Virus record (IMG/VR): IMGVR_UViG_3300050821_002540
Coordinates: 1 to 64,000 of that record
Length of the DNA: 64,000 nt
DNA from: a virus
Strand: one strand, 5' to 3'
The number at the start of each line of letters is the position of its first letter. Positions within the stretch are counted from its first letter, which is position 1. Of the stretch, positions 1 to 64,000 are shown piece by piece. The notes under the pieces were generated by a model. It was not told the origin of the DNA. It worked only from the letters and a program-made list of their open reading frames with translations, and did not search any database. Position numbers and translations under genes: made by a program.

Positions 1-372
1 GCCCCTACCCCCGAGCGGAGCGTTAACGACGCTCCGGCCGCGTCGAAGCCGACCGCGTCGAAGCCGACCGCGTCGAAGCCGACCGCGACGAAGCCGACTC
101 CCCGGAAGCGCGCGCCGAAGCCGGTCGCCGCTCCGTTTACCCCTTCTGAGCTAGCGGCGCGCGCTCTCGCCGTAGCGCCTCCCGCGTCCGCTATCGTCGG
201 CTACGTCGCGTACCTTAACCGCGTCGTAGGCGACGGGACGCTCTCCTTCCCTGACGGGGAGCCGGTCGGAAAGCTCTCGCCCCGCGAACTCCGCCTACTC
301 GCGCTCTCGATTAAGGGGTACGGCGCGTACCAGAAGTCGCCGGAGCGGCTCGCGGCTCGCGGACTCGTCTAG
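1..372 (+). CDS. C-terminal part of a protein with Ala/Pro/Lys repeats (partial)
   Basis: The last 123 codons of a rightward gene that starts left of the window. The visible part opens with an Ala/Pro/Lys/Thr tract in which a five-residue unit of the form TASKP recurs about four times. It then ends in a compact segment containing SAIVGYVAYLNRV and LSPRELRLLALSIKGYGAY. The tract resembles the basic tails of the proteins at 22118-22861 and 26323-27147, so nucleic-acid binding is possible, but I recognise no family. Codon use is unlike nearly every other gene here: codons ending CA and codons ending TG are almost absent. Stop is TAG at 370-372, followed at once by a long palindrome. Confidence 0.8.
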   Translation, partial: APTPERSVNDAPAASKPTASKPTASKPTATKPTPRKRAPKPVAAPFTPSELAARALAVAPPASAIVGYVAYLNRVVGDGTLSFPDGEPVGKLSPRELRLLALSIKGYGAYQKSPERLAARGLV

Positions 373-380
373 GCCCTACC

Positions 381-418
381 GCGTAGGCCCTACGGCTAGC
401 TAGCCGTAGGGCCTACGC
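381..418. terminator. Perfect 38-bp palindrome after the first gene
   Basis: A perfect palindrome, 19 bp per arm with no loop, centred between 399 and 400 and starting 9 bases after the stop of the first gene. It contains two inverted copies of GTAGGCCCTACGGCTAG. On RNA it could act as a terminator, though no T-tract follows. As DNA it could form a cruciform or bind a dimeric protein. The sequence is visible directly; the role is inference. Confidence 0.6.
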
Positions 419-452
419 CCTTCGTACGGAGCGCGCGACGAGAGCTGAGCCT

Positions 453-481
453 GAGGCCCTGCCCCTCTGGGGTGGGGCCTC
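453..481 (+). terminator. GC-rich hairpin
   Basis: Arms at 453-465 and 469-481 pair over 13 positions (two of them G-U wobbles on + strand RNA) around a three-base loop. It lies downstream of the first gene, so it is a plausible second terminator stem. No U-tract follows. Confidence 0.4.
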
Positions 482-501
482 CTGGCTGCCCAGCCTCAGG
501 G

Positions 502-679
502 CAGGCAGACAGCTGCCTGGGACAGCCAGGCAATTTTCAGACAATAATGTCTGTCTGTTTTCCCAGACAGGCAGACAGCCAGGCAGACAATTGCCACAGG
601 CAATTTTCAGTGGGCAGTGCCCAATGCCGCGAGTTGCTCTGTTATCCTGTCTTGAGCCAAACTTGAGTTTGAGCTCAAA
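502..679. repeat. Cluster of short palindromes and CAGACAG-type repeats
   Basis: Gene-free stretch. Perfect inverted repeats: CAGGCAG/CTGCCTG at 502-508/513-519, CAGACA/TGTCTG at 538-543/548-553, AATTGCC/GGCAATT at 589-595/599-605, TGGGCA/TGCCCA at 611-616/618-623, and the 12-bp palindrome TTTGAGCTCAAA at 668-679. The 12-base word GGCAATTTTCAG occurs twice, at 529-540 and 599-610. CAGACAG and CCAGGCAG words recur from 504 to 590. No reading frame with a plausible protein was found here. Function unknown; an origin, packaging or partition site is possible. Confidence 0.7.
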
Positions 680-713
680 TTCTCTTGATCCAGTTTGCTA
701 GCGGGCTTGAGTT

Positions 714-839
714 TTCTCCTGGCTATCTAGTTCTCTGGCAACCAGCCAAAGAACTCCAGTCTAGTTCTCCTGGCTATCTAGTTAGCCTGGAATTTGGAAC
801 CCAAATTCCATCTAGTTCTCCTGTTTTTGTTAACAAAAA
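714..839. repeat. 51-bp-period direct-repeat array, each unit holding a different palindrome
   Basis: TTCTCCTGGCTATCTAGTT occurs at 714-732 and 765-783, exactly 51 bp apart. Its first eight bases recur 51 bp later at 816-823. TCTAGTT recurs at 726, 760, 777 and 811, again at 51-bp offsets. Each unit encloses a different inverted repeat: GTTCT/AGAAC with inner CTGG/CCAG in unit 1, TGGAATTTGG/CCAAATTCCA at 788-797/801-810 in unit 2, and TTTTTGTTAACAAAAA at 824-839 in unit 3. The array is AT-rich compared with the GC-rich stretch at 1-440, and lies next to the leftward primase operon. I infer a possible replication origin or partition site. Confidence 0.75.
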
Positions 840-849
840 GGCGCATTTT

Positions 850-1296
850 TCATGCAAAAAGCAGGCAGAAAATTGTCTGTATTTTCTCGCATGTACGGAC
901 GCGCAGGAGTGCACATAAGCGCAGGTCACCAACATCAAGGTCATCACCAGCATCAGCAGGCACATCCAGCTGCGCAGCATCAAACACAACATGAGGGTCC
1001 AGCCCACTCACATCCCGGTACCTCTCATAGCTATACTCCTCACATGCAGCACGCAACTGTACAAGAAGCACAGTAATGTCCACACACGTCGGCTGTGCTA
1101 TCTCCCCGTGCATCTTCCTCTCAGCAGCCAGCAGCTTATCAAAGGCATCAATCATCCTTGCCTCCTCACGCGAGTACGGGCCACGCCTCAGGTTTGTCCT
1201 TGGCCCACGCTTCTTCCTCACCCTCCCCTGTACCACATCCATGTACGTCTCGCCCTCATCATACGCATCCGCACCAGCACCCGCACTAGCAGTCAT
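850..1296 (-). CDS. Hypothetical protein, last gene of the primase operon
   Basis: 148 residues, family not recognised. The start at 1296 overlaps the upstream stop as ATGA, which suggests translational coupling. An Ala/Gly/Asp-rich N-terminus is followed by a very basic segment with RKKRGPRTNLRRG (about residues 26-38), then a helical stretch with YSREEARMIDAFDKLLAAERK and a C-terminus with several Cys. The basic patch before a helical part would suit nucleic-acid binding, but this is a guess. The gene ends beside the palindrome array, so whatever lies at 373-849 is immediately downstream of this operon. Confidence 0.7.
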   Translation of the reverse strand: MTASAGAGADAYDEGETYMDVVQGRVRKKRGPRTNLRRGPYSREEARMIDAFDKLLAAERKMHGEIAQPTCVDITVLLVQLRAACEEYSYERYRDVSGLDPHVVFDAAQLDVPADAGDDLDVGDLRLCALLRVRTCEKIQTIFCLLFA

Positions 1297-1457
1297 GTCC
1301 GAACCCTCATTGCAGCTACTTCCCATTCAAGCCGCTCATCCTCACTGAGCAGCTCCCACCTATTCCACACACGCTGTCCCACACGCCACTCCCTAGCACA
1401 CCACTCAGCGTACAGCTCATGTCCAGTCACTACATCTCCCGACATACCCTGCTCCAT
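1293..1457 (-). CDS. Small hypothetical protein rich in Trp and Glu
   Basis: 54 residues. The central part, with YAEWCARE and later WNRWELLSEDERLEWEV, reads as amphipathic helices. No family recognised. The start could be 1457 or the ATG four codons later (1445), which has the better-placed GGAG. It sits between the GGGTAGG array (1513-1612) and the next gene, with a 4-base overlap to the latter, so it is part of the leftward primase operon. Confidence 0.65.
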   Translation of the reverse strand: MEQGMSGDVVTGHELYAEWCAREWRVGQRVWNRWELLSEDERLEWEVAAMRVRT

Positions 1458-1512
1458 CTTTTTGCAACATACCTCACCTGCTGCCTAGGCCCCTACGGGG
1501 CCGATAGGCGAG

Positions 1513-1612
1513 CAGGGTAGGATCATCCTACCCTCAGGGTAACCAGGGTAGGTATAGTCGACTACACATACCCTGCCTACCCTCATCCTACCCTGCCCGC
1601 GACCAGGGTAGG
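1513..1612. repeat. Iteron-like array of GGGTAGG motifs
   Basis: Six full copies of GGGTAGG in either orientation within 100 bp: + at 1515, 1546 and 1606; - at 1527, 1576 and 1587, plus partial copies near 1537 and 1569. The first two form the perfect inverted repeat GGGTAGGATCATCCTACCC (1515-1533). A TAGTCGACTA palindrome (1555-1564) lies at the centre. The same heptamer recurs in the divergent promoter region (3900-3911, two overlapping copies), at 4498-4504 and at 10259-10265. I infer binding sites for an initiator or repressor. Confidence 0.7.
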
Positions 1613-3583
1613 TCACTTTTCCATAGCCTCCCACCCCTTTTCAGTGACAGTATGCCACGTTGTCTTGCCCCGTACAGGCTCCGTACGTGCAACGAAACCG
1701 GCGTCAATTGCAGCCTTTCGGATAGCCGCGCGGCGGTTCTTGTCGCCACCAATCAGGGCATCAAACTCAACGCCAGAGTACCTACCATCCTCTCCACCAT
1801 CACCCTTTAGTGCAAGGGCACGAAGCCCCTTCATTGCGTCAGGCACCACTCGCGGCCGTACAATGCCATCAGCAGACACCTCTACAACAAGCGAGCCTGG
1901 CTCCGTTCCAGACGAGGTACATGACAGGATTCCAGCTGCGCGGGTACCTGGCAGCTCACCACCAGAGCACCCCATTCGCACGGAACCAGGGCGGTCTTTT
2001 GTCAATGTAAGGTTGCTCCATCCAGAGACTCCTACACCGATTGGCTCGACATTCTCAACAAGATATGACGCACCATTCACCACGTTGAGCTTCATGACGC
2101 CACCCATTGCGTACCTGGAGCCACCTACCGAGGCAGCCTCTTTTGTCACATGGTCAGTGGCAATTGTACACACACCCCGGCCAAGCAGTGGGCGCACTAG
2201 GGCAGACCGGAACGCCGTTGCTGAGTCATTGTCCTTGACAGCCCAGCCGAACACCCCATACGCAGCAGTGACCCCATTGTGTATGACAATATCGGGGCAC
2301 CATGACACACACGCTGCCATGACATCCATAGCAGACCCTCGCGAGTCGGGTGTGGCAAACATGAACAGGTCCTCATCACCAAGCAGCGAGGCATCAAGTC
2401 CTGCGTTAAGGAGGCGGTTGCCACAGTCACCACCGTCACCCTCTTCCCAGTCAATCCATATGACTGACCGGCCCCGCGACAGCGATTCCTTCACTAGCCA
2501 CACAAGCAGCATGTCCTTGCCAGACTCTGTCTCACCATAGACAGTATGCTCCTTGCCAGCGTAGAACAGGCACTGTCCATCACCACGCTCACCATACACG
2601 GGCACGGCACGCGTGTACGTGCCATCGATGACGCCACTGAAGTTGAACCACACCGACGACTCGTCGTCACCCAGCTCACTACCATTGTCGGCATCACCAT
2701 CGGCACCACCCAGCTCTGAGAGCCTGGCTCCGGGAGTGTGACGCCAGCCACCCGTTGGGATGGCAGCACCAGCAAGGCCAGCACGGTCCCATGGGTCCGT
2801 GCTATCCCATGAGCGGAGCTGTCCACGGAGCACAGCAAGCTCAAGACAGTCAACAACCTCCTTGTCGCGCATGCCACGGTCATGAGCATCACGTGCCCAG
2901 GCAAATATGGCACCCCTCTGAGCACCAGAGCCAGCCGAGAGCACCTCTGACCACAGCCCACCAGCATCCGCCACCTCACTACCACTAGCCACCCCAGCAG
3001 CGGACGGGTGGGAGGCACGGTACATGGACAGGACCTCAGCGAAATGTCCTACAGGAGACAGCTGGCGGTTGCTGCCTACCCACTGGTAAGCACGGCCAGA
3101 AGGGTGCCGTGAGGGGGCAACGCCAATGAAGCCATTGGACTTGACCTGGCCACCTGGTATGTCACCCTGGCGTGGCCAGCCTGATGCCTCCAGCCCCCTG
3201 GCGTCATACAGGTGGTGCTCACCACCATCCCGGCCAGTGCGTGAGGAAACGTACTCTGGCTCATCAACATCCCACTGTTCCCATACAGATGGGTGGTCGA
3301 TGTCGCACACGAGCAGGCCTGAGCGCGGAGAGGTGATGAGCCCAACACGAGACCCGGCCCTCCACTCGTCAATTGACCGGTGAGACTCACGCTCCACAGT
3401 CGCGTATGACCAGCCAGCCTCATAACAGGGCATCTTGTTGCCATTGTATGAGCGCCATGGGATGGGCCAGAAGCCAGCGTCCAGGTACTCATGGGCGGCA
3501 GAGCGACAGTCAAGTCCAGAGACATCTGGCACAATGAGCGGGGGCTTTACGCCGCGCCCGCGCGGGGGTATACTCGGTGGCAT
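1613..3583 (-). CDS. Bifunctional primase-polymerase with RecA-like ATPase domain
   Basis: 656 residues. The N-terminal half is an archaeo-eukaryotic (Prim-Pol) primase: LLVCDIDHP (about residues 90-98) supplies the D-x-D metal site, followed by GGEHHLYD (about 120-127) and GFIGVAPSRHPSGRAYQW (about 151-168). After a linker comes a RecA/RepA-type ATPase with Walker A GETESGKD (about 350-357, Asp where Ser/Thr is usual) and a later IVIHN strand. The C-terminus looks like a winged helix (ALIGGDKNRRAAIRKAA). Start 3583 is preferred because AGGAGG sits five bases upstream; 3604 and 3643 are in-frame alternatives. It probably primes and unwinds phage DNA at the origin, possibly the nearby repeats. 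The stop lies at the edge of the GGGTAGG array. Confidence 0.85.
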   Translation of the reverse strand: MPPSIPPRGRGVKPPLIVPDVSGLDCRSAAHEYLDAGFWPIPWRSYNGNKMPCYEAGWSYATVERESHRSIDEWRAGSRVGLITSPRSGLLVCDIDHPSVWEQWDVDEPEYVSSRTGRDGGEHHLYDARGLEASGWPRQGDIPGGQVKSNGFIGVAPSRHPSGRAYQWVGSNRQLSPVGHFAEVLSMYRASHPSAAGVASGSEVADAGGLWSEVLSAGSGAQRGAIFAWARDAHDRGMRDKEVVDCLELAVLRGQLRSWDSTDPWDRAGLAGAAIPTGGWRHTPGARLSELGGADGDADNGSELGDDESSVWFNFSGVIDGTYTRAVPVYGERGDGQCLFYAGKEHTVYGETESGKDMLLVWLVKESLSRGRSVIWIDWEEGDGGDCGNRLLNAGLDASLLGDEDLFMFATPDSRGSAMDVMAACVSWCPDIVIHNGVTAAYGVFGWAVKDNDSATAFRSALVRPLLGRGVCTIATDHVTKEAASVGGSRYAMGGVMKLNVVNGASYLVENVEPIGVGVSGWSNLTLTKDRPGSVRMGCSGGELPGTRAAGILSCTSSGTEPGSLVVEVSADGIVRPRVVPDAMKGLRALALKGDGGEDGRYSGVEFDALIGGDKNRRAAIRKAAIDAGFVARTEPVRGKTTWHTVTEKGWEAMEK

Positions 3584-3655
3584 AGGTGCCTCCTGAATGG
3601 TCATGGCAGCCTTTCTGGGGTAGTGGGAGTGGGGCCGTGGCATGGCCCCACTGCC

Positions 3656-3868
3656 TTAACCATGTGCGGAGCGTGGCCGGGAACGGCTGATGTGGTACTG
3701 AAGCTCTGCTATGGAGCAGAAGTCAGCACCGCACTTGCAATGAGTAATGGTGCCTACACGCCTTGCATAAGCAAGCCTGTTGCTTGCGCTAATCATGTCC
3801 TTTGTCTCCTGGGACAGCTTGTGGCCACGGGGACGGCCACGGGGACGGCCAGTTGGCTTGTACGGCAT
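3656..3868 (-). CDS. AT-hook / NUMOD3-like protein with a zinc finger
   Basis: 70 residues, first gene of the leftward operon, with GGGAGG before the ATG. In order: a double AT-hook (TGRPRGRPRGHKL, residues 6-18) encoded by a repeated DNA segment; a NUMOD3-like motif (HKLSQETKDMISASNR), which is the DNA-binding module of homing endonucleases; then a C2H2-like finger with CKCGADF, L and H at the usual spacing. No nuclease domain is present, so it is either a stand-alone DNA-binding regulator or the remnant of a homing endonuclease. Its place at the head of the primase operon favours a regulator. Confidence 0.75.
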   Translation of the reverse strand: MPYKPTGRPRGRPRGHKLSQETKDMISASNRLAYARRVGTITHCKCGADFCSIAELQYHISRSRPRSAHG

Positions 3869-3899
3869 GATGCCTCCCGGTGAGAGGTGAGGGTTTAAT

Positions 3900-3974
3900 C
3901 CTACCCTACCCGCGAGCGCGCGTCTACCCCAGAAATCAGCAGGACTTTACGCAGCCCCGGCGGCCGGGTAGGCT
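3900..3974. promoter_or_regulatory. Divergent control region between the leftward and rightward operons
   Basis: Between the starts of the leftward operon (3868) and the rightward leader. Two overlapping CCTACCC words (3900-3911) match the array at 1513-1612. A rightward -10-like TAGGCT (3969-3974) is followed by the GC palindrome CCCGGCCGGG, as in the other promoter cassettes, but the upstream hexamer 17 bp away (TTTACG) does not match their consensus. GCGAGCGCGCG at 3912-3922 is a further near-palindrome. Promoter positions are inferred. Confidence 0.45.
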
Positions 3975-4013
3975 AGGCGTAGCCCGGCCGGGACTCGCCT
4001 CCACGGCTGGGCT

Positions 4014-4087
4014 GGGGCTGAGGGCCAGTACCCTTGCATAGCCAGCTCCCCCCAGCAGGCTAGCCTGACGGGAATACCCTCAGCCCC
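4014..4087 (+). promoter_or_regulatory. Structured 5-prime leader, long-range hairpin
   Basis: GGGGCTGAGGG (4014-4024) pairs perfectly over 11 bp with CCCTCAGCCCC (4077-4087), enclosing a 52-base loop that includes a GGCTAGCC palindrome. It lies between the putative start of transcription near 3980 and the first ribosome site at 4099-4107. The geometry suits an attenuator or a ligand- or protein-responsive leader. No known riboswitch class is recognised. Confidence 0.5.
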
Positions 4088-4110
4088 ACCCTGGAGGCGA
4101 AGGAGGCGAC

Positions 4111-4221
4111 ATGCAGTCATACAGCAATGGCGCGGGACCAGCGTTCCACAATGGCCCATCACTACAGTCACCAGACACGCACTGGCATGCCCTGGCATGT
4201 GGGCCGGTGGTGTTCCAGTGA
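4111..4221 (+). CDS. Small leader peptide or protein
   Basis: 36 codons beginning MQSYSNGAGPAFHNG. Composition is not informative and no family is recognised. The case for it is the strong ribosome site AGGAGGCGA directly before the ATG, the same extended site used by about a dozen other genes here, and its position right after a long hairpin. It could be a regulatory leader peptide. Confidence 0.5.
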   Translation: MQSYSNGAGPAFHNGPSLQSPDTHWHALACGPVVFQ

Positions 4222-4253
4222 GGTCACCACATCTTAATAACAGTGTACCGGGT

Positions 4254-4346
4254 ATGACCAGGCTGGTACACAGGCTCCAGTACATCGCAGGATTCGCGAT
4301 TGGCTTTGGGGGTGCAGTATGGGTGCTCAGCCTAACTCTCCACTGA
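4254..4346 (+). CDS. Possible 30-residue membrane peptide
   Basis: 30 codons with a basic start (MTRLVHRLQ) and a hydrophobic stretch (IAGFAIGFGGAVWVLSL), reading as one membrane segment with the N-terminus inside. The ribosome site is weak. It overlaps the following gene (4319-4492) in another frame. Small single-span proteins recur across this arm (5245, 12673, 31751, 34359). Confidence 0.35.
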   Translation: MTRLVHRLQYIAGFAIGFGGAVWVLSLTLH

Positions 4347-4492
4347 CAGTAAACCTTGCCCATGAGACCCTGGAATTGTGGATCTGTGGAATCTGCAAGG
4401 CAATTACAGCCAAAGAGGACAGGCAGTTCCACATTGACTGGCACGATGCCCTGGTTAACACGATGGCAATGGTGGCACATGGGAACCCCTGA
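4319..4492 (+). CDS. Small hypothetical protein with a CxxC motif
   Basis: 57 residues containing LWICGICKAIT (about 20-30) and a nearby HIDWHD, so a metal site is possible. GGGGGTG precedes the ATG. It overlaps the next gene by 14 bases. No family is recognised. Confidence 0.55.
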   Translation: MGAQPNSPLTVNLAHETLELWICGICKAITAKEDRQFHIDWHDALVNTMAMVAHGNP

Positions 4493-4706
4493 CCCACCCT
4501 ACCCTCAGGATGAGCTGACAGGAGTGCTCAACAGTGTACTGCCGCCTGAGGTGCAGGGACGTGACCGTACCGAGTACGTAGCAGTAGGCATTGCACTGAA
4601 CAAGTTCTTTGCGATAAAATATGAGGACCTGACAATGGATGACCTTGACAAAATCCTGCGTGAGGTGTTCGACAAGGGGTACAACTGTCACAAGCTCGGG
4701 CAATGA
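4479..4706 (+). CDS. Hypothetical protein
   Basis: 75 residues. Start at 4479 is chosen because the upstream in-frame sequence overlaps 4319-4492 and reads as out-of-frame composition. The sequence (DELTGVLNSVLPPEV, then EYVAVGIALNKFF and LDKILREVFDKGYN) looks helical and soluble. It overlaps the next gene by ATGA. Function unknown. Confidence 0.65.
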   Translation: MGTPDPPYPQDELTGVLNSVLPPEVQGRDRTEYVAVGIALNKFFAIKYEDLTMDDLDKILREVFDKGYNCHKLGQ

Positions 4707-5248
4707 CAAGGGTGACTGGCATTGGCTTTGAGCTGATGGGAGGAAGTAGGCTGGTGAGGTTCCGGACAACATTCAGCGCACCTTACTGGATGGCTGACCA
4801 CCCAGGTGAGCGCACAACATTTGCTGTAGCTATGTGGAGACAGATGGCTGTAGATGCAGGTCTTGAGCCACAAGGACAGCCGGAATACACCTACACCTAT
4901 GATGTTGACTCAATCATGATTGCGGCTTCTGGTGAAGTTGAGCCTACAACACAGACAATTGTAAACAGCATACTGCCTCCTGACAATGCATGGACTTTTG
5001 ACTTGCCGGCGGTTATGCTGGATGGTCAGGAAGTACAATGGCACTACGATAATGAGCCGCTTGTACCTGAGCTGCCGATGCTCCAGGATGCCCAGGGCAG
5101 CTTTACTGGGTTCTTTGACCAGCCATTTGAGACAGTAGTAAGGACACTGTTCGGCATCCCGGAGGCAGCATATGAGGATTTTGATGATGGCTGGGAATAT
5201 GGTAATGACGCTGCTCATTCAGAGAACTACGGAGACAAGAAGCTGTGA
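4703..5248 (+). CDS. Hypothetical protein
   Basis: 181 residues, acidic, no recognised domain. The start overlaps the preceding stop (ATGA), and the end overlaps the next gene by GTGA, so it is embedded in a translationally coupled run from 4319 to 6358. Rich in Asp, Glu and aromatic residues, with no membrane segment or signal peptide. Function unknown. Confidence 0.7.
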   Translation: MTRVTGIGFELMGGSRLVRFRTTFSAPYWMADHPGERTTFAVAMWRQMAVDAGLEPQGQPEYTYTYDVDSIMIAASGEVEPTTQTIVNSILPPDNAWTFDLPAVMLDGQEVQWHYDNEPLVPELPMLQDAQGSFTGFFDQPFETVVRTLFGIPEAAYEDFDDGWEYGNDAAHSENYGDKKL

Positions 5249-5355
5249 CGATTGAAGGGAGCTATGTGTCTGCTGTATGGGACATTGCCGGATTTGCGCT
5301 GCTGATTGTAGTCATTGCCATTTACCGGAAGGGACGCAAGCGTGACGACTCCTGA
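5245..5355 (+). CDS. Single-span small membrane protein
   Basis: 36 codons from a GTG overlapping the previous stop (GTGA). A hydrophobic stretch VWDIAGFALLIVVIAIY is followed by the basic tail RKGRKRDD, the arrangement of a bitopic protein with a cytoplasmic C-terminus. It overlaps the start of the RuvC-like gene by 14 bases. Confidence 0.6.
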   Translation: MTIEGSYVSAVWDIAGFALLIVVIAIYRKGRKRDDS

Positions 5356-5863
5356 GCTCCACCTGATTGGTGTTGATCCTGGCGGCACAACAGGAGTGAC
5401 CAGGCTGACTGTGCCAAGGCTCTCCATCTTTGGCGATGAACCACCACAGATTATTGAGTGGGACTACTTTGCCCTCAATGGCCCGGAGGCCAAGCAGGCA
5501 ACAGAACTCGCGAGGTATACAAGGGAAACGCAGAGCCTCTCATACAAGATTGGGCCTGCAATCGTGAGTGAGCTGTGGACACAGGACCCACGGTTTAAGA
5601 GCACGGACCCTGAGGCACTCAGCCCAGCAAGAATTAACGCAATGCTTGAGCTACTGCTTTACCAGAACCTGCTTGGTGATGCAACGCTTACGTTCCAGCC
5701 GAGGGGCATACGCCTGTCCATTGACGAGGACAAGCTGCGCAAGATGCGTATGTATGTCAAGCACAAGGACATACGTGCATCAACTCAGCATGCTGTTATG
5801 GGGCTGCGAAGGGCACGACAGAGCCTTGAGTTCGCAACAAAACTATGGCCGGAGGCAGTATGA
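5342..5863 (+). CDS. RuvC-like Holliday junction resolvase
   Basis: 173 residues from GTG at 5342; an upstream ATG at 5315 would overlap the small membrane gene. The N-terminal LIGVDPGGTTGV (residues 9-19) is the first RNase H-fold strand with catalytic Asp12. IVSELW supplies a likely second acid (Glu77). The C-terminal KDIRASTQHAVMGLRRA (about 142-158) carries the D-x6-H pattern of RuvC-type enzymes. It would cut branched DNA during recombination and packaging, and fits with the helicase, RecB-like nuclease and Sak4-like ATPase encoded downstream. Confidence 0.75.
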   Translation: MTTPELHLIGVDPGGTTGVTRLTVPRLSIFGDEPPQIIEWDYFALNGPEAKQATELARYTRETQSLSYKIGPAIVSELWTQDPRFKSTDPEALSPARINAMLELLLYQNLLGDATLTFQPRGIRLSIDEDKLRKMRMYVKHKDIRASTQHAVMGLRRARQSLEFATKLWPEAV

Positions 5864-6024
5864 TAAACTGGCGCAAGTCATCAAGGAGCATGTACACAGG
5901 GAACTGCATCGAGGTTTCCAGTACAGGCACAGTAAACATCCGTGACAGTGGAGATAGGAGAACAACAATAAGCATTACAGTGAAGGGATGGGTGAAGTTC
6001 ACCAATGATCTGCGAGCCGTGTAG
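5860..6024 (+). CDS. DUF397 domain protein
   Basis: 54 residues. WRKSSRSMYTGNCIEVS near the start and TVNIRDSGDR in the middle match the DUF397 pattern (W-R-K-S-S, G-N-C-V-E-V, V-x-V-R-D-S). In Streptomyces and relatives such proteins are usually encoded next to XRE-type regulators (WhiJ-like systems) and affect development. Here there is no XRE partner, so it may interact with a host regulator. The start overlaps the resolvase stop (ATGATAA). This is one of the best host pointers in the window. Confidence 0.8.
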   Translation: MINWRKSSRSMYTGNCIEVSSTGTVNIRDSGDRRTTISITVKGWVKFTNDLRAV

Positions 6025-6175
6025 GGACATGGACCACCCGAACTGTCCAGAGCTTGAGCGACAGCTCAGGCAGGACCTGACCAAGGAAGACAAGGCAGGC
6101 AGCCACAGATGTACCTGCCAGCACCACCCAGGGAGAGGGAATGGGCAAGAGAGACCACACGTGCAGCTACCGTGA
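6005..6175 (+). CDS. Small Cys/His-rich protein
   Basis: 56 residues. CEPCRDMDHPNC near the start and HRCTCQHH later give at least five Cys and several His, enough for a zinc site. The start overlaps the DUF397 gene by 20 bases. First of three consecutive tiny Cys-rich genes. No family recognised. Confidence 0.6.
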   Translation: MICEPCRDMDHPNCPELERQLRQDLTKEDKAGSHRCTCQHHPGRGNGQERPHVQLP

Positions 6176-6260
6176 AGTGAGCAGATGGACCAGCGGTGGC
6201 AAGACGTACGTGAAGATGGAGTGCTACAACTGCAGTAACAGCTACACAAAGGAGGCATGA
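6141..6260 (+). CDS. Small protein with CxxC motif
   Basis: 39 residues, with MECYNCSNSY near the end and an earlier HTCSYREV, so a possible zinc ribbon. GGGAGAGGGA directly precedes the ATG. It overlaps the previous gene by 35 bases in another frame, and its stop overlaps the next gene. Confidence 0.55.
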   Translation: MGKRDHTCSYREVSRWTSGGKTYVKMECYNCSNSYTKEA

Positions 6261-6358
6261 TGAAGTGCGAACATGTCAGTGACCTGAACAGGCCGTGCGG
6301 TGGCTGTAACTGCGGTGACTGCACGACATGCTGCGAATGTAGCCAGTGTCTTCCGTAG
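6257..6358 (+). CDS. Very Cys-rich small protein
   Basis: 33 residues, about ten of them Cys (CGGCNCGDCTTCCECSQC), metallothionein-like in density. GGAGG lies just upstream of the ATG. It ends the first rightward cluster, 11 bases before a palindromic element and a promoter. Metal binding is inferred from composition only. Confidence 0.6.
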   Translation: MMKCEHVSDLNRPCGGCNCGDCTTCCECSQCLP

Positions 6359-6368
6359 GAAAAACTTC

Positions 6369-6387
6369 CTGTATTGCCCCAATACAG
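6369..6387. promoter_or_regulatory. Operator-like palindrome upstream of a promoter
   Basis: CTGTATTG and CAATACAG are perfect 8-bp arms around CCC. The element ends directly before the upstream hexamer of the promoter at 6388, so it may be an operator, or a terminator stem for the preceding Cys-rich cluster. Confidence 0.5.
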
Positions 6388-6442
6388 TAGCTTTGTCCTC
6401 GCGTACGCGGTAGGCTAGCCGTAGCGCCCCGCTACGGGGCGC
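6388..6442 (+). promoter_or_regulatory. Phage promoter cassette
   Basis: TAGCTT (6388-6393), 17-bp spacer containing CGCGTACGCG, TAGGCT (6411-6416), then GCGCCCC/GGGGCGC hairpin (6424-6430/6436-6442) and the extended ribosome site before the ATG at 6456. It matches six other cassettes in this window exactly in spacing. Confidence 0.65.
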
Positions 6443-6455
6443 GCAGGAGGCGAGA

Positions 6456-6845
6456 ATGAAAACGGCAGACGACCGGCTTAGCAGGGCCGCCAGCGCTATC
6501 TGGCGCTGGCGCACTGCCGACCCGGACCCGATGGGTGACCCAAGCGGTGACTGCGGCGGCCTGATCGCAGTATCAGACAGGAACCACGTACTGAAGGCCG
6601 TGGCTGCGGCGGGGTACGCTAACCCCGGCGCGTATAACGCGGACCTGAGGAGCAGGATGGTAGGTGCGGACGGGAAGATGTCCCAGAACGTCTACTACCT
6701 GCTCTGTACGCTGGAGATCGAGAGCGTCTGCCCGAAGTGCGGGGCGGCGCTGAACGTGACCAGCCACTACACCCGGTGCTACGGCGGTGGCTGGGACACA
6801 TTCGAGAAGTGCCCCGTCTGCGACTACGCGGAGGTTTACGTCTGA
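6456..6845 (+). CDS. Hypothetical protein with C-terminal zinc ribbon
   Basis: 129 residues, translated from the canonical AGGAGGCGAGAATG site. The C-terminal third has CPKCGAALNV and CPVCDYAEVYV, a four-Cys zinc ribbon. The N-terminal part (RLSRAASAIWRWRTADPDP) is basic and Trp-rich. It is the first gene behind the 6388 promoter, and its stop overlaps the next start (TGATG). Confidence 0.7.
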   Translation: MKTADDRLSRAASAIWRWRTADPDPMGDPSGDCGGLIAVSDRNHVLKAVAAAGYANPGAYNADLRSRMVGADGKMSQNVYYLLCTLEIESVCPKCGAALNVTSHYTRCYGGGWDTFEKCPVCDYAEVYV

Positions 6846-7039
6846 TGCAGATCTCGAAAAGGTGCCCTTCATGCACGAAGACATTCGTGATTGAGGTGCC
6901 GGACAATGAGTTTGAGGCATGGCAGGGCGGTGTCCTCATCCAGAACGCAATGCCGAGCGTCCCAGCCGATGTTCGTGAGCAGCTCGTTTCCGGCATCGAC
7001 TCCAAGTGCTGGGATGAGATGTTTAGCGAGGCCGAGTAA
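6845..7039 (+). CDS. Small zinc-binding protein, common in actinophages
   Basis: 64 residues. CPSCTKTFVIEVPDNEFEAW, then a stretch ending in QLVSGIDSKCWDEMF. This pattern (CxxC, AWxxG, and a late C-W-D) is one I recognise as a frequent conserved hypothetical of actinophages. Role unknown. Translationally coupled to the preceding gene, and followed by two strong hairpins. Confidence 0.75.
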   Translation: MQISKRCPSCTKTFVIEVPDNEFEAWQGGVLIQNAMPSVPADVREQLVSGIDSKCWDEMFSEAE

Positions 7040-7045
7040 ACAGCG

Positions 7046-7099
7046 GGGCGGCCGGGCAACCGGCCGCCCTCTGTCGTAGGGGCTGGAACCATCCAGCCC
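7046..7099 (+). terminator. Two tandem perfect hairpins
   Basis: First stem GGGCGGCCGG/CCGGCCGCCC (7046-7055/7060-7069) with a GCAA tetraloop; second GGGCTGGA/TCCAGCCC (7080-7087/7092-7099). No U-tract follows either, so they may be processing or stabilising elements rather than simple terminators. The same two-stem plan recurs at 7307-7360. Confidence 0.55.
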
Positions 7100-7115
7100 T
7101 GACGATGGAGGCGAA

Positions 7116-7298
7116 ATGTTTATTGTCATCACCACCAGCCCAAGTGACTCACCGGAAGACATTGATGAGTACTACGGCCCGTTCGCAACCGCAACGGATA
7201 CAGGCGACAGCCTGACGGATGCCGTCACCTGGATGAACAAGTGGGTCCAGGCACCGGTAACCGCACGGGCAATCGATCTGTTCCAGCCCTCCAACTGA
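7116..7298 (+). CDS. Hypothetical protein
   Basis: 60 residues beginning MFIVITTSPSDSPEDIDEYYG, followed by FATATDTGDSLTDAVTWMNKW. No family is recognised. It has the extended ribosome site GGAGGCGAAATG and sits between two double-hairpin elements, so it may be a separately processed message. Confidence 0.6.
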   Translation: MFIVITTSPSDSPEDIDEYYGPFATATDTGDSLTDAVTWMNKWVQAPVTARAIDLFQPSN

Positions 7299-7306
7299 AC
7301 ACAGCG

Positions 7307-7360
7307 GGGCGGCCCTGCTCAAGGGCCGCCCTCTGTCCCGGTGGCTGGACTCCAGCCACC
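7307..7360 (+). terminator. Second pair of tandem hairpins
   Basis: GGGCGGCCCT/AGGGCCGCCC (7307-7316/7322-7331) and GGTGGCTG/CAGCCACC (7340-7347/7353-7360). Same spacing and the same flanking word CTCTGTC as the 7046-7099 pair, with compensating changes in the stems, which suggests selection for structure. Confidence 0.55.
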
Positions 7361-7375
7361 AGGATGGAGGCGAGA

Positions 7376-7729
7376 ATGGGAACTGACCAGGGTGGATTCA
7401 CTGGCCGTACAAAGAGCGAGCCAGGATTCCACTACCACAACGGGAATGCGTACCTTGACCAGGAATGCGCTTGCGAGCTGCGCCCGGCAACCATAGACAA
7501 TGTGAAGGCACACGCCCTGAAGCACTACGATGAGGGCGGCTGGGACGTTGTCGTCGAGACAATGTCCGACAAGAGCATCCAGGAGACGCTCCTGATGATG
7601 GATGCGGGTGGCCACGACTTCACGGAGCCGTGCATCACCCTCAAGGACGCGACCGAGCACTCACTGCTCCGGGTGCTCGTAAGCATCTGGTCTGACCAGC
7701 AGGCCGACGCCAGAAACAGCGCGTTCTGA
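7376..7729 (+). CDS. Hypothetical protein
   Basis: 117 residues with an acidic, His-containing sequence (FHYHNGNAYLDQECACELR). No domain recognised. Start 7376 is fixed by GGAGGCGAGAATG. Its stop overlaps the next start (TGATGG). Confidence 0.65.
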   Translation: MGTDQGGFTGRTKSEPGFHYHNGNAYLDQECACELRPATIDNVKAHALKHYDEGGWDVVVETMSDKSIQETLLMMDAGGHDFTEPCITLKDATEHSLLRVLVSIWSDQQADARNSAF

Positions 7730-7962
7730 TGGCTGCTGTCAGGCAGAACCCGGTGCAGGAACCGGATGTGCCTGGGCGATGCGCTGGCGTGAAGACGCCA
7801 ACTGGGAGGGCACCGTGCTACCTGCCCTCAAAGTGGGCCATCTTCGACCAGGACACTCCGACAACTGACGCTCCTGCCCGCTGGGCATGCAACAAGCACC
7901 TTGCCGGGAACATCGGCCACCTGGGCAGCATGGTGCTCCCCGCAGACTGGAGGCGCCAGTAA
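7729..7962 (+). CDS. Hypothetical Cys-containing protein
   Basis: 77 residues. Cys in GRCAGV, RAPCYL and WACNKHL are spaced like the small actinophage proteins of the type C-x-V...W-x-C-x-x-H-L, suggesting one zinc site. Overlaps the genes on either side by one base. Confidence 0.6.
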   Translation: MAAVRQNPVQEPDVPGRCAGVKTPTGRAPCYLPSKWAIFDQDTPTTDAPARWACNKHLAGNIGHLGSMVLPADWRRQ

Positions 7963-8231
7963 TGGCTCTGGTTGGAGAGTACTGCGAAGACTACCCGTGC
8001 TGCGGGCACACCCCGCAGAACCCATGCGCTCGTCAGTGGTACGACGACCCACAGGCAGTACGCAGGCACCTCGGCTGCGACCATGAGGCTGGCTACTGCG
8101 AAGATGAGCAGTACGACGACAACGATGACGAGATTGAAGACTGGGACCCAGGACCAGAAGTCGATGACCAGGGCGGCATGTCAGAAGTTCAGGATGCCTG
8201 GCTCGATGACTGGTCAGTCTACGGTGAATGA
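7962..8231 (+). CDS. Acidic hypothetical protein
   Basis: 89 residues. The N-terminal half has several Cys and His (YCEDYPCCGH, HLGCDHEAGYCED); the C-terminal half is strongly acidic (DDNDDEIEDWD). Family unknown. Last gene before the promoter at 8295. Confidence 0.6.
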   Translation: MALVGEYCEDYPCCGHTPQNPCARQWYDDPQAVRRHLGCDHEAGYCEDEQYDDNDDEIEDWDPGPEVDDQGGMSEVQDAWLDDWSVYGE

Positions 8232-8294
8232 CCAGTAGCGAATCTGGGGCCGAAAGGTCCCATTTTCGTGCCCGGACTGGGCGCAGTACAATGC

Positions 8295-8348
8295 TAGCTT
8301 TGTACCGCCCGCGCGGGTAGACTCGGGGGAGCGGCCGGTCCCGGCCGC
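8295..8348 (+). promoter_or_regulatory. Phage promoter cassette
   Basis: TAGCTT (8295-8300), 17-bp spacer with CCCGCGCGGG, TAGACT (8318-8323), then GCGGCCGG/CCGGCCGC hairpin (8331-8338/8341-8348) and the extended ribosome site of the gene at 8365. Confidence 0.65.
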
Positions 8349-8364
8349 AGTAGGAGGCGAGAAA

Positions 8365-8499
8365 ATGGGAAGGTATATCGCATACGACCCCAGCGGTGAA
8401 AGGCTGGAGGGCGTCAAGGAGCTTACTGACGCTGAGGTCAAGTGGCTTGAGGAGCTGGGGTTTACATTCACCCCATTCGAGGGGCCGGTGTGTGAGTAA
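8365..8499 (+). CDS. Small hypothetical protein
   Basis: 44 residues: MGRYIAYDPSGERLEG followed by an acidic amphipathic helix (DAEVKWLEELGF). AGGAGGCGAGAAAATG gives a firm start. Its stop overlaps the next start by one base. Confidence 0.65.
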   Translation: MGRYIAYDPSGERLEGVKELTDAEVKWLEELGFTFTPFEGPVCE

Positions 8500-8699
8500 T
8501 GGATATCGCACCCCCAAGAAGGGGCCCACTCTCCAGGACCCTGGAAGACCCCAAGGATGAGGCAATCCGGGAGCTGGCTCACGTCGCCAGGTGCCTCCTT
8601 GAGGCAGCAACAGCCGACGGGAATGCCACAGTACCGGGTGCATTCAAGATTGCCGTAAGCAATAAGATCGAGTACTACGCCAGTAAGGCGGAGTCGTGA
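8499..8699 (+). CDS. Hypothetical protein
   Basis: 66 residues, largely helical by inspection (DEAIRELAHVARCLLEAA). No family recognised. Coupled to both neighbours by overlapping start and stop codons. Confidence 0.6.
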   Translation: MDIAPPRRGPLSRTLEDPKDEAIRELAHVARCLLEAATADGNATVPGAFKIAVSNKIEYYASKAES

Positions 8700-8860
8700 T
8701 CACCTGCGCCAAGTGCGGCAACCAGACAATTACGTGCCACACCTTTTCGCTAGTTGGCGAGGCCAAGACGTGGATGGTATGCTGCCTGTGTACCATGGAG
8801 GTCATCGCGATGTTTAGCAAGGGGGCAGGAGATGTCAGCCCTGACACACCCGCTGGATGA
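8696..8860 (+). CDS. Small zinc-ribbon protein
   Basis: 54 residues from GTG overlapping the previous stop (GTGA). ITCAKCGNQTITCH and later MVCCLCTMEV supply two Cys pairs. The end overlaps the DUF3631 gene by 29 bases. Function unknown. Confidence 0.6.
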   Translation: MITCAKCGNQTITCHTFSLVGEAKTWMVCCLCTMEVIAMFSKGAGDVSPDTPAG

Positions 8861-9971
8861 CGTCAGCGACTACCTAGACGGCACCCTCTTCGCGACGCGA
8901 GAGCAGAAGGATGCCATTAACCTGGCGTGCGCTGCCAGTCACGGCATCGATGCATTCAACACGTTCTGCAGGCTTCTGATAACAAGCAGGACGAAGCGGT
9001 GCGGCAAGACCACCGCGATGGATGTGTCTAGCTACCTGTGCAACAATGCCTGGTGGACAGACCCGACACCCTTCGCACTCAGGTCCAAGTTCAATGAGCC
9101 TGAACGGCCATCACCATTCATCGATGAGATCTCCCTGATCTTTGGGGAGAATGGCATGCGCGGCTACGGACGCCCAGAGTACAAGCTCATGATTGAGAGC
9201 TACCGGCGCAGCGCAACTCTCTCACTCTCCATAGACAGGACAGCCGTCAAGGTCAAGAGCTACTGCTTCGTGGTTTGTGCTGGAATTGGGGCGGCTGTCC
9301 CTGAGGCACTGCGAGACCGTAGCATCATCATCGAGATGCGCGCCAAGCCAGCCAGCATTAAGCTGGAAGACACGCTTGATGCAGGCGTCGAGGCACGCGG
9401 GCTGGCGTACGGCGAGAAGCTGCACGCCTGGGTACGACAGCAGATGGAGCCTGAGAGGCGGGGCGAGGAAGGCAAGCTAACAAAGCTAGCCAGGAACCTG
9501 GAAAGGTTCCATCCTAAGCTCGACTCCAGACTCGCCCAGATCTGGGGCCCGCTGTTCGCGATCGCAGAGGCGGCTGGCGGCGAATGGCCCGCCCGATGCC
9601 TGCGGGCATTCATAGTGCTTGCGCTCGATGTGAGCGACAAGCCTGTTCTCTCACCTGAAGAGCAGATCCTGCTCGATGCCCTAGCGTGCCTGCGAGAGTT
9701 CGAGAGCACGCCAGATGTACTGACCAGCCGTGAGATGCTCGCATTCGCCCGTACACTTGACAACAAGGTGTATAGTGCGCAGACAGACCGCCAGATGGCC
9801 CTAATTATGAGCAAGGGCATAGGCAGCACAAGTGTGGTCAACCCCGATGGCGTCAATAAAAAGGGGTGGCACTCAGCCGAGATCATAACCAAGGGTGAGG
9901 AACTTGAGAAGATCCTCATGCCAGACATTATGGTGTCAGCACCAGACGAGCTGGACGACTTCTTCAGCTAA
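8832..9971 (+). CDS. DUF3631 family ATPase (primase/helicase-like)
   Basis: 379 residues. Start 8832 has GGCAGGAG directly upstream. TSRTKRCGKTTAMDV (about 51-65) is the Walker A region, SPFIDEISLIFGENG (about 95-108) the Walker B region, and CAGIGAAVPEALRDRSIIIEMR matches the sensor and arginine region of DUF3631 proteins found in actinobacterial mobile elements. These are thought to be nucleic-acid ATPases often paired with primases. Here it may act with the primase-polymerase at 1613-3583. The C-terminus ends in an acidic, aromatic DELDDFFS tail, like the protein-binding tails of SSB proteins. Confidence 0.75.
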   Translation: MSALTHPLDDVSDYLDGTLFATREQKDAINLACAASHGIDAFNTFCRLLITSRTKRCGKTTAMDVSSYLCNNAWWTDPTPFALRSKFNEPERPSPFIDEISLIFGENGMRGYGRPEYKLMIESYRRSATLSLSIDRTAVKVKSYCFVVCAGIGAAVPEALRDRSIIIEMRAKPASIKLEDTLDAGVEARGLAYGEKLHAWVRQQMEPERRGEEGKLTKLARNLERFHPKLDSRLAQIWGPLFAIAEAAGGEWPARCLRAFIVLALDVSDKPVLSPEEQILLDALACLREFESTPDVLTSREMLAFARTLDNKVYSAQTDRQMALIMSKGIGSTSVVNPDGVNKKGWHSAEIITKGEELEKILMPDIMVSAPDELDDFFS

Positions 9972-9994
9972 CCGTGCCTACCGTGCCTACCGTT

Positions 9995-10013
9995 CCCCGG
10001 CCGCGCGCCGGGG
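9995..10013 (+). terminator. GC hairpin after the DUF3631 gene
   Basis: CCCCGGC/GCCGGGG stem (9995-10001/10007-10013) with loop CGCGC, 23 bases after the stop. Preceded by the tandem word CCGTGCCTA (two copies). No T-tract. Confidence 0.45.
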
Positions 10014-10037
10014 AGCGGGGGCCAGAAAGGGAGCCTC

Positions 10038-10241
10038 ATGATCCTGATCACATGCCGCATTTGCGGACACGCAGACTATGCAAACACTCCTATGGAGATC
10101 TTTACAGTTGAGCTGGCACACTACATCAATGAACACTGGGATGTGCTTGTTGCTATACATGACTCGATTGGTAACCCAGCTATGTTCAAGGCAACGAAGG
10201 ATTACCTCAATATTATAGCAAGGCCCGGAGAGCTTCCCTAG
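10038..10241 (+). CDS. Hypothetical protein with CxxC
   Basis: 67 residues beginning MILITCRICGHADYAN, a CxxCGH motif near the N-terminus, then helical sequence. The last nine codons lie inside the left arm of a 27-bp inverted repeat. No family recognised. Confidence 0.6.
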   Translation: MILITCRICGHADYANTPMEIFTVELAHYINEHWDVLVAIHDSIGNPAMFKATKDYLNIIARPGELP

Positions 10242-10320
10242 CGGGGCGCAGGCCGGACCCTACCCGTACCCCGTCGGACTAAAAGCAGGCGCTTAGGGAG
10301 GCTCTCCGGGCCTTGCTATA
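10214..10320. repeat. 27-bp inverted repeat with 53-base centre
   Basis: 10214-10240 and 10294-10320 are reverse complements at 26 of 27 positions, and the one difference is a G-U pair on + strand RNA, so the transcript would form an unbroken 27-bp stem. The left arm is the 3-prime end of a gene; the right arm ends directly at the next promoter. Too long for a usual terminator. Confidence 0.8.
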
Positions 10321-10357
10321 GCCTTGCGGGGCCGGTAGCGGGTACGCTAGAGGGGTA
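10319..10357 (+). promoter_or_regulatory. Promoter cassette, 18-bp spacer variant
   Basis: TAGCCT (10319-10324), 18-bp spacer, TACGCT (10343-10348), then a GTACCCCCGCGCGGGG palindrome and AGGAGGCGG before the ATG at 10388. It is a weaker match to the shared consensus than the others. Confidence 0.45.
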
Positions 10358-10387
10358 CCCCCGCGCGGGGGCAGAAGGAGGCGGAAA

Positions 10388-11104
10388 ATGACCAGGCCAA
10401 CAACAGAAGAGTTCAGAATCGAGGTTCCGGGCAAGTTCAGGAAGGGGACAGCCTACCTTGACCTTGAGACAGTAAAGGTGTCAACTTACAATGCCTCAAG
10501 AAATAGGGGCCTGAATAGCGACTTCATCATGCAGAATGGCGAGTCGCTGAAGAACCGCTGGTCCATCGCAATGTACGGCGTTGCCCTGGATGGCGGCATC
10601 GTGCTCAGCGACAACGGCCTGAATGAGCCGGCAAACATTCAGGGTCTCGGTAACATACTGACTGGATGGAATGGTGGTGCTGCCTCTGGCGGTTTCATGT
10701 CCGGGCCAATCAATGAGGTGGCGTACGCAGCGACTCGCGAGTTTGACGAGATGGTTGCCAAGGGGCGCTTTACCAATGCCCGCCGTGCTCATGAGCTAGA
10801 GCCATTCTTCCCGGCTGTTCCTGGGGCTGACAAGGTAGCATGGCGTAACCTTGGCGGCAAGATTCCTGATCACATAAGCAGGTACCGCAGCCTTGATACT
10901 CGTAGCGCTATGGTACCGCACCACATTTCAAGAGGCAGTTACGAGCTTGTAACGGTCCACCTGCTCCGTGATGTTGTCCAGCTCATTATGTGGGATGGAA
11001 TGCCAGACTGGAAATGCTGGGGATGGTGTGAGCGTGTAATGAATGATTTCGAGTTCGCAGAGAAGCAGGTCTTCGGTGATGAACAGGAGCGAAATGGGAA
11101 TTAG
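10388..11104 (+). CDS. Hypothetical protein, possibly DEDD exonuclease-like
   Basis: 238 residues. The N-terminal GTAYLDLETVKVSTYNA (about 20-36) has the D-x-E of the first exonuclease motif of RNase T/DnaQ-type folds. YRSLDTRSAM and HLLRDVVQLIMWDGMP later could supply further acids. The match is weak and could be chance. First gene behind the 10319 promoter, with AGGAGGCGGAAAATG. If it is an exonuclease it would fit the replication theme of this arm. Confidence 0.45.
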   Translation: MTRPTTEEFRIEVPGKFRKGTAYLDLETVKVSTYNASRNRGLNSDFIMQNGESLKNRWSIAMYGVALDGGIVLSDNGLNEPANIQGLGNILTGWNGGAASGGFMSGPINEVAYAATREFDEMVAKGRFTNARRAHELEPFFPAVPGADKVAWRNLGGKIPDHISRYRSLDTRSAMVPHHISRGSYELVTVHLLRDVVQLIMWDGMPDWKCWGWCERVMNDFEFAEKQVFGDEQERNGN

Positions 11105-11219
11105 GCCAGGAGCAGAAGAGACCAAGGACGGCAAGAAAGGTGAGAACAGCCCAGGTACCAAGCCGAAGGACCTGCCCCAGGTTCCACAGCCAAAGGGCAA
11201 GTTACGGGCGGAAAAATAA
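11094..11219 (+). CDS. Small basic Pro/Lys-rich protein
   Basis: 41 residues beginning MGIRPGAEETKDGKKG, low in hydrophobic residues and probably disordered. AGGAG lies four bases before this ATG, which is why it is preferred over the in-frame ATG at 11079. Overlaps the upstream gene by 11 bases. Confidence 0.55.
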   Translation: MGIRPGAEETKDGKKGENSPGTKPKDLPQVPQPKGKLRAEK

Positions 11220-11231
11220 CTCGGGCAATGC

Positions 11232-11260
11232 TAGCTTTGCGCCCGCGTACGCGGTAGGCT
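11232..11260 (+). promoter_or_regulatory. Phage promoter cassette
   Basis: TAGCTT (11232-11237), 17-bp spacer with CGCGTACGCG, TAGGCT (11255-11260). A GGCCGC...GCGGCC palindrome and AGGAGGCGAAAATG follow, leading into the gene at 11301. Nearly the same as the 6388 cassette. Confidence 0.65.
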
Positions 11261-11300
11261 AGGCGTAGGCCGCCTAGCGGCGGCCAGTCAGGAGGCGAAA

Positions 11301-11543
11301 ATGAGCGACCACACCAGCGTCATAGTGTCGGTACTGCCCGACTGTGACTTCACTCACGAGAAGCCGGTCAAGGCAAAGTACGACGGCAAGACCAAGATGG
11401 GGCCGTGGGCGAACATGTGCCAGTCCCACTTCGACCAGAACGGCATCGGCCTGGGTCTCGGCCGGGGCCAGAAGCTGATCATCAAGGACAAGGACAGCGA
11501 CGATGGCGCCAGGGCTGAGGAACTGGACGGCACTAACCCGTAG
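11301..11543 (+). CDS. Conserved actinophage hypothetical protein
   Basis: 80 residues with KAKYDGKTKMGPWANMCQSH in the middle and GLGLGRGQKLI after it, a pattern I know from many actinophages. Those homologues usually have a second Cys pair near CDF, so a zinc site is likely. Role unknown. Confidence 0.7.
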   Translation: MSDHTSVIVSVLPDCDFTHEKPVKAKYDGKTKMGPWANMCQSHFDQNGIGLGLGRGQKLIIKDKDSDDGARAEELDGTNP

Positions 11544-11553
11544 CTGGTAGCTG

Positions 11554-11589
11554 CCCGACAGGCTGGGACTCCCCGCCCAGCCTGTCGGG
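11554..11589 (+). terminator. Perfect 14-bp hairpin
   Basis: CCCGACAGGCTGGG (11554-11567) pairs with CCCAGCCTGTCGGG (11576-11589) around an 8-base loop. It lies between two genes, 24 bases before the next ATG. No T-tract; terminator or processing site. Confidence 0.55.
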
Positions 11590-11613
11590 GAACGTCCAGT
11601 ACAAGGAGGAAAG

Positions 11614-11820
11614 ATGCCACCCACCGGAATCTCGATTGCCATGAAGTTCTTCGGCAAGCGCACCATGCCTGACGGCAAGGAGCAGCGACTGTCCGAGTTC
11701 AAGGAGGAATGGGACGGACTGCTGGTGGACCACGTCCCCGGCACGCCGGTCCGGGATGAGCACCGGGTGGTGCAGCACGCGATCATTGCGGGCATCGAGG
11801 ATGGCAGCTTCACCTACTGA
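11614..11820 (+). CDS. Hypothetical protein
   Basis: 68 residues, beginning MPPTGISIAMKFFGKRTMPD. Acidic, no recognised domain. AAGGAGGA precedes the ATG. Followed by a tRNA-like gene. Confidence 0.65.
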   Translation: MPPTGISIAMKFFGKRTMPDGKEQRLSEFKEEWDGLLVDHVPGTPVRDEHRVVQHAIIAGIEDGSFTY

Positions 11821-11895
11821 CCTGGCACGCGTGGTGGCCAGCCTCCTGTGAGGCGAAGGGCGCAGGTAGTGACGCCTGTGCCTGTCACGTTAAAG

Positions 11896-11968
11896 CAGAG
11901 GGTCGTATGAGGCAAGTACGGGTGGGCTGATCCCCCGCCAGGTGTGGGTTCGAATCCCACCCCTCTCA
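11896..11968 (+). tRNA. Probable tRNA with GAU anticodon (Ile-type), initiator-like features
   Basis: A full cloverleaf can be drawn: acceptor CAGAGGG/CCCTCTC with a C-C mismatch at the first pair; D stem GTAT/GTAC; anticodon stem GGTGGG/CCCGCC with loop CTGATCC (anticodon GAU, U33 present, unusual C37); T stem GTGGG/CCCAC with loop TTCGAAT. CCA is not encoded. The broken first pair and three G-C pairs under the anticodon loop are hallmarks of bacterial initiator tRNAs, yet the anticodon is not CAU. It could be degenerate. Confidence 0.6.
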
Positions 11969-11982
11969 CGAAAGGAGCAGTC

Positions 11983-12255
11983 ATGAGCAAGCCACAGGTA
12001 GTAATTGTCCGCAAGGACAAGAAGATCAGGCACAAGGTGCTGCACGCAGCAGCGTTCGCCGTAACCGGCGGGGCAAGCGGCATCGTCACGGCGGCCGAGG
12101 CAGCCAGTCACGCGCAGTACAATGCCAGGACTCGGCAGCTCCAGGAGCAGTCCAGTCCCCGTCCGGCCCAGGTTAGCAAGGCAAAGGCAGTAGTTGGCCT
12201 TGTCTGCCTCAGCATCATTGTGCTGTGCATCATCATCGCAATCGCGGTGGGCTGA
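11983..12255 (+). CDS. Membrane protein with C-terminal anchor
   Basis: 90 residues. A basic N-terminal half is followed by an Ala/Gln-rich stretch and a C-terminal hydrophobic segment (VVGLVCLSIIVLCIIIAIAVG), a tail-anchored topology. AAAGGAG precedes the ATG at 11983. Its stop overlaps the next start (TGATG). Confidence 0.65.
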   Translation: MSKPQVVIVRKDKKIRHKVLHAAAFAVTGGASGIVTAAEAASHAQYNARTRQLQEQSSPRPAQVSKAKAVVGLVCLSIIVLCIIIAIAVG

Positions 12256-12497
12256 TGCCTGCGATTCCACTAGTTATCTACCAGCTGGTGGAAGCTAGAA
12301 TCGCCTTGAAGTTCGAGATCAAGCACGGTCACGGGCCGACAAGAGCAGTCAACTCCAAGAGCATAATCCCATGGCTGTACAAGTACTACATTACCGAGGT
12401 GTGTCAGGCACGGTACAGCCAGGAGCACAAGATCAAGGCGTACAATGACCTTAACAAGTATATGACAGATCACGGGATGGATGATAGGCCACTATGA
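12255..12497 (+). CDS. Hypothetical protein
   Basis: 80 residues, basic and aromatic (IIPWLYKYYITEVCQARYSQ). No family recognised. Overlaps the genes before and after by one and four bases. Confidence 0.6.
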   Translation: MPAIPLVIYQLVEARIALKFEIKHGHGPTRAVNSKSIIPWLYKYYITEVCQARYSQEHKIKAYNDLNKYMTDHGMDDRPL

Positions 12498-12679
12498 CCG
12501 AGGGCAGGGGAACAGGCTACCAGGAACTGTACTACGAGATCATAGCACTAGTCAATGATGGCGTGCTTGGCAATGAAAGCCCGCCAACTCCAAATTACTG
12601 GCACTGGCCAATTCGTGAGCCGGAAAGGCTCCCGGAGAAGTTTCAGAAGTGGATACCACTAGGGGAGGTGCGATGGTAG
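12494..12679 (+). CDS. Hypothetical protein
   Basis: 61 residues with ELYYEIIALVNDG and a Pro-rich, Trp-containing segment. The start overlaps the upstream stop (ATGA), and its end overlaps the next gene by 7 bases. Function unknown. Confidence 0.6.
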   Translation: MTEGRGTGYQELYYEIIALVNDGVLGNESPPTPNYWHWPIREPERLPEKFQKWIPLGEVRW

Positions 12680-12774
12680 TGTCACTAGCAATAATTGGTA
12701 CTTTTCTCGTCGGCGTTGCTTTTGGCGCATTCATTGCAGTAATAGCAATCATGAATGCGGACAAGCGGCCATGA
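12673..12774 (+). CDS. Single-span small membrane protein
   Basis: 33 residues, almost entirely hydrophobic (LAIIGTFLVGVAFGAFIAVI) with a short charged tail NADKRP. GGGGAGG lies upstream of the ATG. One of several such proteins in this arm; holin or superinfection roles cannot be told apart. Confidence 0.6.
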   Translation: MVVSLAIIGTFLVGVAFGAFIAVIAIMNADKRP

Positions 12775-13163
12775 GCTGGGATGTCACTCTGTACCAGGTA
12801 CACAAGATCACTAACTGTCCACACTGTGGTCTTCCACTTCCGGTTCCGCGCGAGGAAGAGGAAGAGGTAAACTGGTGGAACTACACACATAACACCAGCC
12901 CAATGATCTATGAAGCCCTGAAGCAGGAAGGCTTCGAGCTTCCTGAGGGCAAGAACTGGTGGCAACATCTTGACGGTATGAACGGTCATGCTGGCGTGGC
13001 ATACCTCAGTATTATCATCGGGCAGCTTGAGCTTAACCCACACCATTACAGACTCATGAACCCAGATAATGGCTGGGGTGACTATGACTCACTACTCGCC
13101 ACTCTCTGTTCAATGCGTGACGAGCCAGTCAATAAAGATTCCAGATGGCATGTGAGTGGGTGA
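12771..13163 (+). CDS. Hypothetical protein with CPHCG motif
   Basis: 130 residues. NCPHCGLPLPVP (about 15-26) is a zinc-knuckle half. The rest contains WWNYTHNTSPMIYEAL and NGWGDYDSLLATL, a combination I have seen in conserved phage hypotheticals (sequence ending in a W-Y/H-rich and GWG-Y-S block). Function unknown. The start overlaps the membrane gene by ATGA. Confidence 0.65.
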   Translation: MSWDVTLYQVHKITNCPHCGLPLPVPREEEEEVNWWNYTHNTSPMIYEALKQEGFELPEGKNWWQHLDGMNGHAGVAYLSIIIGQLELNPHHYRLMNPDNGWGDYDSLLATLCSMRDEPVNKDSRWHVSG

Positions 13164-13166
13164 ATA

Positions 13167-13376
13167 ATGTACTGGCAGGTAAGGGCGAGCTTTGCCAATA
13201 GTGGCGGCATCATGACGTTTGGCCTGGAGGCAGACAATCGCATCGGGGCCGAGCTGCTAGCATTCGACAGGATGCCACCTGGCGTCTGTGTGCTTGACGT
13301 GACGGCGATAGATGCGACGAAACTCAGAGTAGCAAAAGTAGATAATGGCGACTCTGACCCGGTAGGCTTAGCGTAG
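13167..13376 (+). CDS. Hypothetical protein
   Basis: 69 residues, alternating hydrophobic pattern suggesting a small beta-rich fold (YWQVRASFANSGGIMTFGLE). No family recognised. Its end overlaps a putative promoter. Confidence 0.6.
   Translation: MYWQVRASFANSGGIMTFGLEADNRIGAELLAFDRMPPGVCVLDVTAIDATKLRVAKVDNGDSDPVGLA
13339..13368 (+). promoter_or_regulatory. Promoter cassette, weak variant
   Basis: TAGATA (13339-13344), 18-bp spacer, TAGGCT (13363-13368), then a CGTCGC...GCGGCG near-palindrome and AGGAGGCGAGATG before the gene at 13408. The upstream hexamer is off-consensus. Confidence 0.4.
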
Positions 13377-13407
13377 CGTCGCGAACGCGGCGAAAGCAGG
13401 AGGCGAG

Positions 13408-13707
13408 ATGGGATTTATGTACCTTCACCTGAAGTCGGATGACCAGGGGAAGATTCACGCAACGGTACAGCCCGATGGCACGCTACCGTTTGTCACTCTA
13501 GGGTCGGAAAACACCCGTTGGTCTGGGCGGCCGTTCGCTGTCTTCCAGATCGAGAGCTTTCAAGGCCTGACGTCAATCGATACCAGGGACCTGGAGCTTG
13601 AGGTCATCAACAGGCTCGGGGAAGATGGCCTGCGCTCACGGCTGGCCAGCGAGCTTTCAACGAATGACCTGCTCGGGATGCTTCGTGACCGCATCCCTCC
13701 CGCGTAG
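13408..13707 (+). CDS. Hypothetical protein
   Basis: 99 residues beginning MGFMYLHLKSDDQGKIHATV; the C-terminal half is helical with conserved-looking LGEDGLRSRLASEL. No family recognised. Extended ribosome site present. Confidence 0.65.
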   Translation: MGFMYLHLKSDDQGKIHATVQPDGTLPFVTLGSENTRWSGRPFAVFQIESFQGLTSIDTRDLELEVINRLGEDGLRSRLASELSTNDLLGMLRDRIPPA

Positions 13708-13715
13708 GAGGCGAA

Positions 13716-14687
13716 ATGGACATCGACAGCGTACTGCGGAAAGTGCACGGTCTGATCGCAAAGGCTGAGCATCCGAGTACGCCACCCAAAGAGGCGGCTG
13801 AGGCTCAGCGTATGGCTGACGCCCTCATGTACAAGTACAAGGTTAACCGGGTCCAGGCTGACAAGGCGGTCCCTGTTGCCCAGCGGATGAAAGCGGACAA
13901 GGTCGAGATTCCGCTTGTTGAAGACCCATCTCTTGTCGGGTATATGGCAGCACTAGCCAGGTCCGTTGCCAGGCACTGCGACTGTCGTATCCGCGAGTAT
14001 TCAACCTTCCGCGCGGACGGCTGGCATTCCAGGATCTACGGGTACCAGTCTGACCTTAGTTATTACCAGATCCTCTATGCCGAGCTTCGCCTGCAGATGG
14101 TAGGGGCACTCCGTCCCAAGTATGATCCGGCGAAGTCCATCGACTTGAATGCCTACCTCATGCACAATGCCGGCATGAACTGGTTCGACATGGCCCAGAT
14201 GGAGGGCTGGAGGCAGGTTCCGCCGGAATTTGGCGAGCCAAAGGTCATGTACATCAATGACCACACTGGCCAGCGTCAAAAGTGGTCTGATGCCGTAGGT
14301 AAGTTCAAGGACGGGTACAAGCGCGAGATTGAGCTACGTGGCGAGCCTTGGATGCAGATCCCGCCTGGCGGTATGAACACGTTCAGGGTCAATGCTGCCA
14401 ATGGCTATGTTGTCCGCATAGAACAACGTCTCGCCAGGATTCGTGAGGGCCGGGAGGTAGGCACCACTATTGCCCTTCTCAATGACGCGGTTGATGCCCT
14501 GTTCAAGGAAGATAATCCTGAGCTATACAAGCCCATCGAGTCATCAGCACCGAAAGGCAGGCGCACTCGCGCCCCAAAGGTCAGGCATATTCCGTACAGC
14601 GCACAGGGCTATGAGTCTGGCGTGCGCCAGGCCAATGCCGCAGCCCTTGACCCATCCCCGTCGCACACCCCCAGGAAGGAGCTGTGA
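13716..14687 (+). CDS. DUF2786 domain protein
   Basis: 323 residues. VLRKVHGLIAKAEHPSTPPK at the N-terminus, followed by EAQRMADALMYKYKV, is the DUF2786 signature found in many phage and actinobacterial proteins of unknown function. The middle region (HSRIYGYQSDLSYYQILYAE) and the basic C-terminus resemble the rest of that family. A role in DNA transactions is guessed from phage contexts only. Start has AGGAGGCGAAATG. Confidence 0.75.
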   Translation: MDIDSVLRKVHGLIAKAEHPSTPPKEAAEAQRMADALMYKYKVNRVQADKAVPVAQRMKADKVEIPLVEDPSLVGYMAALARSVARHCDCRIREYSTFRADGWHSRIYGYQSDLSYYQILYAELRLQMVGALRPKYDPAKSIDLNAYLMHNAGMNWFDMAQMEGWRQVPPEFGEPKVMYINDHTGQRQKWSDAVGKFKDGYKREIELRGEPWMQIPPGGMNTFRVNAANGYVVRIEQRLARIREGREVGTTIALLNDAVDALFKEDNPELYKPIESSAPKGRRTRAPKVRHIPYSAQGYESGVRQANAAALDPSPSHTPRKEL

Positions 14688-14881
14688 TGGACCCTATCAA
14701 GGCAGCTATCGCAGCCAAGATCCAGACGTACCTGACGGATGATGTCAGTTACAAGTTTCCTCACCTTCCCATCGAGAAGATTGAGTTCAGTGCTGTCGAT
14801 AGCCTGAACACCCAGGTCCGCGTTGTCACCGTGGGCCAGGGAATCCGCTACTTCACGGTGCAGTTGCGGGAGAACCTCTAG
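14687..14881 (+). CDS. Hypothetical protein
   Basis: 64 residues: IKAAIAAKIQTYLTDDVSYK then a beta-like segment QVRVVTVGQGIRYFTVQL. The ATG overlaps the stop of the DUF2786 gene; a GTG one codon earlier is possible. Family not recognised. Confidence 0.6.
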   Translation: MDPIKAAIAAKIQTYLTDDVSYKFPHLPIEKIEFSAVDSLNTQVRVVTVGQGIRYFTVQLRENL

Positions 14882-14919
14882 CCATCGTAGTGCCACAACA
14901 ACAACCAGAAGGGTCAGCC

Positions 14920-15570
14920 ATGACTGACGACACCTCCACAACCACCATCAACAGCGACGAGGCCGGCAGCGGCCCGCTCGACCTGTCCAGGCCGGTCAGC
15001 CGTGACCGGTACATGAACACCATCACGGGCCTGTACCAGTTCTTCGAGGGCGAGCTCAAGCCAAGGAATTCCTGGTGCAACGAGCGGTTCCGCTACTTCG
15101 AGGAGCTCATTCCAGAGCTGGTCGTTGACCGGAGCAACCGGCACTACACCGCCGAGCTGGACTTCACCAGTGTGCCCGAGGATGCCGACTACGTGGCCCG
15201 GCTGCGTGACACCAGGGGCAAGTTGCTCTGGTACGCCAGCTCCACAATCATCAGCCTATCTCAGACCAACGAGGCACTCCAGGCGGCCGGAATGCCTGGG
15301 TACAAGGCGGAGAATTCCGGAACCCGCATGTCCCTCGAACTCGACAACATCAGGATCACCGTCGCAGCCAGTACCTCGAACGAGGCAAGGGTGTGGATTC
15401 AGGACCACCTTACCGACTTCCTCACGCGCATGATCGATGGGAAGGGCCCAATGGACACCGACCTGTACGTCCCTGGCTCCATCACCTTCGGCGATCCCGA
15501 ATACATCCACACGGCTAGCCTGCCGTCTGTTGACGTCAAGGACACGATCCGTCCCGGCTTCATCGGCTGA
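14920..15570 (+). CDS. Hypothetical protein
   Basis: 216 residues. Start 14920 (MTDDTSTTT) has GAAGGG upstream; a GTG at 14890 would add ten residues. Soluble mixed alpha/beta by inspection, with no recognisable motif. The flanking hairpins suggest it forms its own short message with the 14687 gene. Confidence 0.6.
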   Translation: MTDDTSTTTINSDEAGSGPLDLSRPVSRDRYMNTITGLYQFFEGELKPRNSWCNERFRYFEELIPELVVDRSNRHYTAELDFTSVPEDADYVARLRDTRGKLLWYASSTIISLSQTNEALQAAGMPGYKAENSGTRMSLELDNIRITVAASTSNEARVWIQDHLTDFLTRMIDGKGPMDTDLYVPGSITFGDPEYIHTASLPSVDVKDTIRPGFIG

Positions 15571-15589
15571 CCCCCGGCCCCTGAGCGTC

Positions 15590-15623
15590 ACGTCTGGCTG
15601 GTACTCGCCTCCCGGCCAGGCGT
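15590..15623 (+). terminator. 12-bp hairpin before the lipoprotein gene
   Basis: 15590-15601 pairs with 15612-15623 over 12 positions including two G-U wobbles. No T-tract. It sits 20 bases after a stop and 31 before the next ATG. Confidence 0.4.
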
Positions 15624-15653
15624 GGCGCTGAAGGACCGACAAGAAAGGAAAAC

Positions 15654-15974
15654 ATGAAGTTCTCACCACGCAACAAGGGCCTTATTGGTGGCCTACTGGC
15701 CGGAGCAGCTCTTACTGCAACGCTCCTAACATCCTGTGGAAATGGAACACCGCAGCTCGATGACCTTCAGAACGTCCCGCCATCCTACCCCAACTACGTC
15801 GCCAACCTCATCAATGTCAGCGGCTTCCCGAACGTTACGATGCTCTGCTACGACGGCGCAGGCTTCGCGACAACCACACGCGACGCGGCGGGTGCTGTAA
15901 CCCTGGTGCCTGAGTGGAGTGCCTTCTGCGAGAAGCAGATCGGGAAGCAGGCAACTCAGGGAGGCCAGCCCTAA
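15654..15974 (+). CDS. Phage lipoprotein
   Basis: 106 residues. The basic N-terminus is followed by GLIGGLLAGAALTATLL and the lipobox LTSC, so Cys28 would be lipidated and the mature part exported. The mature domain (PPSYPNYVANLINVSGFPNV, FATTTRDAAGAVTLVPEW) is one I recognise as widespread in actinophages. The function is unproven; superinfection exclusion at the membrane is a reasonable guess. AAAGGAAAA precedes the ATG. Confidence 0.8.
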   Translation: MKFSPRNKGLIGGLLAGAALTATLLTSCGNGTPQLDDLQNVPPSYPNYVANLINVSGFPNVTMLCYDGAGFATTTRDAAGAVTLVPEWSAFCEKQIGKQATQGGQP

Positions 15975-15993
15975 AACTCAGCTTTGCAAACCC

Positions 15994-16022
15994 TAGACTT
16001 CAGGCGCTTGCGCCGGTAGACT
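15994..16022 (+). promoter_or_regulatory. Phage promoter cassette
   Basis: TAGACT (15994-15999), 17-bp spacer with GGCGCTTGCGCC, TAGACT (16017-16022), then CCCCGGCCGGGG. A further TAGACT occurs at 16051-16056. Drives the gene at 16103. Confidence 0.65.
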
Positions 16023-16102
16023 AGGGGTAGCGCCCCGGCCGGGGGAATGATAGACTCCTGAAAAGTGAGGAACCCTGGCCGGGGCCAGTGCTAGGAGGCG
16101 AA

Positions 16103-16564
16103 ATGAAGTGTGGTAGCTGCAGGGACAGCCACAAGACTGTCGATGAGGTAAGAGACTGCTACAAGCAGAAGAACTTCGTGCCGCTCACGACTGTGCACGA
16201 TGGCAAGAACGGCCAGTATGAGCTGCTCCAGAAGCTCCTGGCTGAGCGCGACATGGCTCCGCTCCCTCCGTACGATCACGTCGCGAACACAATAAGCAAG
16301 AGCGACGCGGGTGAGGCAATCGCTCTCCTCATCGACAACGTGCCCAAGTCCGACGGCAAGTGCGATGACGACTGGGAGGGTGAGTTATGTCTGAGGGCAC
16401 TCTCAGGGAAAGGTACCTGGCCAGCCAGACAAAATACAACCGCAGCTACAAAGGGGCGGCTCGGTACAAGCGGTATGAGGCAAAGCATCCCGAGCGTGCT
16501 CAGGCATGGAGCGAGCTCATGCAGATCAAGGCGAGGCGGCGGTTATGCTTTATGTCGCATTTGA
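16103..16564 (+). CDS. Hypothetical zinc-type protein, C-terminus overlapped by another gene
   Basis: 153 residues from AGGAGGCGAAATG. N-terminal MKCGSCRDSHKTVDEVRDCY is a zinc-knuckle pattern common at the start of small actinophage proteins. After about residue 95 the frame overlaps the gene at 16387 for 178 bases, and the sequence turns into Arg/Ser/Gly-rich text that looks like an out-of-frame reading. So the natural C-terminus may have been lost by a frameshift, or the overlap is real. Confidence 0.6.
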   Translation: MKCGSCRDSHKTVDEVRDCYKQKNFVPLTTVHDGKNGQYELLQKLLAERDMAPLPPYDHVANTISKSDAGEAIALLIDNVPKSDGKCDDDWEGELCLRALSGKGTWPARQNTTAATKGRLGTSGMRQSIPSVLRHGASSCRSRRGGGYALCRI

Positions 16565-16575
16565 ATGCGTCCTGA
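16387..16575 (+). CDS. Small basic protein overlapping the upstream gene
   Basis: 62 residues. RYLASQTKYNRSYKGAARY then KRYEAKHPERAQAWSELM reads like a genuine basic helical protein. GGGAGGGTGAG precedes the ATG. It overlaps 16103-16564 in a different frame over nearly its full length. Confidence 0.6.
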   Translation: MSEGTLRERYLASQTKYNRSYKGAARYKRYEAKHPERAQAWSELMQIKARRRLCFMSHLNAS

Positions 16576-16682
16576 TCATTATGACGGCGAATGAGCTTTG
16601 TGCGCCCTCATACATGGCCGAGTACACTGCAGCCAAGTTCGGTGTTGCAATGATACTCATCATGATCAGGGAGATGCAATGA
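16545..16682 (+). CDS. Small hydrophobic protein
   Basis: 45 residues with many Met, Ile and Ala (GVAMILIMIREMQ). The ribosome site is weak. It overlaps the genes on both sides (31 and 4 bases), consistent with coupling. Low-certainty small gene. Confidence 0.4.
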   Translation: MLYVAFECVLIIMTANELCAPSYMAEYTAAKFGVAMILIMIREMQ

Positions 16683-16906
16683 CAGTCGATGAAGCCATTG
16701 AGGAAATTACTCGTGCATCAGTAATCTGTACCGATGTAGACCTATGGCGTAGTGAGCTTGAAACTATCCTCAAGGCCGTCCGCTCGCGCGCAGTTCTCGA
16801 TGCACAGGCAAGCATGGTTGCCGCATTTACCTGTCCGGAACATCACGGCAGGCACGAAATTCCTACCGATCAGGTAGGGAATATCCAAGGACCCGTTTCA
16901 CCTTGA
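16679..16906 (+). CDS. Hypothetical protein
   Basis: 75 residues: MTVDEAIEEITRASVICTDV, a helical middle, then CPEHHGRHEIPTDQVG. CAGGGAG sits upstream of the ATG. No family recognised. Confidence 0.6.
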   Translation: MTVDEAIEEITRASVICTDVDLWRSELETILKAVRSRAVLDAQASMVAAFTCPEHHGRHEIPTDQVGNIQGPVSP

Positions 16907-16916
16907 AGGGAATGCC

Positions 16917-17762
16917 ATGGAAACCACTCAGACAGTCCTGCTCAGCCATCTCCACCCGAACCCAGCCAACCCCCGCGTGGAAGCTGGGGATGTAACTGAT
17001 CTTGCCCTTTCAATCAGGGAACAGGGCATAGTACATGACATCCTTGTCCGTCCCTCTCCTGAATTTGGAGTGGGCCACTTCGTAATTGAGGATGGATTCC
17101 GGCGCTGGGTGGCGGCCGAGGGTAACGCGAGGATGGGGCTAGGTCCTGAGACAGTTCAGGTACGCATCCGGTCGCTGAAGCCAGGCGAGAATTATGCCGT
17201 GCGCGAGGTTGTTACATCACTCGTAACAACAATCCATCGTACTGACCTCAGGGCAATGGAGAAGGCACACGCATTCGAGGCCCTGATGAGGGAGACCGGC
17301 AAGAACCAGTCGGAAGTTGCCAGGATGATTGGCGTGAATTCCAGTACGGTAGGTCGGTACCTTTCACTTCTGGAGCTAGCGCCACAGGCACAGAAACGAG
17401 TGTCCGATGGAACACTCAGCGTAGAGGACGCAATAGATGCGGTTATTAAGCATCGAGCAAAGGCAAGGAAGGACAAGGGACAGGCTGCAGTTGACCCTGG
17501 CTGGGAGCCACTCTACCTCGCGAAGACGCACCCTCTTGCAAAGAAGGCTCGAACAATGTGCGATGCCAGGGAGCATAATAATCGCCGTCGCCTAGATGGC
17601 GTAGCCTGCGGGCAGTGCTTCGAGACTGTTATACGTCAGGACCAGAGCACAGTAGACAGGATGGAGTACAATGAGGCTTTCAAGAATGCCGGACTCAGCG
17701 TCCCATTCACCGCTCCAATCTTCCTGACCGGCGAGGATGCCAGCAAGAATGGACAGCCATGA
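16917..17762 (+). CDS. ParB-like DNA-binding protein
   Basis: 281 residues. LHPNPANPRVEAGD, LALSIREQGIVHDILVRP and IEDGFRRWVAA are the ParB/Srx nucleotide-binding domain, where GFRRW replaces the usual G-E-R-R. NQSEVARMIGVNSSTVGRYL (about 123-142) is the helix-turn-helix. The C-terminus carries a Cys pair (VACGQC) after AREHNNRRR. No ParA lies nearby and no canonical parS was seen, so it may regulate transcription or organise phage DNA rather than partition it. ParB-like CTPase activity is likely from the family but not proven here. Confidence 0.8.
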   Translation: METTQTVLLSHLHPNPANPRVEAGDVTDLALSIREQGIVHDILVRPSPEFGVGHFVIEDGFRRWVAAEGNARMGLGPETVQVRIRSLKPGENYAVREVVTSLVTTIHRTDLRAMEKAHAFEALMRETGKNQSEVARMIGVNSSTVGRYLSLLELAPQAQKRVSDGTLSVEDAIDAVIKHRAKARKDKGQAAVDPGWEPLYLAKTHPLAKKARTMCDAREHNNRRRLDGVACGQCFETVIRQDQSTVDRMEYNEAFKNAGLSVPFTAPIFLTGEDASKNGQP

Positions 17763-17893
17763 GGCCGCACAGGTTTAATCCTGACCAGCGCGTCTCGACT
17801 GGTGAGATTTGCGTGTGCGGAGGGTCAAGAAACTACCGGGCACATCAGCCTTGGTGGTGGCTCATTCTGAACAGGAAGAAGTGGTGGAGATGA
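17759..17893 (+). CDS. Small Trp- and Arg-rich protein
   Basis: 44 residues. It has a CVCGG motif and the C-terminus PWWWLILNRKKWWR, cationic and Trp-rich, so membrane or nucleic-acid contact is possible. The start overlaps the ParB stop and its end overlaps the glycosyltransferase start (ATGA). Confidence 0.5.
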   Translation: MRPHRFNPDQRVSTGEICVCGGSRNYRAHQPWWWLILNRKKWWR

Positions 17894-18696
17894 AGGACAA
17901 CGTATACATCGTGACGCGGGACCGGCTCGACAACCTGGAGAAGATCATACCACGCTGGCTGGAACAGTACTTCTATGTCACACTGGTAATCGAACATTCC
18001 GAGTACATGAAGCACGATGCCCTCATCCGTGGCATGGGCGTTTATGATGATATTGCAATAATCAGCCCAAAGGCGGAAAATAAGGGCATCGGTCATGCCC
18101 GGAAGTATGCAGTTACAAATGCCTGCCTTCGCGGGCTGCGGTCATTTATTATGTCTGATGATGATCTCCGTCCGCACAAGGACTCGGTGATGGCCGACCT
18201 GGTAAAAGAAGCTGAAAAGCCAAATGTCCTTGGCATCGGGGCGACAAGGCCGCTACATGACAGGTTCTCGCACAACATGACGAGGGACCGGGATGATGTC
18301 ATTATATGTCCTGGTGGCTGGGGCATGCAGGTCTTTGCGCTGAACGTCAGGAACACAGTCGATGTCGGCAACTTCAACCCTCGCCTTGACTGCTGGGGCG
18401 AGGATCACGAGCTGATGCGTGACGGGATTGTTTGTGGCTTCCCCTGGCTCGTACACTGTGGAGTGAAGTGTGAGCCTATCGGGGTGCGCTATGATCCTGG
18501 TGGCCTACACTCGTACATCGGCAAGGGTAACAGGTCAGAGCGCGAGTTGGAGTGTCGTAAGCTCATCTATGAGCGCTGGGGGAATTACGTAAGCAAGCCT
18601 GACAAGAGGCCGCGTACAGCATGGGCCAGAATGATGGATGAATACATTCCTAACTGGCGTAGCAAGTCAGCAATCCACGGCGGTGAATGGCAGTAG
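17890..18696 (+). CDS. TET-associated-type glycosyltransferase (GT-A fold)
   Basis: 268 residues; start 17890 by overlap with the upstream stop. VYIVTRDRLDNLEKIIPRW at the N-terminus, KGIGHARKYAVTNACLRG (about 65-82), the metal-binding SDDDLRP (about 89-95) and DCWGEDHELMRDG (about 167-179) match the order of motifs in the glycosyltransferases found next to TET/JBP genes in phages, which are thought to sugar-coat oxidised or otherwise modified DNA bases. No TET/JBP gene is in the window, so the acceptor could be another modified base or a protein. Confidence in glycosyltransferase is high, in the subfamily moderate. Confidence 0.75.
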   Translation: MKDNVYIVTRDRLDNLEKIIPRWLEQYFYVTLVIEHSEYMKHDALIRGMGVYDDIAIISPKAENKGIGHARKYAVTNACLRGLRSFIMSDDDLRPHKDSVMADLVKEAEKPNVLGIGATRPLHDRFSHNMTRDRDDVIICPGGWGMQVFALNVRNTVDVGNFNPRLDCWGEDHELMRDGIVCGFPWLVHCGVKCEPIGVRYDPGGLHSYIGKGNRSERELECRKLIYERWGNYVSKPDKRPRTAWARMMDEYIPNWRSKSAIHGGEWQ

Positions 18697-18722
18697 ACTC
18701 CAGCGATCCTGTAAGGTATACT
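18694..18722 (+). promoter_or_regulatory. Phage promoter cassette
   Basis: TAGACT (18694-18699), 17-bp spacer, TATACT (18717-18722), then GGCCG...CGGCC and AGGAGGCGAGAAATG at 18762. The upstream hexamer includes the TAG stop of the glycosyltransferase gene. Confidence 0.6.
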
Positions 18723-18761
18723 AGTTCTAGGGCCGTCCCCGGCCGCAGTAGGAGGCGAGAA

Positions 18762-18977
18762 ATGCCACAGTTCATTGTTACGGTTAAGCTCCATCGACTT
18801 CCTGAACACGATCCAAGGAGCAAGAAGACGGGGCCGTGCCCGGTAAGCGGCGGCAACTGCACTGACGTTACCGGGGAGCACCACAGCTACCTGCAGGAAG
18901 CCGTCACGTCTGATGATGCCGCAAGAATTGCTCGGGAGCAATGGACTCACGTCACCCGAGTCGAGCAGGTGTCATGA
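18762..18977 (+). CDS. Hypothetical protein
   Basis: 71 residues, beginning MPQFIVTVKLHRLPEHDPRS, with GPCPVSGGNCTDVTGEHHSY in the middle. It resembles a small conserved actinophage protein. First gene behind the 18694 promoter; firm start. Function unknown. Confidence 0.65.
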   Translation: MPQFIVTVKLHRLPEHDPRSKKTGPCPVSGGNCTDVTGEHHSYLQEAVTSDDAARIAREQWTHVTRVEQVS

Positions 18978-19183
18978 TGCCAACGTACGAATATCATTAC
19001 AATACGTACGAGGAAGCAATGAAGGCTGTCGATGTGGCGGTAGAGGAAACGCTCAGTGACAATCCACACCTAAAGGCACAGGAAGACGATATCTTCCATG
19101 ATGTAGTACAGGCCATAATGCCTGACTGCACTCCAGAGGTGGAGGCCGAGATATCAAGGGTGACAGGAGTTCCCCGGCTGTGA
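18974..19183 (+). CDS. Hypothetical acidic protein
   Basis: 69 residues, mostly helical (YEEAMKAVDVAVEETLSD). ATG 18974 overlaps the previous stop; a second ATG follows one codon later. Its end overlaps the next gene by GTGA. Confidence 0.6.
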   Translation: MMPTYEYHYNTYEEAMKAVDVAVEETLSDNPHLKAQEDDIFHDVVQAIMPDCTPEVEAEISRVTGVPRL

Positions 19184-19455
19184 AGATTGAAGTGTGGGTT
19201 AGTCCTGAAGGCGTACACCACCAGTATCAGGTCGGGTATCCGTGCTTCACGTGCGGTAATTCACATAGTGACCCGTCTGTTGAATTCATAGACCAGGTAG
19301 CCGAGGCCATCCTATCCGAGACAGAGGGGGATCTGGACAAGGCAATAATTATAGCCGACATGGTCAAGTATGCGCTCCAGCGTAGGAGCATACAGCAGCA
19401 CGTATGGCCATCTATACCTATACCACTGACACACGAATACAGAATAGATTGGTGA
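19180..19455 (+). CDS. Hypothetical protein with CFTCG motif
   Basis: 91 residues from GTG. Beta-like start (KIEVWVSPEGVHHQYQVG) with YPCFTCGNSHSD, then helical. A zinc site is possible with one Cys pair and His. No family recognised. Confidence 0.6.
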   Translation: MKIEVWVSPEGVHHQYQVGYPCFTCGNSHSDPSVEFIDQVAEAILSETEGDLDKAIIIADMVKYALQRRSIQQHVWPSIPIPLTHEYRIDW

Positions 19456-19465
19456 AGGGGCCGTA

Positions 19466-19615
19466 ATGAGGAATGGTGCCAGGGGATGGAAGGTCGATGA
19501 GACCATCACTGAGATCCCTGAAGAGGATAAGGGCAATGTTATCAGCCGGGATGACCCGGAGCCATCACGCAAGGATGACCCCACCTACTACACAGGCCCG
19601 GCAGGCGGTGACTGA
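19466..19615 (+). CDS. Small hydrophilic protein
   Basis: 49 residues, rich in Asp, Glu, Arg and Pro, with no hydrophobic core, so probably disordered. The ribosome site (AAGGGG) is acceptable. Followed by a GTG-started gene one base on. Confidence 0.5.
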   Translation: MRNGARGWKVDETITEIPEEDKGNVISRDDPEPSRKDDPTYYTGPAGGD

Positions 19616-19616
19616 T

Positions 19617-19817
19617 GTGACACTCAAGGAAACAAAGCTAGAGATTGAGAATACAATAAGGGTGAGGATTAAGGACAGGATGCCAGTTGCAGACCTTGTT
19701 CTGCCACCCAACCCCATCAGCATCATAGTGGTAGGCAAGAGCGCCGACAACCTCCAGGCCCGCATAGTCTACCGGGACTGTGCCCCCTACTACATCAATG
19801 TGAGCAAGATACGTTGA
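19617..19817 (+). CDS. Hypothetical protein
   Basis: 66 residues from GTG at 19617. Alternating hydrophobic strands (LEIENTIRVRIKDRMPVADL, ISIIVVGKSADNLQARIVY) suggest a small beta fold. Overlaps the helicase start by 4 bases. Confidence 0.55.
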   Translation: MTLKETKLEIENTIRVRIKDRMPVADLVLPPNPISIIVVGKSADNLQARIVYRDCAPYYINVSKIR

Positions 19818-21742
19818 CAGTACAGATAAGAATTGACGGCAAGAGGATTCTTGCTATTGTTCCGTACAGGGGCGGCCGAGGGTCCATACAGGCAAAGCAG
19901 GTGCCTGGCGTTAAGGCAAAGTGGGACAAAGAAAAGTTTGTCGGATGGACCTACCCGCTCAGCCTAAATTCTTGCTATGCCCTCCGTCGTGTCTTCGGTG
20001 AGGAACTTGAGATCTCAGATGGCCTTGCTAAATGGGCACGTGCCGAGATCATCAAGAATAATACGCTTGAGGATTTCAGGGAAGAGGCGATTGCCAGCCA
20101 GACATTTGACCAGCTTGCGGAAGAGGCTCCGCAACTGTACCTTGCGATGGCGTCGCGGGAGTATCAGCTAGCAGGGACAGCATTCCTGGTAGCGGGTGGT
20201 CAAACGATACTCGGTGATGAGCCGGGACTAGGCAAGACACTGCAGGCACTAGGTGCTATCATCCAGAATGACGCAAAGACAATCCTCGTGGTGTGTCCTC
20301 GTACCGCAACACGTACAGTATGGGAACGCGAGACTGGTCGCTGGACTCCTAGCATAGCGACGTTTGTTGCTCAGGGAACACATGCCCAGCGTGAGGCTGT
20401 CATGAGCCGATTCTCAGACCATTCTGTCCTGATACCGGGGACACGAAAGATGCTCATAGTCAATACTGAGATGATTAGGGCAAAGAAGAGGGAAGTATGC
20501 CCGGAAGGGCTTGACCCCAAGTGGTGTGATGACAGGCCATTCGAGGCACGCGGCGATCACAGGCACCACTATGAGGTAGAGCCTGAATGGCCATTCCTCA
20601 GCGAGCAGGCATGGGATGCAATAATACTTGACGAGTCCCACAACGCACTCGCGTCCACCGCCAACGTACAGAGCAAGAGGATTACCCTTGCCAGGCGCGG
20701 AGCCGTCAGGATCAGGAAGCGTCTCAGGAAGGGTGGACTAGCAGTAGCAGTCAGTGGGACGCCATTCCGGTCTGACCTAAGTAAGTCCTGGGGGACACTT
20801 AACTGGCTGAGGCCTGATGTGTTTAAGGGGTACTGGAGTTTTGCCGAACATCACTTCGGTGTTACATACAATGGCATCGCAAAAGTTGTTGGCAGGATCG
20901 AGGATGGCAGGCAGATTGTCGAGCCACTAGACCAGGAGGAATTTGACCGTGCGCTACGTCCATACTACCTCGCGCGGAGAAAAAGTGACGTGGTCCCTGA
21001 CCTACCACCAATCATATATGCGGGCACTCCACCAGAAGGATTCCCCGATGGGCCATGTTACGTACGGCTTGATATGGAATCCAAGCAAGCTAAGGCGTAT
21101 CGCCAGATGGAGGCTAACTCGGAGGCTGACCTCAATGGTGGTAGAGTACTTGCTAACGGAGTCCTTGCCGAGATCACTCGACTGAGGCAGTTTGCAAGCA
21201 GCTACGCACGGATAGCCGGGCCGGGTCACGTCATACCGGACACCCCAAGCAACAAGATCGACTGGATCTCTGACTTCATGTATGAGCGTGAGGGTGGAGA
21301 TGGCAAAGTTGTTATTGCCAGTAGCTTCACACAGCTAGTCGAGATGACAGCGGCTATGCTCCGTAAGGACAAGTGGGAAGTCCTCACGCTTACCGGGGCT
21401 ACCAGCGACAAGAACAGAGCCATCCTTCAGCGAAGGTTCAATGACCAGGATGATCCTCTCCGTGTAGTTGCCATAAATACCAAGGCTGGCGGTGAGGCAA
21501 TAACGCTCGACGCTGCCGATGACATGATAGTCATTGACATGCCCTGGACCAGCGATGAGTTCAAGCAGCTAGAGAACCGCATACACCGCGTCTCCCGCAT
21601 ACATCAGGTAACAGTCTACCGCCTGATAAGCAATGACACCATCGAGGAATGGATCGCTGACATGTCAGAGGAACAGCGAGCAATCCTTGAGGCTGCTAGC
21701 CCACGCAAGCTCAGCGAGATGATCAGAGAGGCACGAAGATGA
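19814..21742 (+). CDS. SNF2-like / DEXH-box DNA helicase
   Basis: 642 residues from TTG. A short N-terminal domain with VKAKWDKEKFVGWTYPLS resembles the HARP-like lead-in of phage SNF2 proteins. Helicase motifs in order: QLAGTAFLVAGGQTILGDEP (Q and I, Lys141), ILDESHNAL (II, about 275), AVSGTPF (III), LTLTGATSDKNRAILQRRF (IV/V region), NTKAGGEAITLDAADDMIVI and ENRIHRVSR (VI). It would act in replication or recombination by remodelling forks. Overlaps both neighbours by 4 bases. Confidence 0.85.
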   Translation: MTVQIRIDGKRILAIVPYRGGRGSIQAKQVPGVKAKWDKEKFVGWTYPLSLNSCYALRRVFGEELEISDGLAKWARAEIIKNNTLEDFREEAIASQTFDQLAEEAPQLYLAMASREYQLAGTAFLVAGGQTILGDEPGLGKTLQALGAIIQNDAKTILVVCPRTATRTVWERETGRWTPSIATFVAQGTHAQREAVMSRFSDHSVLIPGTRKMLIVNTEMIRAKKREVCPEGLDPKWCDDRPFEARGDHRHHYEVEPEWPFLSEQAWDAIILDESHNALASTANVQSKRITLARRGAVRIRKRLRKGGLAVAVSGTPFRSDLSKSWGTLNWLRPDVFKGYWSFAEHHFGVTYNGIAKVVGRIEDGRQIVEPLDQEEFDRALRPYYLARRKSDVVPDLPPIIYAGTPPEGFPDGPCYVRLDMESKQAKAYRQMEANSEADLNGGRVLANGVLAEITRLRQFASSYARIAGPGHVIPDTPSNKIDWISDFMYEREGGDGKVVIASSFTQLVEMTAAMLRKDKWEVLTLTGATSDKNRAILQRRFNDQDDPLRVVAINTKAGGEAITLDAADDMIVIDMPWTSDEFKQLENRIHRVSRIHQVTVYRLISNDTIEEWIADMSEEQRAILEAASPRKLSEMIREARR

Positions 21743-21954
21743 CCGATATGCGTAATGTCAGGAATGCTATCGCACGTGTGCGGTCAAACCTCAGGAACGT
21801 CGAGCATGAAGCCGTTCTTGGCAACAGTAATGGTGCGTTTGCCTCTGCCCAGGATGCCTGGCAGAATGCCTTTGACCTCATGCAGCTATTCGCCCTCACG
21901 GATGATGAGCTGGCAAAGGCAAAACCTGGAGCCAATGACCCGGAGACAAATTAA
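21739..21954 (+). CDS. Hypothetical protein
   Basis: 71 residues, helical and Asn/Arg-rich (MRNVRNAIARVRSNLRNVEH). No family recognised. Coupled to the helicase by a 4-base overlap. Confidence 0.6.
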   Translation: MTDMRNVRNAIARVRSNLRNVEHEAVLGNSNGAFASAQDAWQNAFDLMQLFALTDDELAKAKPGANDPETN

Positions 21955-22121
21955 TGTCAGATAGTGACGATAAGTTCCGCGAGTGGTTTGGTGCCAATGA
22001 GGGGAAACTCAGGCTTCCATGGAACACAGACTCACTCCGTGCTGCCTGGGAGGCCGGCAGGAAGTCGAGGGATAAGGAGATTGAATTTCTCCGAACGGTC
22101 ACAGAACAGGGATGGGAATGA
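21954..22121 (+). CDS. Hypothetical protein
   Basis: 55 residues. DKFREWFGANEGKLRLP and LRAAWEAGRKSRDKEI resemble the short helical proteins (F-x-x-W...A-A-W-x-A) common in phages. Overlaps its neighbours by one and four bases. Confidence 0.6.
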   Translation: MSDSDDKFREWFGANEGKLRLPWNTDSLRAAWEAGRKSRDKEIEFLRTVTEQGWE

Positions 22122-22861
22122 CCTGGGAGACTGCTAATCCATGGGCCATTGTCGATATCGAGGCTCGGCCGCAGGTAGTTGTTACCAGGTATGAGAGCAA
22201 GGCAATGGCAACATGGTACCTCGGCTACCTACTTGCGCACGGGGCTGCGTCTACGCAGGCGAAACTCAGGCGCGGCGGGTACGGCATCGAGGAAAATTCT
22301 CGGAAGATGATGGCTGAAAAGGTAGCGTCAGCTCGCCGGATGGACTATACTAAGGGTAACGCTAAGCCACGAACCACCAACGTAGAAAACAAGGGAAAGG
22401 TCACAACCATGCCACCTCGCGGACGTAAGGGTGCTGCTGTTCCGGTCGAGCCAGAGGAAGTGCTTGAGGAAGAGAATGGTGCCGGCTTGTTCGATCATCA
22501 CCTGACCAAGGACCTCAGCCCTACGATGTCAACCTACGCGGACTGGTTCCACGCCAACGTAGCGGACATCGACCAGCTAGGCAAGGATGACCCGGCTCGA
22601 CTGCTTGCCCTAGGCAGCACGCTGTACCCGCACTTCCAGAAGTCCCCGGAGAACCAGGCTGCCCGTGCAGAGCGAAAGGCTGCGCGTGCCGTCGCTGTCG
22701 AGCCTGAGCCCGAGCCTGAGCCTGAGCCTGTTGCTCAGCCTGCGCGCCGGGGCCGTCCCTCCACCAAGGCTGCGGCTGCGGCACCGGCTGCTGCTCCTGC
22801 AGCCAAGGCCCCCGCTCGTCGGCGCGGTGCCGCCCCGGCTGCGGCCGAGGCACCCTACTAG
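22118..22861 (+). CDS. Hypothetical protein with basic Ala/Pro tail, possibly two fused units
   Basis: 247 residues. The first 97 (WETANPWAIVDIEARPQVVV...) and the part from an internal Met at 22410 (PPRGRKGAAVPVEPEEV...) look like two proteins in one frame; AAAGG lies eight bases before that Met, so a separate shorter product is possible. The second unit has an acidic start, STYADWFHANVADID, then an EPEPEPEPEP run and a C-terminal tail of Ala, Pro, Lys and Arg with RRGRP, like histone H1 or AT-hook tails. DNA binding is inferred. The gene lies just before the small-RNA locus. Confidence 0.6.
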   Translation: MTWETANPWAIVDIEARPQVVVTRYESKAMATWYLGYLLAHGAASTQAKLRRGGYGIEENSRKMMAEKVASARRMDYTKGNAKPRTTNVENKGKVTTMPPRGRKGAAVPVEPEEVLEEENGAGLFDHHLTKDLSPTMSTYADWFHANVADIDQLGKDDPARLLALGSTLYPHFQKSPENQAARAERKAARAVAVEPEPEPEPEPVAQPARRGRPSTKAAAAAPAAAPAAKAPARRRGAAPAAAEAPY

Positions 22862-22866
22862 AAAGC

Positions 22867-22939
22867 TCCTGTCCGGGGCGAAGTGACCGACCGGCTTGCC
22901 GCGTAGCCCGCAGGGGCATACGGTCTTCCCCGGACAGGA
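22867..22939 (+). ncRNA. Long hairpin, first element of a structured RNA locus
   Basis: TCCTGTCCGGGG (22867-22878) pairs with CCCCGGACAGGA (22928-22939), 12 bp perfect, enclosing a 49-base loop with a GACCG/CGGTC inner stem. It starts 5 bases after a stop codon. May terminate the upstream gene or be the start of a processed RNA cluster. Confidence 0.5.
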
Positions 22940-22983
22940 CCAATGGTTGGAGCACCTGGATCACTGATCAGCTCCAGGTCCAC

Positions 22984-23039
22984 GGAGGGCAGCATGCGAG
23001 AGCCGTGCTTCCGGCAGGGGTCAAACCCCAAGCCCTCCA
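22984..23039 (+). ncRNA. tRNA-sized three-stem RNA (minimal tRNA-like)
   Basis: GGAGGGC (22984-22990) pairs with GCCCTCC (23032-23038), enclosing AGCATG/CGTGCT with a 5-base loop and GGGGT/ACCCC with a 3-base loop. The acceptor-like stem and an unpaired A after it resemble a tRNA, but only two inner arms exist and there is no TTCGA loop. A hairpin ACCTGGA/TCCAGGT (22954-22960/22973-22979) lies just upstream. Confidence 0.4.
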
Positions 23040-23059
23040 CGCAGGCCGTGGGATCCCAA

Positions 23060-23116
23060 GGGTGTAGCGAGAACGGCTCTGGGTATTGGCGGTTCGATTC
23101 CGCCCCGCTACACCCA
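23060..23116 (+). ncRNA. tRNA-like element lacking an anticodon arm
   Basis: GGGTGTAGCG (23060-23069) and CGCTACACCC (23106-23115) form a perfect 10-bp acceptor-like stem. Inside are GAG/CTC around AACGG (D-arm-like), then GGCGG/CCGCC with loop TTCGATT, a textbook T arm. The stretch where an anticodon arm belongs is only TGGGTATT. It may be a degenerate tRNA or a tRNA mimic. It lies 55 bases before the tRNA-Gln gene. Confidence 0.5.
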
Positions 23117-23123
23117 CCTAAAC

Positions 23124-23168
23124 GTCCAGCCCCTGGTGGCAACCATGGTCGGGTGCCGGGGGCTGGAC
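23124..23168 (+). other. Stem-loop between the tRNA-like element and tRNA-Gln
   Basis: GTCCAGCCCC (23124-23133) pairs perfectly with GGGGCTGGAC (23159-23168), with an inner TGGT/ACCA hairpin. It ends two bases before the tRNA-Gln, a position that suits an RNA-processing signal. Confidence 0.5.
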
Positions 23169-23170
23169 CC

Positions 23171-23242
23171 AGGGGCGTTGGTGTATGGGTAGCACGCTTA
23201 GGTTTGATCTAAGAGCACCAGGTTCGAGTCCTGCAGCCCCAC
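23171..23242 (+). tRNA. tRNA-Gln (UUG anticodon)
   Basis: Acceptor GGGGC/GCCCC with A-A at the first position and a weak last pair; D arm with GTG/CAC and loop TATGGGTAG; anticodon stem CTTAG/CTAAG with loop GTTTGAT (anticodon TTG, U33 and A37 present); T arm CAGG/CCTG with loop TTCGAGT. CCA is not encoded. Similar in layout to bacterial tRNA-Gln, which usually has a weak U-A first pair; here that pair is lost altogether. Confidence 0.75.
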
Positions 23243-23262
23243 GGCCAATAACTGGAGGAACA

Positions 23263-23535
23263 ATGATGACATGGGGCCGTACGTACTGGCCGATCTTCCT
23301 GGACATCTCCTCAATATGGGTGCTACTTGGCTTCGGAGTGCCCGAGGCAATAGCACTCATCAATCACAAGCTACATGTAGATGACACACTCTCCTACTAT
23401 GCCCGTACCGAGCTACATATCAGTGTAGCGACAGCGGCTACGGCGCACACACTTGCATGGTACCTCTCATTCATCGTGTGGATGTCATTCGTCATATTCA
23501 TCACAGCCCACATCTGGTTCGACCAGTTCGGATAA
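23263..23535 (+). CDS. Small membrane protein, two spans
   Basis: 90 residues. Hydrophobic segments around IFLDISSIWVLLGFGVPEAI and HTLAWYLSFIVWMSFVIFIT flank a hydrophilic middle with HKLHVDDTL. CTGGAGGAA precedes the ATG. Could be a holin-like or membrane-remodelling protein; its place among recombination genes does not settle this. Confidence 0.65.
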   Translation: MMTWGRTYWPIFLDISSIWVLLGFGVPEAIALINHKLHVDDTLSYYARTELHISVATAATAHTLAWYLSFIVWMSFVIFITAHIWFDQFG

Positions 23536-23563
23536 TGAAAGAAACTCGCCCACAGGGACCACC

Positions 23564-23725
23564 GTGTGTGAGCGGTGCGGAAGAACGGCTAGCCAGGATG
23601 CGATCGGCCAGGCGTGCCTAACTCGCGGCACCATGAGGGAGACAAATGACTGGACTGCCACTAGTAACTACAACGTCTCGCTCGACGTTCCGGCGCTGCC
23701 CACAGAAGTGGGTATGGCGATTTGA
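23564..23725 (+). CDS. Possible small zinc protein overlapping the nuclease gene
   Basis: 53 residues from GTG. CERCGRTASQDAIGQACLTR has three Cys in a zinc-like pattern, followed by GTMRETNDW, which looks like a natural C-terminus. It runs 80 bases into the nuclease gene in another frame. A 28-codon frame at 23535-23621 competes with it. Moderate to low certainty. Confidence 0.4.
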   Translation: MCERCGRTASQDAIGQACLTRGTMRETNDWTATSNYNVSLDVPALPTEVGMAI

Positions 23726-24626
23726 GGATGGCCTAACTCAAAAAGGTGAGACCGCTGATGCCCTGTGGTTTGGTACTGGAGTCCATGAAGCTCTTGCTAA
23801 GTGGTACCTGAGGGGTGCGCGACGCGGGCCGCGACCTGCTGATACATTTGACAACTGGTGCTCCAATGAGATGCGCGAGATTCGTGCATCCCGCGAGGAA
23901 TGGGAAGACCAGGCTAAGTATGAGGATGCTCTTGAACTTGGCATAGCTATGCTCGACAACTACATTCAAGAGTATGGTGCTGATGATAACTGGGACATAG
24001 TTGCGATCGAGCAGCCATTCAAGATTAGGGTGACCTGGCACGGTAAGCCGGTCGCCCTGTTCATGTCTACCTGGGATGGCGTCTACCGGGACAGGAAAGA
24101 TGGCAAGCTCTACCTCCTGGAACATAAGACAGCAAGCCAGATCACCCTCCCCTACCTTGCACTTGATGATCAGGCAGGAGTGTACCTGGCCGTTGCTGAA
24201 CAGTGGCTCAAGACCAAGAACATTATGAGGCAAAATGAGCACATCGCCGGAATCATGTACAACTTCCTCAGGAAGACAATGGGTGATGACCGGGATCGGA
24301 ATGAAGGTGGAGCCTACCTAAACAAAGATGGCTCGGTAAGCAAGAAGCAGCCGCCACCACCGTTTGTCCGGAACCTAGTTGAGCGTGGCCCCGGCGAGAG
24401 CAGGACTCAGATGGAGCGACTAGCCAATGAGGTAGCTGTCATGAATGCTGTCCGAGACGGTACCATCCCAGTAACTAAGAGCACCACCAAGGACTGCACA
24501 TGGTGCGAGTTCTTTTATGTATGCACTCTCCATGAGCGTGGCAGTACCACTGCCTTCAATGAGTACGTTCGTCACGGCTTCACAAAGAAAAATCCATTCG
24601 ACCGTTACCAGAAGAGCGCAGGATGA
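23646..24626 (+). CDS. RecB-like PD-(D/E)XK exonuclease
   Basis: 326 residues. TSRSTFRRCPQKWVWRFEDG at the N-terminus and FGTGVHEALAKWY follow the Cas4/RecB plan. STWDGVY (Asp144) and LYLLEHKTAS (Glu159, Lys161) are the catalytic core. Three Cys in CTWCEFFYVC (about 287-296), with another near residue 18, could hold an Fe-S cluster as in Cas4/AddB-type nucleases. It probably resects DNA ends for the Sak4-like ATPase and SSB-like protein encoded next. Confidence 0.85.
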   Translation: MTGLPLVTTTSRSTFRRCPQKWVWRFEDGLTQKGETADALWFGTGVHEALAKWYLRGARRGPRPADTFDNWCSNEMREIRASREEWEDQAKYEDALELGIAMLDNYIQEYGADDNWDIVAIEQPFKIRVTWHGKPVALFMSTWDGVYRDRKDGKLYLLEHKTASQITLPYLALDDQAGVYLAVAEQWLKTKNIMRQNEHIAGIMYNFLRKTMGDDRDRNEGGAYLNKDGSVSKKQPPPPFVRNLVERGPGESRTQMERLANEVAVMNAVRDGTIPVTKSTTKDCTWCEFFYVCTLHERGSTTAFNEYVRHGFTKKNPFDRYQKSAG

Positions 24627-24874
24627 ATGCTGACGAGTACGGAAACCCTGACTTTGAGCACCCTGAGCCACCCGCGCCGGGTCTCGGCCACAACCTCTAC
24701 CATCCAGTCCCGACCGACAAATGTATCTGTACCGACGGCCCTTGTATGCTTTTGTCTGAGGAACGTAAGGTACCGACACCTTGCTCTGAAACGCCAACTC
24801 AGGAAGACCTACTCTGTGACGAATGCAGGGATAGTGATGTAAGTGGCAAGAAACATTGTCATCCATGTATGTAA
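24623..24874 (+). CDS. Cys-rich hypothetical protein
   Basis: 83 residues, overlapping the nuclease by ATGA. Pairs KCICTDGPC and LLCDECRDSD and the end KKHCHPCM suggest one or two zinc sites; the Pro-rich start looks disordered. No family recognised. Confidence 0.6.
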   Translation: MNADEYGNPDFEHPEPPAPGLGHNLYHPVPTDKCICTDGPCMLLSEERKVPTPCSETPTQEDLLCDECRDSDVSGKKHCHPCM

Positions 24875-24892
24875 TATGAAGTGGAGTAAATA

Positions 24893-25729
24893 ATGCCACC
24901 AACACGCGGGGTACGAAAGCCACGACAGGCACGATCAGGCAATCAGGCCGAGAGCCCACTCGCCATAGATGCTGACGTTGTAGAAATCAAGATCGAGGAT
25001 ATTGCCAGCTTCAGGGAGAGCAAGAACATCTGCCTCTTTGGACCGTCGGGACACGGCAAGACGACCCTCGCGAGTGGCGCTCCAAGGTCAACATTCCTGA
25101 CAACAGAAAAGGGCCTGTCCTCAGCTCAGACCGCCGGGTCAAGGTCAGGTATTATGCGTGCCTATGACTGGGAGCATATAAAGGCCGGTCTAGACCTGGC
25201 TGACGAGAAGCTTGGCGAGGATGACTGGCTTATTGTAGACAGCGCCACAAAGATGCAGGTTCTCTACATGCGCTGGATCCTACGTATGCAGAACCAGGCT
25301 AACAGTAGCCGCAGTCTTGACATTCCTGCTCTCCAGGATCACCAGCAGTACCAGAATGGTTTTAAGCGCTTCATCGATCACATCATTGATGCCAAGTACA
25401 ACTCAATAGTCATCTTCGGAGAGATGGAGATCCCTGGTGAGGATGATGAGATGGAGCGCGTACCTCACATTGAGGGCGGCAAGACGTTCCAGGTATGCCG
25501 GTATGTCATAGGACAGTTTGACGTGGGCATCCGGTACTCCGTTAGCCGGAAGCTAAGCGGTCCAGGCGATACAAAGCGGATCGCCCTAACCCAGCCCACT
25601 GACCAGTACTGGGCCAAGGACCGATACAGTGCCCTCGGTGACTACCAGATAGTAGAGCCGGGTGAGTATGATGCCATGGCACAGTTCATCGAGATGATAT
25701 ATGAGTCACGAGGGGAGGTAGTCAAGTGA
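24893..25729 (+). CDS. Sak4-like RecA-fold ATPase
   Basis: 278 residues. ICLFGPSGHGKTTLASGAP (about 46-64) is Walker A, and EDDWLIVDSATKM (about 109-121) is the Walker B strand. The rest follows the AAA_24/Sak4 single-strand annealing and recombinase-like ATPases of phages, which are commonly encoded beside a RecB-like nuclease and an SSB, as here. A basic disordered N-terminus (RGVRKPRQARSGNQ) precedes the core. Confidence 0.8.
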   Translation: MPPTRGVRKPRQARSGNQAESPLAIDADVVEIKIEDIASFRESKNICLFGPSGHGKTTLASGAPRSTFLTTEKGLSSAQTAGSRSGIMRAYDWEHIKAGLDLADEKLGEDDWLIVDSATKMQVLYMRWILRMQNQANSSRSLDIPALQDHQQYQNGFKRFIDHIIDAKYNSIVIFGEMEIPGEDDEMERVPHIEGGKTFQVCRYVIGQFDVGIRYSVSRKLSGPGDTKRIALTQPTDQYWAKDRYSALGDYQIVEPGEYDAMAQFIEMIYESRGEVVK

Positions 25730-25896
25730 GGTATGACACGCTTATGCTGGCAATCGAACGTTTCCTTGACCGGAAGCAAGAACAGACCGGCGAGAAGTGC
25801 GAGAACCCAAAGTGCATGATATGTAATAGCACATATGCTAACCCGGCAGGGACAATGCACTGGTGGCCAGTAGGAAAGGTTAGGTCATACATTTGA
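25726..25896 (+). CDS. Small protein with two Cys pairs
   Basis: 56 residues from GTG overlapping the ATPase stop. EKCENPKCMICNSTY provides three Cys, with His and Trp later (MHWWPVGKVR). Possible zinc binding. Its end overlaps the next gene. Confidence 0.55.
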   Translation: MRYDTLMLAIERFLDRKQEQTGEKCENPKCMICNSTYANPAGTMHWWPVGKVRSYI

Positions 25897-26105
25897 CGCA
25901 CAGGTGTATGCTTGGATCGTGTGGATGGGCCAGTCCCGATGAGCCAGATCAGTTCTCGGGGTGTAGGGCAACCTGGCATATCTTCGAGGATCACCCAGAT
26001 GTTTGGCTCAGGACATTCGGTGACAGAAAGCCGGTGGACCCAGACCCACGCACCGATGAGGGCATGATGGCAATCAGGGTAAACATCATACTATCTGGAG
26101 GATAA
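25893..26105 (+). CDS. Zinc-finger-like small protein
   Basis: 70 residues from TTG (overlap with the previous stop). HRCMLGSCGWASPDEPD followed by SGCRATWHIFEDH gives a C-x4-C...C...H pattern, so a zinc finger is plausible. No family recognised. Confidence 0.55.
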   Translation: MTHRCMLGSCGWASPDEPDQFSGCRATWHIFEDHPDVWLRTFGDRKPVDPDPRTDEGMMAIRVNIILSGG

Positions 26106-26330
26106 GTGCCCCCTAGACGGCAGAAGCCCGAGTCCGGTAGGGTATCGATAGTCGATGCCGACACGATGCTCATGCAACAGTTTAGGCTCCACTGTCAGAA
26201 GCGCCACCCACAGATGAAGTTCTGGTCAATAGGCGAGCATATCGCAGACCACAGGCTTCATGATGACTCTCTTAACCATATCCACACCAAGGAAGCACCA
26301 ACAGAAGAGGAAGGCAGCACAGATGCCTAA
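26106..26330 (+). CDS. Hypothetical protein
   Basis: 74 residues from GTG directly after the previous stop. MLMQQFRLHCQKRHPQMKFW and HIADHRLHDDSLNHIHTKEA: His-rich, with a C...H...H series resembling a C2H2 finger. Overlaps the SSB-like gene by 8 bases. Confidence 0.55.
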   Translation: MPPRRQKPESGRVSIVDADTMLMQQFRLHCQKRHPQMKFWSIGEHIADHRLHDDSLNHIHTKEAPTEEEGSTDA

Positions 26331-27147
26331 GCTCCGCAAGGAAGAGACAGAAGACATGGATGTAGCTGAGCTGGAGGCCGCTGAGTACAGCGACGAGCAG
26401 TTCAGCAAGTATGGCGGGGATGTCCCGCCGAACGACACGATCCTCAGGGCCAAGGTGTCCAAGATGTGGTGGTCCCGTACAAATGCAGGTGACCCCATGC
26501 TTGTCGCCCTCGTTGAGGCGGATGAGAATGAAGGTCTTCTCGGTGAGTACAACGGACTCCCCTGCTGGGAGCGGATGTCGCTAACTACAGGAGCCAAGTT
26601 CAAGTGGGCACCATTCCTGGAGCACTTCGGCCTCTCGATCAGGGACGTCAAGGGAAAGATCATCCTTGAATCTGATGAGGACGACAGCATTGGCGCCCCG
26701 ATCGTGAAGATCGACAAATTCGCACCAGGCTCGGAAGATGCATGGTGCCGGATTATCATCCAGCGCGAGAAGTACAATGACAACTGGCAGGCTCACGTAG
26801 CAGGCTGGCTCCCCTACGATGAGGATGAGGAGCCTCAGGATGCAGACGAGGAACTGGAAGATGAGGATGATGACCTGGAGGATGAGGATGATGCAGAGGA
26901 CGAGGAGGCTGAGGAGTCCGTCCCAGTGGTAGCGAAGCGGGGGAGGCAGCCCGCTAGGAGCGCTTCTAAGGCCGCCGCAGCCCCGGCCGCTACCCCTACC
27001 CGCGCGGCGGGTCGCAAGCCCGCTCCGGCCGCGTCCGCCCCGGCCAGGGCTAGGCAGTCCCGTACGGCTACCGCCGCGAAGCCCGCCCCGGCCCCTGCGC
27101 GGCGGGGACGCCGCCCCGCCACCGAGGACAATGAGCCTCCTTTCTAG
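26323..27147 (+). CDS. Probable ssDNA-binding protein with acidic and basic tails
   Basis: 274 residues. The core (residues about 15-165, with PPNDTILRAKVSKMWW, EYNGLPCWERMSLT and FAPGSEDAWCRIIIQREKY) is one I recognise from actinophages at the SSB/DUF669 position next to nuclease and Sak4-like genes. It is followed by about 35 acidic residues and a basic Ala/Pro/Arg tail with KRGRQPARSASK and ARRGRRPATEDNEPPF. The acidic-then-basic order suggests intramolecular contact or a DNA-competition switch. The tail is encoded by GC-rich DNA with few CpA/TpG dinucleotides, unlike the core. Confidence 0.7.
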   Translation: MPKLRKEETEDMDVAELEAAEYSDEQFSKYGGDVPPNDTILRAKVSKMWWSRTNAGDPMLVALVEADENEGLLGEYNGLPCWERMSLTTGAKFKWAPFLEHFGLSIRDVKGKIILESDEDDSIGAPIVKIDKFAPGSEDAWCRIIIQREKYNDNWQAHVAGWLPYDEDEEPQDADEELEDEDDDLEDEDDAEDEEAEESVPVVAKRGRQPARSASKAAAAPAATPTRAAGRKPAPAASAPARARQSRTATAAKPAPAPARRGRRPATEDNEPPF

Positions 27148-27323
27148 AACAGCCCTGGGGCCAGCTCATCAATGCCATCTTCGGTGAGTGTCTAGGCCAT
27201 ATCCAAGAAGCTGAGCAGGTCGGCCGCTGCGTCTACTGTAGACAATGCGGCCGACGGCTCTACCAGGGCACAAAAATGAACCCCATCGAGCTCTTCAATC
27301 TCAGGAAGGAATGGGGTAAGTGA
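27135..27323 (+). pseudogene. Open frame for a zinc-ribbon protein with no usual start
   Basis: Open from 27135 to the TGA at 27321. The readable part contains CLGHIQEAEQVGRCVYCRQC then GRRLYQGTKMNPIELFNL, which looks like a real zinc-ribbon protein, but no ATG, GTG or TTG precedes the Cys motif in this frame. It could be a start-lost gene, use a rare start (ATC/ATT near 27161), or be reached by frameshifting from the gene before it. Confidence 0.4.
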
Positions 27324-27502
27324 CTTACTTTGATGCTAAAGTTGAGCCTACAGATCACAGTAAGATCGGCGGGCACACCCTGATAATACATCATTACAAT
27401 CCGCAGCAAGGCCAGGCCTGGGTTGACCTCACAGACCACCAGCTCACTATGATAGCCCTGGCAATCCTAGGCCACCTAGCATCAGTCAAGGAGTTACGGT
27501 GA
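27320..27502 (+). CDS. Hypothetical protein
   Basis: 60 residues from GTG overlapping the previous stop. TLIIHHYNPQQGQAWVDLTD then a helix LTMIALAILGHLASVKEL. No family recognised. Overlaps the flavoprotein gene by GTGA. Confidence 0.55.
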   Translation: MTYFDAKVEPTDHSKIGGHTLIIHHYNPQQGQAWVDLTDHQLTMIALAILGHLASVKELR

Positions 27503-28308
27503 AGGTAATCGTCATTGGGTGCGGACCCGCAGGACTCGCGGCTGCTCACGCTGCTGTAGGGCTGGGTGCAGAGGTACGTGTAATAGCACCAAAGAAGATG
27601 ACTCCGCAGAACGGTCCGGTAACGATACAGAATCCAATCCCTGGCATTTCAGTAGACCATCCTGACGGTTACATTCGCCAGCTAGTGGTCGGTGGCTCAA
27701 TACTTGACTACAGACTGAAATTGTATGGTGATGTTAACGTCAACATCAACGGTAACATCATGCGTCCCGGCTACGACGCATGGCAGGTCAGGGCTGCCTA
27801 CTACAAGATGTGGGACCTGTACTCCTGGATGGTCGAAGATGGAATGGTAGCGCCCGGAGACATTCAATGGCTAGTTCGTGATAGTGACCTGGTAGTCTGC
27901 TCAGCTCCAGCAAAAAGCCTGTGCTACCAGGATTGCGACAAGCTACTTGCCCGCGATCAGGAATGTCATGAGTTCCGGAGCGTGCCTATCGCCCTCAAGT
28001 TCAGCACAAGCTATCCGAACCAGCCGGAAAATACCGTAATATACAATGCCCGAAAGGATGAGCCATGGGTGAGGAGTAGCCTCATTTTTGGTGTGGGGGT
28101 AACCGACTACAAGGTTGAGGACTGTCCTAACCCTGACCTGATAATCCAGAAGCCACTAGGCACCGACTGTGACTGTCACCCAAAGGTGCTTCGGGTAGGC
28201 CGGTATGGCAAGTGGCACAACTTGTCATGGATCGACAGCGCATACTCAGAAACTCGCGAGTCTTTGTTGTCAATGATGCACCAGCAAGAATGGAGTTCTG
28301 TTGTCTAG
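27499..28308 (+). CDS. FAD/NAD(P)-binding oxidoreductase-like protein
   Basis: 269 residues from GTG. VIVIGCGPAGLAAAHAAVGL with GAEVRVIAP after it is a Rossmann dinucleotide-binding motif (G-x-G-x-x-G then an acidic strand end). The rest does not match a known enzyme I can name. SDLVVCSAPAKSLCYQ looks like a second Rossmann strand. Similar truncated flavoproteins occur in actinophages. Being next to ThyX, itself an FAD enzyme, it could supply reducing power or act on a modified base; this is inference. Confidence 0.65.
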   Translation: MKVIVIGCGPAGLAAAHAAVGLGAEVRVIAPKKMTPQNGPVTIQNPIPGISVDHPDGYIRQLVVGGSILDYRLKLYGDVNVNINGNIMRPGYDAWQVRAAYYKMWDLYSWMVEDGMVAPGDIQWLVRDSDLVVCSAPAKSLCYQDCDKLLARDQECHEFRSVPIALKFSTSYPNQPENTVIYNARKDEPWVRSSLIFGVGVTDYKVEDCPNPDLIIQKPLGTDCDCHPKVLRVGRYGKWHNLSWIDSAYSETRESLLSMMHQQEWSSVV

Positions 28309-28453
28309 CCTGTATGAGGTAGAGACAATCGCAACAACAACGGAAATTGTCGAGGCTGAGTCAGAGAAGGAGGCAATAGACAAGGTAGAGGCTCGCGGCC
28401 TGACGGTAACAGGAGCCAGGAAGCTAGAGCCGCAGGACCCTGATACGCTATAA
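28301..28453 (+). CDS. Small hypothetical protein
   Basis: 50 residues from TTG with GGAG upstream. LYEVETIATTTEIVEAESEK then a short helix: a small alpha/beta protein resembling phage proteins of the type with alternating V-x-A-E-S-x-x-E-A. Overlaps the flavoprotein by 8 bases. Confidence 0.55.
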   Translation: MSSLYEVETIATTTEIVEAESEKEAIDKVEARGLTVTGARKLEPQDPDTL

Positions 28454-28474
28454 TCGAGGTAGGAGGGAATCGTA

Positions 28475-29683
28475 ATGGCAACTCAGAAGCCCGATGGTAG
28501 CTGGGACATCAGCGATGAGGAAGCTCGCCAGATCAACGAAATCTCAGAAGCCGAGTCACAGCAACGTCACGATCAGTACGTGAGGAACAACATGGACGAT
28601 CCGCTCGACCTTGTATTCAGGTCGATAGTACACAACCACACGCGTAGTGATGGATGTGGCGTAAACTGCCCAATGTACCTGAAATTCAATCACGATAAGA
28701 CTCACGTCACGGGGTGCGGTCCTGGCTGTGTGTCATGGTTCTACCTATCGCCTCAAGTTGAAGAGGCAACCTTCCTGTCAGAACCTCCAGAAGAGCAGAC
28801 CAGGGAGGTGGTCAGGTGGGCGGATGAGGCAATGTTCGTTGCCAAGCCGCTTACACCAGACACAGATGGACAGCTTAGGCCGGAAGTTACAATCATTCAT
28901 ATGACGGCCGACCCGCTCCGGGTAATGGCGGCCGCAGCACAGATGTATGAGGGCGATCCCGTCTATAGCCCAAATGACATACCTCGCCGCCTAGCTGAAG
29001 AATGGCTCAGGAAGACTCTTGCCCATAATTATCCGGCACCTCTTGAATTTGTCGATATCCACTTCATGATCAGGAACGTTACCAGGGCATTTACACACCA
29101 GATGGTCCGACAGAGGCAGGCGGTGTACATTCAGGAATCGCTACGCTTCGCCGTCAAGGAGAATGCCGCAATGGAGGTTGTAATGCCTCCTAGCATCTCA
29201 CATCTGTCAATCGATGATCCACGGCGTGTAGAATGGGAGAAGGCAGTTAGGGAGATTGGTGACTCATACAATGCACTTATCAATACGGGTATTCCGGCCG
29301 AGGATGCCCGTGGCCTACTCCCTACCAACATTGGGACCAGTCTCCATTACAAGACAAACCTGCGCATGCTCCGGGAGCACTCAGGGAACCGGCTGTGCTC
29401 CCAGGCCCAGCACGAGTGGAAGCTAGTATGGGGCGAGTTCATCAAGGCCATACTCAGCTACGGCCCGGCCAGTCAGAGGTGGCAGCAGAAGCTCATCGCG
29501 AGTATGTTCAAGCCGATCTGCTACCAGACTGGCAAGTGTGAGTACCCGCTCCCAATGGGACGGTACTGCGCCATCCGTGACATGGTAGATGCCCACCACT
29601 ACGCCGGTGACACGCCTGAGTCATGGACTGACATCAACCCGCTCGTCCTCCTGCATCCAGAGGTGGCTCGTCGTGCCCAGTGA
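28475..29683 (+). CDS. thyX: ThyX-type flavin-dependent thymidylate synthase with N-terminal extension
   Basis: 402 residues; family members are usually about 220-250. The ThyX core starts near residue 135: MIRNVTRAFTHQMVRQRQAV (about 198-217) and YIQESLRF (about 218-225) hold the R-x-R-x7-S signature, here RQR instead of RHR. The extra 130 N-terminal residues have Cys-rich pieces DGCGVNCPMY and GCGPGCVSWFY, possibly a zinc site. It would make dTMP from dUMP with FAD and methylenetetrahydrofolate. The RQR variant and extension make a changed activity on modified nucleotides worth testing. GTAGGAGGGA precedes the ATG. Confidence 0.85.
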   Translation: MATQKPDGSWDISDEEARQINEISEAESQQRHDQYVRNNMDDPLDLVFRSIVHNHTRSDGCGVNCPMYLKFNHDKTHVTGCGPGCVSWFYLSPQVEEATFLSEPPEEQTREVVRWADEAMFVAKPLTPDTDGQLRPEVTIIHMTADPLRVMAAAAQMYEGDPVYSPNDIPRRLAEEWLRKTLAHNYPAPLEFVDIHFMIRNVTRAFTHQMVRQRQAVYIQESLRFAVKENAAMEVVMPPSISHLSIDDPRRVEWEKAVREIGDSYNALINTGIPAEDARGLLPTNIGTSLHYKTNLRMLREHSGNRLCSQAQHEWKLVWGEFIKAILSYGPASQRWQQKLIASMFKPICYQTGKCEYPLPMGRYCAIRDMVDAHHYAGDTPESWTDINPLVLLHPEVARRAQ

Positions 29684-30398
29684 ATGTAGACTGTCATATC
29701 CACATCCATCACATACTGTTCTTGGCCCAAATCCATTTATGTGCCCTGGAATACCCTACCCGGACGCAACATCATCTAATATCCCAGTCTACTCGTGCGG
29801 CCAGGGTGCCACTCACGATAAGCACACTTACGAGAACGACGGCACCAAGTGGCTGTGTCTAGGTATTCATGAACACCCAGAACTAGATGACAGTATCATT
29901 AAGGCGCGACTCCATGTGAAGTTGTGCAATCTTGGCTATGGCCATAAGGCACACCGTTCCACCTTTGAGGGCCAGAATGTAATGTGTCCAGGTCGCGAGC
30001 ACACCATCGAGACAACGCCAGAATTCGATGAAGGAAAAATGAACACAACCCGAGATGCCGCGGCAGACTTCATGACTGAATGTGGCCTGGACCCCACTCC
30101 GGACGCTATAGGACAGCTCGCGGAAGTGTTCCTGCCATGCCTGAAGATTATGTGTGAGCGGGGGTATGACCCTGACGGCCTTACATGGAAAGCCGAGGGC
30201 TGGCGCGGCATGGTATGGAAGGCACGCGACAAGATGACGCGACTGTGGTTTCATGCCTGGGGGAATGGGAATGACCACCCAGACTCAGCAGTCGACTGCA
30301 TCAATTACCTCGGCTTCTACATAAGGCTGAGGAATGGAATCGGTAGTGAGTGGGGCGACCGTGGCGCCCCAGGAGGTGTTAGTGAAGATCTACATTGA
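29673..30398 (+). CDS. Zinc-motif domain joined to a conserved actinophage domain
   Basis: 241 residues from GTG. The N-terminal 120 residues repeat a pattern of C-P-G/C-G-x-G...H...W-L-C (PNPFMCPG, YSCGQGATHDKH, KWLCLGIHEHP, NVMCPGREH), probably several zinc sites. From about residue 123 (an internal ATG at 30039 with GAAGGA before it) the sequence is the actinophage protein with LTWKAEGWRGMVWKARDKM and DSAVDCINYLGFYIRL. The second domain is normally a separate protein, so this is either a fusion or two products from one frame. Function unknown. Confidence 0.7.
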   Translation: MPSECRLSYPHPSHTVLGPNPFMCPGIPYPDATSSNIPVYSCGQGATHDKHTYENDGTKWLCLGIHEHPELDDSIIKARLHVKLCNLGYGHKAHRSTFEGQNVMCPGREHTIETTPEFDEGKMNTTRDAAADFMTECGLDPTPDAIGQLAEVFLPCLKIMCERGYDPDGLTWKAEGWRGMVWKARDKMTRLWFHAWGNGNDHPDSAVDCINYLGFYIRLRNGIGSEWGDRGAPGGVSEDLH

Positions 30399-30504
30399 CC
30401 TGGATGATCAGTGGGTCGGTAGGTACCGTGGGCCAAACCATAACTATGTATGTATTATACCGTGCATAGTCATAAGGTGGAAGAGGCGTGTCGACAAGAA
30501 TTAG
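30382..30504 (+). CDS. Small hypothetical protein
   Basis: 40 residues from GTG with CAGGAGG upstream. IYIDLDDQWVGRYRGPNH, then a hydrophobic IIPCIVI before a basic end WKRRVDKN. Overlaps the flanking genes by 17 bases each. A short membrane-associated peptide is possible. Confidence 0.5.
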   Translation: MKIYIDLDDQWVGRYRGPNHNYVCIIPCIVIRWKRRVDKN

Positions 30505-31423
30505 GTTCGTCAACTTGCACCACCACACCACGTTCAGTACCGGTGATGGGTACCGTCTTCCTGTGATACATGTGGCCCGTGCAGCTGAGCTTGGGTACGG
30601 GGCGGCTACTGTCACCGAGCACGGAAATGTAAGCAGCTTCTTTCAGCACGAGAAGGCATGTCTGAAGGCAGGCATCAAGCCCATCTTTGGACTGGAGGCA
30701 TACTGTGGACCTGTTGATCTTGAACGACGGTCGGCCTGGAAATATCACCTCACCATCCTGGCCAGTGATCAGGAGGGATATCGAAGCCTCAATAAGATCG
30801 TCACACAGAGTTACAAGGACTTCTATAGCAAGCCTACGGTTTCAGGACAGTCGCTGGCAACAAACTCGCGAGGATTGGTTGCTCTTTCAGGATGTAGCGG
30901 CTCTCTGCTCGCGTGTACCCTCCTTGGAGGAAAGGGTATTCCTGAACCTGAAGAGCCTGATATGGGAGCTGCCGAGGATGTCGCCCGGAGATTCTCCGAT
31001 CTGTTCGGAGATCGTTATTTCCTTGAAATACAGCCCTTCTATGAGCTTGAGCGAACTATCGCAATCAACACTGCATACGATAAGCTCTCCAAGACCACCG
31101 GAGTCCGGCTCGTCGTTACGAATGACGTTCACTACCCACGGATGGAGGATGCTGAAATGCAGGCTGTACTTCACGCCACCCACCGAGGAAAGCATAGCGT
31201 GGATGACGTCATGCGCGAGTGGAACTACAAGGTGCCATGTACCCTACCCGAGTCAGACAAGGCACTGGCTGACCGACTCATCAAGACTGGCCTTACCAAG
31301 TACCAGGCTTATGCTGCTATCGAGACAAGCGCAGAGATAGCCGAGACCTGTAACGTAACTCTCCCAAAGGCAGAGCGCCTCCACTACCCAATATCAGAAG
31401 AGGATCAGGAGTCATGGACATAA
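30488..31423 (+). CDS. dnaE: DNA polymerase III alpha subunit, N-terminal piece (PHP domain)
   Basis: 311 residues from GTG. FVNLHHHTTFSTGDG at the start is the PHP metal motif, followed by GYGAATVTEHGNVSSFFQHE, IKPIFGLEAYC and VRLVVTNDVHYPRMEDAEMQ, the standard order in DnaE. It ends just after the PHP-to-palm linker (LHYPISEEDQESWT), and the rest of the enzyme is a separate gene at 31893. Many DnaE PHP domains proofread or bind tau/epsilon; several His are intact here. No intein signature is seen at the end. Confidence 0.85.
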   Translation: MSTRIRFVNLHHHTTFSTGDGYRLPVIHVARAAELGYGAATVTEHGNVSSFFQHEKACLKAGIKPIFGLEAYCGPVDLERRSAWKYHLTILASDQEGYRSLNKIVTQSYKDFYSKPTVSGQSLATNSRGLVALSGCSGSLLACTLLGGKGIPEPEEPDMGAAEDVARRFSDLFGDRYFLEIQPFYELERTIAINTAYDKLSKTTGVRLVVTNDVHYPRMEDAEMQAVLHATHRGKHSVDDVMREWNYKVPCTLPESDKALADRLIKTGLTKYQAYAAIETSAEIAETCNVTLPKAERLHYPISEEDQESWT

Positions 31424-31764
31424 GCGGGATGATAGAGGCGATTAAGGAAATTGATGACTGGCTCGACAATGGAGCGAGTAGCGAGTATAAGGAACAGCCA
31501 CTAGCTCAGGACTGGGCCAGGATAAGTAAGCTGGCTGAAGAGGTAGGTGAGGCAATATCAGAATTTATACTGGCTACCGGACAGAACCCACGTAAGGGCA
31601 AGGACCTGCTAGCTGAGGAACGTATGCTTCTTGAGATGGCTGACGTTGTATGGGGAGGGGTACTGTGCATACAACACTTCACCAAGAACTGGTGGAGAAC
31701 AGAAGATATACTCAGGGGGAAGCTCGAAGCACTACATGCACGGGTGCCAGATGAAGAAGCCTGA
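31414..31764 (+). CDS. MazG-like nucleotide pyrophosphohydrolase
   Basis: 116 residues. WARISKLAEEVGEAISEF with a later EERMLLEMADVVWGG is the E-E-x-x-E...E-x-x-D metal-binding pattern of MazG/all-alpha NTP-PPases. Such enzymes hydrolyse NTPs or dNTPs; phage copies are linked to cleaning the nucleotide pool or to lowering ppGpp. It sits between the two halves of DnaE. CAGGAG precedes the ATG. Confidence 0.75.
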   Translation: MDISGMIEAIKEIDDWLDNGASSEYKEQPLAQDWARISKLAEEVGEAISEFILATGQNPRKGKDLLAEERMLLEMADVVWGGVLCIQHFTKNWWRTEDILRGKLEALHARVPDEEA

Positions 31765-31900
31765 CTACCTTACCTGGCTAGAGATCAGGAATTTCCTCTT
31801 CTGGGCTGGACTACTGGCATTCATGTTTTCTGCTGCAGCCGTCGCTCTCCTGTTCATGGATGAGGTACTCTACGGGATAGCGAACTGGTACTATGGATAG
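31751..31900 (+). CDS. Small membrane protein inside the dnaE split
   Basis: 49 residues with one clear membrane span (FLFWAGLLAFMFSAAAVALLF) and a short aromatic C-terminus. Overlaps the MazG-like gene by 14 bases and the second dnaE piece by 8. No family recognised. Confidence 0.6.
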   Translation: MKKPDYLTWLEIRNFLFWAGLLAFMFSAAAVALLFMDEVLYGIANWYYG

Positions 31901-34154
31901 CAAGGAGCTTCTATGGCACTGGTGCCGCGAGGGCTGGCGGTTCAGGAAGATCGCACAGCGCCCTAAGCAGCAACAAGACTGGTATGCTGAGCGGGTTAAG
32001 TATGAGATGAACCTCATACTTGAGAAGGGGTTTGCTGACTACTTCCTGATGGTGTCGGATGCTATCAGGTGGGGAAAGGACAATGGTGTTGCCTTCGGGC
32101 CGGGACGTGGTTCAGTTGCTGCCTCGAATGTCGCCTGGCTGATAAGGATCACGGAGATTGATCCGGAACGTCACCGTGATATGATTTTTGAAAGGTTCAT
32201 TGATGTCTCACGAGCAGACCCGCCAGACATCGACATCGACTGCTCCGATGAAGACCGATGGAAGATCAAGGAGTACCTTTCCGACAAGTACGGCGCAGCG
32301 TGTGTGGGTCAGATTGCGAACTACGTCAGGTACAGGGGGAAGAACAGCCTGGGTGACGTTGCGCGTGTTTATGGAATACCAATATCAGCAAAGGAGGTGG
32401 TGTCTAACCTGGTCATCGAAAGGTCGGGCGGTGACTCCCGGTTTGATGCCACGCTTGAGGACACATTTGAGTTCTTCCCGGCTGCGGCCGATATGCTCAA
32501 GGCTTACCCCAAATTCGCGCAGGCACCTCGTCTTGAAGGTGACATCCGGGGCATGTCAGTACACGCGGCTGGCCTCGTAATTTCCAGTACGCCACTAACT
32601 GATATCTGTGCTGTGTACGAGCGCGACGGCGTGCGCTGTGTTAGCTTCGACAAGTACGATGCTGAGTACCTCAATGTACTCAAGCTAGACTTCCTTGGCC
32701 TTACAACCATGGGTATGATTGCCCGCTGCCTGGAGCTAGCCGGGCTTACACTGGAGGATCTGTATGCTATTCCGGACACGGACCAGGAAACCATTGACCT
32801 CTTTCGACGAGGTGACGTCACTGGAGTGTTCCAGTTTGAGGGTCGAGCTACCCGAATTGTCAATAGAGATGTTTGTCCTGATAACTTCGCACACATTGCC
32901 GATATCAACGCTCTCTCCAGGCCTGGTCCTCTTTTCTCCGGCCAGACCGCTGAGTACGTCTCAGTGCGACACGGACGTGGACGGCCTACTCGAATGCACC
33001 CGCTGGTGGATGAGATCACGAATAGAACTTATGGCCAGATCATCTACCAGGAACAGATTCTGAGAATCCTTCGCGAGATGGGGGGATTTGACTGGTTCTC
33101 GGTAGGAGAGATCCGGCGAATCATATCCAAGAAACTCGGTGAGGCTGCCTTTCAGATGAGTTCCGAGAAGTTCGCGGAAGGGGCCGAGCGGCTTCACGGC
33201 ATCAATAGGGAGATGAGCGACAAGATATGGAAACGCCTTGTTACAAGTGGTACCTACTCGTTCAACATCGCCCATGCAATCTCCTACTCTACCCTAGCAT
33301 TCTGGACTGCGTGGCTAAAAACTCATCACCAGACGGAGTTCTATGCGGCCTCACTGGCGAAAGCCTCAGGGGATCAGGAGGCACAGTTCCGTCTGATGAA
33401 GGATGCCCTTGGGCACGGACATTCAGTGGTGCCGCCTATCCTAAACGCCAGTCACAGTACGTGGCATTCTGTTCCGCATCTGGGGATTGTTGCTGGCTGG
33501 CAGCAAGTACCGGGGATAGGAGCAAAGACAGCCGACCGGATTGATGAGCTTCGCTGGGGGCCGGATGGCAAAAAGTTTAACAGCTGGGATGACCTTCAGA
33601 AGGTACCAGGAATCGGCCCGAAGACAGTAGAGAGTATGGAGATGTTCGCTACGGCTCATGACCCGTTCGGACTGCTGAAGACCGGACAGAAGATGACCAA
33701 GGTAAAAAAGTGGATACGGTCGAGAGATAACATAACGCACTGCCCATTTCCAACTCATGATGGTGCTGGCCTGTCCGTCATCCAGATGCCGGAGATAGAC
33801 AGGACAAAGAAGTTCCAGAAGGGCCCAAGAGTCATATACTGCGGCATAGTAAAAGCTCGCGAGTATAAGGACATTGTTGAGGACACACGCTCGCGTACTG
33901 GCCAGGAGGTAGAGGAAATCCTGGCAAACCTGAAGCGTTCAGACCTTATCAAGACATGCTCAATCAGGTGTTTCGACACAACTGAGGAAGAGGTTTACGT
34001 CAGGGTCAACCGCTGGGTTTTCCCAAGGCTAAAGAGTAAGATAGACTCGATAGCGGTAGGACACGACGTTATCGTTGTCGAGGGGAACCGCATCTCAGGC
34101 TTCGGCACTCCAGTAATGGCCGAGAAGATATGGGTGATCAATCCAGATGACTGA
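31893..34154 (+). CDS. dnaE: DNA polymerase III alpha subunit, C-terminal piece (palm, fingers, tail)
   Basis: 753 residues. GFADYFLMVSDAIRW and FGPGRGSVAASNVAW precede the catalytic ADPPDIDIDCSDEDR (about 108-122; Asp112, 114 and 116). VLKLDFLGLTTMGM carries the third catalytic Asp. Next come fingers motifs (VFQFEGRATR, DINALSRPGPLFSG, YGQIIYQEQ), a pair of helix-hairpin-helix segments (VPGIGAKTADRI, VPGIGPKTVESM) and an OB-fold-like tail (VIYCGIVKAREYKD). Together with 30488-31423 it makes about 1064 residues, a normal DnaE length. The pieces must assemble as two subunits. Start has AAGGAG nearby and overlaps the preceding gene. Confidence 0.9.
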   Translation: MDSKELLWHWCREGWRFRKIAQRPKQQQDWYAERVKYEMNLILEKGFADYFLMVSDAIRWGKDNGVAFGPGRGSVAASNVAWLIRITEIDPERHRDMIFERFIDVSRADPPDIDIDCSDEDRWKIKEYLSDKYGAACVGQIANYVRYRGKNSLGDVARVYGIPISAKEVVSNLVIERSGGDSRFDATLEDTFEFFPAAADMLKAYPKFAQAPRLEGDIRGMSVHAAGLVISSTPLTDICAVYERDGVRCVSFDKYDAEYLNVLKLDFLGLTTMGMIARCLELAGLTLEDLYAIPDTDQETIDLFRRGDVTGVFQFEGRATRIVNRDVCPDNFAHIADINALSRPGPLFSGQTAEYVSVRHGRGRPTRMHPLVDEITNRTYGQIIYQEQILRILREMGGFDWFSVGEIRRIISKKLGEAAFQMSSEKFAEGAERLHGINREMSDKIWKRLVTSGTYSFNIAHAISYSTLAFWTAWLKTHHQTEFYAASLAKASGDQEAQFRLMKDALGHGHSVVPPILNASHSTWHSVPHLGIVAGWQQVPGIGAKTADRIDELRWGPDGKKFNSWDDLQKVPGIGPKTVESMEMFATAHDPFGLLKTGQKMTKVKKWIRSRDNITHCPFPTHDGAGLSVIQMPEIDRTKKFQKGPRVIYCGIVKAREYKDIVEDTRSRTGQEVEEILANLKRSDLIKTCSIRCFDTTEEEVYVRVNRWVFPRLKSKIDSIAVGHDVIVVEGNRISGFGTPVMAEKIWVINPDD

Positions 34155-34353
34155 TTCACTTATAATTCGCCGGGCTTTTCGGGCCGGTCTATGTCCATGC
34201 TGTTTCTCCCCTCTCTTTGGCTGGACAGCACAGGACGGTACCGAATATGAGCCAGCTCCAATAGCAGAGGGCGTCATGCTCTGCGGAAGATGCATCGGGA
34301 ACAGGCACCAGGATGAGGCAGCAGAGACAGTCCTCAAGGCACTAGCAGAGTAG
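34147..34353 (+). CDS. Small zinc-ribbon protein
   Basis: 68 residues. LCPCCFSPLFGW and MLCGRCIGNRH form a four-Cys ribbon. The start overlaps the polymerase stop. Helical C-terminus. Function unknown. Confidence 0.65.
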   Translation: MTDSLIIRRAFRAGLCPCCFSPLFGWTAQDGTEYEPAPIAEGVMLCGRCIGNRHQDEAAETVLKALAE

Positions 34354-34358
34354 GGGTA

Positions 34359-34490
34359 ATGTGGTACAATATAGCATACTGGATGTGGTTCCAGGTTCAT
34401 TGGTGGACCATGATCATAGTACCGGCAGCCATATTCCTGTCAGCATTCACAGTAGCACTAGTCAAGGCACTAGCAAGGAGATTCATGTGA
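34359..34490 (+). CDS. Single-span small membrane protein
   Basis: 43 residues: aromatic N-terminus (MWYNIAYWMWFQ), then hydrophobic IIVPAAIFLSAFTVALV and a basic end KALARRFM. GTAGGGGT precedes the ATG. Could be a small membrane effector; function unknown. Confidence 0.55.
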   Translation: MWYNIAYWMWFQVHWWTMIIVPAAIFLSAFTVALVKALARRFM

Positions 34491-34708
34491 AGATAGAAGT
34501 CAAGTTCACGTCAGAGCCTACGGACCCTCCAGAGTGGACTGGCCTTGATGGCAAGACACTTACGGCTGAGTGCGTTGATAGGCTTAACATAAACACATCG
34601 ACAGACTCAATCGAATGGGCAGAAAACACAGTATGTCACAGAGAGCCGCTCACTACCGGAGAAATGAAAGTTATATCTCACGGACTTAGAGCGGTATGGA
34701 GTGAATGA
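34487..34708 (+). CDS. Hypothetical protein
   Basis: 73 residues from GTG overlapping the previous stop. KIEVKFTSEPTDPPEWTGLD then TLTAECVDRLNINTS: a small beta-like protein. No family recognised. Confidence 0.55.
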   Translation: MKIEVKFTSEPTDPPEWTGLDGKTLTAECVDRLNINTSTDSIEWAENTVCHREPLTTGEMKVISHGLRAVWSE

Positions 34709-34788
34709 TGATGACATCAGTATGTATTAAATGCGGGGCCGTCTACTGGACTAAAGACGGACACTCATGCAGCAAGGTGAAGTCATGA
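34705..34788 (+). CDS. Tiny zinc-knuckle protein
   Basis: 27 residues with CIKCGAVYWTKDGHSC, a complete C-x2-C...H-x-C zinc knuckle. The start overlaps the previous stop (ATGATGATGA) and its end overlaps the next gene (ATGA), so it is coupled on both sides. Confidence 0.5.
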   Translation: MMMTSVCIKCGAVYWTKDGHSCSKVKS

Positions 34789-35030
34789 TTACGCCAGAGC
34801 AGATCAAGTCGGCGGAAGAGAAGTATGGCATCAAGGTTCCCGCCAGGGGCGAGCCAATCCTGGCTCGTCACAAGGACGGCGGGAACGTATTCTCAGGCAC
34901 AGTAGGCACTGTAGGGATGAGCTTTATCAGTTTGGGAATGGAAATATTCATCGAGATAGAGACAGCAAGCGGAACCAACACGGTAATCTTTCCGGCACTA
35001 GGCGACAAGTTCAAGATCTGGGAGTCATGA
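34785..35030 (+). CDS. Hypothetical protein
   Basis: 81 residues. ITPEQIKSAEEKYGIKVPAR followed by an SH3-like beta sequence (GNVFSGTVGTVGMSF, IFIEIETASGTNTVI). No named family. Overlaps neighbours by 4 bases each. Confidence 0.6.
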   Translation: MITPEQIKSAEEKYGIKVPARGEPILARHKDGGNVFSGTVGTVGMSFISLGMEIFIEIETASGTNTVIFPALGDKFKIWES

Positions 35031-35386
35031 TGAAGCTTTACCTGGCAGGACCGATGCGCGGCTACAAGAACCAGAACAGGGAGGCATTCGAGACAGCATG
35101 CGCAAAGCTTCGCGACATGCAGCATGAGGTGTTTAATCCGGTCGAGCTAGAAGACAGGCTTAGGTCGGTATGGTCAAAGAAGCCAATACTCCGCGAGCTC
35201 ATGGGCATGGACTGCAAGTACATCTGTGAGGAAGCGGAGGGGGTAGTGTGCCTACCAGGATGGCCAGGATCAAATGGAGCACTAGCCGAGGTTCATCTGG
35301 CATGGGCAATCGGCATACCAGTGTATGAGTATGAGATGTTCTCCACCAACAGGATCAGGGAAGTTAAGGGTGTCCCTAATGGCTGA
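35027..35386 (+). CDS. DUF4406 / nucleoside 2-deoxyribosyltransferase-like protein
   Basis: 119 residues. KLYLAGPMRGYKNQNREAF at the N-terminus is the signature loop of DUF4406 and related deoxyribosyltransferases; EEAEGVVCLPGWPGSNGALA and EVHLAWAIGIPVYEY complete the fold. It could remodel nucleosides or act on a modified nucleotide, and goes with ThyX and the MazG-like protein as nucleotide metabolism. Confidence 0.75.
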   Translation: MMKLYLAGPMRGYKNQNREAFETACAKLRDMQHEVFNPVELEDRLRSVWSKKPILRELMGMDCKYICEEAEGVVCLPGWPGSNGALAEVHLAWAIGIPVYEYEMFSTNRIREVKGVPNG

Positions 35387-35600
35387 CAGGAAAAGGCTAC
35401 TGGAGAACGGGGAATGGGCAACTCCCTTCTACTCCACCGGCCGCGTCGATGTGGTGTCAGGGGAAGTATACAATGATATGAAAGAGTCGGCCAGGTCAAT
35501 GAAGCTTGGTCTTACAGAACCAATAGTTGAGGAGGGCGAAAAGGACGGACACAGAGGCCGGATCATAACGGTGAGATGTGGGGTGCTTGATGATAGCTGA
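35379..35600 (+). CDS. Hypothetical protein
   Basis: 73 residues beginning MADRKRLLENGEWATPFYST, mixed composition. No family recognised. Overlaps the DUF4406 gene by 8 bases and the next gene by 11. Confidence 0.55.
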   Translation: MADRKRLLENGEWATPFYSTGRVDVVSGEVYNDMKESARSMKLGLTEPIVEEGEKDGHRGRIITVRCGVLDDS

Positions 35601-35808
35601 GAAGCAGCTTGTCGGCGATGCAGACTACATGGATGTGACAACCTTTGCCCTCCATATGACCCACCGGCACCTTGACTCACTTGGAGGGCTTACGCGACTT
35701 TCTGACAGGCTTGATGACTATATGGAAGAGTGCTGGCGAATCTTCCATGACCGGCTACACGCAACCCGAGTTGACCTGGAGCATGAGCATGCGCGTAATG
35801 ATAGCTAG
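35590..35808 (+). CDS. Hypothetical His-containing protein
   Basis: 72 residues. TTFALHMTHRHLDSLGGLTR and WRIFHDRLHATRVDLEHEHA: helical, His-rich. Start could be ATG 35590 or GTG 35578. Overlaps the next gene by 11 bases. Confidence 0.5.
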   Translation: MIAEKQLVGDADYMDVTTFALHMTHRHLDSLGGLTRLSDRLDDYMEECWRIFHDRLHATRVDLEHEHARNDS

Positions 35809-35941
35809 CGTTATACTGAACGTACCAAATGCAATGACCGAGTCAAATGTAATCGAGGAACTGTATGTATCGATTGCATTCGGGAACCCAAAGATAGTGA
35901 TTCAGTACGTCGGGGAGGATGACTCCGGTCCAGCGGTCTAG
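35798..35941 (+). CDS. Small hypothetical protein
   Basis: 47 residues: IASVILNVPNAMTESNVIEE then a strand-like IVIQYVGEDDS. Last gene of the middle region before a 276-bp gene-free control region. No family recognised. Confidence 0.5.
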   Translation: MIASVILNVPNAMTESNVIEELYVSIAFGNPKIVIQYVGEDDSGPAV

Positions 35942-36047
35942 GATCGATTCTAAGGCTCTGTGCCCCCGGAGGGTATACCGGAGTACCCCCGACCCCCTTT
36001 CATGGCCTCTACGGCTCTCTCCGGGCCGTGCATAGGTTTGCACTAAG

Positions 36048-36122
36048 CTCCCCTACCGGCGAACCGGCCGGTAGGGAGTGATTATAACGGCCAGATAACG
36101 ATATTCGTTACCGTCTAGTAAC
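36048..36122. promoter_or_regulatory. Palindromic control region before the lysis genes
   Basis: The gap 35942-36217 holds a hairpin CTCCCCTACCGG/CCGGTAGGGAG (36048-36059/36068-36078, one bulged C), the operator-like palindrome TAACGATATTCGTTA (36096-36110) and an overlapping GTTAC/GTAAC stem (36107-36111/36118-36122). No clear copy of the shared promoter pair was found. It is probably a terminator for the middle genes plus an operator and promoter for the exported enzymes downstream. Confidence 0.5.
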
Positions 36123-36217
36123 CGGCCCCCTGCGGGGAGTAGCGTCGTTCGGGCTAGGCGACTACGGCCCCTCATGTACCAGCCGGGGCCGGTCGCACCT
36201 ACAATGTTAGGACACCA

Positions 36218-36994
36218 ATGGTTAGGAGCATTACCAGGGGCATTGTCCCTGCAGCGTGTATCCTGCTGCTTGCGTTCCTCAGTACATTCGCCGGAGTCCC
36301 GGCCAACGCAGCAAGAATTAGCCCCCAGCCTGTAACTCAGCAGAGGGCACTACGACTCGACATCCAGCGCATCACGGCGGACATCACCGCCCCGGACATC
36401 ATAGCGGCAGCCGCATCACGGCTCCTTGACGTCCAGCGCAAGTCGGCTCGTGCAGTCTCGACGGCAGCGTACACCGCTGCCCAGCTTAGCGCGTTCCATG
36501 CCTTCCACATGGGGCACCTCGCCCACCTAGCTCACGAGCGCGCCCGCAGGACACTCCTGCTGACATCGGCAGCCCAGAGCTCAGATAGCGAGGGCAGCGG
36601 CGACAGTGATGGCACCCCGGCCCCGGTCGTCAAGGCCCCTCCCGTATCACACGGTGATGGGGACAGCGACAGCGACGACGGTAGTTCCGCCCCGGTACCC
36701 ACAAGTAGCGACAGTGCGAGCCATAGTGCCCCTGTCAGCAATAGTGGCGGAGGGTACACTGTAGGAAGCTCATTCCAGGCGTGCGTGATCCGGGCCGAGT
36801 CCGGTGGTAACCCGAATATCTGGAATGCTTCTGGCCACTGGGGCCTGTACCAGTTCAGCGCGAGTACCTGGGCAATGCACGGCGGTGACCCGTCCCTCTT
36901 CGGGAACGCCTCAGCAGCCTACCAGACCCAGATCTTCTGGAACACGGTCAAGGCTGACGGAACCTCAGACTGGGCGCCGTACGATGGCTGCTAA
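36218..36994 (+). CDS. Exported Rpf/lysozyme-like cell-wall hydrolase
   Basis: 258 residues. A clear Sec signal (residues 1-31: basic start, then PAACILLLAFLSTFAG, ending VPANAA) is followed by an Ala/His-rich helical part, a disordered Ser/Asp-rich linker (about 120-178) and a C-terminal transglycosylase-like domain: CVIRAESGGNPNIWNASG (likely catalytic Glu194) and GLYQFSASTWAMHGGDP. This matches resuscitation-promoting-factor/lysozyme-like domains that cut peptidoglycan glycan strands. Its own signal means it would not need a holin to leave the cytoplasm. Overlaps the next gene by 11 bases. Confidence 0.8.
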   Translation: MVRSITRGIVPAACILLLAFLSTFAGVPANAARISPQPVTQQRALRLDIQRITADITAPDIIAAAASRLLDVQRKSARAVSTAAYTAAQLSAFHAFHMGHLAHLAHERARRTLLLTSAAQSSDSEGSGDSDGTPAPVVKAPPVSHGDGDSDSDDGSSAPVPTSSDSASHSAPVSNSGGGYTVGSSFQACVIRAESGGNPNIWNASGHWGLYQFSASTWAMHGGDPSLFGNASAAYQTQIFWNTVKADGTSDWAPYDGC

Positions 36995-37865
36995 GACAAT
37001 TGCGCTAATCCTCGCGCCACTAGCAGTCATCGCTGGCCTGTTCCTGGCGCCAGCTACTTCCGCACTCGCCTCGCCTGTTGTTCCGGCCACTGTGTCTGCC
37101 ATCCTCCCGGCTCCGCACGGCCTACATGTAACCCATCTTAGTGTGGGCCGGGCCGATCTAGCCTGGGATGCAGTACCGGGTGCTCGGGTGTATGAGCTAC
37201 GCATCGAGGGTGCCACACAATATGACCATGTACTCAGGCCAGGGCAGCGGTCGGCCTATGCACTACTCAGGCCGGGTAGGTACTGGGCGAATGTACGGGC
37301 CGGTAGCTCGTCACGTGATGTTCACGGACACTGGTCCACAACAATTCACTTCACGATGCCTAGCGCCTGTTCACGAGCATGCCGTGCCGTACACTACGCA
37401 TATGACCAGATCGGATGCCCGTACGTGTACGGCGCGACTGGCCCGTGCGGCAATGGCTTCGACTGTTCCGGCCTGGTAATGTCTGCCTGGTATTACGCTG
37501 GCGTGTCCCTCCCCCGCACTACATGGAGTATGTGGGCTGGCCTCCAGCATATCTCGCGAAGTTCTCTCCAGCCTGGAGACCTAGTGTTTGGTAATGGCTT
37601 CGGCCATGTGATGATCTACGTAGGCAGCGGCTACGTCATCCAGGCGGAACATACCGGAACCAACATCATGAAGTCCTCCCTGTCGTACGTCGGCACCATA
37701 GATGGATATGCGAGGGTGTTATGCGGACATACATGGAAGACTGCAGAGACTGTGGTGGAGCAGGACTGCAGCCGGGGGCATCAGGAATGGTGCCATGCCA
37801 GACGTGCCACGGCGTACCCAGGCCGACGAAAGCCTAGCTTTCAGCCGCCCGGTAGGGTAGGCTAG
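36984..37865 (+). CDS. Exported NlpC/P60 endopeptidase
   Basis: 293 residues; start 36984 overlaps the previous stop. A signal peptide (ILAPLAVIAGLFLAPATSAL) is followed by an FnIII-like domain (about 41-125, with LHVTHLSVGRADLAWDAVPG) and an NlpC/P60 domain: NGFDCSGLVMSAWYYAG (Cys161), GDLVFGNGFGHVMIYVG (His208) and VIQAEHTG (likely His223). It would cut peptide cross-links, complementing the glycan-cutting enzyme before it. The last 48 residues overlap the zinc-ribbon gene at 37721 and look like an out-of-frame reading, so the domain's natural end is near residue 246. Confidence 0.8.
   Translation: MAAKTIALILAPLAVIAGLFLAPATSALASPVVPATVSAILPAPHGLHVTHLSVGRADLAWDAVPGARVYELRIEGATQYDHVLRPGQRSAYALLRPGRYWANVRAGSSSRDVHGHWSTTIHFTMPSACSRACRAVHYAYDQIGCPYVYGATGPCGNGFDCSGLVMSAWYYAGVSLPRTTWSMWAGLQHISRSSLQPGDLVFGNGFGHVMIYVGSGYVIQAEHTGTNIMKSSLSYVGTIDGYARVLCGHTWKTAETVVEQDCSRGHQEWCHARRATAYPGRRKPSFQPPGRVG
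37721..37837 (+). CDS. Small DnaJ-type zinc-ribbon protein inside the NlpC gene end
   Basis: 38 residues: MEDCRDCGGAGLQPGASGMV then PCQTCHGVPRP, a clear CxxCGG...CxxCHG pattern. GAGGG lies seven bases before the ATG. Fully overlapped by the NlpC/P60 frame. Its stop overlaps the next promoter. Confidence 0.6.
   Translation: MRTYMEDCRDCGGAGLQPGASGMVPCQTCHGVPRPTKA
37835..37863 (+). promoter_or_regulatory. Phage promoter cassette
   Basis: TAGCTT (37835-37840, starting in a stop codon), 17-bp spacer, TAGGCT (37858-37863). An AAGCCTAGG stretch follows in place of the usual GC palindrome. Leads into the gene at 37918. Confidence 0.6.
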
Positions 37866-37917
37866 AAGCCTAGGGTACGAAACGTCCAGTCGCCTAGATG
37901 GAACGGAGGTGAGTTGC

Positions 37918-38019
37918 ATGAACAAGGGAGGAACGCTTCACGCAGAGGCGCACGGCCCGTCGCACGGAGTCACGGAGTTCCCGTGGATCACTCTGGTCGA
38001 GGGCGAGCTGCCCAAGTAA
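37918..38019 (+). CDS. Small hypothetical protein
   Basis: 33 residues with GGAGGTGAG upstream of the ATG. MNKGGTLHAEAHGPSHGVTE then FPWITLVEGEL. No family recognised. It precedes a 350-bp non-coding stretch. Confidence 0.55.
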   Translation: MNKGGTLHAEAHGPSHGVTEFPWITLVEGELPK

Positions 38020-38139
38020 AGTAACAAACTGTCCGGCGCCATCAACTACAACCATAATTAAATACTGGGGTTCCAGGCGAGCCAGGACTGGATGTAAAAT
38101 ACAGTGGCTTAATACCGTGCCCCTTCAAAATTAAATAAC

Positions 38140-38251
38140 CGGCGGCCGATCCTCAGTGAGTTAGAGGTGGATACACCGTTTCACCGGGAGTAGAACTGGA
38201 GAGCTACTCAGTCCGGAAGCAGAGTGAGGATGGACGGGCCACCCGCCGCCG
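38140..38251 (+). ncRNA. Candidate structured RNA, about 112 nt
   Basis: Nested long-range pairing: CGGCGG/CCGCCG (38140-38145/38246-38251) and ATCCTCA/TGAGGAT (38149-38155/38225-38231), enclosing hairpins GGTG/CACC with a GATA loop (38166-38177) and GAGTAG/CTACTC (38188-38193/38204-38209). No protein frame fits. It is preceded by an AT-rich stretch with no recognised promoter and followed by three hairpins. A regulatory or antisense RNA is possible. Confidence 0.5.
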
Positions 38252-38253
38252 TC

Positions 38254-38349
38254 GGGGCCAGGTAAAGCACTACCTGGCCCCCGGCCCCAGGGAGTGCGTG
38301 AGACTCCCTGGGGCCTAAGCCCCCAGGAGGAACAAAGCCTCCTGGGGGC
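38254..38349 (+). terminator. Three tandem perfect hairpins
   Basis: GGGGCCAGGTA/TACCTGGCCCC (38254-38264/38271-38281), then a 13-bp stem (38283-38295/38303-38315), then GCCCCCAGGAGG/CCTCCTGGGGGC (38319-38330/38338-38349), all perfect. They separate the candidate RNA from the gene at 38372. None has a T-tract. The third holds an AGGAGG that is sequestered in the stem. Confidence 0.65.
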
Positions 38350-38371
38350 CTCTCCATTTACAGGAGGAATC

Positions 38372-38560
38372 ATGATGACAAACGGTGCTCTCATTGAAGA
38401 GCTCAAGAAGCGTAATCCAATGGGTAACGCTCAGATCTTCATCAGGGGCTTTGATCCTGATGGCAACTCAGCCTACTTCGAGATAACAAATGTAAATGGG
38501 TTCATTGATGGCCCGGATACTGTCATTGAGGCAGGCGAGGTTATCTGCACCGGCCCCTAG
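38372..38560 (+). CDS. Hypothetical protein
   Basis: 62 residues. ALIEELKKRNPMGNAQIFIR then DSAYFEIT-like strands (GNSAYFEITNVNG), a pattern of small beta proteins seen in phages. CAGGAGGAATC precedes the ATG. Its stop overlaps the next promoter. Confidence 0.6.
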   Translation: MMTNGALIEELKKRNPMGNAQIFIRGFDPDGNSAYFEITNVNGFIDGPDTVIEAGEVICTGP

Positions 38561-38586
38561 CTTTGCACGGCTCGCGCGGGTAGGCT
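38558..38586 (+). promoter_or_regulatory. Phage promoter cassette
   Basis: TAGCTT (38558-38563, beginning with the TAG stop codon), 17-bp spacer with CTCGCGCGGG, TAGGCT (38581-38586), then AGGAGGCGAGAATG at 38610 after a short spacer. Confidence 0.65.
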
Positions 38587-38609
38587 AGTAGGAGCGCTAG
38601 GAGGCGAGA

Positions 38610-38873
38610 ATGAAGAAGTCAGAGCTGAAGAGGAAGCTTCGCCAGGTGCAATGGCAGCTCGAGGAACTACAAACCAGGAATCAGGTAGTGAAGAGGGCAG
38701 CACTCAGGGAGCGAATCATCCAGCTACTGAATGATGCCAAGCTCAATACCAACGACGAGACAAAGCTGTGCCAGCTTCAGTGCGAGATCGACAATCTTGC
38801 CGAGGGACGATGGGATGGCCCGGTACCGGCAGATCACCCGGACATAATGGGAGGCGAGAATGAAAGACAATGA
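38610..38873 (+). CDS. Coiled-coil hypothetical protein
   Basis: 87 residues. KKSELKRKLRQVQWQLEELQ then further heptad-like helix (RAALRERIIQLLNDAKL): probable coiled coil. No family recognised. Overlaps the next gene by 14 bases. Confidence 0.6.
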   Translation: MKKSELKRKLRQVQWQLEELQTRNQVVKRAALRERIIQLLNDAKLNTNDETKLCQLQCEIDNLAEGRWDGPVPADHPDIMGGENERQ

Positions 38874-39471
38874 TAGAGAGCCCAAGGTCGCAGAATGCGC
38901 CGACCAGCTCACACACAAGACTAATGCCATAGCCCACCTAATCGGTGAAGGCTATCAGTACAAGGATCGTGAATGGCTGACCGAGGCACTAGGCCTGATC
39001 CCAATACTAATCACAGACGCAAGAGAGCTCAGCGAGATGCTCGATGACGTCATCTACGGCGACATGCTGGAGGCGAAGAAAGTGAAGAACAAGCGCAAGA
39101 AGAGGACACGCAAGATGGAGGCAAGGCTCAGGGGATGCCTAGCAGTCATCGCGACGGGATCCACTGACAGGACCGAGAGGTACAGGCTCATAGCCGAGCT
39201 GGAAGACCTGGATGGCGACATTACGAATGGCACCAGTCACTGGAATGGTGTGCGCTTCGACTTCCCTCCGGACGACTGGGACCGCCAGGCCGACTGGTCC
39301 GCTACAATCAATGAGGCGACGGCTAGCCAGCTCGTAAACCTCACCGGTGAGTACATTGACACCTGCTCGGTATGTGGCATGGATGTTCCCGGCCCGCACC
39401 CACCAGTAGGCACTCCGCAAGCCAATACTCCGCACTACGTCGGCCCTCTTACAGTGAAGGACATCTTATAG
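38860..39471 (+). CDS. Hypothetical protein with C-terminal CSVC motif
   Basis: 203 residues. The N-terminal half is helical and ends in a basic patch (KKVKNKRKKRTRKMEARLR, about 71-89). The C-terminus has TCSVCGMDVPGPH, one Cys pair with His. DNA binding or zinc binding possible. It has the extended ribosome site GGAGGCGAGAATG. Last rightward gene; its end overlaps the convergent late gene by 6 bases. Confidence 0.6.
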   Translation: MKDNDREPKVAECADQLTHKTNAIAHLIGEGYQYKDREWLTEALGLIPILITDARELSEMLDDVIYGDMLEAKKVKNKRKKRTRKMEARLRGCLAVIATGSTDRTERYRLIAELEDLDGDITNGTSHWNGVRFDFPPDDWDRQADWSATINEATASQLVNLTGEYIDTCSVCGMDVPGPHPPVGTPQANTPHYVGPLTVKDIL

Positions 39472-39756
39472 GGCCGGGGCTGTAACCCCGAAGTAGTCGT
39501 CATCGATGGCGACAACGGCCCCGGTGCCCTGCCACTGACAAGTGACCAGCTGGGTATCGGGGCCTGCCCATCCCGTGGTATCAATGTCGTAATGGTATGC
39601 TCCGGGCCCATCATTAGTTGGTCCTACAATTGTATTGACTGAACCGGCTCCAGCCCGGTACTTGAATGTTATTGTTGTTGGGTTAGTCGGCACTCCAGCC
39701 GTGTTAACAAATGCGGCCGACGACCTAACCATTGAGCCGCTCGTGTACAGGTTCAT
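39466..39756 (-). CDS. Small beta-rich structural protein, end of late operon
   Basis: 96 residues. TITFKYRAGAGSVNTIVGPT, HYDIDTTGWAGPDTQLVTCQ: strand-like, with the V-T-C-Q-W-x-G pattern of phage tail-associated Ig/jelly-roll proteins. Overlaps the repeat protein by 4 bases. Likely part of the tail fibre or baseplate. No transcription terminator is seen between it and the convergent early arm. Confidence 0.55.
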   Translation of the reverse strand: MNLYTSGSMVRSSAAFVNTAGVPTNPTTITFKYRAGAGSVNTIVGPTNDGPGAYHYDIDTTGWAGPDTQLVTCQWQGTGAVVAIDDDYFGVTAPAL

Positions 39757-41726
39757 TCCGAGTTCCTTATCGTCACCGGGCTGATGTTCCTATTGCTGAC
39801 CGATACAGACGCAGATGAATTGCTCACTTCGACTGATCCTGCTAGTGACTGAGTTACCGTCACCTGTCCAGGGAACTGCGATGCCCCGAGTGTAAAGACA
39901 AATACGTCAGCCCCAGCTCCGCTATCCAGGAACGCCACCGGCATGCTGTATGTCAGCAGTTCAGTGCCTGAGCCACTATCAGACAGAACTACTGGGATGT
40001 TGAATAGCAGGGACTCGGTACTGACACCAGAGTCAGTCAGGGCAACCAGTGAGGACAGGCCAAGTACGTCTGTCCCAGCACCAGAGTCAGCTAGCAGTAC
40101 AGAGCTAGTGATCTTCAGGCTATCGGTGCCTGTGCCAGAGTCAGCTAGGACAATTGGTGTTACCGACAGTACTGAGAGTGTGTCAGTACCAGAGCCAGAG
40201 TCAGTGAGCGCAACTGGCTGGGCAGATACAATTGTAAGTACGTCAGTGCCAGTGCCGGAGTCCGCTAGCCCTGGGATCATGCCGAGCGCGTCGGTACCCG
40301 TTCCGGCGTCCGCGAACGGTACCCCCGCCAGGACGCCTAGAACGTCCGTAGCCGCGCCGGAATCCCCTAGGGAGGGGAGGATACCTAGCGCGTCCGTTCC
40401 CGTCCCTACGTCGCTTATAGAGACGCCTACGGCTACTGCGAAAACGTCCGTCCCCGCCCCGGTATCGGACATGGTGACCGGGGTAACACTGAGCACGGCC
40501 AGGCTGTCAGTACCAGTACCTGAGTCAGTGAGGCCAGGCATAACACCGAGCGTATCGGTACCAGCACCAGTATCCGTCAGGGCCGTCGGCTGGACAACAG
40601 CCAGCACATCTGTGCCAGCCCCAGAATCAGCTAGTGACACTACAGAGGTGACCGCAAATGTCTCTGTGCCAGAGCCAGAGTCGGTGAGCGGCGTCGGCTG
40701 AACAATCGCGAGGGCTTCTGTGCCTGACCCGGAGTCAGTAAGTGCTACTGGTGTGACTGACAGCACAGCCAGGGAGTCGGTGCCTGTACCCGAGTCTGTT
40801 AGCCCTGGCATGACGCCCAGGGCATCTGTCCCAGAACCAGAGTCCGTAAGCGCTGTCGGCTGGGTTATAGCCAGGACTTCTGTCCCGGTACCGGAGTCAG
40901 CTAGCGGTACTGTTGAGGTTACTGCCAGTGTCTCGGTACCGGATCCAGAGTCGGAAAGCTGTATCGCCGAGGAAGCAGCCGTTACCTGAACCGGAAGGAA
41001 CTGCTGGTGATGGAACTTTTCAGTCCATGTCCTACCAGGCATTACCTGCTGTGGCAACTGGATTGTTACAGGACCACTAGATAGCTTGAACGCTACAAGT
41101 AGCAGGCCCCATGTAGCGGCGCCAGAGATGGCCCATGACAGGGACTCAGTCCCACCCGTACTATTGCCATAGGCAGTAGCTAGCTGGGCAGCACTATTTG
41201 AACCTGAGTTCTTTAGTGGTGTGTATCCAGTCTCTGTATATGTAGTGGAGTAACCGGCATCACCAACAGAGGCAAGCAGGAACTCATTTGCTGCCGTAGA
41301 GCTGTATGCTGTACCGCCAGTTATGGTAGCCGGGGAGGCAGTACCAGTATTGTGTCCGGGAGACCCATCAAGCATTGACGTTGTATTACCAGCAAGCAGT
41401 CCTGACACTTCAAGCAGTACCGGGACCGACCCAAAGTTTGTCCCATTAGTGCAAGTTATTAGTGGTCCAGTTCCGACATCACCTGATGGGGTATCCATTG
41501 CCCAGATCGAGATACCGCCCTGAGCCGACTGGTAGGCAAGCAGCCCTACCTGCGTAAAGCTATTGAGCGCTGCATCCTTAACTGACGTTGGGGCGGTAGA
41601 GCTGCTTGAGTCCAGGGACACTATGGCAATAAGCTTGGACCCGGATGTAAGCGTGCCATATGTAGCCGTACAGTTTCCCGATCCCTGTACTGTACCCAGG
41701 ACAGACTGGAGGACCGTGTAGGCCAT
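39753..41726 (-). CDS. Tail-associated protein with 20 DSGSGT repeats
   Basis: 657 residues. An N-terminal domain (about 1-220, with SIWAMDTPSGDVGTGPLI and WGLLLVAFKLSSG) is one found in phage surface proteins. From about residue 257 to 630 come 20 short repeats of the form D-S-G-S-G-T-(E/D)-x-L-x-(V/I), 17-22 residues each: LTDSGSGTEALAI, LADSGAGTDVLAV and variants. A basic or aromatic tail follows. Probably an extended fibre or adhesin at the particle surface. The DNA for repeats 10-14 has a markedly different codon choice (see 40281-40470). Confidence 0.7.
   Translation of the reverse strand: MAYTVLQSVLGTVQGSGNCTATYGTLTSGSKLIAIVSLDSSSSTAPTSVKDAALNSFTQVGLLAYQSAQGGISIWAMDTPSGDVGTGPLITCTNGTNFGSVPVLLEVSGLLAGNTTSMLDGSPGHNTGTASPATITGGTAYSSTAANEFLLASVGDAGYSTTYTETGYTPLKNSGSNSAAQLATAYGNSTGGTESLSWAISGAATWGLLLVAFKLSSGPVTIQLPQQVMPGRTWTEKFHHQQFLPVQVTAASSAIQLSDSGSGTETLAVTSTVPLADSGTGTEVLAITQPTALTDSGSGTDALGVMPGLTDSGTGTDSLAVLSVTPVALTDSGSGTEALAIVQPTPLTDSGSGTETFAVTSVVSLADSGAGTDVLAVVQPTALTDTGAGTDTLGVMPGLTDSGTGTDSLAVLSVTPVTMSDTGAGTDVFAVAVGVSISDVGTGTDALGILPSLGDSGAATDVLGVLAGVPFADAGTGTDALGMIPGLADSGTGTDVLTIVSAQPVALTDSGSGTDTLSVLSVTPIVLADSGTGTDSLKITSSVLLADSGAGTDVLGLSSLVALTDSGVSTESLLFNIPVVLSDSGSGTELLTYSMPVAFLDSGAGADVFVFTLGASQFPGQVTVTQSLAGSVEVSNSSASVSVSNRNISPVTIRNSE
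40281..40470. other. CpA/TpG-poor island inside the repeat gene
   Basis: In 190 bp I count only two CpA or TpG dinucleotides, against about 30 in the preceding 190 bp, while the encoded repeat consensus stays the same. Codons are CpG-rich and avoid NCA and NTG. The left end of the window (1-440) has the same composition. Confidence 0.7.
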
Positions 41727-41757
41727 CCACGGCCTCCCTCCCAGCTAGTGTATGGCG

Positions 41758-42078
41758 TCAGGTAAGGGGGCCGATGATAACCCGCTGACTCGCGGCATAC
41801 ACGTACGGGCCGGTGACCTGCGGGTACGTTCCGGGTGCCTGGCCAGTCATGTAGATCTGGTACAATGCATTAGCATCTGCGTACGCCGTAAAGAGTGCGT
41901 TGGCCGAGGGGACATCCATGTTGATTGGTGCTGCCTCCAGGTCGGTGGCAGAGTAGGCGATTAGCCACTGGTAGAACTGCTCGCACTGCGTAATAGCATC
42001 GCGGAGGGCCGCGAGCTTAGACTGTGCATTGTTGACTACATATGCTGACGTGATCCCAGCAGGGAACCCGATTGCCAT
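41758..42078 (-). CDS. Hypothetical late protein
   Basis: 106 residues. Helical N-terminal half (NNAQSKLAALRDAITQCEQF) and an aromatic C-terminus (TGPYVYAASQRVIIGPL). No family recognised. Position between surface proteins suggests a minor tail or fibre-related part. Confidence 0.6.
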   Translation of the reverse strand: MAIGFPAGITSAYVVNNAQSKLAALRDAITQCEQFYQWLIAYSATDLEAAPINMDVPSANALFTAYADANALYQIYMTGQAPGTYPQVTGPYVYAASQRVIIGPLT

Positions 42079-42090
42079 GACACTCTCCTG

Positions 42091-42681
42091 TCAGTTACAT
42101 CCGAAGACCATGAAGTTGGTGCACGTAATGGTCGGTGCGCCAGTAGTCAGCGACCATGATGAGAACAGCTCGACGTAGTAAGCTGACGTTGAGTTGAATG
42201 TCACCGGAGTCTGTGGGGCACCAAGCATGAACGACTGTGGTGATGCCGTAGCCGCGTTGTTGCCTGTACCCCACAGCAGGCTGCCGACACAGTTGAGCGT
42301 GGCGGAAGTGCTTACGCCGATGGTGGCGCACGTCACCATAAGCTCAAGTGCCCATGCACCGTTTGTTACCGATGCTGTCGGTGTAAAGGCACCAGTCTTC
42401 CCGAGTACCTGACCGGACTGGGTGCCTGCCGCGGCATCCAGGGAGGCAGAGATTGTCTGCGTCATGGCAGTTGATGAGGTAGTGAACCAGCCACCAGCCT
42501 TGATAAGCAGCGACCGGCCGATCCCAACGTTGGGGCCAAAGAAGTTACCCTGCAGCTGGTAGGCAGGCATTGTCGTTGTGTTCGGTGCAGTCATCACCGT
42601 GTTAGCTGCTGCAGTGACCGCCGTAGCGGCAGCCGGCATCGAGTACAGCAGCTCTGTCTGCGTACCTGTGAGGAAGCTCAT
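42091..42681 (-). CDS. Structural protein of the tail or surface
   Basis: 196 residues; start 42681 gives MSFLTGTQTELLYSMPAAAT. Beta-rich, Thr/Ser/Ala-rich with ALELMVTCATIGVSTSATLN and the end TGAPTITCTNFMVFGCN, similar in its last segment to the protein at 45706-46389 (STTGAPTITCSGSML), so the two share a domain. Abuts the next late gene by one base. Confidence 0.6.
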   Translation of the reverse strand: MSFLTGTQTELLYSMPAAATAVTAAANTVMTAPNTTTMPAYQLQGNFFGPNVGIGRSLLIKAGGWFTTSSTAMTQTISASLDAAAGTQSGQVLGKTGAFTPTASVTNGAWALELMVTCATIGVSTSATLNCVGSLLWGTGNNAATASPQSFMLGAPQTPVTFNSTSAYYVELFSSWSLTTGAPTITCTNFMVFGCN

Positions 42682-42682
42682 C

Positions 42683-43333
42683 TCACGCCCATGTAATCGT
42701 AACGGTTGCGTTCCAGGTCTGGGCCGAAGTCTTTGTGCCTGGGGTAGCGTTGCCGTGCTCGAAGAACACTGCGGTCGGGGTAACGGTGAGGGCAGCGGCT
42801 GTGCCGGCATCCACGCCAAACTCCTGGATGGCAACGTTGTTCGCGTCACCAGTCGGGAAGGTTGCCGAGAAGATGATGCCTGCAGCGCCAGTACCGCCGA
42901 CCGTCGGGGCGCCAGAAACTAGCTCCCAGTTGTGTACGGTAAGGGCACCGATAGCATTGAGTGCTGTGTCCGCATGAGTAACGGCAGTGGCGCTAGTCCC
43001 GAGTCCGATACGGCCAACGGTTGCCGAGAACTTTGTGACAGCGCTACCGGCGATGCCGTTCATCATCATAACCCAGCCGGTGTCTAGCACAAACTGGTTG
43101 CCCTCATGGATGTACGTCTCGAACGGAGGGACATGGTACTCATTGAACCAGAACTGGTCAGGCTCGTCCGCAGGATTGAAGATACGGTCCCATGATGCCC
43201 TCTTCCTGGTCCAGTCGATCTGATCTACATCCCACTTCTCAACCTGGAAGGTTGTGTGGTGTATGCCAGTCTCGCTAAATCCAGTCCCGGCCATAATGCC
43301 TAGGCTGTCGCGAGCTGTCCCGAAGTCTGTCAT
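42683..43333 (-). CDS. Structural protein of the tail or surface
   Basis: 216 residues, beginning MTDFGTARDSLGIM. It contains HEGNQFVLDTGWVMMMNGIA and long Ala/Thr beta segments (TWNATVTITWA at the end), typical of phage decoration or fibre proteins. No named family. Confidence 0.6.
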   Translation of the reverse strand: MTDFGTARDSLGIMAGTGFSETGIHHTTFQVEKWDVDQIDWTRKRASWDRIFNPADEPDQFWFNEYHVPPFETYIHEGNQFVLDTGWVMMMNGIAGSAVTKFSATVGRIGLGTSATAVTHADTALNAIGALTVHNWELVSGAPTVGGTGAAGIIFSATFPTGDANNVAIQEFGVDAGTAAALTVTPTAVFFEHGNATPGTKTSAQTWNATVTITWA

Positions 43334-43344
43334 GACTCTCCTTG

Positions 43345-44268
43345 TTAAACGGTGAACTTCTTGAATGTGCTGAACGGCGAGTTACCGGCCGACTGTGCCT
43401 GTACCCAGTAGGTGCCAGGGCCGGGAACCGGAATTGTCGCACTGTTGGTGTACACCACGACCGAGCCGCCGGGGATAATGGCACCTGGCTTGCCACCAGA
43501 GTCGGCGGCAACCATCACTCTGTAGTGAGGCGACTTGGTGTCGGTCAGATTGAACGTTACGCTGATCGGATGTACCGACACCGTAACAACGGGCACTGCG
43601 TACTGTCCAGACGGTGGCTTGACTACCGATGCCGGACGGGGCCACTGTCCAAAGTCAGGGTCGGTGACGGCGTTCTCACGGACATCGGTGTCCGAGCCGC
43701 CGATCGGTGCCGGGGCGTTGTTCTGGTACAGGACCGCACGGTGGTCGAGCAGGCCACCGGACCAGGCAATTGTCTGCCATGCCTTGGTGGCGAGCTTGGC
43801 ATCCATGACACGCTTAACGGTCCAGTACCCGCCGTACACGCCAACCTCATACGGGTACTTGAGGTTGTTGATTGCCTTGAAGTACTGACCGACCGGGCCG
43901 AGCTTGGCCATGGCGTTCGCCGGGGTGTCCGCAAGGGAGGGAGCATAGTCGGGCATGTCGTAGTCTACCGCAAAGTAGACTGCCATGCTCGGCGGGGCAT
44001 CCAGCTCGGCTAGCTGAGCCTTTGCCAGCTGTCCGTCGCTTGTTCCCTGAGAGGTGCCGTGCGCCGCCGCGTCCGGGGCATACTCGAATGACAGGAAGAT
44101 ACTAATTCCTGCCGCGAGGAGCGCCTTTGACTCTGGTGCTGACAGGTTCTTCCCGATAGAGCTGTACCCGGCTACCGAGTCCCAGCCGATGTACCTACCG
44201 ACAGCAGTCACCCCTGCCGAACGTAGCGTCTGGACTGACGGCCTCGCTACACTGTAGTCGATAATCAT
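43345..44268 (-). CDS. DUF1906 (Rv2525c-like) glycoside-hydrolase-type lysin
   Basis: 307 residues. GVTAVGRYIGWDSVAGYSSI, ALLAAGISIFLSFEYAPD, VYFAVDYDM and YEVGVYGGYWTVKRVMD follow the TIM-barrel DUF1906/GH25-like order. A beta-sandwich C-terminus (about 215-307, with PHYRVMVAADSGGKPG) may bind the wall. It has no signal peptide, so it needs the membrane proteins encoded downstream for release. It is a third cell-wall enzyme besides those at 36218 and 36984. Confidence 0.75.
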   Translation of the reverse strand: MIIDYSVARPSVQTLRSAGVTAVGRYIGWDSVAGYSSIGKNLSAPESKALLAAGISIFLSFEYAPDAAAHGTSQGTSDGQLAKAQLAELDAPPSMAVYFAVDYDMPDYAPSLADTPANAMAKLGPVGQYFKAINNLKYPYEVGVYGGYWTVKRVMDAKLATKAWQTIAWSGGLLDHRAVLYQNNAPAPIGGSDTDVRENAVTDPDFGQWPRPASVVKPPSGQYAVPVVTVSVHPISVTFNLTDTKSPHYRVMVAADSGGKPGAIIPGGSVVVYTNSATIPVPGPGTYWVQAQSAGNSPFSTFKKFTV

Positions 44269-44270
44269 GA

Positions 44271-44708
44271 CTACCTCTCCTTTGGTATTTCAGTTGCGTC
44301 TGGGCCTAGTTCCGATACTATTGCCTTTGCGACTTTCATCCGCTCGGCAAGCTCAAGAGTGAGCCGGCTTATCTTTGCCCTTGCGGTATCCATAGCAGCT
44401 ACCGTTTCCGGTCGTGCTGGTGCCCCATCCCTCTCGTGAAGTGCTACCATTTCAGCCATGGTGCCGAGGGCTAGCTGCGTCCCTTCCAGGTCCGACTGTA
44501 GCGACTCGGTAAGGGTGTGGTTCACAAGATCATGAATAACCGTGAGCCTGCGATTGGTGTCATTTGCCTGGCCCCGGAGCCGCCTTACCTGCCACAGCCC
44601 GAGGACGGCCGTGATGAGAAGGATGATAGCAGTGATGATGCCAGTTGTAGCGGAGATCTCACCAGCACTAGTCGATTGCGCAGCGGCATCTATAATGTTC
44701 ACGGGCAC
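44271..44708 (-). CDS. Membrane protein with coiled coil (holin-like)
   Basis: 145 residues. N-terminal hydrophobic segment (GIITAIILLITAVLGLW) after a short periplasmic start, then RRLRGQANDTNRRLTVIHDL and a long helix. The plan (one span near the N-terminus, cytoplasmic coiled coil) is common next to lysins in actinophages. Overlaps its neighbour by 10 bases. Confidence 0.6.
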   Translation of the reverse strand: MPVNIIDAAAQSTSAGEISATTGIITAIILLITAVLGLWQVRRLRGQANDTNRRLTVIHDLVNHTLTESLQSDLEGTQLALGTMAEMVALHERDGAPARPETVAAMDTARAKISRLTLELAERMKVAKAIVSELGPDATEIPKER

Positions 44709-44992
44709 TCCAGGTCATTGTACACGGAAGCTAGAGCTGCGTGTAGCTGCTGATCATACGCGCGAGCTGGATTTGTTGCTGGGTTTCCAGGAGGCGGCCT
44801 GAGTATTGCGATCTTATGGAATGACCCACAAATCCTCGCAACTTCCTGCTGGCTTGAGGCCCTCTGCTGGGACTGCTGCTGAGCGAACTGCTGCTTGAAC
44901 TGGCTTACCGAGTTGCGAGTTGACCATAGGTTGCCGATCCCTACAACCACCATGAGGGCAAGCAGTATTGAGATTATTACCTTTCCAATCAC
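44699..44992 (-). CDS. Membrane-anchored small protein
   Basis: 97 residues. VIISILLALMVVVGIGNLW is an N-terminal anchor, followed by a Gln-rich coiled coil (FKQQFAQQQSQQRASSQQEV) and two Cys. Outward orientation would resemble a spanin or holin partner; inference from topology only. Confidence 0.55.
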   Translation of the reverse strand: MIGKVIISILLALMVVVGIGNLWSTRNSVSQFKQQFAQQQSQQRASSQQEVARICGSFHKIAILRPPPGNPATNPARAYDQQLHAALASVYNDLECP

Positions 44993-45354
44993 GGGCCGTT
45001 CCTCCCGTTCGCTATCTGTTCCGAGATTATCTTGACTGATGTCTGAAGTTCACGGACAGTCATTTCCGTCCTTTGCACTGAATCCCTAAGCGAGGCCCCG
45101 GAATTGAGATGTACCTGGCTTGATATTTCCGAGGTTATCTTCTCAAGCCTGGCATTGCTGTCCTCGACTCTACTCAGCCTTTGCATAACCCCTGGACGTT
45201 CAGGCCTACCAGGGGCAGCTGCCTCCCCGTTGTAGTCATCGATGAAGTGCATCAGCGCCGACACTCCCTTCCACACCTTCCTTATGATCCATCCGATGAC
45301 GATGAACATAAACGTCGCGAGGGCTACTGCGGCTGAAATCCATTGTGGGTCCAC
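44989..45354 (-). CDS. DUF2746-like phage membrane protein (holin-like)
   Basis: 121 residues. VALATFMFIVIGWIIRKVW (about 9-27) is an N-terminal span; an inside coiled coil follows (LSRVEDSNARLEKITSEISS). The layout matches the DUF2746 proteins found near actinophage lysins. Overlaps the previous gene by ATGA. Confidence 0.6.
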   Translation of the reverse strand: MDPQWISAAVALATFMFIVIGWIIRKVWKGVSALMHFIDDYNGEAAAPGRPERPGVMQRLSRVEDSNARLEKITSEISSQVHLNSGASLRDSVQRTEMTVRELQTSVKIISEQIANGRNGP

Positions 45355-45364
45355 ATCAGCCTAT

Positions 45365-45709
45365 CTACTGGCCGGCCCATAGCGGGCTAAGTGCATTGTC
45401 GAAGTTGAACAAGATGGCACCAGTACCACCTGTCCCGCCTTGCTGGACTGTACCGAAGTAGGCACCAGCGATCGTGTTGAGGTAAGCAAGAGCATTTAGG
45501 GCCCACTGTGAGTCACTAATTCCACCAGGATTCTGTGGGTTAGCGGCACTGCTATACCCGAGTGCCTGCATAGCTGCTAGGCCCTGGCCCTGATTGTTAA
45601 TCTCGGTGTTCAGGTTCTTGATCTTGACGCATAGGTCCCTCAAAGAATGCGAGAAGTTTGTAAGATTCTGATCCATCGTGGCCGTACTTGCCTGGCTTCC
45701 TACACTCAC
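45365..45709 (-). CDS. Hypothetical late protein
   Basis: 114 residues. Helical N-terminus (SHSLRDLCVKIKNLNTEINN), then a Gly/Ala/Asn-rich C-terminus. No family recognised. Overlaps the upstream gene by ATGA; probably a minor virion part. Confidence 0.55.
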   Translation of the reverse strand: MSVGSQASTATMDQNLTNFSHSLRDLCVKIKNLNTEINNQGQGLAAMQALGYSSAANPQNPGGISDSQWALNALAYLNTIAGAYFGTVQQGGTGGTGAILFNFDNALSPLWAGQ

Positions 45710-46389
45710 GGGCCTATCCTTTCAAGCATGCTTCCGGAACACGTTATTGTTGGAGCGCCTGTTGTAGATGCCCAGGCCGCCATTATGTAGGCATTCGTTG
45801 ACACGGTAGTGTTTACCGTTATGGCATCATTATGCCCGTACGTAGGGACGGCAGTGCCAGAGTTCTGCTTGATATCCATATCGAGCGTATACTGAGCCGA
45901 GCCGCTAGATCCAGGAGTTGTTGCCTGGAATATCCCCCTTACCATCCAGCCAAAGCCAGCTGTTATTGAGCAGAAAGAAGAGGCGTAGGCTGCTGATGCC
46001 TGTTGCGAGTTGAAGCCGAACAGTGAGAATGTTATCCCCTGGGCTGTGCTGCCCTGTGACCCATTGCCCCATGCGCTAAGCCGGTAGATAGTATTCGTCT
46101 TCGCGTCATTTGCAGGTATTGTGTATGAGTTAGTGAGCCTTGTCGCAGTTGCCTGTGTTACGGTTACTGGAGAGCCGTCAGTGAGTGCGCATATCGCGTA
46201 TCCCTCAAACGCGAAGGATGGGATTAGCTGCGTCTCAGCGAAAACCTCAAGACCAAATCCAACCTGGACGTTGCCTGAGAATACTGCATTGCCGCCCTGG
46301 AAATTCTGCTGCATATGGGCTATCTGGCCACGAATATCGGCTATGTCGGCAAGAATCTGACTTGGGGTGTATGACTTTGCATTTACCAT
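45706..46389 (-). CDS. Structural protein of the tail or surface
   Basis: 227 residues. PSQILADIADIRGQIAHMQQ at the start is a short coiled coil, then a beta-rich body with ASAAYASSFCSITAGFGWMV and the C-terminal TTGAPTITCSGSMLERIG that is shared with 42091-42681. A short N-terminal coil plus beta body is typical of trimeric fibre tips. Confidence 0.6.
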   Translation of the reverse strand: MVNAKSYTPSQILADIADIRGQIAHMQQNFQGGNAVFSGNVQVGFGLEVFAETQLIPSFAFEGYAICALTDGSPVTVTQATATRLTNSYTIPANDAKTNTIYRLSAWGNGSQGSTAQGITFSLFGFNSQQASAAYASSFCSITAGFGWMVRGIFQATTPGSSGSAQYTLDMDIKQNSGTAVPTYGHNDAITVNTTVSTNAYIMAAWASTTGAPTITCSGSMLERIGP

Positions 46390-49300
46390 GATAGAGCCTC
46401 AGTAACTGGAACGCATATAAAGTAACCAATCTGGAATGTAACCGGGAACGTCCCGGTTGGCGTAGCTGTCAGGTACATAGTTGTCTGGAATGCTGTTGTA
46501 GTTACGCCAAGCGAGCCGAAGGACCATCCAGGACCAGCTAGCGTAATGTTTGTTCCAAAGAATCCACTTCCTCCGTCAGCACCCATATTGATAACAGCAC
46601 CAGGCGTGCCATTTATCGCCCAGTATATCATGTAGTTCGGATTACCAACACCAGGACCAGGAAGTACCGGGAATGTTGCCCCGGTAGCGTAGCCTCCATT
46701 AGCACTAGTTGTACACTGTAGGTAGTAGTTGTAAGGGGAGGCTATAGTACTTGTAACCAGGACAGAGCAGTTAGTTCCGGACCATGATCCGATAAGACCT
46801 GTATTCCAGAAATCACCAGATGTATCTATGTTTGTGGCGTACGGGACATACGGCACACCAGTCACATCAATCTCCCACTTGAATGCGTTCAATGACTCGT
46901 CAAGAGAGGACACTATCTGGTCTATATTACTTGACGGCATGAATGATGGGACATTGAATATATTGATCCTCTGCCCGTCATCAAGATTTGCCTGCTGGGC
47001 GAATAGTGAGGAAACCTCCGGCCTTGTCTGGTCAAGAGCAATTGACTTGTACCTGAAGTCATTAACTGTTCCAACGTCAAGCTTCCATGCAGCGCATTGT
47101 GCGAGCTGTGAGTCCGCATAAAAGTTTCCCGACAGCGAGTATGGGTAGTTACCTACACCGGCCGGTGGGGTAGCTACCGAGAGAGGGCCATTCTGTAGCT
47201 GTACATTAACCGAGCTGCCATTTATCCTTGAGAGAGTTATATTGTTTCTTAGCTGCTGCTGATCAAATACCGGCTGGATATTCTGCGCTACCTGGGCCGA
47301 CGTATAGTTGAGTGCTAGAGATGGGTCATTGTCAATCATTGCAACACGACTTACAAATTCAATACCACAGAACCATCTCGGCTCTACAAGAACACCACAG
47401 TCAACATCCTGTATCTGCTGCATTATACTCATAAAGGTATCGTCGGGCTGTGGACCCATCCTCACACCAATGCCTATTGAGACATTTCCAATAGCAAACT
47501 GCTGACCGGAGAACGTAGGCGTAGCGGTATTGTATACAGCAAGGTTCATAGATGTTGTGTTAGCGGGCACCAGACATTGCGTTATTGATATGGTGCCCGT
47601 AGAGAATGGTGATGGGAATGATACTGCTGACAAAAGCGTAGCGGTACCGTTTGTTGCACCATTGTTCTTGAAGTATGTAATTATTACATTGTAGTTGCCT
47701 GCCTGTCCGAGGGTGTTCAGGTCGATGTATGCACTAACGTACTGTCCGGCCGGGACGGGTATCTGAGGACTTGTCGCTATTGCACCTGACGCCGTACCGC
47801 TGTTGGCAATAAGAATGAAGTTACTCTCATACTCGCCATAGTCTTCACAGCTTGACAGGGTCGAGTTGCTACTAGTCCACCCACCAAGAGCAATTGTTGA
47901 GTACGTATTCTGGTACGGAAGGATACTATTCCAGTTCCAGTAACCATCCCCCTGATACGCACATCTTATGCCCTCTTCAGAGCATATCCTCTTGAACCTG
48001 TCTATTGCAAGTTCGCCGGCAAATCCTCCAAATGCCGGTGAAACTATCGCGACATATTCAAGTGCACCCTGAAGGACAATATGCCCTACAGCCGTATCCT
48101 GGATGTTCCCGTTCGGGTTGATGACAACTGAACTTATAGCACCAATAGATCCGGTGTACGGTATGATAATACCAATTGGAACAGCTGAATTAGGCGCAAC
48201 GGTAAAGATAGTACAGTTAACACTAGAGCCATTAACAGCAAGCTCCATACTGACAAGCCATGGCCCTGTGCCGTTAACTGGAGGCATAGCGCCAGTGCCG
48301 GTATCAAATATCAGCGAGCTTCCTGAATTGTACCCCCGAAGTCCGAACAGCCCACCACCAGACGACACGTAGTAGCACTCAATACGAGCAAGTGTCCCGC
48401 TTGCAACTATCCCCCTCGCGAGTACAGCTCCGTTTGGCATACCAGTAGCAGGAACGTTAGTTACAAATCTTAGGATAACATTGTTTGGCGTACTTACGCC
48501 AGCAAAGTTGATCGTTACCTGTCCTGATGCACCCTGTGCGCCGGGGCCATACTTGGGTGCATACTTATTCTGGTTGGAGCCAGATCCCCCACCGCCACCG
48601 GGAAATCCGCCAATACCTGCAAGGTTAGCTGTGTATGTCTTCAGGGCCGTCTGGAATGTCTCGCCCTTGCCGCCCTTACCACCACCGCTTACAGCCGTAG
48701 CCCCGGCACCACCACTATTGCCAGATGTACTACCGCCTGTCAGTCCGCCAGTAAAGGTACCGCCTGAGCCACCGCCTCCACCACCCCCACCGATTACATT
48801 GCCGATACCGCCATTGCCGCCATTATGGTGAACAGCAGACTGACTTCCTGTACCGCCATTAGTGGCGCTAACGCCGCTAGTCCCAGCCCCATGAGCGAGT
48901 GTGGTGACAGAGTCAGCCTGAAAGAAAGAGTTACCACCAGCTGCGCCCGAGTAGGCTGTTGTACCACTCGCCCTACCGCCCCCACCGCCAGCACCAACGG
49001 TCAGGTTGTAGTAGTTGCCAGGAGTTACCGCAACACTAGAGTCAGCAGCAGACTCTCCACCACCTCCAGCAATTACGTGAACGCCATTGCTGCCTCCTGC
49101 GCCACCTCCGGTTGCACTTACCGATGTAAGTGTTGTCGTCCCTCCTGGACATAGCCACTGGTAGTTCCCCGGAGTGTTCCATGTTACGGGGCCTCCCCAG
49201 CTTTGACTACCAGTATTGCCAGTCCATACACTACCATTCAGCTGCGGTATTGGATCGCTACCGGGAACACCACTATCAGATGAAAGGCCAGGAGTACCTG

Positions 49301-50537
49301 TCCATGTCATCGTTGAACCTCCAGATTCAATATTCTGGAAGTTAGTTGCCCCAGTTAGCTCCTCGCAAGGCCAGTATGCTATCGGAGTTGTTACATCAGT
49401 CTTCCTTGTATAGAACCTCTTCAGCGGAGATCCAATATTATTGCCCTGGATGTACCTGGTAAGAATCCCACTCGCGATTACATTGACGTATATGTAATTG
49501 CCAGTTGGGTCCCAGGAAGGTGGCCAGTTACTAACCTCACCTATAAACCTGTAGCCCGAGTATACAACTCCAGTAATAGACTGTGAATTGACACTGACGA
49601 ATATCCTGGTGTTGCCTGTGATATACGGGTAGAATGGACTACCTGAATTGTTCGGCGTAAATGCTCCGCCAGTATTGTTGAGCGTTAGCGTCATTGTTAC
49701 TGGGTTTATTGACTCCGTCTCACTTGGGCTTCCCCGCCCAGTAATTTGTATGTCGTTAGTCTGGTATACAAGTCCTGTTATGTCTGCCAGGGAACCATTG
49801 AGGAGAAGCTGTACCGTTACGCCAAGTGGATTAAGCGGGAATACTGGGTAGGTAGGAGCCACATACCAAGGGCCTACAAACCCAGAATCGAGTAGGGCAA
49901 GGTCATCAAAGTATAGCGATGGCTGGTTTATATTTGACGTGTTCCAGCCAAAAGTAATCTGGTTTACACTTCCGGAAACTCCAAAGGCACTCGCCGTATC
50001 GGTAAGCGTGTATGAAATTGTAGTGGTGTCAAATGCGGCAGCCTGGTAAACATTCACGGCAAGGGAAGCCGAGCCAGAACTACCACAGACAAGCTGCCAT
50101 TCAACTCTTGCCCAGCTATTAAGGGTCAGGGCTGATGCAGCCGTCTGCGTTACGGTCCCTCCAGGATTTACAATTGAAAGCTTTCCTGCAGTGTCATACC
50201 GTATGCCGCCGCCCGCCGTACCGGAGCTAGCAAACTTGACAATAAGATCTGATGTTGTGGCAACTGCTGTTGGATTTATGTAGAACCGGCCGTAAATAGT
50301 AGATACGGTACCGAGAGAGGTTGACCATCCAAAGTTACAAATACCACCGGAACCGCTTGTACTAACCTGCCCACTTAGCTCTCCATGAGCCTGCCTTGCT
50401 CCGGAGAACCTGTTATTTGTACCGCCAGCCACCGGGTTAATGATGTCAAATAGATCGTCAGTTCCGCTCCCGGAATTAACGCTTGATATAGCCAGGCCGT
50501 TAAAGCCATTCTCGAAGCCATTCTGAAGGTAGACCAT
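46383..50537 (-). CDS. Large minor tail protein with Gly-rich and LamG-like regions
   Basis: 1384 residues, the longest gene in the window. The N-terminal third contains a LamG/concanavalin-like part (FGWSTSLGTVSTIYGRFYIN, SLYFDDLALLD) and a tail-protein domain (EVSNWPPSWDPTGNYIYVNV, PIAYWPCEEL). A Gly-rich stretch in the middle (about residues 465-680, runs such as GGGGGGGGSGG) precedes a C-terminal minor-tail domain. Located directly after the tape measure gene, where distal tail and receptor-binding proteins lie. It probably forms the tail tip and binds host surface glycans. Confidence 0.7.
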   Translation of the reverse strand: MVYLQNGFENGFNGLAISSVNSGSGTDDLFDIINPVAGGTNNRFSGARQAHGELSGQVSTSGSGGICNFGWSTSLGTVSTIYGRFYINPTAVATTSDLIVKFASSGTAGGGIRYDTAGKLSIVNPGGTVTQTAASALTLNSWARVEWQLVCGSSGSASLAVNVYQAAAFDTTTISYTLTDTASAFGVSGSVNQITFGWNTSNINQPSLYFDDLALLDSGFVGPWYVAPTYPVFPLNPLGVTVQLLLNGSLADITGLVYQTNDIQITGRGSPSETESINPVTMTLTLNNTGGAFTPNNSGSPFYPYITGNTRIFVSVNSQSITGVVYSGYRFIGEVSNWPPSWDPTGNYIYVNVIASGILTRYIQGNNIGSPLKRFYTRKTDVTTPIAYWPCEELTGATNFQNIESGGSTMTWTGTPGLSSDSGVPGSDPIPQLNGSVWTGNTGSQSWGGPVTWNTPGNYQWLCPGGTTTLTSVSATGGGAGGSNGVHVIAGGGGESAADSSVAVTPGNYYNLTVGAGGGGGRASGTTAYSGAAGGNSFFQADSVTTLAHGAGTSGVSATNGGTGSQSAVHHNGGNGGIGNVIGGGGGGGGSGGTFTGGLTGGSTSGNSGGAGATAVSGGGKGGKGETFQTALKTYTANLAGIGGFPGGGGGSGSNQNKYAPKYGPGAQGASGQVTINFAGVSTPNNVILRFVTNVPATGMPNGAVLARGIVASGTLARIECYYVSSGGGLFGLRGYNSGSSLIFDTGTGAMPPVNGTGPWLVSMELAVNGSSVNCTIFTVAPNSAVPIGIIIPYTGSIGAISSVVINPNGNIQDTAVGHIVLQGALEYVAIVSPAFGGFAGELAIDRFKRICSEEGIRCAYQGDGYWNWNSILPYQNTYSTIALGGWTSSNSTLSSCEDYGEYESNFILIANSGTASGAIATSPQIPVPAGQYVSAYIDLNTLGQAGNYNVIITYFKNNGATNGTATLLSAVSFPSPFSTGTISITQCLVPANTTSMNLAVYNTATPTFSGQQFAIGNVSIGIGVRMGPQPDDTFMSIMQQIQDVDCGVLVEPRWFCGIEFVSRVAMIDNDPSLALNYTSAQVAQNIQPVFDQQQLRNNITLSRINGSSVNVQLQNGPLSVATPPAGVGNYPYSLSGNFYADSQLAQCAAWKLDVGTVNDFRYKSIALDQTRPEVSSLFAQQANLDDGQRINIFNVPSFMPSSNIDQIVSSLDESLNAFKWEIDVTGVPYVPYATNIDTSGDFWNTGLIGSWSGTNCSVLVTSTIASPYNYYLQCTTSANGGYATGATFPVLPGPGVGNPNYMIYWAINGTPGAVINMGADGGSGFFGTNITLAGPGWSFGSLGVTTTAFQTTMYLTATPTGTFPVTFQIGYFICVPVTEALSW

Positions 50538-53500
50538 TACTTGTTCCTACTTCCGAATGCCCTCTGTACGCTTCCGCCACCCTTATACCTAACAAAGTTT
50601 CTTATGAACTCGGCCATAAACTTCTCAAACTCGCTACTCCCGCCAACAACTTCAAATGTACCTCCGCCACTACCAGGACCAGAGTCGCGAGTTAGGTGCT
50701 CATACCCTCCGGTACCATTCATCATAATGTTAAGGCCAGGCTTGAGCCACCCGCCATTATCATACCAGTTCATAGCAGCCTCGTGCGCCGCCGCCCCGAT
50801 CGGGCCTCCATAAGTGGATGCCATATAGTTCCACATCCAGGCTATCTGTGTACGAGGGTCGGACTGTCCACCTGCCCATGCAGGCCAGGCAGCTACTGGC
50901 ATCTTGGAGAACGGGAGGGCCTGCGGAATACCATACGCCCCGGATGACGGGTTGGTGGCGAACTGGTTCCATCCAGACTCACGCATGGCCACATAGTTCC
51001 ATGCATTCCATACCGGACCTGATGCGTACTGCGGGTACATTGACTGTGCTAGGCGCGCGTTCTGATTCGGGGCCGCCGCTGGCGGGCCGCCGACAGTAGG
51101 ACCAGTAACCTGCTTTGTCGCAACCAGAGTGTTTGCGTATGACACAGCATCCTGGAGGAACTGACCGGCTGCGGAATTCCCAAATGACGGCCATGCACTA
51201 TTAATGAATGAGCTCTCATTATTTCCGGCCCAGTCAGTAAGACCGCTCATACCACCGATAACTCCGCCACTCGCGAAGCCGGGCACCCCCATCTGCTTGA
51301 ACAGCCATGCATACTTCTTTGTCTTGTCCTTATCAATAACGGCCTCACCACGCTCAAGCATAGCGGGCCATTCATCCCCTCCACCAAAGCCAGGTACCTT
51401 ACCGCCTCCTGAGTAGAAGCTCAGGGCACCAAGCTTCTTCAGAACTGAGCCAAGACTCTCGCGAGCCTGGACGGTACCGGAGCCGCTGGCATGAACACCT
51501 ACATTGACCGTCTTGCCATGTAGCCTATCGACCGAACCTTGAAGATTGTTGACAAAGTTCTTTGCATCAGTAGCTGAAAGCCCTGTCTTCTCAAGATCCG
51601 CTATCAGCTGATCACGAGCCGACTTAAAGGCATTGCTATTTATGCCCTGATGGATAATTGCATCCGTCATATTGCTTATGGCTGTCTGTGCTCCGGATGC
51701 CTTAAACAATGACGCCTGGAACGCTGCAACAAGATCGTTGTTAAGTACTCCAGCCAGGCCACCGACCTTAATCGTTGACTTATCGACAATAGCATTCATC
51801 CCTGTCAGGGACGTACCGTTCTGTCCCACCCACTTGTTTAGATTCTGAAGACTTACGGTACCGGGACCGAGAGCATTATTGATGAATGCAATAATGGTGT
51901 CCCTGGCGGTGAGGTTGCTGCCAGCATACGTCAGCATCTCTGCAGACTGGGTGGCAATTACGGTCGTTAGGTCCTTCTGACTTATTCCCTGCTGCGTAAG
52001 CGAGTCGGAAAGCTTCTGTGCTGCAGGTATAACTGTCGTGTATAGGTCACTGGCAAGCGTTAGGCTCTGTGAGTTGAATCCAGTCAGTGATGCACCGGAT
52101 ACCTGAGCATCCTTACCCATTTGCAGAATACCCTGCTGGAATGAGATGAATGCCTGCTGACCGCCAAGCAGCACATTTATGAGGTTGTCTTCGGCCGTAG
52201 TTACGTTCTGGAGGGCAGGAAGAGTCTCCTGCATAAATTCATTACGCTGGGCATTGGCAGCAGCAGCCTGTCGCCCAGTACCGATCGCGAGGGCGTTCTG
52301 GGCATCCGCCGCTGCCTTGGCCTGAATGATAAGGCCAGGTAGTGTCTGCGCAGTAGCGTTCAGGATGTCATTGGATGTTATGCCGGCAGCAGCTAGGAGC
52401 GAAGTGTTACCGCCCGCCGCCTTCAGTACCTGGCTGTAATTGCTCATGTCCTTCTGAAGGACAGGAAGGAGAGCATGGTTGTCATTGAGGACGGTGCCAA
52501 GCCTCTGTGCATTTGCCACGTAGGTGAATGTACCGATAAGCTCCTTAGCTTGCGCTACGGTTAGCTGGCCGTGACTTGCTGCCGCCTCCTTTACGGCAGC
52601 CGCCTGGTCATTAAGTGTCTTGACGTACGTACCGCCACCAACATCAAGAGCATTTTGCGCTGAATTTACTGCTGCTACAGCATCCCTGTACTGAATTAGG
52701 AGGTTGATACCAAGCTGATTTACAGGAACCTGTCCAAGGAACTTCTGTGTAGCAGTGACCATTTCATTAGTGGCATCCTTGCTCCTTACAAGCCAGTAAA
52801 CAAGAGCACCGATACCGGCTGCGGCAAGGGCCGCCCACCCAACAATACTAAGTGCACTTATTGAGGTGAATGCCCCTTCAAGTGCCCAGCTCGAAGCTGC
52901 GGCATAGTCGGCTGCGGCACCAAGAGTGAACAGCACACGGATAAGCTGAACAACACCCTGTCCGATCATCTGAAGGCCGGTAAAGAACTGTGCTGCATCA
53001 AATAGGAGGAAGTTAGCATTTACAAGGCCAAGCGGGATGAGGAGCCTAGCGAATGCGTTTGTTGTGTACAGAACTGCGCTTGCCGCGAGTCCGAGCCATA
53101 GTGCGGCGCCATGGAAAACAAGGAAGCCGTTAAGTATGTCCTGGAATATATGACTTGCACTTAGCGCCTCAAGTGCACCAGTAACGCCAACTACAGCATG
53201 AAGAAGGATCTGTGCATATCCAGGAACAACCTTCAGCAAGTTGCCTACGGTGCCAAAGATGTTAGCGACTACCTCGCCAATCATGGCAACGTCCTTTGGA
53301 CCATCCTTGAGGAATGTCCCAAGTCCGCCACTAACAAGGGCACTCGTTGCCCTAGCCCCGAGGATTTCCAGCTGCCGTCCGGTTGCATCAATGATCGGCG
53401 GGAGCTTGCCGGTATTAGCGCCAACAACAGCAAGAGCATCACCAAATAGCTGGATGGTATACGGCTTTGCTGCATCCTCAAGCTTGTGCATGCCATCGGT

Positions 53501-54559
53501 TAGCGGGTAGACGCTCTGCCCAAAAGCAGTAGTGTCATTGAATGCGGTGCGCATTGCCCTTGATATGTCATTTACCGTTGGTGCGGCACCAAGACCGAAC
53601 GCAGCTAGCGCAACCGTAGCGGGAACAATGACAGCAACGAATTCAGCAACGGTGTCAGCAAGAACGTGCCATGCAGCTACCTGGCCAATTAGCGGAAGCC
53701 TGCCAAGAGCACCACCAAACAGGGTTACCTTTGCTGTAGCCGCAGCACCCCAGAAACCGAACTGAGCAAGCCACCCAGTTCCTGCCTCGAAGAGTGGGAT
53801 CTGATCCCTTATGACCGCATTGTTTGCGATAGCACCAGCTACAGCATCAGCAAATGCTGTCCTGGCGAGTCCGCCATACCTCGCAGCCGCAGTACCGATA
53901 GCGCCCCAGAACCCATAAGTCATCGAGGCAACTCCGGCAAAGCCTCCCATAACCTGCCAGAGCCGGACGATATCATCGTGCGTCATTCCAAAGGCAGAGT
54001 GAAGCTTATAGGAGTCAGCAACTAGGGCATCCATAGCGGCCGTAGTACCACTGCTAATGCCGACATTGAACTTCTGGTCTAGGCCGCTGCCAATCCCTCC
54101 CGTTGGCGTCCCGTAGCTTACAGGAATAACCTCGCTCTGGACTACATGGGGAAGCTTCAGTGGTGCTACATCAAAGCTTACCGGAATCTCTGCACTCAGG
54201 CTGGAGATCTTCTCCATCTGGGTCGCGAGCTGTTCCGGATTAACGTTGATGTCAAGAAGGTCGGAAATACCCTGCTGCTGTATAAGCCTCTTTAGCAACA
54301 TTAGCTGGGTGGTAATCCGGCCGGGGGATATATTGACATCAGCAAGGTCGGCAATTCCCAGGGCCTGTAGCTTTGCCTTGAGCATTGACAACGCAGACAT
54401 CATCTTGTTGGTGTCAATAGAGATCCCGCCGATGTTCTGGAAGTCCTTGCCTAGATCCTTAGCTACCTTCCTGAGTGCCTCCATCTTCAGTAGTGCTGAT
54501 GCGAAGGATGGCCCGGTGAGATCCTTTGCGGTAATCGTGATATTTACTTCATTCGCCAT
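50537..54559 (-). CDS. Tape measure protein with C-terminal transglycosylase
   Basis: 1340 residues. Start 54559 (MANEVNITITAKDLT); a GTG three codons upstream is possible. Long helical body with hydrophobic stretches (about 205-345 and 500-610), then a Gly-rich hinge and an SLT-like domain (about 1215-1310): WNYVAMRESGWNQFATNPSS, GIPQALPFSKM and the A-H-E-A-A-M-N-W-Y pattern. By the usual rule of about 0.15 nm per residue the tail would be near 200 nm. The enzyme domain would open the cell wall during DNA entry. Confidence 0.85.
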   Translation of the reverse strand: MANEVNITITAKDLTGPSFASALLKMEALRKVAKDLGKDFQNIGGISIDTNKMMSALSMLKAKLQALGIADLADVNISPGRITTQLMLLKRLIQQQGISDLLDINVNPEQLATQMEKISSLSAEIPVSFDVAPLKLPHVVQSEVIPVSYGTPTGGIGSGLDQKFNVGISSGTTAAMDALVADSYKLHSAFGMTHDDIVRLWQVMGGFAGVASMTYGFWGAIGTAAARYGGLARTAFADAVAGAIANNAVIRDQIPLFEAGTGWLAQFGFWGAAATAKVTLFGGALGRLPLIGQVAAWHVLADTVAEFVAVIVPATVALAAFGLGAAPTVNDISRAMRTAFNDTTAFGQSVYPLTDGMHKLEDAAKPYTIQLFGDALAVVGANTGKLPPIIDATGRQLEILGARATSALVSGGLGTFLKDGPKDVAMIGEVVANIFGTVGNLLKVVPGYAQILLHAVVGVTGALEALSASHIFQDILNGFLVFHGAALWLGLAASAVLYTTNAFARLLIPLGLVNANFLLFDAAQFFTGLQMIGQGVVQLIRVLFTLGAAADYAAASSWALEGAFTSISALSIVGWAALAAAGIGALVYWLVRSKDATNEMVTATQKFLGQVPVNQLGINLLIQYRDAVAAVNSAQNALDVGGGTYVKTLNDQAAAVKEAAASHGQLTVAQAKELIGTFTYVANAQRLGTVLNDNHALLPVLQKDMSNYSQVLKAAGGNTSLLAAAGITSNDILNATAQTLPGLIIQAKAAADAQNALAIGTGRQAAAANAQRNEFMQETLPALQNVTTAEDNLINVLLGGQQAFISFQQGILQMGKDAQVSGASLTGFNSQSLTLASDLYTTVIPAAQKLSDSLTQQGISQKDLTTVIATQSAEMLTYAGSNLTARDTIIAFINNALGPGTVSLQNLNKWVGQNGTSLTGMNAIVDKSTIKVGGLAGVLNNDLVAAFQASLFKASGAQTAISNMTDAIIHQGINSNAFKSARDQLIADLEKTGLSATDAKNFVNNLQGSVDRLHGKTVNVGVHASGSGTVQARESLGSVLKKLGALSFYSGGGKVPGFGGGDEWPAMLERGEAVIDKDKTKKYAWLFKQMGVPGFASGGVIGGMSGLTDWAGNNESSFINSAWPSFGNSAAGQFLQDAVSYANTLVATKQVTGPTVGGPPAAAPNQNARLAQSMYPQYASGPVWNAWNYVAMRESGWNQFATNPSSGAYGIPQALPFSKMPVAAWPAWAGGQSDPRTQIAWMWNYMASTYGGPIGAAAHEAAMNWYDNGGWLKPGLNIMMNGTGGYEHLTRDSGPGSGGGTFEVVGGSSEFEKFMAEFIRNFVRYKGGGSVQRAFGSRNK

Positions 54560-54818
54560 AGAAATCACCTACCTCTTCTTCCTGAGGATGAGCCATCGCA
54601 ACGATATTAAGCATCCGGATGATACCTGCCTCTTCCTGCAAGATCTGACTTGGCAGGCAGTGAAACCTCTCACACAATCCGATTATGTTCTCGGCCTCTG
54701 CAAGTTCTACAGGCTTTCCGATGCACTCCCCAGTCCTAGTGATTGCTCCACCGAAGTCGAGCCATCGCTGGATTCGGTCTTCGAGGGATTTGGGACAGCC
54801 ACCATCGCCGTCTGCCAT
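54549..54818 (-). CDS. Tail assembly chaperone, frameshift product C-terminal part
   Basis: As an independent frame this gives 89 residues from the ATG at 54818, but it is probably made mainly as the C-terminal part of a -1 frameshift fusion with 54707-55141. The conserved part reads RIQRWLDFGGAITRTGECIG then ELAEAENIIGLCERF. The slippery heptamer lies at 54788-54794. Overlaps the tape measure gene by 11 bases, the standard place for gpGT-type chaperones. Confidence 0.7.
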   Translation of the reverse strand: MADGDGGCPKSLEDRIQRWLDFGGAITRTGECIGKPVELAEAENIIGLCERFHCLPSQILQEEAGIIRMLNIVAMAHPQEEEVGDFYGE

Positions 54819-55141
54819 GCCATCATGAGCTGGGTGATAATAGTACGTTCCTGGGAGTCGATACCGTCCTGATCAGTTGGGACTGGCTGCCCTGCCAGAT
54901 CCTCCAGGTCCCATGACACCAGGTGATTCCTGAACAGCTCCAGGATTCGGTCATTGTCCTTGAGAAGGTCCGGGCTAATCTTGATGTTGCCCTCATCGTC
55001 AGGTTCCGGACTTGAAACTGCAGCCATGAGCATCTCATTGTACTCGCCTAGCGAGCAGCAGCTCATCTTCACGTGAAGGCCATCAAGGGCAGTTCCCTCA
55101 AAGGTAAGGTTGTAGATCGTTGGCTGCGGGCGGAATCCCAT
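54707..55141 (-). CDS. Tail assembly chaperone (gpG-like)
   Basis: 144 residues. IYNLTFEGTALDGLHVKMSC at the N-terminus and a helical body; the C-terminal 27 residues after the slip site (Ser/Thr/Gly-rich) are specific to the unshifted product. Chaperones of this type bind the tape measure protein before tube polymerisation. Located between the tube gene and the tape measure gene. Confidence 0.75.
   Translation of the reverse strand: MGFRPQPTIYNLTFEGTALDGLHVKMSCCSLGEYNEMLMAAVSSPEPDDEGNIKISPDLLKDNDRILELFRNHLVSWDLEDLAGQPVPTDQDGIDSQERTIITQLMMAWQTAMVAVPNPSKTESSDGSTSVEQSLGLGSASESL
54788..54794 (-). promoter_or_regulatory. Programmed -1 frameshift site (CCCAAAT)
   Basis: On the minus strand the frame of the first chaperone reads C CCA AAT, a canonical X-XXY-YYZ heptamer. 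A -1 slip re-reads CCC AAA and enters the frame that continues to 54549, giving a fusion of about 197 residues. The 112-base overlap between the two frames, in the slot before the tape measure gene, is the classic tailed-phage arrangement. Confidence 0.8.
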
Positions 55142-55150
55142 AACTTCTCC

Positions 55151-55567
55151 TTATGCCCAGGTGGGAACGGTACCGTCCGCGAGCGAGCCTGGCACCTGCC
55201 AGGTCAGCTCTGCGGTATTGGCACGTGTGATCTGGTAGTCGGTAATGAGGCAGTTGACGGTGATGATCGGCGTAGTAGTGACAGGGGTAGGGGCGATGGA
55301 CACCGAGCGGGTAACCGAGGTGCCAGTAACAGTCGAGAAAACCGAGTGGCTGAGGTTGGCGCCGTTGTCGAAGATGCCGTTGAGGGTAACGGTGAAGTCC
55401 GTGAGTAGCAGAAGCCGCTCATTCGCGAACTTGTTCATGCCGGTCGTGTCCTCAAGACCACGTGGCGTAGTGAAGGTGTAGTTGGTGATGTCTGTGCCGA
55501 TGTTCTGTAGCGTTGCACTTGCATCCGCCACCTGTAGTGTGCCCGAGAGTCCGGTGAGCTTAGGCAT
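55151..55567 (-). CDS. Tail tube-like protein
   Basis: 138 residues; start 55567 has GGAAGGGG upstream. LTGLSGTLQVADASATLQNI, LLLLTDFTVTLNGIFDNGAN and TPIITVNCLITDYQITRANT suit a beta-rich tube protein of the kind placed just before the chaperones. It could be the main tube protein, with 56033-56986 being a longer relative. Confidence 0.6.
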   Translation of the reverse strand: MPKLTGLSGTLQVADASATLQNIGTDITNYTFTTPRGLEDTTGMNKFANERLLLLTDFTVTLNGIFDNGANLSHSVFSTVTGTSVTRSVSIAPTPVTTTPIITVNCLITDYQITRANTAELTWQVPGSLADGTVPTWA

Positions 55568-55568
55568 C

Positions 55569-56033
55569 TCAGCCCCTTCCAACTATTGTTGCTATCTTGT
55601 CCTGATGGTTCCTGCTGTCATCCACCCAGTCATCTACCCTGCTGTGGATTCTTACTTCCCTGCGCGGGTTGCCACGCCAGTCACCGCCTACCACGAGAAG
55701 CCGTGGAGGCTTGCCGATCGGCACCCTGTGCTCGTCACTCTTAAAGCACCTGTTTCCAGGCCCATAGATGAACTGGATTAGCTCCATACTTATCCGGTTA
55801 GTTGCGTAGGCCCTCGACTTGTCATGAGTCAGGTAGTGGTACTGCTTCTGGCCCAGTTTCGATGTAAGGTCTACCGTAGTCACGAAGCCCTTGAGGTAAC
55901 CATCACACTCATACTCTTCGCACGTGGCCCTGCGCCAGTGCGTAACGAGCGGGGCACGCATCGAATAGCTCTTGTAGTACTGTGGGCCAGCGACCGGCTG
56001 AATCCTGCCATTACTGAGAAGTGCGCCACGCAT
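55569..56033 (-). CDS. Conserved actinophage late protein
   Basis: 154 residues. GPQYYKSYSMRAPLVTHWRR followed by ATCEEYECDGYLKGF, then VGGDWRGNPRREVRIHSRVD and DWVDDSRNHQDKIATIV are a combination I recognise from many actinophages in the tail region. Two Cys near the N-terminus. Function unproven; a structural role is likely from its position. Confidence 0.7.
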   Translation of the reverse strand: MRGALLSNGRIQPVAGPQYYKSYSMRAPLVTHWRRATCEEYECDGYLKGFVTTVDLTSKLGQKQYHYLTHDKSRAYATNRISMELIQFIYGPGNRCFKSDEHRVPIGKPPRLLVVGGDWRGNPRREVRIHSRVDDWVDDSRNHQDKIATIVGRG

Positions 56034-56986
56034 CAGAACGACACCCCAGCAGTCAGGTTCTGTACGAATGTAACCGCGAAGATTGCCTGTGTGAACGTCC
56101 CGGCCGAGACTATCTTGAGGAACTCGTTCACGGTGGCTGTGTTAGCTGTCTGTACACGGTACCCGCCGATAGCTGTCTGACTACCGAAGTCAAGGAGGGT
56201 TGTGTATGAACCTCCTGATGTCGTAGCGTGAGTTACAGTGATATCGATGTTTGTCCCCACTAGCTCTACAATCTGCAGGTACGCCTGACACCCGAACGCA
56301 GTACCTGCACCCTGGTCATAGAACGCACCAGTCGTCGGGCCATTGTCAGTCCTGAGCCCTGCTGTTACCTGACGTCCCCACTCAACACCGAATGCATTAG
56401 CCGCCCAGTCAGCCTTTATGGTGAGGTTCCCGGTATTGTCGCGGTTGGGAGCATAACTGCTTTCCTTAGCAATCATACACGCCGAAGGATTCCCTAGCGC
56501 ATTGCCCTGAAGGTACGAAACGACAACGTCAGCCGACGGCATATTCGCGAGGGCGTTTTGTACTGTTCCGAGCGCGAACCAGTTCCAGGTAGGAGCTGAT
56601 GAGTATGTGATCGAGATCGTTCCGCTGATTGGTACAGAGTACGTACCGGCAGTAGTACCGACCGACACACTGTTAACGAGCACGTTGGTGATAGTACCGC
56701 CAGTGATAGTCACCTTGATCGGGAAGCCGGTCGTATTGGTGACAGGAACGGTAGTAAGCGGTACGCCAGGAGTCGTGATGGTTGGCGTTACCTCAAAGAA
56801 TGAGGTAGCGCTAATCTGTCCATCACGCTGACCATACAGACGAGAGTGCCCCTTCTGTGTAAGAGTGGTAACGTCAAGCAGTGCGATAGCCCCGCTGATC
56901 GTATCGACCGATGCGATGTCGCCGCTCAGGTCGTACCCGCCGACGTAGAAGTTGTCTCCTAGTCCACTTGTCTTATTAGCCACCAT
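56033..56986 (-). CDS. Major tail protein-like structural protein
   Basis: 317 residues. VGGYDLSGDIASVDTISGAI, ALLDVTTLTQKGHSRLYGQR and the later DGQISATSFFEV match a common tail tube pattern (G-x-D-L-S-G...). An extra segment (about 68-130, with repeating TITTPGVPLTTVPVTN) looks like an inserted Ig-like domain. Probably the tube subunit or a decorated form of it. Confidence 0.65.
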   Translation of the reverse strand: MVANKTSGLGDNFYVGGYDLSGDIASVDTISGAIALLDVTTLTQKGHSRLYGQRDGQISATSFFEVTPTITTPGVPLTTVPVTNTTGFPIKVTITGGTITNVLVNSVSVGTTAGTYSVPISGTISITYSSAPTWNWFALGTVQNALANMPSADVVVSYLQGNALGNPSACMIAKESSYAPNRDNTGNLTIKADWAANAFGVEWGRQVTAGLRTDNGPTTGAFYDQGAGTAFGCQAYLQIVELVGTNIDITVTHATTSGGSYTTLLDFGSQTAIGGYRVQTANTATVNEFLKIVSAGTFTQAIFAVTFVQNLTAGVSF

Positions 56987-56987
56987 C

Positions 56988-57185
56988 TTAAAGCATTCCC
57001 TTCAGCATCGGGGCGAGCTTTGCTAGAGCGTCCCCTTGCCCGAACTCCTGTACATATATCATAACCGCACCGTTATAAGTATCAGCATCAATGACTATGC
57101 GAGCTGTTTTGTTTAGCCGTTCCTGGGTAAGAACGCCAGCCTCAACTAGCATCTTCCCGAAGTGCTGGATAGTTATTGCCGTCAT
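56988..57185 (-). CDS. Small hypothetical late protein
   Basis: 65 residues. ITIQHFGKMLVEAGVLTQER then DADTYNGAVMIYVQEFGQGD. Small mixed protein, family not recognised. Overlaps the glycosyltransferase stop by one base. Confidence 0.55.
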   Translation of the reverse strand: MTAITIQHFGKMLVEAGVLTQERLNKTARIVIDADTYNGAVMIYVQEFGQGDALAKLAPMLKGML

Positions 57186-57832
57186 CAGGTAACCTCTCCT
57201 AGCATTGCTGACTTAATGTGCCCTACCTGGACCCCAGTATGCAGGTAGATCCTCGCAGACACCCCAGCACACCGCAGGCAGAATGAGATGTCCTCACCGT
57301 GATCCCTACCGCCAATAACACTTTCACGGAACCAGGCAGGCTGCCCACTTGCCCTTTTCTGAATGTTCTCAAATACTGACCGATGCACCATCATGAACCC
57401 AGCTCCGACAGCATCAACCCTCATTACTGATGATTCCGGTACCGGGTCAATGTAGTTCATTGTCATGCTACCTTCACTATCAATGGTAGCCTTGTATGCA
57501 GCCGGGATCTTCTTTCCGTCCCAGAACACATGGTACAATGCGCTGACGACCGGAAGGTCTACTGGGTCAGCAACCTCAAGGAGTCGGCTGACGGAATCCG
57601 TAGAGAACACTATATCAGTATCCACACAACATAGCCACTCATGATCCTTGCCCAGGAACTGCTGAACCAGTAGGTTCCGGCCAAGCGCGAGTAGAGGGCC
57701 TGCAGAGCTTGAGATGACGCCGCCGATAGCCGGGTCAGCATCCGGGCCAGCCACGGCGTTTAGGACAGAGTTCATGAACTCTGCCCGGATTGTACCAGCA
57801 CTCACAAAACCAATAAGAACCTCGCCGCTCAT
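57185..57832 (-). CDS. Glycosyltransferase in the structural operon
   Basis: 215 residues. VLIGFVSAGTIRAEFMNSVL, then HEWLCCVDTDIVFSTDSVSR with the metal-binding D-T-D (about 71-73) and GGRDHGEDISFCLRCAGVS (about 188-206) give a GT-A/GT2-type fold (ANP1-like). Placed among head and tail genes, it may glycosylate a virion protein. It shows no close resemblance to the other glycosyltransferase at 17890. Confidence 0.75.
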   Translation of the reverse strand: MSGEVLIGFVSAGTIRAEFMNSVLNAVAGPDADPAIGGVISSSAGPLLALGRNLLVQQFLGKDHEWLCCVDTDIVFSTDSVSRLLEVADPVDLPVVSALYHVFWDGKKIPAAYKATIDSEGSMTMNYIDPVPESSVMRVDAVGAGFMMVHRSVFENIQKRASGQPAWFRESVIGGRDHGEDISFCLRCAGVSARIYLHTGVQVGHIKSAMLGEVT

Positions 57833-58311
57833 GTCGTACTCCCCTGGATAAACATGTCATCGATAATGATTGGGATAGTGATTGTCATCACCCGGAACAT
57901 CTGCCTGTCAATCTCAACGTAACCGGCCTGGGCGCTGAGTGGAACCGAGGCAAACATCCCGAGCAGGTCAACGGACCTAACGCCAGCATCACCGCCGAAG
58001 TTAAAGTCTGCCGACATTGCGCCCATAAGGTCAATGGCGGCCGAGAGGACGCTAGGGTCAATATAGTCAAAAGGCTGCTGCCTGAAGTTTGTGTATATCC
58101 GGGCATATAGCACAACGATACCGCTCGTGGAGTTTAGGCCTGACCCCTTGATCGGCACAACGCTGTTCACCCACACAGAACACTCAAGGCCGTTACCCGG
58201 AGCGTTCTTTGGCTCGTGCTGGTTGACATGCTGAAATCTACCAGTAGCAAGACCATAGCTGACTACTTTGTCAAAGACGGTTGTTACGGCAACATCATTG
58301 AAGTTTGGCAT
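57829..58311 (-). CDS. Tail terminator-like protein
   Basis: 160 residues; start 58311 avoids overlap (58323 is the other in-frame start). NFNDVAVTTVFDKVVSYGLA and ECSVWVNSVVPIKGSGLNST: the size and position between the completion protein and the tube genes suggest a tail terminator. The fold is not confirmed from sequence. Confidence 0.55.
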   Translation of the reverse strand: MPNFNDVAVTTVFDKVVSYGLATGRFQHVNQHEPKNAPGNGLECSVWVNSVVPIKGSGLNSTSGIVVLYARIYTNFRQQPFDYIDPSVLSAAIDLMGAMSADFNFGGDAGVRSVDLLGMFASVPLSAQAGYVEIDRQMFRVMTITIPIIIDDMFIQGSTT

Positions 58312-58312
58312 G

Positions 58313-58780
58313 TCATGCCCCATTCATAATTCGGAGGAATGGGGGAAGCTCACGGTAGGCAATAGGCCGGGATATGGCCTCAAGACTTGCCGATATCTTC
58401 CGGAATGCATGATAGCCAGTAAACCGGCGGGGCGGCGGATTCCTCTTGTGTGGCCACACAATAAGGTTCATCTCCGATACGCCCTCGATCCAGTCCCCAT
58501 ACGTGACGGGATCGTCAGATATGACAACCGCATCGGGTACCTGAACGTCATGTATAGCAGCCTGTAGGAAGCCAGCATTTGCCGGCACTGGATTGAACCT
58601 TGGAGTGCCGCCGTGATGGCCAAGGTACATATACTGCGTCTCAAGGTACGCCCTGATCATGGACACGCCCATATCACCAAGAGTTCGCTCAACATGTTCC
58701 TTGAAGCGACCTACCTCACTCTCAGCTAGGCCGGTAACGATCGGGCCGCTAAGGTCAACGGTTATCTCAAGACCTGCCAT
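58313..58780 (-). CDS. Head-tail completion or minor tail protein
   Basis: 155 residues. GRFKEHVERTLGDMGVSMIR then a hydrophilic middle with HHGGTPRFNPVPANAGFLQA and PPPRRFTGYHAFRKISASLE. It resembles HK97 gp10-type proteins in length and position after the connector gene. Moderate certainty. Confidence 0.55.
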   Translation of the reverse strand: MAGLEITVDLSGPIVTGLAESEVGRFKEHVERTLGDMGVSMIRAYLETQYMYLGHHGGTPRFNPVPANAGFLQAAIHDVQVPDAVVISDDPVTYGDWIEGVSEMNLIVWPHKRNPPPRRFTGYHAFRKISASLEAISRPIAYRELPPFLRIMNGA

Positions 58781-58991
58781 CGGTACCGCCTACATTATGA
58801 CGATGCTTGTGACATACAACATGTCCCTTGTAGAAGAGGCCGAATCGCCAGCAGCCCTTTTCATGACAGTTAACCATACGAACAAGTGCACCGGCAATAG
58901 CAAGCTCGCCAAGGTCACTTCCGAACCCTGACCAGAATCCATAGTAAGGGCCTGTACCATTAACACCGAGGTGGATATAGAGCCAGTTCAT
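58767..58991 (-). CDS. Small zinc-type protein in the head-tail region
   Basis: 74 residues. YIHLGVNGTGPYYGFWSGFG then NCHEKGCWRFGLFYKGHVVC: two Cys/His pairs. I recognise this plan (YGFWSGFGSD then C-H-x-K-G-C-W-R) from small proteins next to connectors in Streptomyces and related phages. Role unknown. Overlaps both neighbours. Confidence 0.65.
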   Translation of the reverse strand: MNWLYIHLGVNGTGPYYGFWSGFGSDLGELAIAGALVRMVNCHEKGCWRFGLFYKGHVVCHKHRHNVGGTDGRS

Positions 58992-60091
58992 ATTACTCGC
59001 GTCCTTGCCTTGCGGGTAATCTTGTTGTTCTCCACCCTCTGCCTCAGGTCAGAGATACCGGCTCCGGCCGGTGGGTCACTAACACCATACCCGCCACGGT
59101 TCTGTGTTACTGCCTTCTGCGGGGCCGCCTGACCACCATATGCATTAGGCTCCTGGGTAAGCCACACAACGGCCTCTGCAATAGCTAGCTGCCTTGCGAG
59201 GGATGGCACATCATTGACCACTATTGGGGCGTTGTTGGAGTGTATGGCGGCCGCAGTACCGAGCTGGCCACGGAGGACGTTTATCTGCCTTCGGGCATAG
59301 AGGGTGCCGCTTCCGTGAGATGTCAGGATTGATGCATCCCAGGCCCTCTTGACGACCATTGTATTCCCGACAATACTTTGTATTAGTATCCATTCTGAGT
59401 CTACCTGGAGAACCTCTCCCTGGGTGAACTTCGTGCCATCAGCCACCATGACAATATTGTCTGCAGCGCTAGCGGATGAAAGCCCAGAGTAAGAAATTGT
59501 TGTGTCTATAAATCGTGTTCCTGTTATTATCATCCTCTCCGAGTCAACAATTATGACGTCGCCAACCCCGGTAGACACGCCATCGCTGACGGTTAGGGTA
59601 AGGTCAGTAGCAAGAGCGGAGCTAGCGAGGGTACCGGCCGCCCGCGTCTGCATCCAGTAGCCAAACGTACCCGTTATGGCAATGTCAAGCTGTGGAGTGT
59701 TATTATAGCCAAAGGCAAAGTTCATATCCCGGCGAAGCTCAATCCTGGTAAACGGAGGCCCCTCATTGATCGGATGGCAGATAACAGCCGATACCGGGAT
59801 TACAACAGGATTAGGAAGCAGGCTGCCGGTAGTTACCTGGGTTGGTATTGCAGCCAGCTCGTACTGGTCTAGCCATACCTTCCAGGGGTATGAGTACTGG
59901 TAGTTTGGCCAGTCCCATCGCCGCGTAGCGTCGAGCGGGTAGAACTTCCTGCCGGTCAGGGACTCAACAGCATCGGTAGCGGAACAGATGGCACGGTCAA
60001 CCTGATTGTCGGTGTACGCAGCCTGCTTGACATCGAGTGCCCGGCGTACCTGCTCCCGAGTCGTATAGCATGGCTGATTAACTATAGCCAT
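58988..60091 (-). CDS. Head-tail connector-like protein
   Basis: 367 residues, long for the family. The N-terminal 120 residues (YTTREQVRRALDVKQAAYTD, ATDAVESLTGRKFYPLDATR) are the HK97 gp6-like adaptor, as is ELRRDMNFAFGYNNTPQLDI. The C-terminal half has extra beta-rich sequence (TLTVSDGVSTGVGDVIIVDS, a repeated D-S-E-R/W-M/I-I-I strand). A VWLTQEPNAYG segment near the end is typical of the family. It completes the portal ring. Confidence 0.7.
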   Translation of the reverse strand: MAIVNQPCYTTREQVRRALDVKQAAYTDNQVDRAICSATDAVESLTGRKFYPLDATRRWDWPNYQYSYPWKVWLDQYELAAIPTQVTTGSLLPNPVVIPVSAVICHPINEGPPFTRIELRRDMNFAFGYNNTPQLDIAITGTFGYWMQTRAAGTLASSALATDLTLTVSDGVSTGVGDVIIVDSERMIITGTRFIDTTISYSGLSSASAADNIVMVADGTKFTQGEVLQVDSEWILIQSIVGNTMVVKRAWDASILTSHGSGTLYARRQINVLRGQLGTAAAIHSNNAPIVVNDVPSLARQLAIAEAVVWLTQEPNAYGGQAAPQKAVTQNRGGYGVSDPPAGAGISDLRQRVENNKITRKARTRVI

Positions 60092-60159
60092 TCCGTGCCA
60101 TCCCTTACCCTTGCTGTCTTGGCGCCTCTGTCGAGGGGGATTGCTTATTCAGTTAGGGG

Positions 60160-60191
60160 CCGCTAGGTGGGCGGGGGTCCCCACCTAGCGG
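60160..60191 (-). terminator. Perfect 12-bp hairpin in the late operon
   Basis: CCGCTAGGTGGG (60160-60171) pairs with CCCACCTAGCGG (60180-60191) around an 8-base loop. It lies between the Ser-rich gene and the connector gene on the minus strand. Without a T-tract it may reduce rather than stop transcription, which would lower tail expression relative to capsid. Confidence 0.5.
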
Positions 60192-60216
60192 CGTCTATGG
60201 GACCAGGAAGCCACCA

Positions 60217-60675
60217 CTAGCTGGCACTTCCTCGCTTGCTCCCTTTAGTCACCCGGAGAGTAGCTGCCGCCCCTGCTGGAGCTGAGTCCGCCGAAGAGTC
60301 CTGCTGGCTCTGCTGGCCGGATGTAGTCTCTTGGCCACTGCCATCCGTCGAATGGGCAGAAGAGGATTCCGGGTTCTGAGGCTGGTCCTTGGAGTAGGGG
60401 CTGTCCGTCGTGCGGGCAGGCGACCGGGGGTCGGTCATGGAAGAAGTGCCACTCTTGTCTGGCCTGCTTCCGGATGTCGAGGAGCTGGTACCAGGAGATA
60501 CGTAATCCTCCCTGTCTTCCTGAATGTCTGCTTCCGCTGACCTTGCCGTTGCTAGTCCGAGCTGTTCCTCCTCAGTCTCTGCATTGAAAGCAATCTCTTC
60601 TGTCGACGGATTGTAGTAAGAGACCTTCTCACCGGCAGCACCATTGCTGTATCCGGCATCACTTGCTCTTGGCAT
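60217..60675 (-). CDS. Ser/Gly/Gln-rich hypothetical late protein
   Basis: 152 residues; start 60675 has GGAAGGA upstream. The N-terminal 55 residues (YYNPSTEEIAFNAETEEEQL) look foldable; the rest is a low-complexity Ser/Gln/Asp tract, then a basic end VTKGSKRGS. Probably a disordered linker or scaffold-like protein. No family recognised. Confidence 0.6.
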   Translation of the reverse strand: MPRASDAGYSNGAAGEKVSYYNPSTEEIAFNAETEEEQLGLATARSAEADIQEDREDYVSPGTSSSTSGSRPDKSGTSSMTDPRSPARTTDSPYSKDQPQNPESSSAHSTDGSGQETTSGQQSQQDSSADSAPAGAAATLRVTKGSKRGSAS

Positions 60676-60886
60676 CAGACTTCCTTCCGCCAGTCTTGAC
60701 CTGCGGCTCCGGGGAGACCGTCCCCACCGCCTCATCCTCCTGAGTGCCACTCTCAGGGTCCAGAGCCGCAGGGGCTTCAGTGACCGCGTCCTCGGGCGGA
60801 CGCGGCTTCCTACATTGCGGACATGCATCCAGGCCCATGATGTTTTTGGTGCCGCACTCAATGCAGTCCCAGAAACTTGCCATCAT
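60659..60886 (-). CDS. Zinc-ribbon protein in the head region
   Basis: 75 residues. FWDCIECGTKNIMGLDACPQ with a following C is a four-Cys ribbon (CxxCG...CPxC), followed by an acidic, then basic, disordered tail. GGAAGG precedes the ATG at 60886. Overlaps the genes on either side by 17 and 4 bases. Confidence 0.65.
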   Translation of the reverse strand: MMASFWDCIECGTKNIMGLDACPQCRKPRPPEDAVTEAPAALDPESGTQEDEAVGTVSPEPQVKTGGRKSDAKSK

Positions 60887-61017
60887 GAAACCTTCCAGGG
60901 TCCCCACTCATTAAGCTTGCTGGTTGCCGGGGATGCCTTCCCGACCTTGATAAGCGTTGCAATCTCGGTTGTGACATCGGCGCTACTCGGCCCGGCTGTT
61001 CCTGAGATCCTTGCCAT
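60883..61017 (-). CDS. Small hypothetical late protein
   Basis: 44 residues beginning MARISGTAGPSSADVTTEIA. Start 61017 is fixed by TAGGAGGAATC. No family recognised; it lies between capsid-associated proteins and may be structural. Confidence 0.6.
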   Translation of the reverse strand: MARISGTAGPSSADVTTEIATLIKVGKASPATSKLNEWGPWKVS

Positions 61018-61025
61018 GATTCCTC

Positions 61026-61550
61026 CTATACTGCGGTTACGCTTGCACCGACAACTAGCGGGACATAGGAGCACGTCCAGCTCATCGCGCCGGTATTGGT
61101 GGCTGATGTAGTTATGGTGATAACGCCCGGCGATACAACCGCAATGCCACCATTAGCAAGCGGTGCTCCAGCCGCCGTATAGGCTGCAATACCGCCACCC
61201 ATCACACCGCTCGCCGGACTCTGCAGCAAGACGGCTGGGGTAGCGGTCCCGGTAAACGGGGCAACAGCAACATATGCACCAACCGGGAGGCTAGCAACCC
61301 CAGTTCCTGCAGTGGCAAGTACGGCCGGTGCCGACGACCCGCCAGTAGGTGTAGCGCCAATTGTAATGGTCGTTGCCGTTGCGGAGCATGCAGTTGTGAC
61401 CAGGCCGGTCAGGCTGGTGATTAGAACAGGACCGACATTGACCGTGAATATGGAAGCCAGTCCCGTCGCCGGGAGAACCTTTGCAGGTTCAAGAACCATT
61501 AGCCCATACTCGCCCTCACGAGCCTGGACGGCCTGATCATATACTGACAT
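61026..61550 (-). CDS. Capsid- or surface-associated protein, paralogue 1
   Basis: 174 residues, Ala/Thr/Gly-rich and beta-like (IFTVNVGPVLITSLTGLVTT, TTITIGATPTGGSSAPAVLA). The central part resembles the next gene (61559) in order of strands: an S/T-x-F-T-V start, a G-x-V-T-T turn, and the T-I-G-x-T-G turn. So the two are tandem paralogues. Position after the capsid gene suggests decoration proteins. Confidence 0.6.
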   Translation of the reverse strand: MSVYDQAVQAREGEYGLMVLEPAKVLPATGLASIFTVNVGPVLITSLTGLVTTACSATATTITIGATPTGGSSAPAVLATAGTGVASLPVGAYVAVAPFTGTATPAVLLQSPASGVMGGGIAAYTAAGAPLANGGIAVVSPGVITITTSATNTGAMSWTCSYVPLVVGASVTAV

Positions 61551-61558
61551 TGCCCCTC

Positions 61559-62041
61559 CTAGTTCGTCGTGACCGTTGCAGCCTGGTTGGCACCAAGACC
61601 CACCCAGTGTAGGATCCAGGTAATGGCACCAGTTGTCGAGGCATCAGAGGTGCAGGTAATGATGGTGTTCGCACACTCAAACATTACGAGCGATGAAGGT
61701 GCGCCCGTAGCCACAACCGGGGCCGGAAGTGCAGCCCCAATCTTCTGTGGTAGCACGATCACGGACCCGGCCGCCTGGGCATTCAGGGCTACGGTAGAGC
61801 CAGCCGCAAGTAGGGCAGCACTTCCAGTAATCCCGATTGTCAGGTGCTGGGCAACAGCACCAAGTGCAGTCGAGACAACACCGCATAGTGTCGCCTGGAT
61901 CGAGCCGACCACCGTGAACAGGCTGATCGTGTTTGACTGCGGGTTCGTCTTCCCGAAGCTAACCTGGCATACACCAGGATCGGCATACCCATGGGGCATG
62001 TCGATTGGCCGGATGGCGTACCCGCGAGCAAGGTCAGCCAT
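61559..62041 (-). CDS. Capsid- or surface-associated protein, paralogue 2
   Basis: 160 residues. SLFTVVGSIQATLCGVVSTA and HLTIGITGSAALLAAGSTVA share the fold pattern of 61026-61550. A conserved-looking N-terminus (RGYAIRPIDMPHGYADPGVC) is specific to this copy. Probably a capsid decoration or stabilising protein. Confidence 0.6.
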   Translation of the reverse strand: MADLARGYAIRPIDMPHGYADPGVCQVSFGKTNPQSNTISLFTVVGSIQATLCGVVSTALGAVAQHLTIGITGSAALLAAGSTVALNAQAAGSVIVLPQKIGAALPAPVVATGAPSSLVMFECANTIITCTSDASTTGAITWILHWVGLGANQAATVTTN

Positions 62042-62044
62042 GGC

Positions 62045-62539
62045 TCACGCTGCCAGGATCGGAAGGTTGGCCGGGCCGCGCTGGTGAACCAGGTCGGACA
62101 GGATCACTGAGCAGGTAACGCCGCCAGACCCACCCATCGTCACGTTGAGGTAGTTGAACGGGTCCGACAGCTCAGTGGTGAAGAGCGTGAACGCTACCTG
62201 CGTAATGGTGAGTGAGGTATAGGTGTTGAGCGCGCTGAACAGGAACGTCTGCGCGGGCAGGCCTGTGAGATACAGACCGGCAATCGTAACGCCGGGGACA
62301 TAGGTAATCTTGCCCCATGCCGCCGTACCGTTGACTGCGGTGCTGTAGTAAAGGTTCTTGATGCACGCCAGGTTCGTGTCACCACCACCGAAGCTGCTAC
62401 GCTCCGTGATGGACACCGACGTGGTAGAGACTCCGGTCACGACAACGAGAGCCGAGCTGGCCTCACGCATCTTGAACGGCTGTCCAGATGCGACCGGGAT
62501 CACATTACAGTTCCGGCCGAGTACTTCCATTCCTGCCAT
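62045..62539 (-). CDS. Structural protein in the head region
   Basis: 164 residues. Beta-rich with ALVVVTGVSTTSVSITERSS and ITYVPGVTIAGLYLTGLPAQ. No named family. It lies just downstream of a hairpin, in the first group of head genes. Confidence 0.6.
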   Translation of the reverse strand: MAGMEVLGRNCNVIPVASGQPFKMREASSALVVVTGVSTTSVSITERSSFGGGDTNLACIKNLYYSTAVNGTAAWGKITYVPGVTIAGLYLTGLPAQTFLFSALNTYTSLTITQVAFTLFTTELSDPFNYLNVTMGGSGGVTCSVILSDLVHQRGPANLPILAA

Positions 62540-62585
62540 TTGACTTCCTCCTTGGAAGTGGGTGTCACTGCACTTCTGCTAACTC

Positions 62586-62613
62586 GGGGCCGGGGGTTTT
62601 AATGCCCGGCCCC
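62586..62613 (-). terminator. Hairpin in the head gene cluster
   Basis: GGGGCCGGG (62586-62594) pairs with CCCGGCCCC (62605-62613), loop of 10. It overlaps the stop of the 62599 gene. May lower expression of genes after the capsid. Confidence 0.5.
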
Positions 62614-62895
62614 TACCTGTAAAGCCGGGGCGGGTGCCGCAGGCTTTGGCGCGAATGATGCCTGGATCGACATGCTCAGGAAGCCAGCCGACCCTACACC
62701 CCCATCCGAGTGTCCGCTGACGCCGACCGTATACCGGACATTATGCGTTGCATCCGGCTCGGTCTGGTCCTCAGTAACCACGGTGGTGGCAAAGTCCCTG
62801 GCAAGATCGCCAAGACTATTGCCATTGGTCTGGGCACTCGCGAGTGCTGCAAGGGTCTCGCCCCTGTCACCGGCGGCCGTGAATGAGAAGCTCAC
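62599..62895 (-). CDS. Conserved small actinophage late protein
   Basis: 98 residues beginning MSFSFTAAGDRGETLAALAS, then NVRYTVGVSGHSDGGVGSAG and a Pro/Ala-rich end. I recognise the MSFxFTAxGxRxExxxxL pattern as common in actinophages. Role unknown. Overlaps its upstream neighbour by ATGA. Confidence 0.65.
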   Translation of the reverse strand: MSFSFTAAGDRGETLAALASAQTNGNSLGDLARDFATTVVTEDQTEPDATHNVRYTVGVSGHSDGGVGSAGFLSMSIQASFAPKPAAPAPALQVGAGH

Positions 62896-63113
62896 TTGGG
62901 ACTCTCCTTGTAGTGCGTGCCCTCGGCATGGATGACCGGGAAGTCATTGACATTCCTTGTCACCTTGATGTGCTCAGCCTGCCAGGTACCCTCGACCGGA
63001 ACGTGCCCATTGACCACGTACCTGCCATCTGCACTCTTGTCGATAGCGGTACCGACCGGGTCAAGCTCTGCCTTGCCGTCCTTGACCACGACGACGAACG
63101 AGTAGCTCATCAA
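62892..63113 (-). CDS. Hypothetical late protein
   Basis: 73 residues. SYSFVVVVKDGKAELDPVGT, then DGRYVVNGHVPVEGTWQAEH, a small beta protein. Overlaps the capsid stop by ATGA. Possibly capsid-associated. Confidence 0.6.
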   Translation of the reverse strand: MMSYSFVVVVKDGKAELDPVGTAIDKSADGRYVVNGHVPVEGTWQAEHIKVTRNVNDFPVIHAEGTHYKESPK

Positions 63114-64000
63114 CGGCTCGCAAGCTGAACGAAGGGGGTAAGGGTGTTGGCCGAGTTGTTGTGCGGGGTGATCGGTGACTGGATCCAGGGACGGCCATCC
63201 AGCCGCTCGATGACCCGGAAGGCAGTCTTGTCGTTCTGGAACTTGTAGTGCTCAGAAGACATCGACTGCATCATCTGGCGGTCACCGATGAGGTAGTAGC
63301 CGAAGTCAACGAAGCTGATGTCACCAGTGGTGCCAAGGGCTGGCGTCTTCTCGGTGAAGAACACCGGACGGCCCAGGATGGTAACGGGAGGGGTTGCGGT
63401 GCCGGGGTTAGTGTAGTTACCCATCCAGACCGGGCCACCACCAGTACCGACAGACAGCGCCATCGTCGCGAGTTCTGGGAAGGTGTCGATGGAGCAGATC
63501 CAGACGGCCCGTCCGAGCGCCGTGGGGAGCATCCGGGCGTACATGCCCACGACGTTCTCCCAGACGATCGTCTTGGTTGCCTGGCCCGCCTGAGCGGCCA
63601 CCTGAATGCTGGCCGGGCAGTTTACGAAGCCAAGAGGCTCGCCAACGCCGGTCCCGGTCATGAACGCAATGTCCTCGAACCAGGCAATTGCGCGGGGGAA
63701 GATCGTGTCAAAGAAGCTGCCGAACGCAGGAGCGTCCGCAAGCAGCTCATTGGGAACTTCCGCGTACCCGGTCAGCTTCTTGGCGTCAAGTACGACACGG
63801 CCGAAGCTTGCCTGGCTCTCAACGAGCTGGGCCGCCTCTTCTGTCCAGTAGCAGACAACCCCACCGAAGACCGAGCTCACATTGCTCGTCACGTCGATCA
63901 TGGGGATAGGCACCCGGAGGGAGTCCATCGGGATGACCTGGGCACGAGGCCGCACGATTGCGTCTTCCAGGGCTACCTGGAGGATCTCAGAACGCAGGAC
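63110..64000 (-). CDS. HK97-type major capsid protein (partial)
   Basis: The last 296 residues of a leftward gene that begins right of the window; the frame is open through 64000. QVIPMDSLRVPIPMIDVTSN, LTGYAEVPNELLADAPAFGS, FMTGTGVGEPLGFVNCPASI and FVDFGYYLIGDRQMMQSMSS are the HK97-fold phage major capsid motifs in the usual order (N-arm, E-loop region, spine helix, P-domain and A-domain). The portal, protease and terminase should lie further right. Confidence 0.85.
   Translation of the reverse strand, partial: VLRSEILQVALEDAIVRPRAQVIPMDSLRVPIPMIDVTSNVSSVFGGVVCYWTEEAAQLVESQASFGRVVLDAKKLTGYAEVPNELLADAPAFGSFFDTIFPRAIAWFEDIAFMTGTGVGEPLGFVNCPASIQVAAQAGQATKTIVWENVVGMYARMLPTALGRAVWICSIDTFPELATMALSVGTGGGPVWMGNYTNPGTATPPVTILGRPVFFTEKTPALGTTGDISFVDFGYYLIGDRQMMQSMSSEHYKFQNDKTAFRVIERLDGRPWIQSPITPHNNSANTLTPFVQLASR

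Follow-up and report, generated by a model that had tools for sequence, protein, structure and literature searches.

An array of direct repeats and hairpins beside the replication operon of a soil phage, possibly an accessory replication element

Positions 714-839 of the phage DNA analyzed here (the window, 64,000 nucleotides that make up positions 1 to 64,000 of IMG/VR record IMGVR_UViG_3300050821_002540) hold an array of direct repeats and hairpins that is real and not a chance product. Its best single reading, which we put forward tentatively and with modest confidence, is that it serves the replication module as an accessory element, specific to its lineage, and is not the core origin. Hairpins that act in transcripts and an array of operators are close rivals to this reading. 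The core origin itself is likely to be found at 1508-1612, approximately 0.7 kb from the array, as judged from the position of iterons in relatives of the replication gene.

The array and its genomic setting

The 19-bp direct repeat TTCTCCTGGCTATCTAGTT is found exactly at 714-732 and 765-783, 51 bp apart, and a third, partial copy of 8 bp is found at 816-823 (13 bp at 811-823 if the preceding TCTAG is included), in agreement with the preliminary description of this DNA. Only one other exact direct repeat of at least 15 bp at a spacing of 20-120 bp exists in the entire genome, a coding tandem repeat with a spacing of 38 bp. In 200 random genomes generated with a third-order Markov model, the longest such repeat had a mean length of 11.4 bp and a maximum of 15 bp, compared with 19 bp in the real genome. 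The word TCTAGTT, which had been described as keeping the 51-bp period, indeed does so. On the given strand it has four copies genome-wide, at 726, 760, 777 and 811, all of them within the array, and the spacings of 34, 17 and 34 produce the register box-27-box-10-box-27-box. Together, the repeats, the partial copy and the four boxes span 714-823, and neither they nor the hairpins described below are assigned to a strand.

We also observed a different palindrome in each unit, as had been claimed. Unit 2 contains a hairpin with perfect 10-bp arms and a 3-nt loop (788-810), unit 3 contains the perfect 16-bp palindrome TTTTTGTTAACAAAAA (824-839), and unit 1 contains a weaker, bulged hairpin at approximately 731-755. 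Two inverted repeats with arms of at least 8 are present in 624-850, compared with a shuffle average of 0.025. When the first two units are compared without gaps, their interiors are identical at 9 of 27 positions and their flanks at 24 of 24 (counted by eye), and CTGG...CCA at the hairpin base is kept in both interiors. The arms at 788-810 and 824-839 are Watson-Crick perfect, with no G-U pairs, suggesting a role at the level of DNA rather than RNA. Read on the minus strand, the order of elements is hairpin, CAGGAG AACTAGA, hairpin, AACTAGA TAGCCAGGAG AACTAGA, hairpin, AACTAGA TAGCCAGGAG.

The array is located in a 477-bp noncoding gap (373-849) with approximately 11 hairpins, between a rightward gene that ends at 372 and a leftward gene that ends at 850. 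Nowhere else in the genome are short inverted repeats as dense as in this gap, which on both strands folds far better than shuffled sequences (z-scores for RNA folding, -5.4 and -7.0). A perfect 38-bp palindrome that lacks a T run lies just past the stop of the rightward gene (381-418). A run of hairpins begins at approximately 454 with a GC-rich, terminator-like hairpin (454-482), a further terminator-like hairpin was detected at 538-570 by the terminator scan, and the array forms the AT-rich right end of this run. A second repeat block at 481-623 contains CAGACA seven times and CAGGCA six times; a single CCAGG core common to all three repeat blocks was considered and is not supported. No other 100 bp of the genome are as AT-rich as 791-890 (64% AT), a segment that extends from the array into the end of the neighboring gene. 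The description of the array as AT-rich holds in a relative sense only: measured in 50-bp steps, its AT content is 48-66%, compared with 43.9% on average for the genome. The second convergent junction of the phage, at approximately 39.47 kb, has no gap whatever.

Searches for relatives of the array were negative. No homologue of the locus was found by blastn in phages, the layouts of the 19-mer and boxes had no match in IMG/VR, and searches of IMG/VR and of genome contigs with the replication (Rep) and orphan proteins revealed no homologue of the locus either. Hairpins with CCTACCCTG in IMG/VR were considered as relatives of the array and rejected, as they are single hairpins on each of 15 unrelated contigs. 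An Rfam scan of the window returned two tRNAs only, and the array has no known structured-RNA match.

The source is a soil phage whose IMG/VR record is 73,693 bp long, most of which is covered by the window. The first and last 97 bases of the record are identical, indicating that the genome closes as a circle of 73,596 bp. It encodes the terminase, portal, protease and major head proteins of a tailed phage, along with DnaE, PHP, SNF2, PD-(D/E)XK, thymidylate-synthase and ParB-like proteins. The closest relatives of DnaE in named phages are those of mycobacteriophages such as Butterscotch and Troll4 (49%), and environmental contigs reach up to 65%. Synteny with the DnaE-related contigs is found mainly from 13.7 kb on, and no primase operon was found in the parts of these contigs that were examined.

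Several other features of the genome were recorded. The rightward gene at 1-372 spans the record ends, starting from approximately 73.46 kb, and encodes an Ala/Lys/Pro-rich product from 15-bp tandem repeats of KPTAS type; an Ala/Lys/Pro-rich gene of related contig L018 (526-1032) resembles it in make-up, the likeness seen being one of composition. The gaps at 7020-7110 and 7295-7376 have a common cassette consisting of the hairpin ACAGCGGGGCGGCC...GGCCGCCCTCTGT, the hairpin GGCTGGA..TCCAGCC, GGAGGCGA and a start codon, and the two copies have similar arms and different loops. Three GC-rich hairpins with 11-13-bp arms stand in series at 38254-38349, covering approximately 100 bp, and CCAGAGTCA repeats with spacings of 54, 54 and 60 bp are found at 40027-40203 within a large minus-strand tail-like gene. 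The gene at 17809-18696 has a weak match to a TET-associated glycosyltransferase (E 4e-4, below the cut-off); with its companions, a thymidylate-synthase-like gene (28475-29683) and a ParB-like gene (16917-17762), it raises the possibility of modified DNA bases.

The replication operon and the predicted core origin

The leftward operon consists of four minus-strand genes. The first encodes a 70-aa AT-hook-like protein (3656-3868) and the second a 676-aa replication protein (1613-3643). These are followed by a 54-aa gene (1293-1457), which has an ATGA overlap with the start of the next gene, and by an orphan gene (850-1296) that encodes 148 aa when read from the start codon overlapping the stop of the gene upstream (the listed ORF is 850-1326, 158 aa). 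The orphan protein has no family match, and its structure model (pLDDT 46) predicts no fold. The array lies 3' of the 54-aa and 148-aa genes. The array belongs to the operon region beside which the preliminary description placed it, but these two small genes separate it from the primase gene.

The replication protein has an N-terminal Prim-Pol domain (PF09250, E 6e-11) followed by a RepA/RadB-like ATPase region related to AAA_25/RadB-like proteins of small plasmids and phages. We found no Pfam match to an SF3 helicase in this protein. Residues 602-676 have a winged-helix order of elements with a local pLDDT of 53-78 in a single-sequence model that is poor outside the C-terminus, and the C-terminus is therefore probably a winged helix.

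Directly adjoining the stop codon of the replication gene, the segment at 1508-1612 contains six AGGGTAGG iterons in both orientations, which form three hairpins, and its DNA fold z-score is -7.0. We predict that this segment is the core origin, since iterons occupy the corresponding position at the 3' end of Prim-Pol/ATPase genes across the family. The earlier guess that the array is an origin therefore pointed to the right neighborhood but probably to the wrong element. The Prim-Pol/ATPase protein with its probable winged helix would bind the iterons at 1508-1612 and open the DNA. Two extra iteron words, CCTACCC at 3900 and 3905 (3900-3911), lie upstream of the operon, which suggests that the operon may be autoregulated. 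The cumulative GC skew has its minimum at approximately 2.5 kb, consistent with an origin here and confounded by gene orientation.

The family-wide position of iterons was examined in 80 IMG/VR loci (L065-L144) collected with a three-sequence profile, of which 28 remained after removal of near-duplicates. The score for repeat density used exact 8-mers within stretches of 200 or 250 bp and therefore undercounts iterons that contain mismatches. The strongest repeat cluster is found at the 3' end of the replication gene in 21 of the 28 non-redundant viral relatives, compared with an expected 7.7% (P ~3e-18). A control compared the Rep 3' end with every other ORF 3' end; the Rep end outscores all of the others in 21 of 28 loci, with a median index of 26.5 versus 5. 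Inverted repeats are 4.7 times denser at the Rep 3' end in the same set. The iteron word tends to differ from locus to locus, which, together with its position, is what would be expected of an initiator that has its own binding sites. The relatives of the replication gene are distant, with 18-33% identity in an alignment.

Among the sequences examined of the plasmids p-XQ-29-C and pKRAD02 and the phages Dagobah, Leaf and MinS1, each likewise has its top repeat cluster where the related gene ends, and the iterons of Hendrix and P8625 are found there as well. In Zuko the repeats are upstream of the gene, and Dulem virus 38 has none. At some loci, the iterons and hairpins fall inside the coding end. 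In the locus L070, the top cluster (ACTGGGTC, six copies, 3741-3940) lies approximately 610 bp beyond the replication-gene stop and not at the stop. These sequence comparisons point to a family-wide rule: the 3' end of a Prim-Pol/AAA_25-type replication gene is marked by hairpins and by an iteron word private to that locus. An AT maximum as a mark of all such origins is not supported (6 of 28 loci). To our knowledge, pRN1 in the literature is the only one of the origins named here with an experimental test. The relatives show no repeat excess 300-1300 bp beyond the Rep stop, the position that corresponds to 714-839, indicating that the array is no general part of such origins.

Possible roles of the array

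We tentatively favor the reading of the array as an accessory replication element because it is not a product of chance, because it overlaps the AT maximum, and because its operon region also contains the replication gene with the predicted iteron origin. A further reason is that the shape of its hairpins is kept and their sequence is not, as in the pRN plasmids, whose Rep proteins have the domain order that the phage protein probably has (PMC4234260). This retention of shape is the strongest clue to mechanism. We infer that the segment at 714-890 would supply the DNA that melts most readily in this genome together with short hairpins, whose shape and not sequence would matter, either for extrusion or for priming on the exposed strand. 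The AACTAGA/CAGGAG boxes, bound by some phage protein, would keep the hairpins in register. In its fullest form, fixed protein boxes framing shape-selected hairpins would constitute a structure-coded priming or opening element that cooperates with the iteron origin 0.7 kb away; this we consider rather improbable, and neither IMG/VR nor the loci examined yielded such a layout. The accessory reading has evidence against it, namely the relatives that lack both a repeat excess and a general AT maximum at the corresponding distance, the two genes that separate the array from the iterons, and the failure to find a homologue in the collections searched.

It is also possible, if somewhat doubtful, that the array and the rest of 373-849 act as hairpins in transcripts, where they would halt the converging transcription or shield the 3' ends of the two operons that face each other, with the direct repeats left as a by-product of duplication. 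The convergent gene ends, the dense hairpins with their strong RNA folding, the terminator-like hairpins at 454-482 and 538-570, and the presence of other hairpin-rich gaps at 7020-7365 and 38250-38350 are consistent with this explanation. However, the terminator scan detected no intrinsic terminator site (GC-rich stem plus T run) within 714-839, the other convergent junction manages without a gap, and terminators do not need exact conservation of boxes.

Less likely still, the TCTAGTT/CTCCTGG boxes could be operators that bind a phage regulator of the replication operon or of the facing gene, with the palindromes as extra dimer sites or incidental. Direct-repeat boxes in a fixed register that are found nowhere else in the genome would suit such a function, and the small orphan neighbors could encode the binder. 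Yet the site is downstream of both flanking genes, the scan found no promoter-like match inside it, no repressor-like protein was recognized among the proteins scanned, and a single regulator does not need palindromes of differing sequence.

That the array is itself the core origin is very unlikely. It combines direct repeats, palindromes and the AT maximum in the operon region of the replication gene, but it has only two full repeats, and both the six iterons of this phage and the strongest clusters of 21 of the 28 relatives are at the 3' end of the replication gene. We regard as highly improbable that the units are translated as tandem leader peptides, with the flanks serving as ribosome-binding and stop sequences. 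On the minus strand, a well-spaced AGGAG-AACTAG-ATG opens a 9-codon frame (782-811, MEFGFQIPG) inside the unit 2 hairpin, and the interiors are nine codons long with some residues in common. However, the frame of the other unit (CTG-EFFGWLPEN) lacks a standard start codon and is one base out relative to its box, there is no downstream gene for a leader to control, and the perfect palindromy would be left unexplained. Least probable of all is a partition site (as had been guessed), a recombination site or a mini-CRISPR with 24-bp repeats and 27-bp spacers, for which the direct repeats, the differing interiors and the ParB-like gene at 16917 might speak: that gene is 16 kb away, ParA (PF13614) is absent from the record (controls were positive), tyrosine integrase (PF00589) and serine resolvase (PF00239) are absent from the genome, and the interiors are palindromic, unlike spacers (that of unit 2 is a perfect hairpin), between only two full repeats.

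If the accessory reading is correct and the array is part of replication, then a single genome would show hairpins that keep their shape as their sequence drifts, a pattern previously seen between pRN plasmids. The by-product of this work, the family-wide iteron rule, is more useful than the array itself. Phages and small plasmids share a large family of Prim-Pol/RepA-type replication genes that has been poorly described, and the rule would make origins predictable in many of these phages and plasmids, including many phages for which we know of no mapped origin.

Comparison with known systems

The extended start-associated sequences of cluster K mycobacteriophages are intergenic, with conserved inverted-repeat parts and variable spacers (PMC3203893). 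They sit just upstream of start codons, whereas the array sits between the ends of two converging genes. The iteron origins of p-XQ-29-C, pKRAD02, Dagobah, Leaf, Hendrix, MinS1 and P8625 resemble 1508-1612 in having short direct and inverted repeats and hairpins at the gene 3' end, each with its own repeat word, and none has a second array like 714-839. The six AGGGTAGG copies at 1508-1612 fit the pattern of three or more direct repeats clustered where a Prim-Pol/AAA_25 gene ends, as the top cluster of the surroundings; the array does not fit it by position.

The origin of pRN1 has been delimited experimentally and lies 3' of a Prim-Pol/helicase/winged-helix gene (PMC4234260). The phage resembles pRN1 in the probable domain order of its Rep and in the hairpins that immediately follow the Rep gene, where the counterpart of the pRN1-type stem-loop is 1508-1612 and not 714-839. 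The pRN1 protein has an SF3 helicase and its origin lacks iterons, whereas the phage has a RepA/RadB-like ATPase and iterons. Among pRN plasmids, the flanks are conserved and the stem-loop sequence is not, and one mutation in the stem was tolerated only once symmetry had been restored (PMC4234260). The array is similar in that palindromy is kept, sequence changes and flanks are conserved; it differs in being an array approximately 0.8 kb from the Rep gene, in contrast to one large stem-loop.

The oriV of RSF1010 combines initiator iterons with the separate hairpins ssiA and ssiB, which are recognized by primase (PMC4234260). RSF1010 uses three separate proteins, and the likeness seen to 714-839 is one of layout. 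By analogy, ssiA and ssiB offer a possible model for how the array could work.
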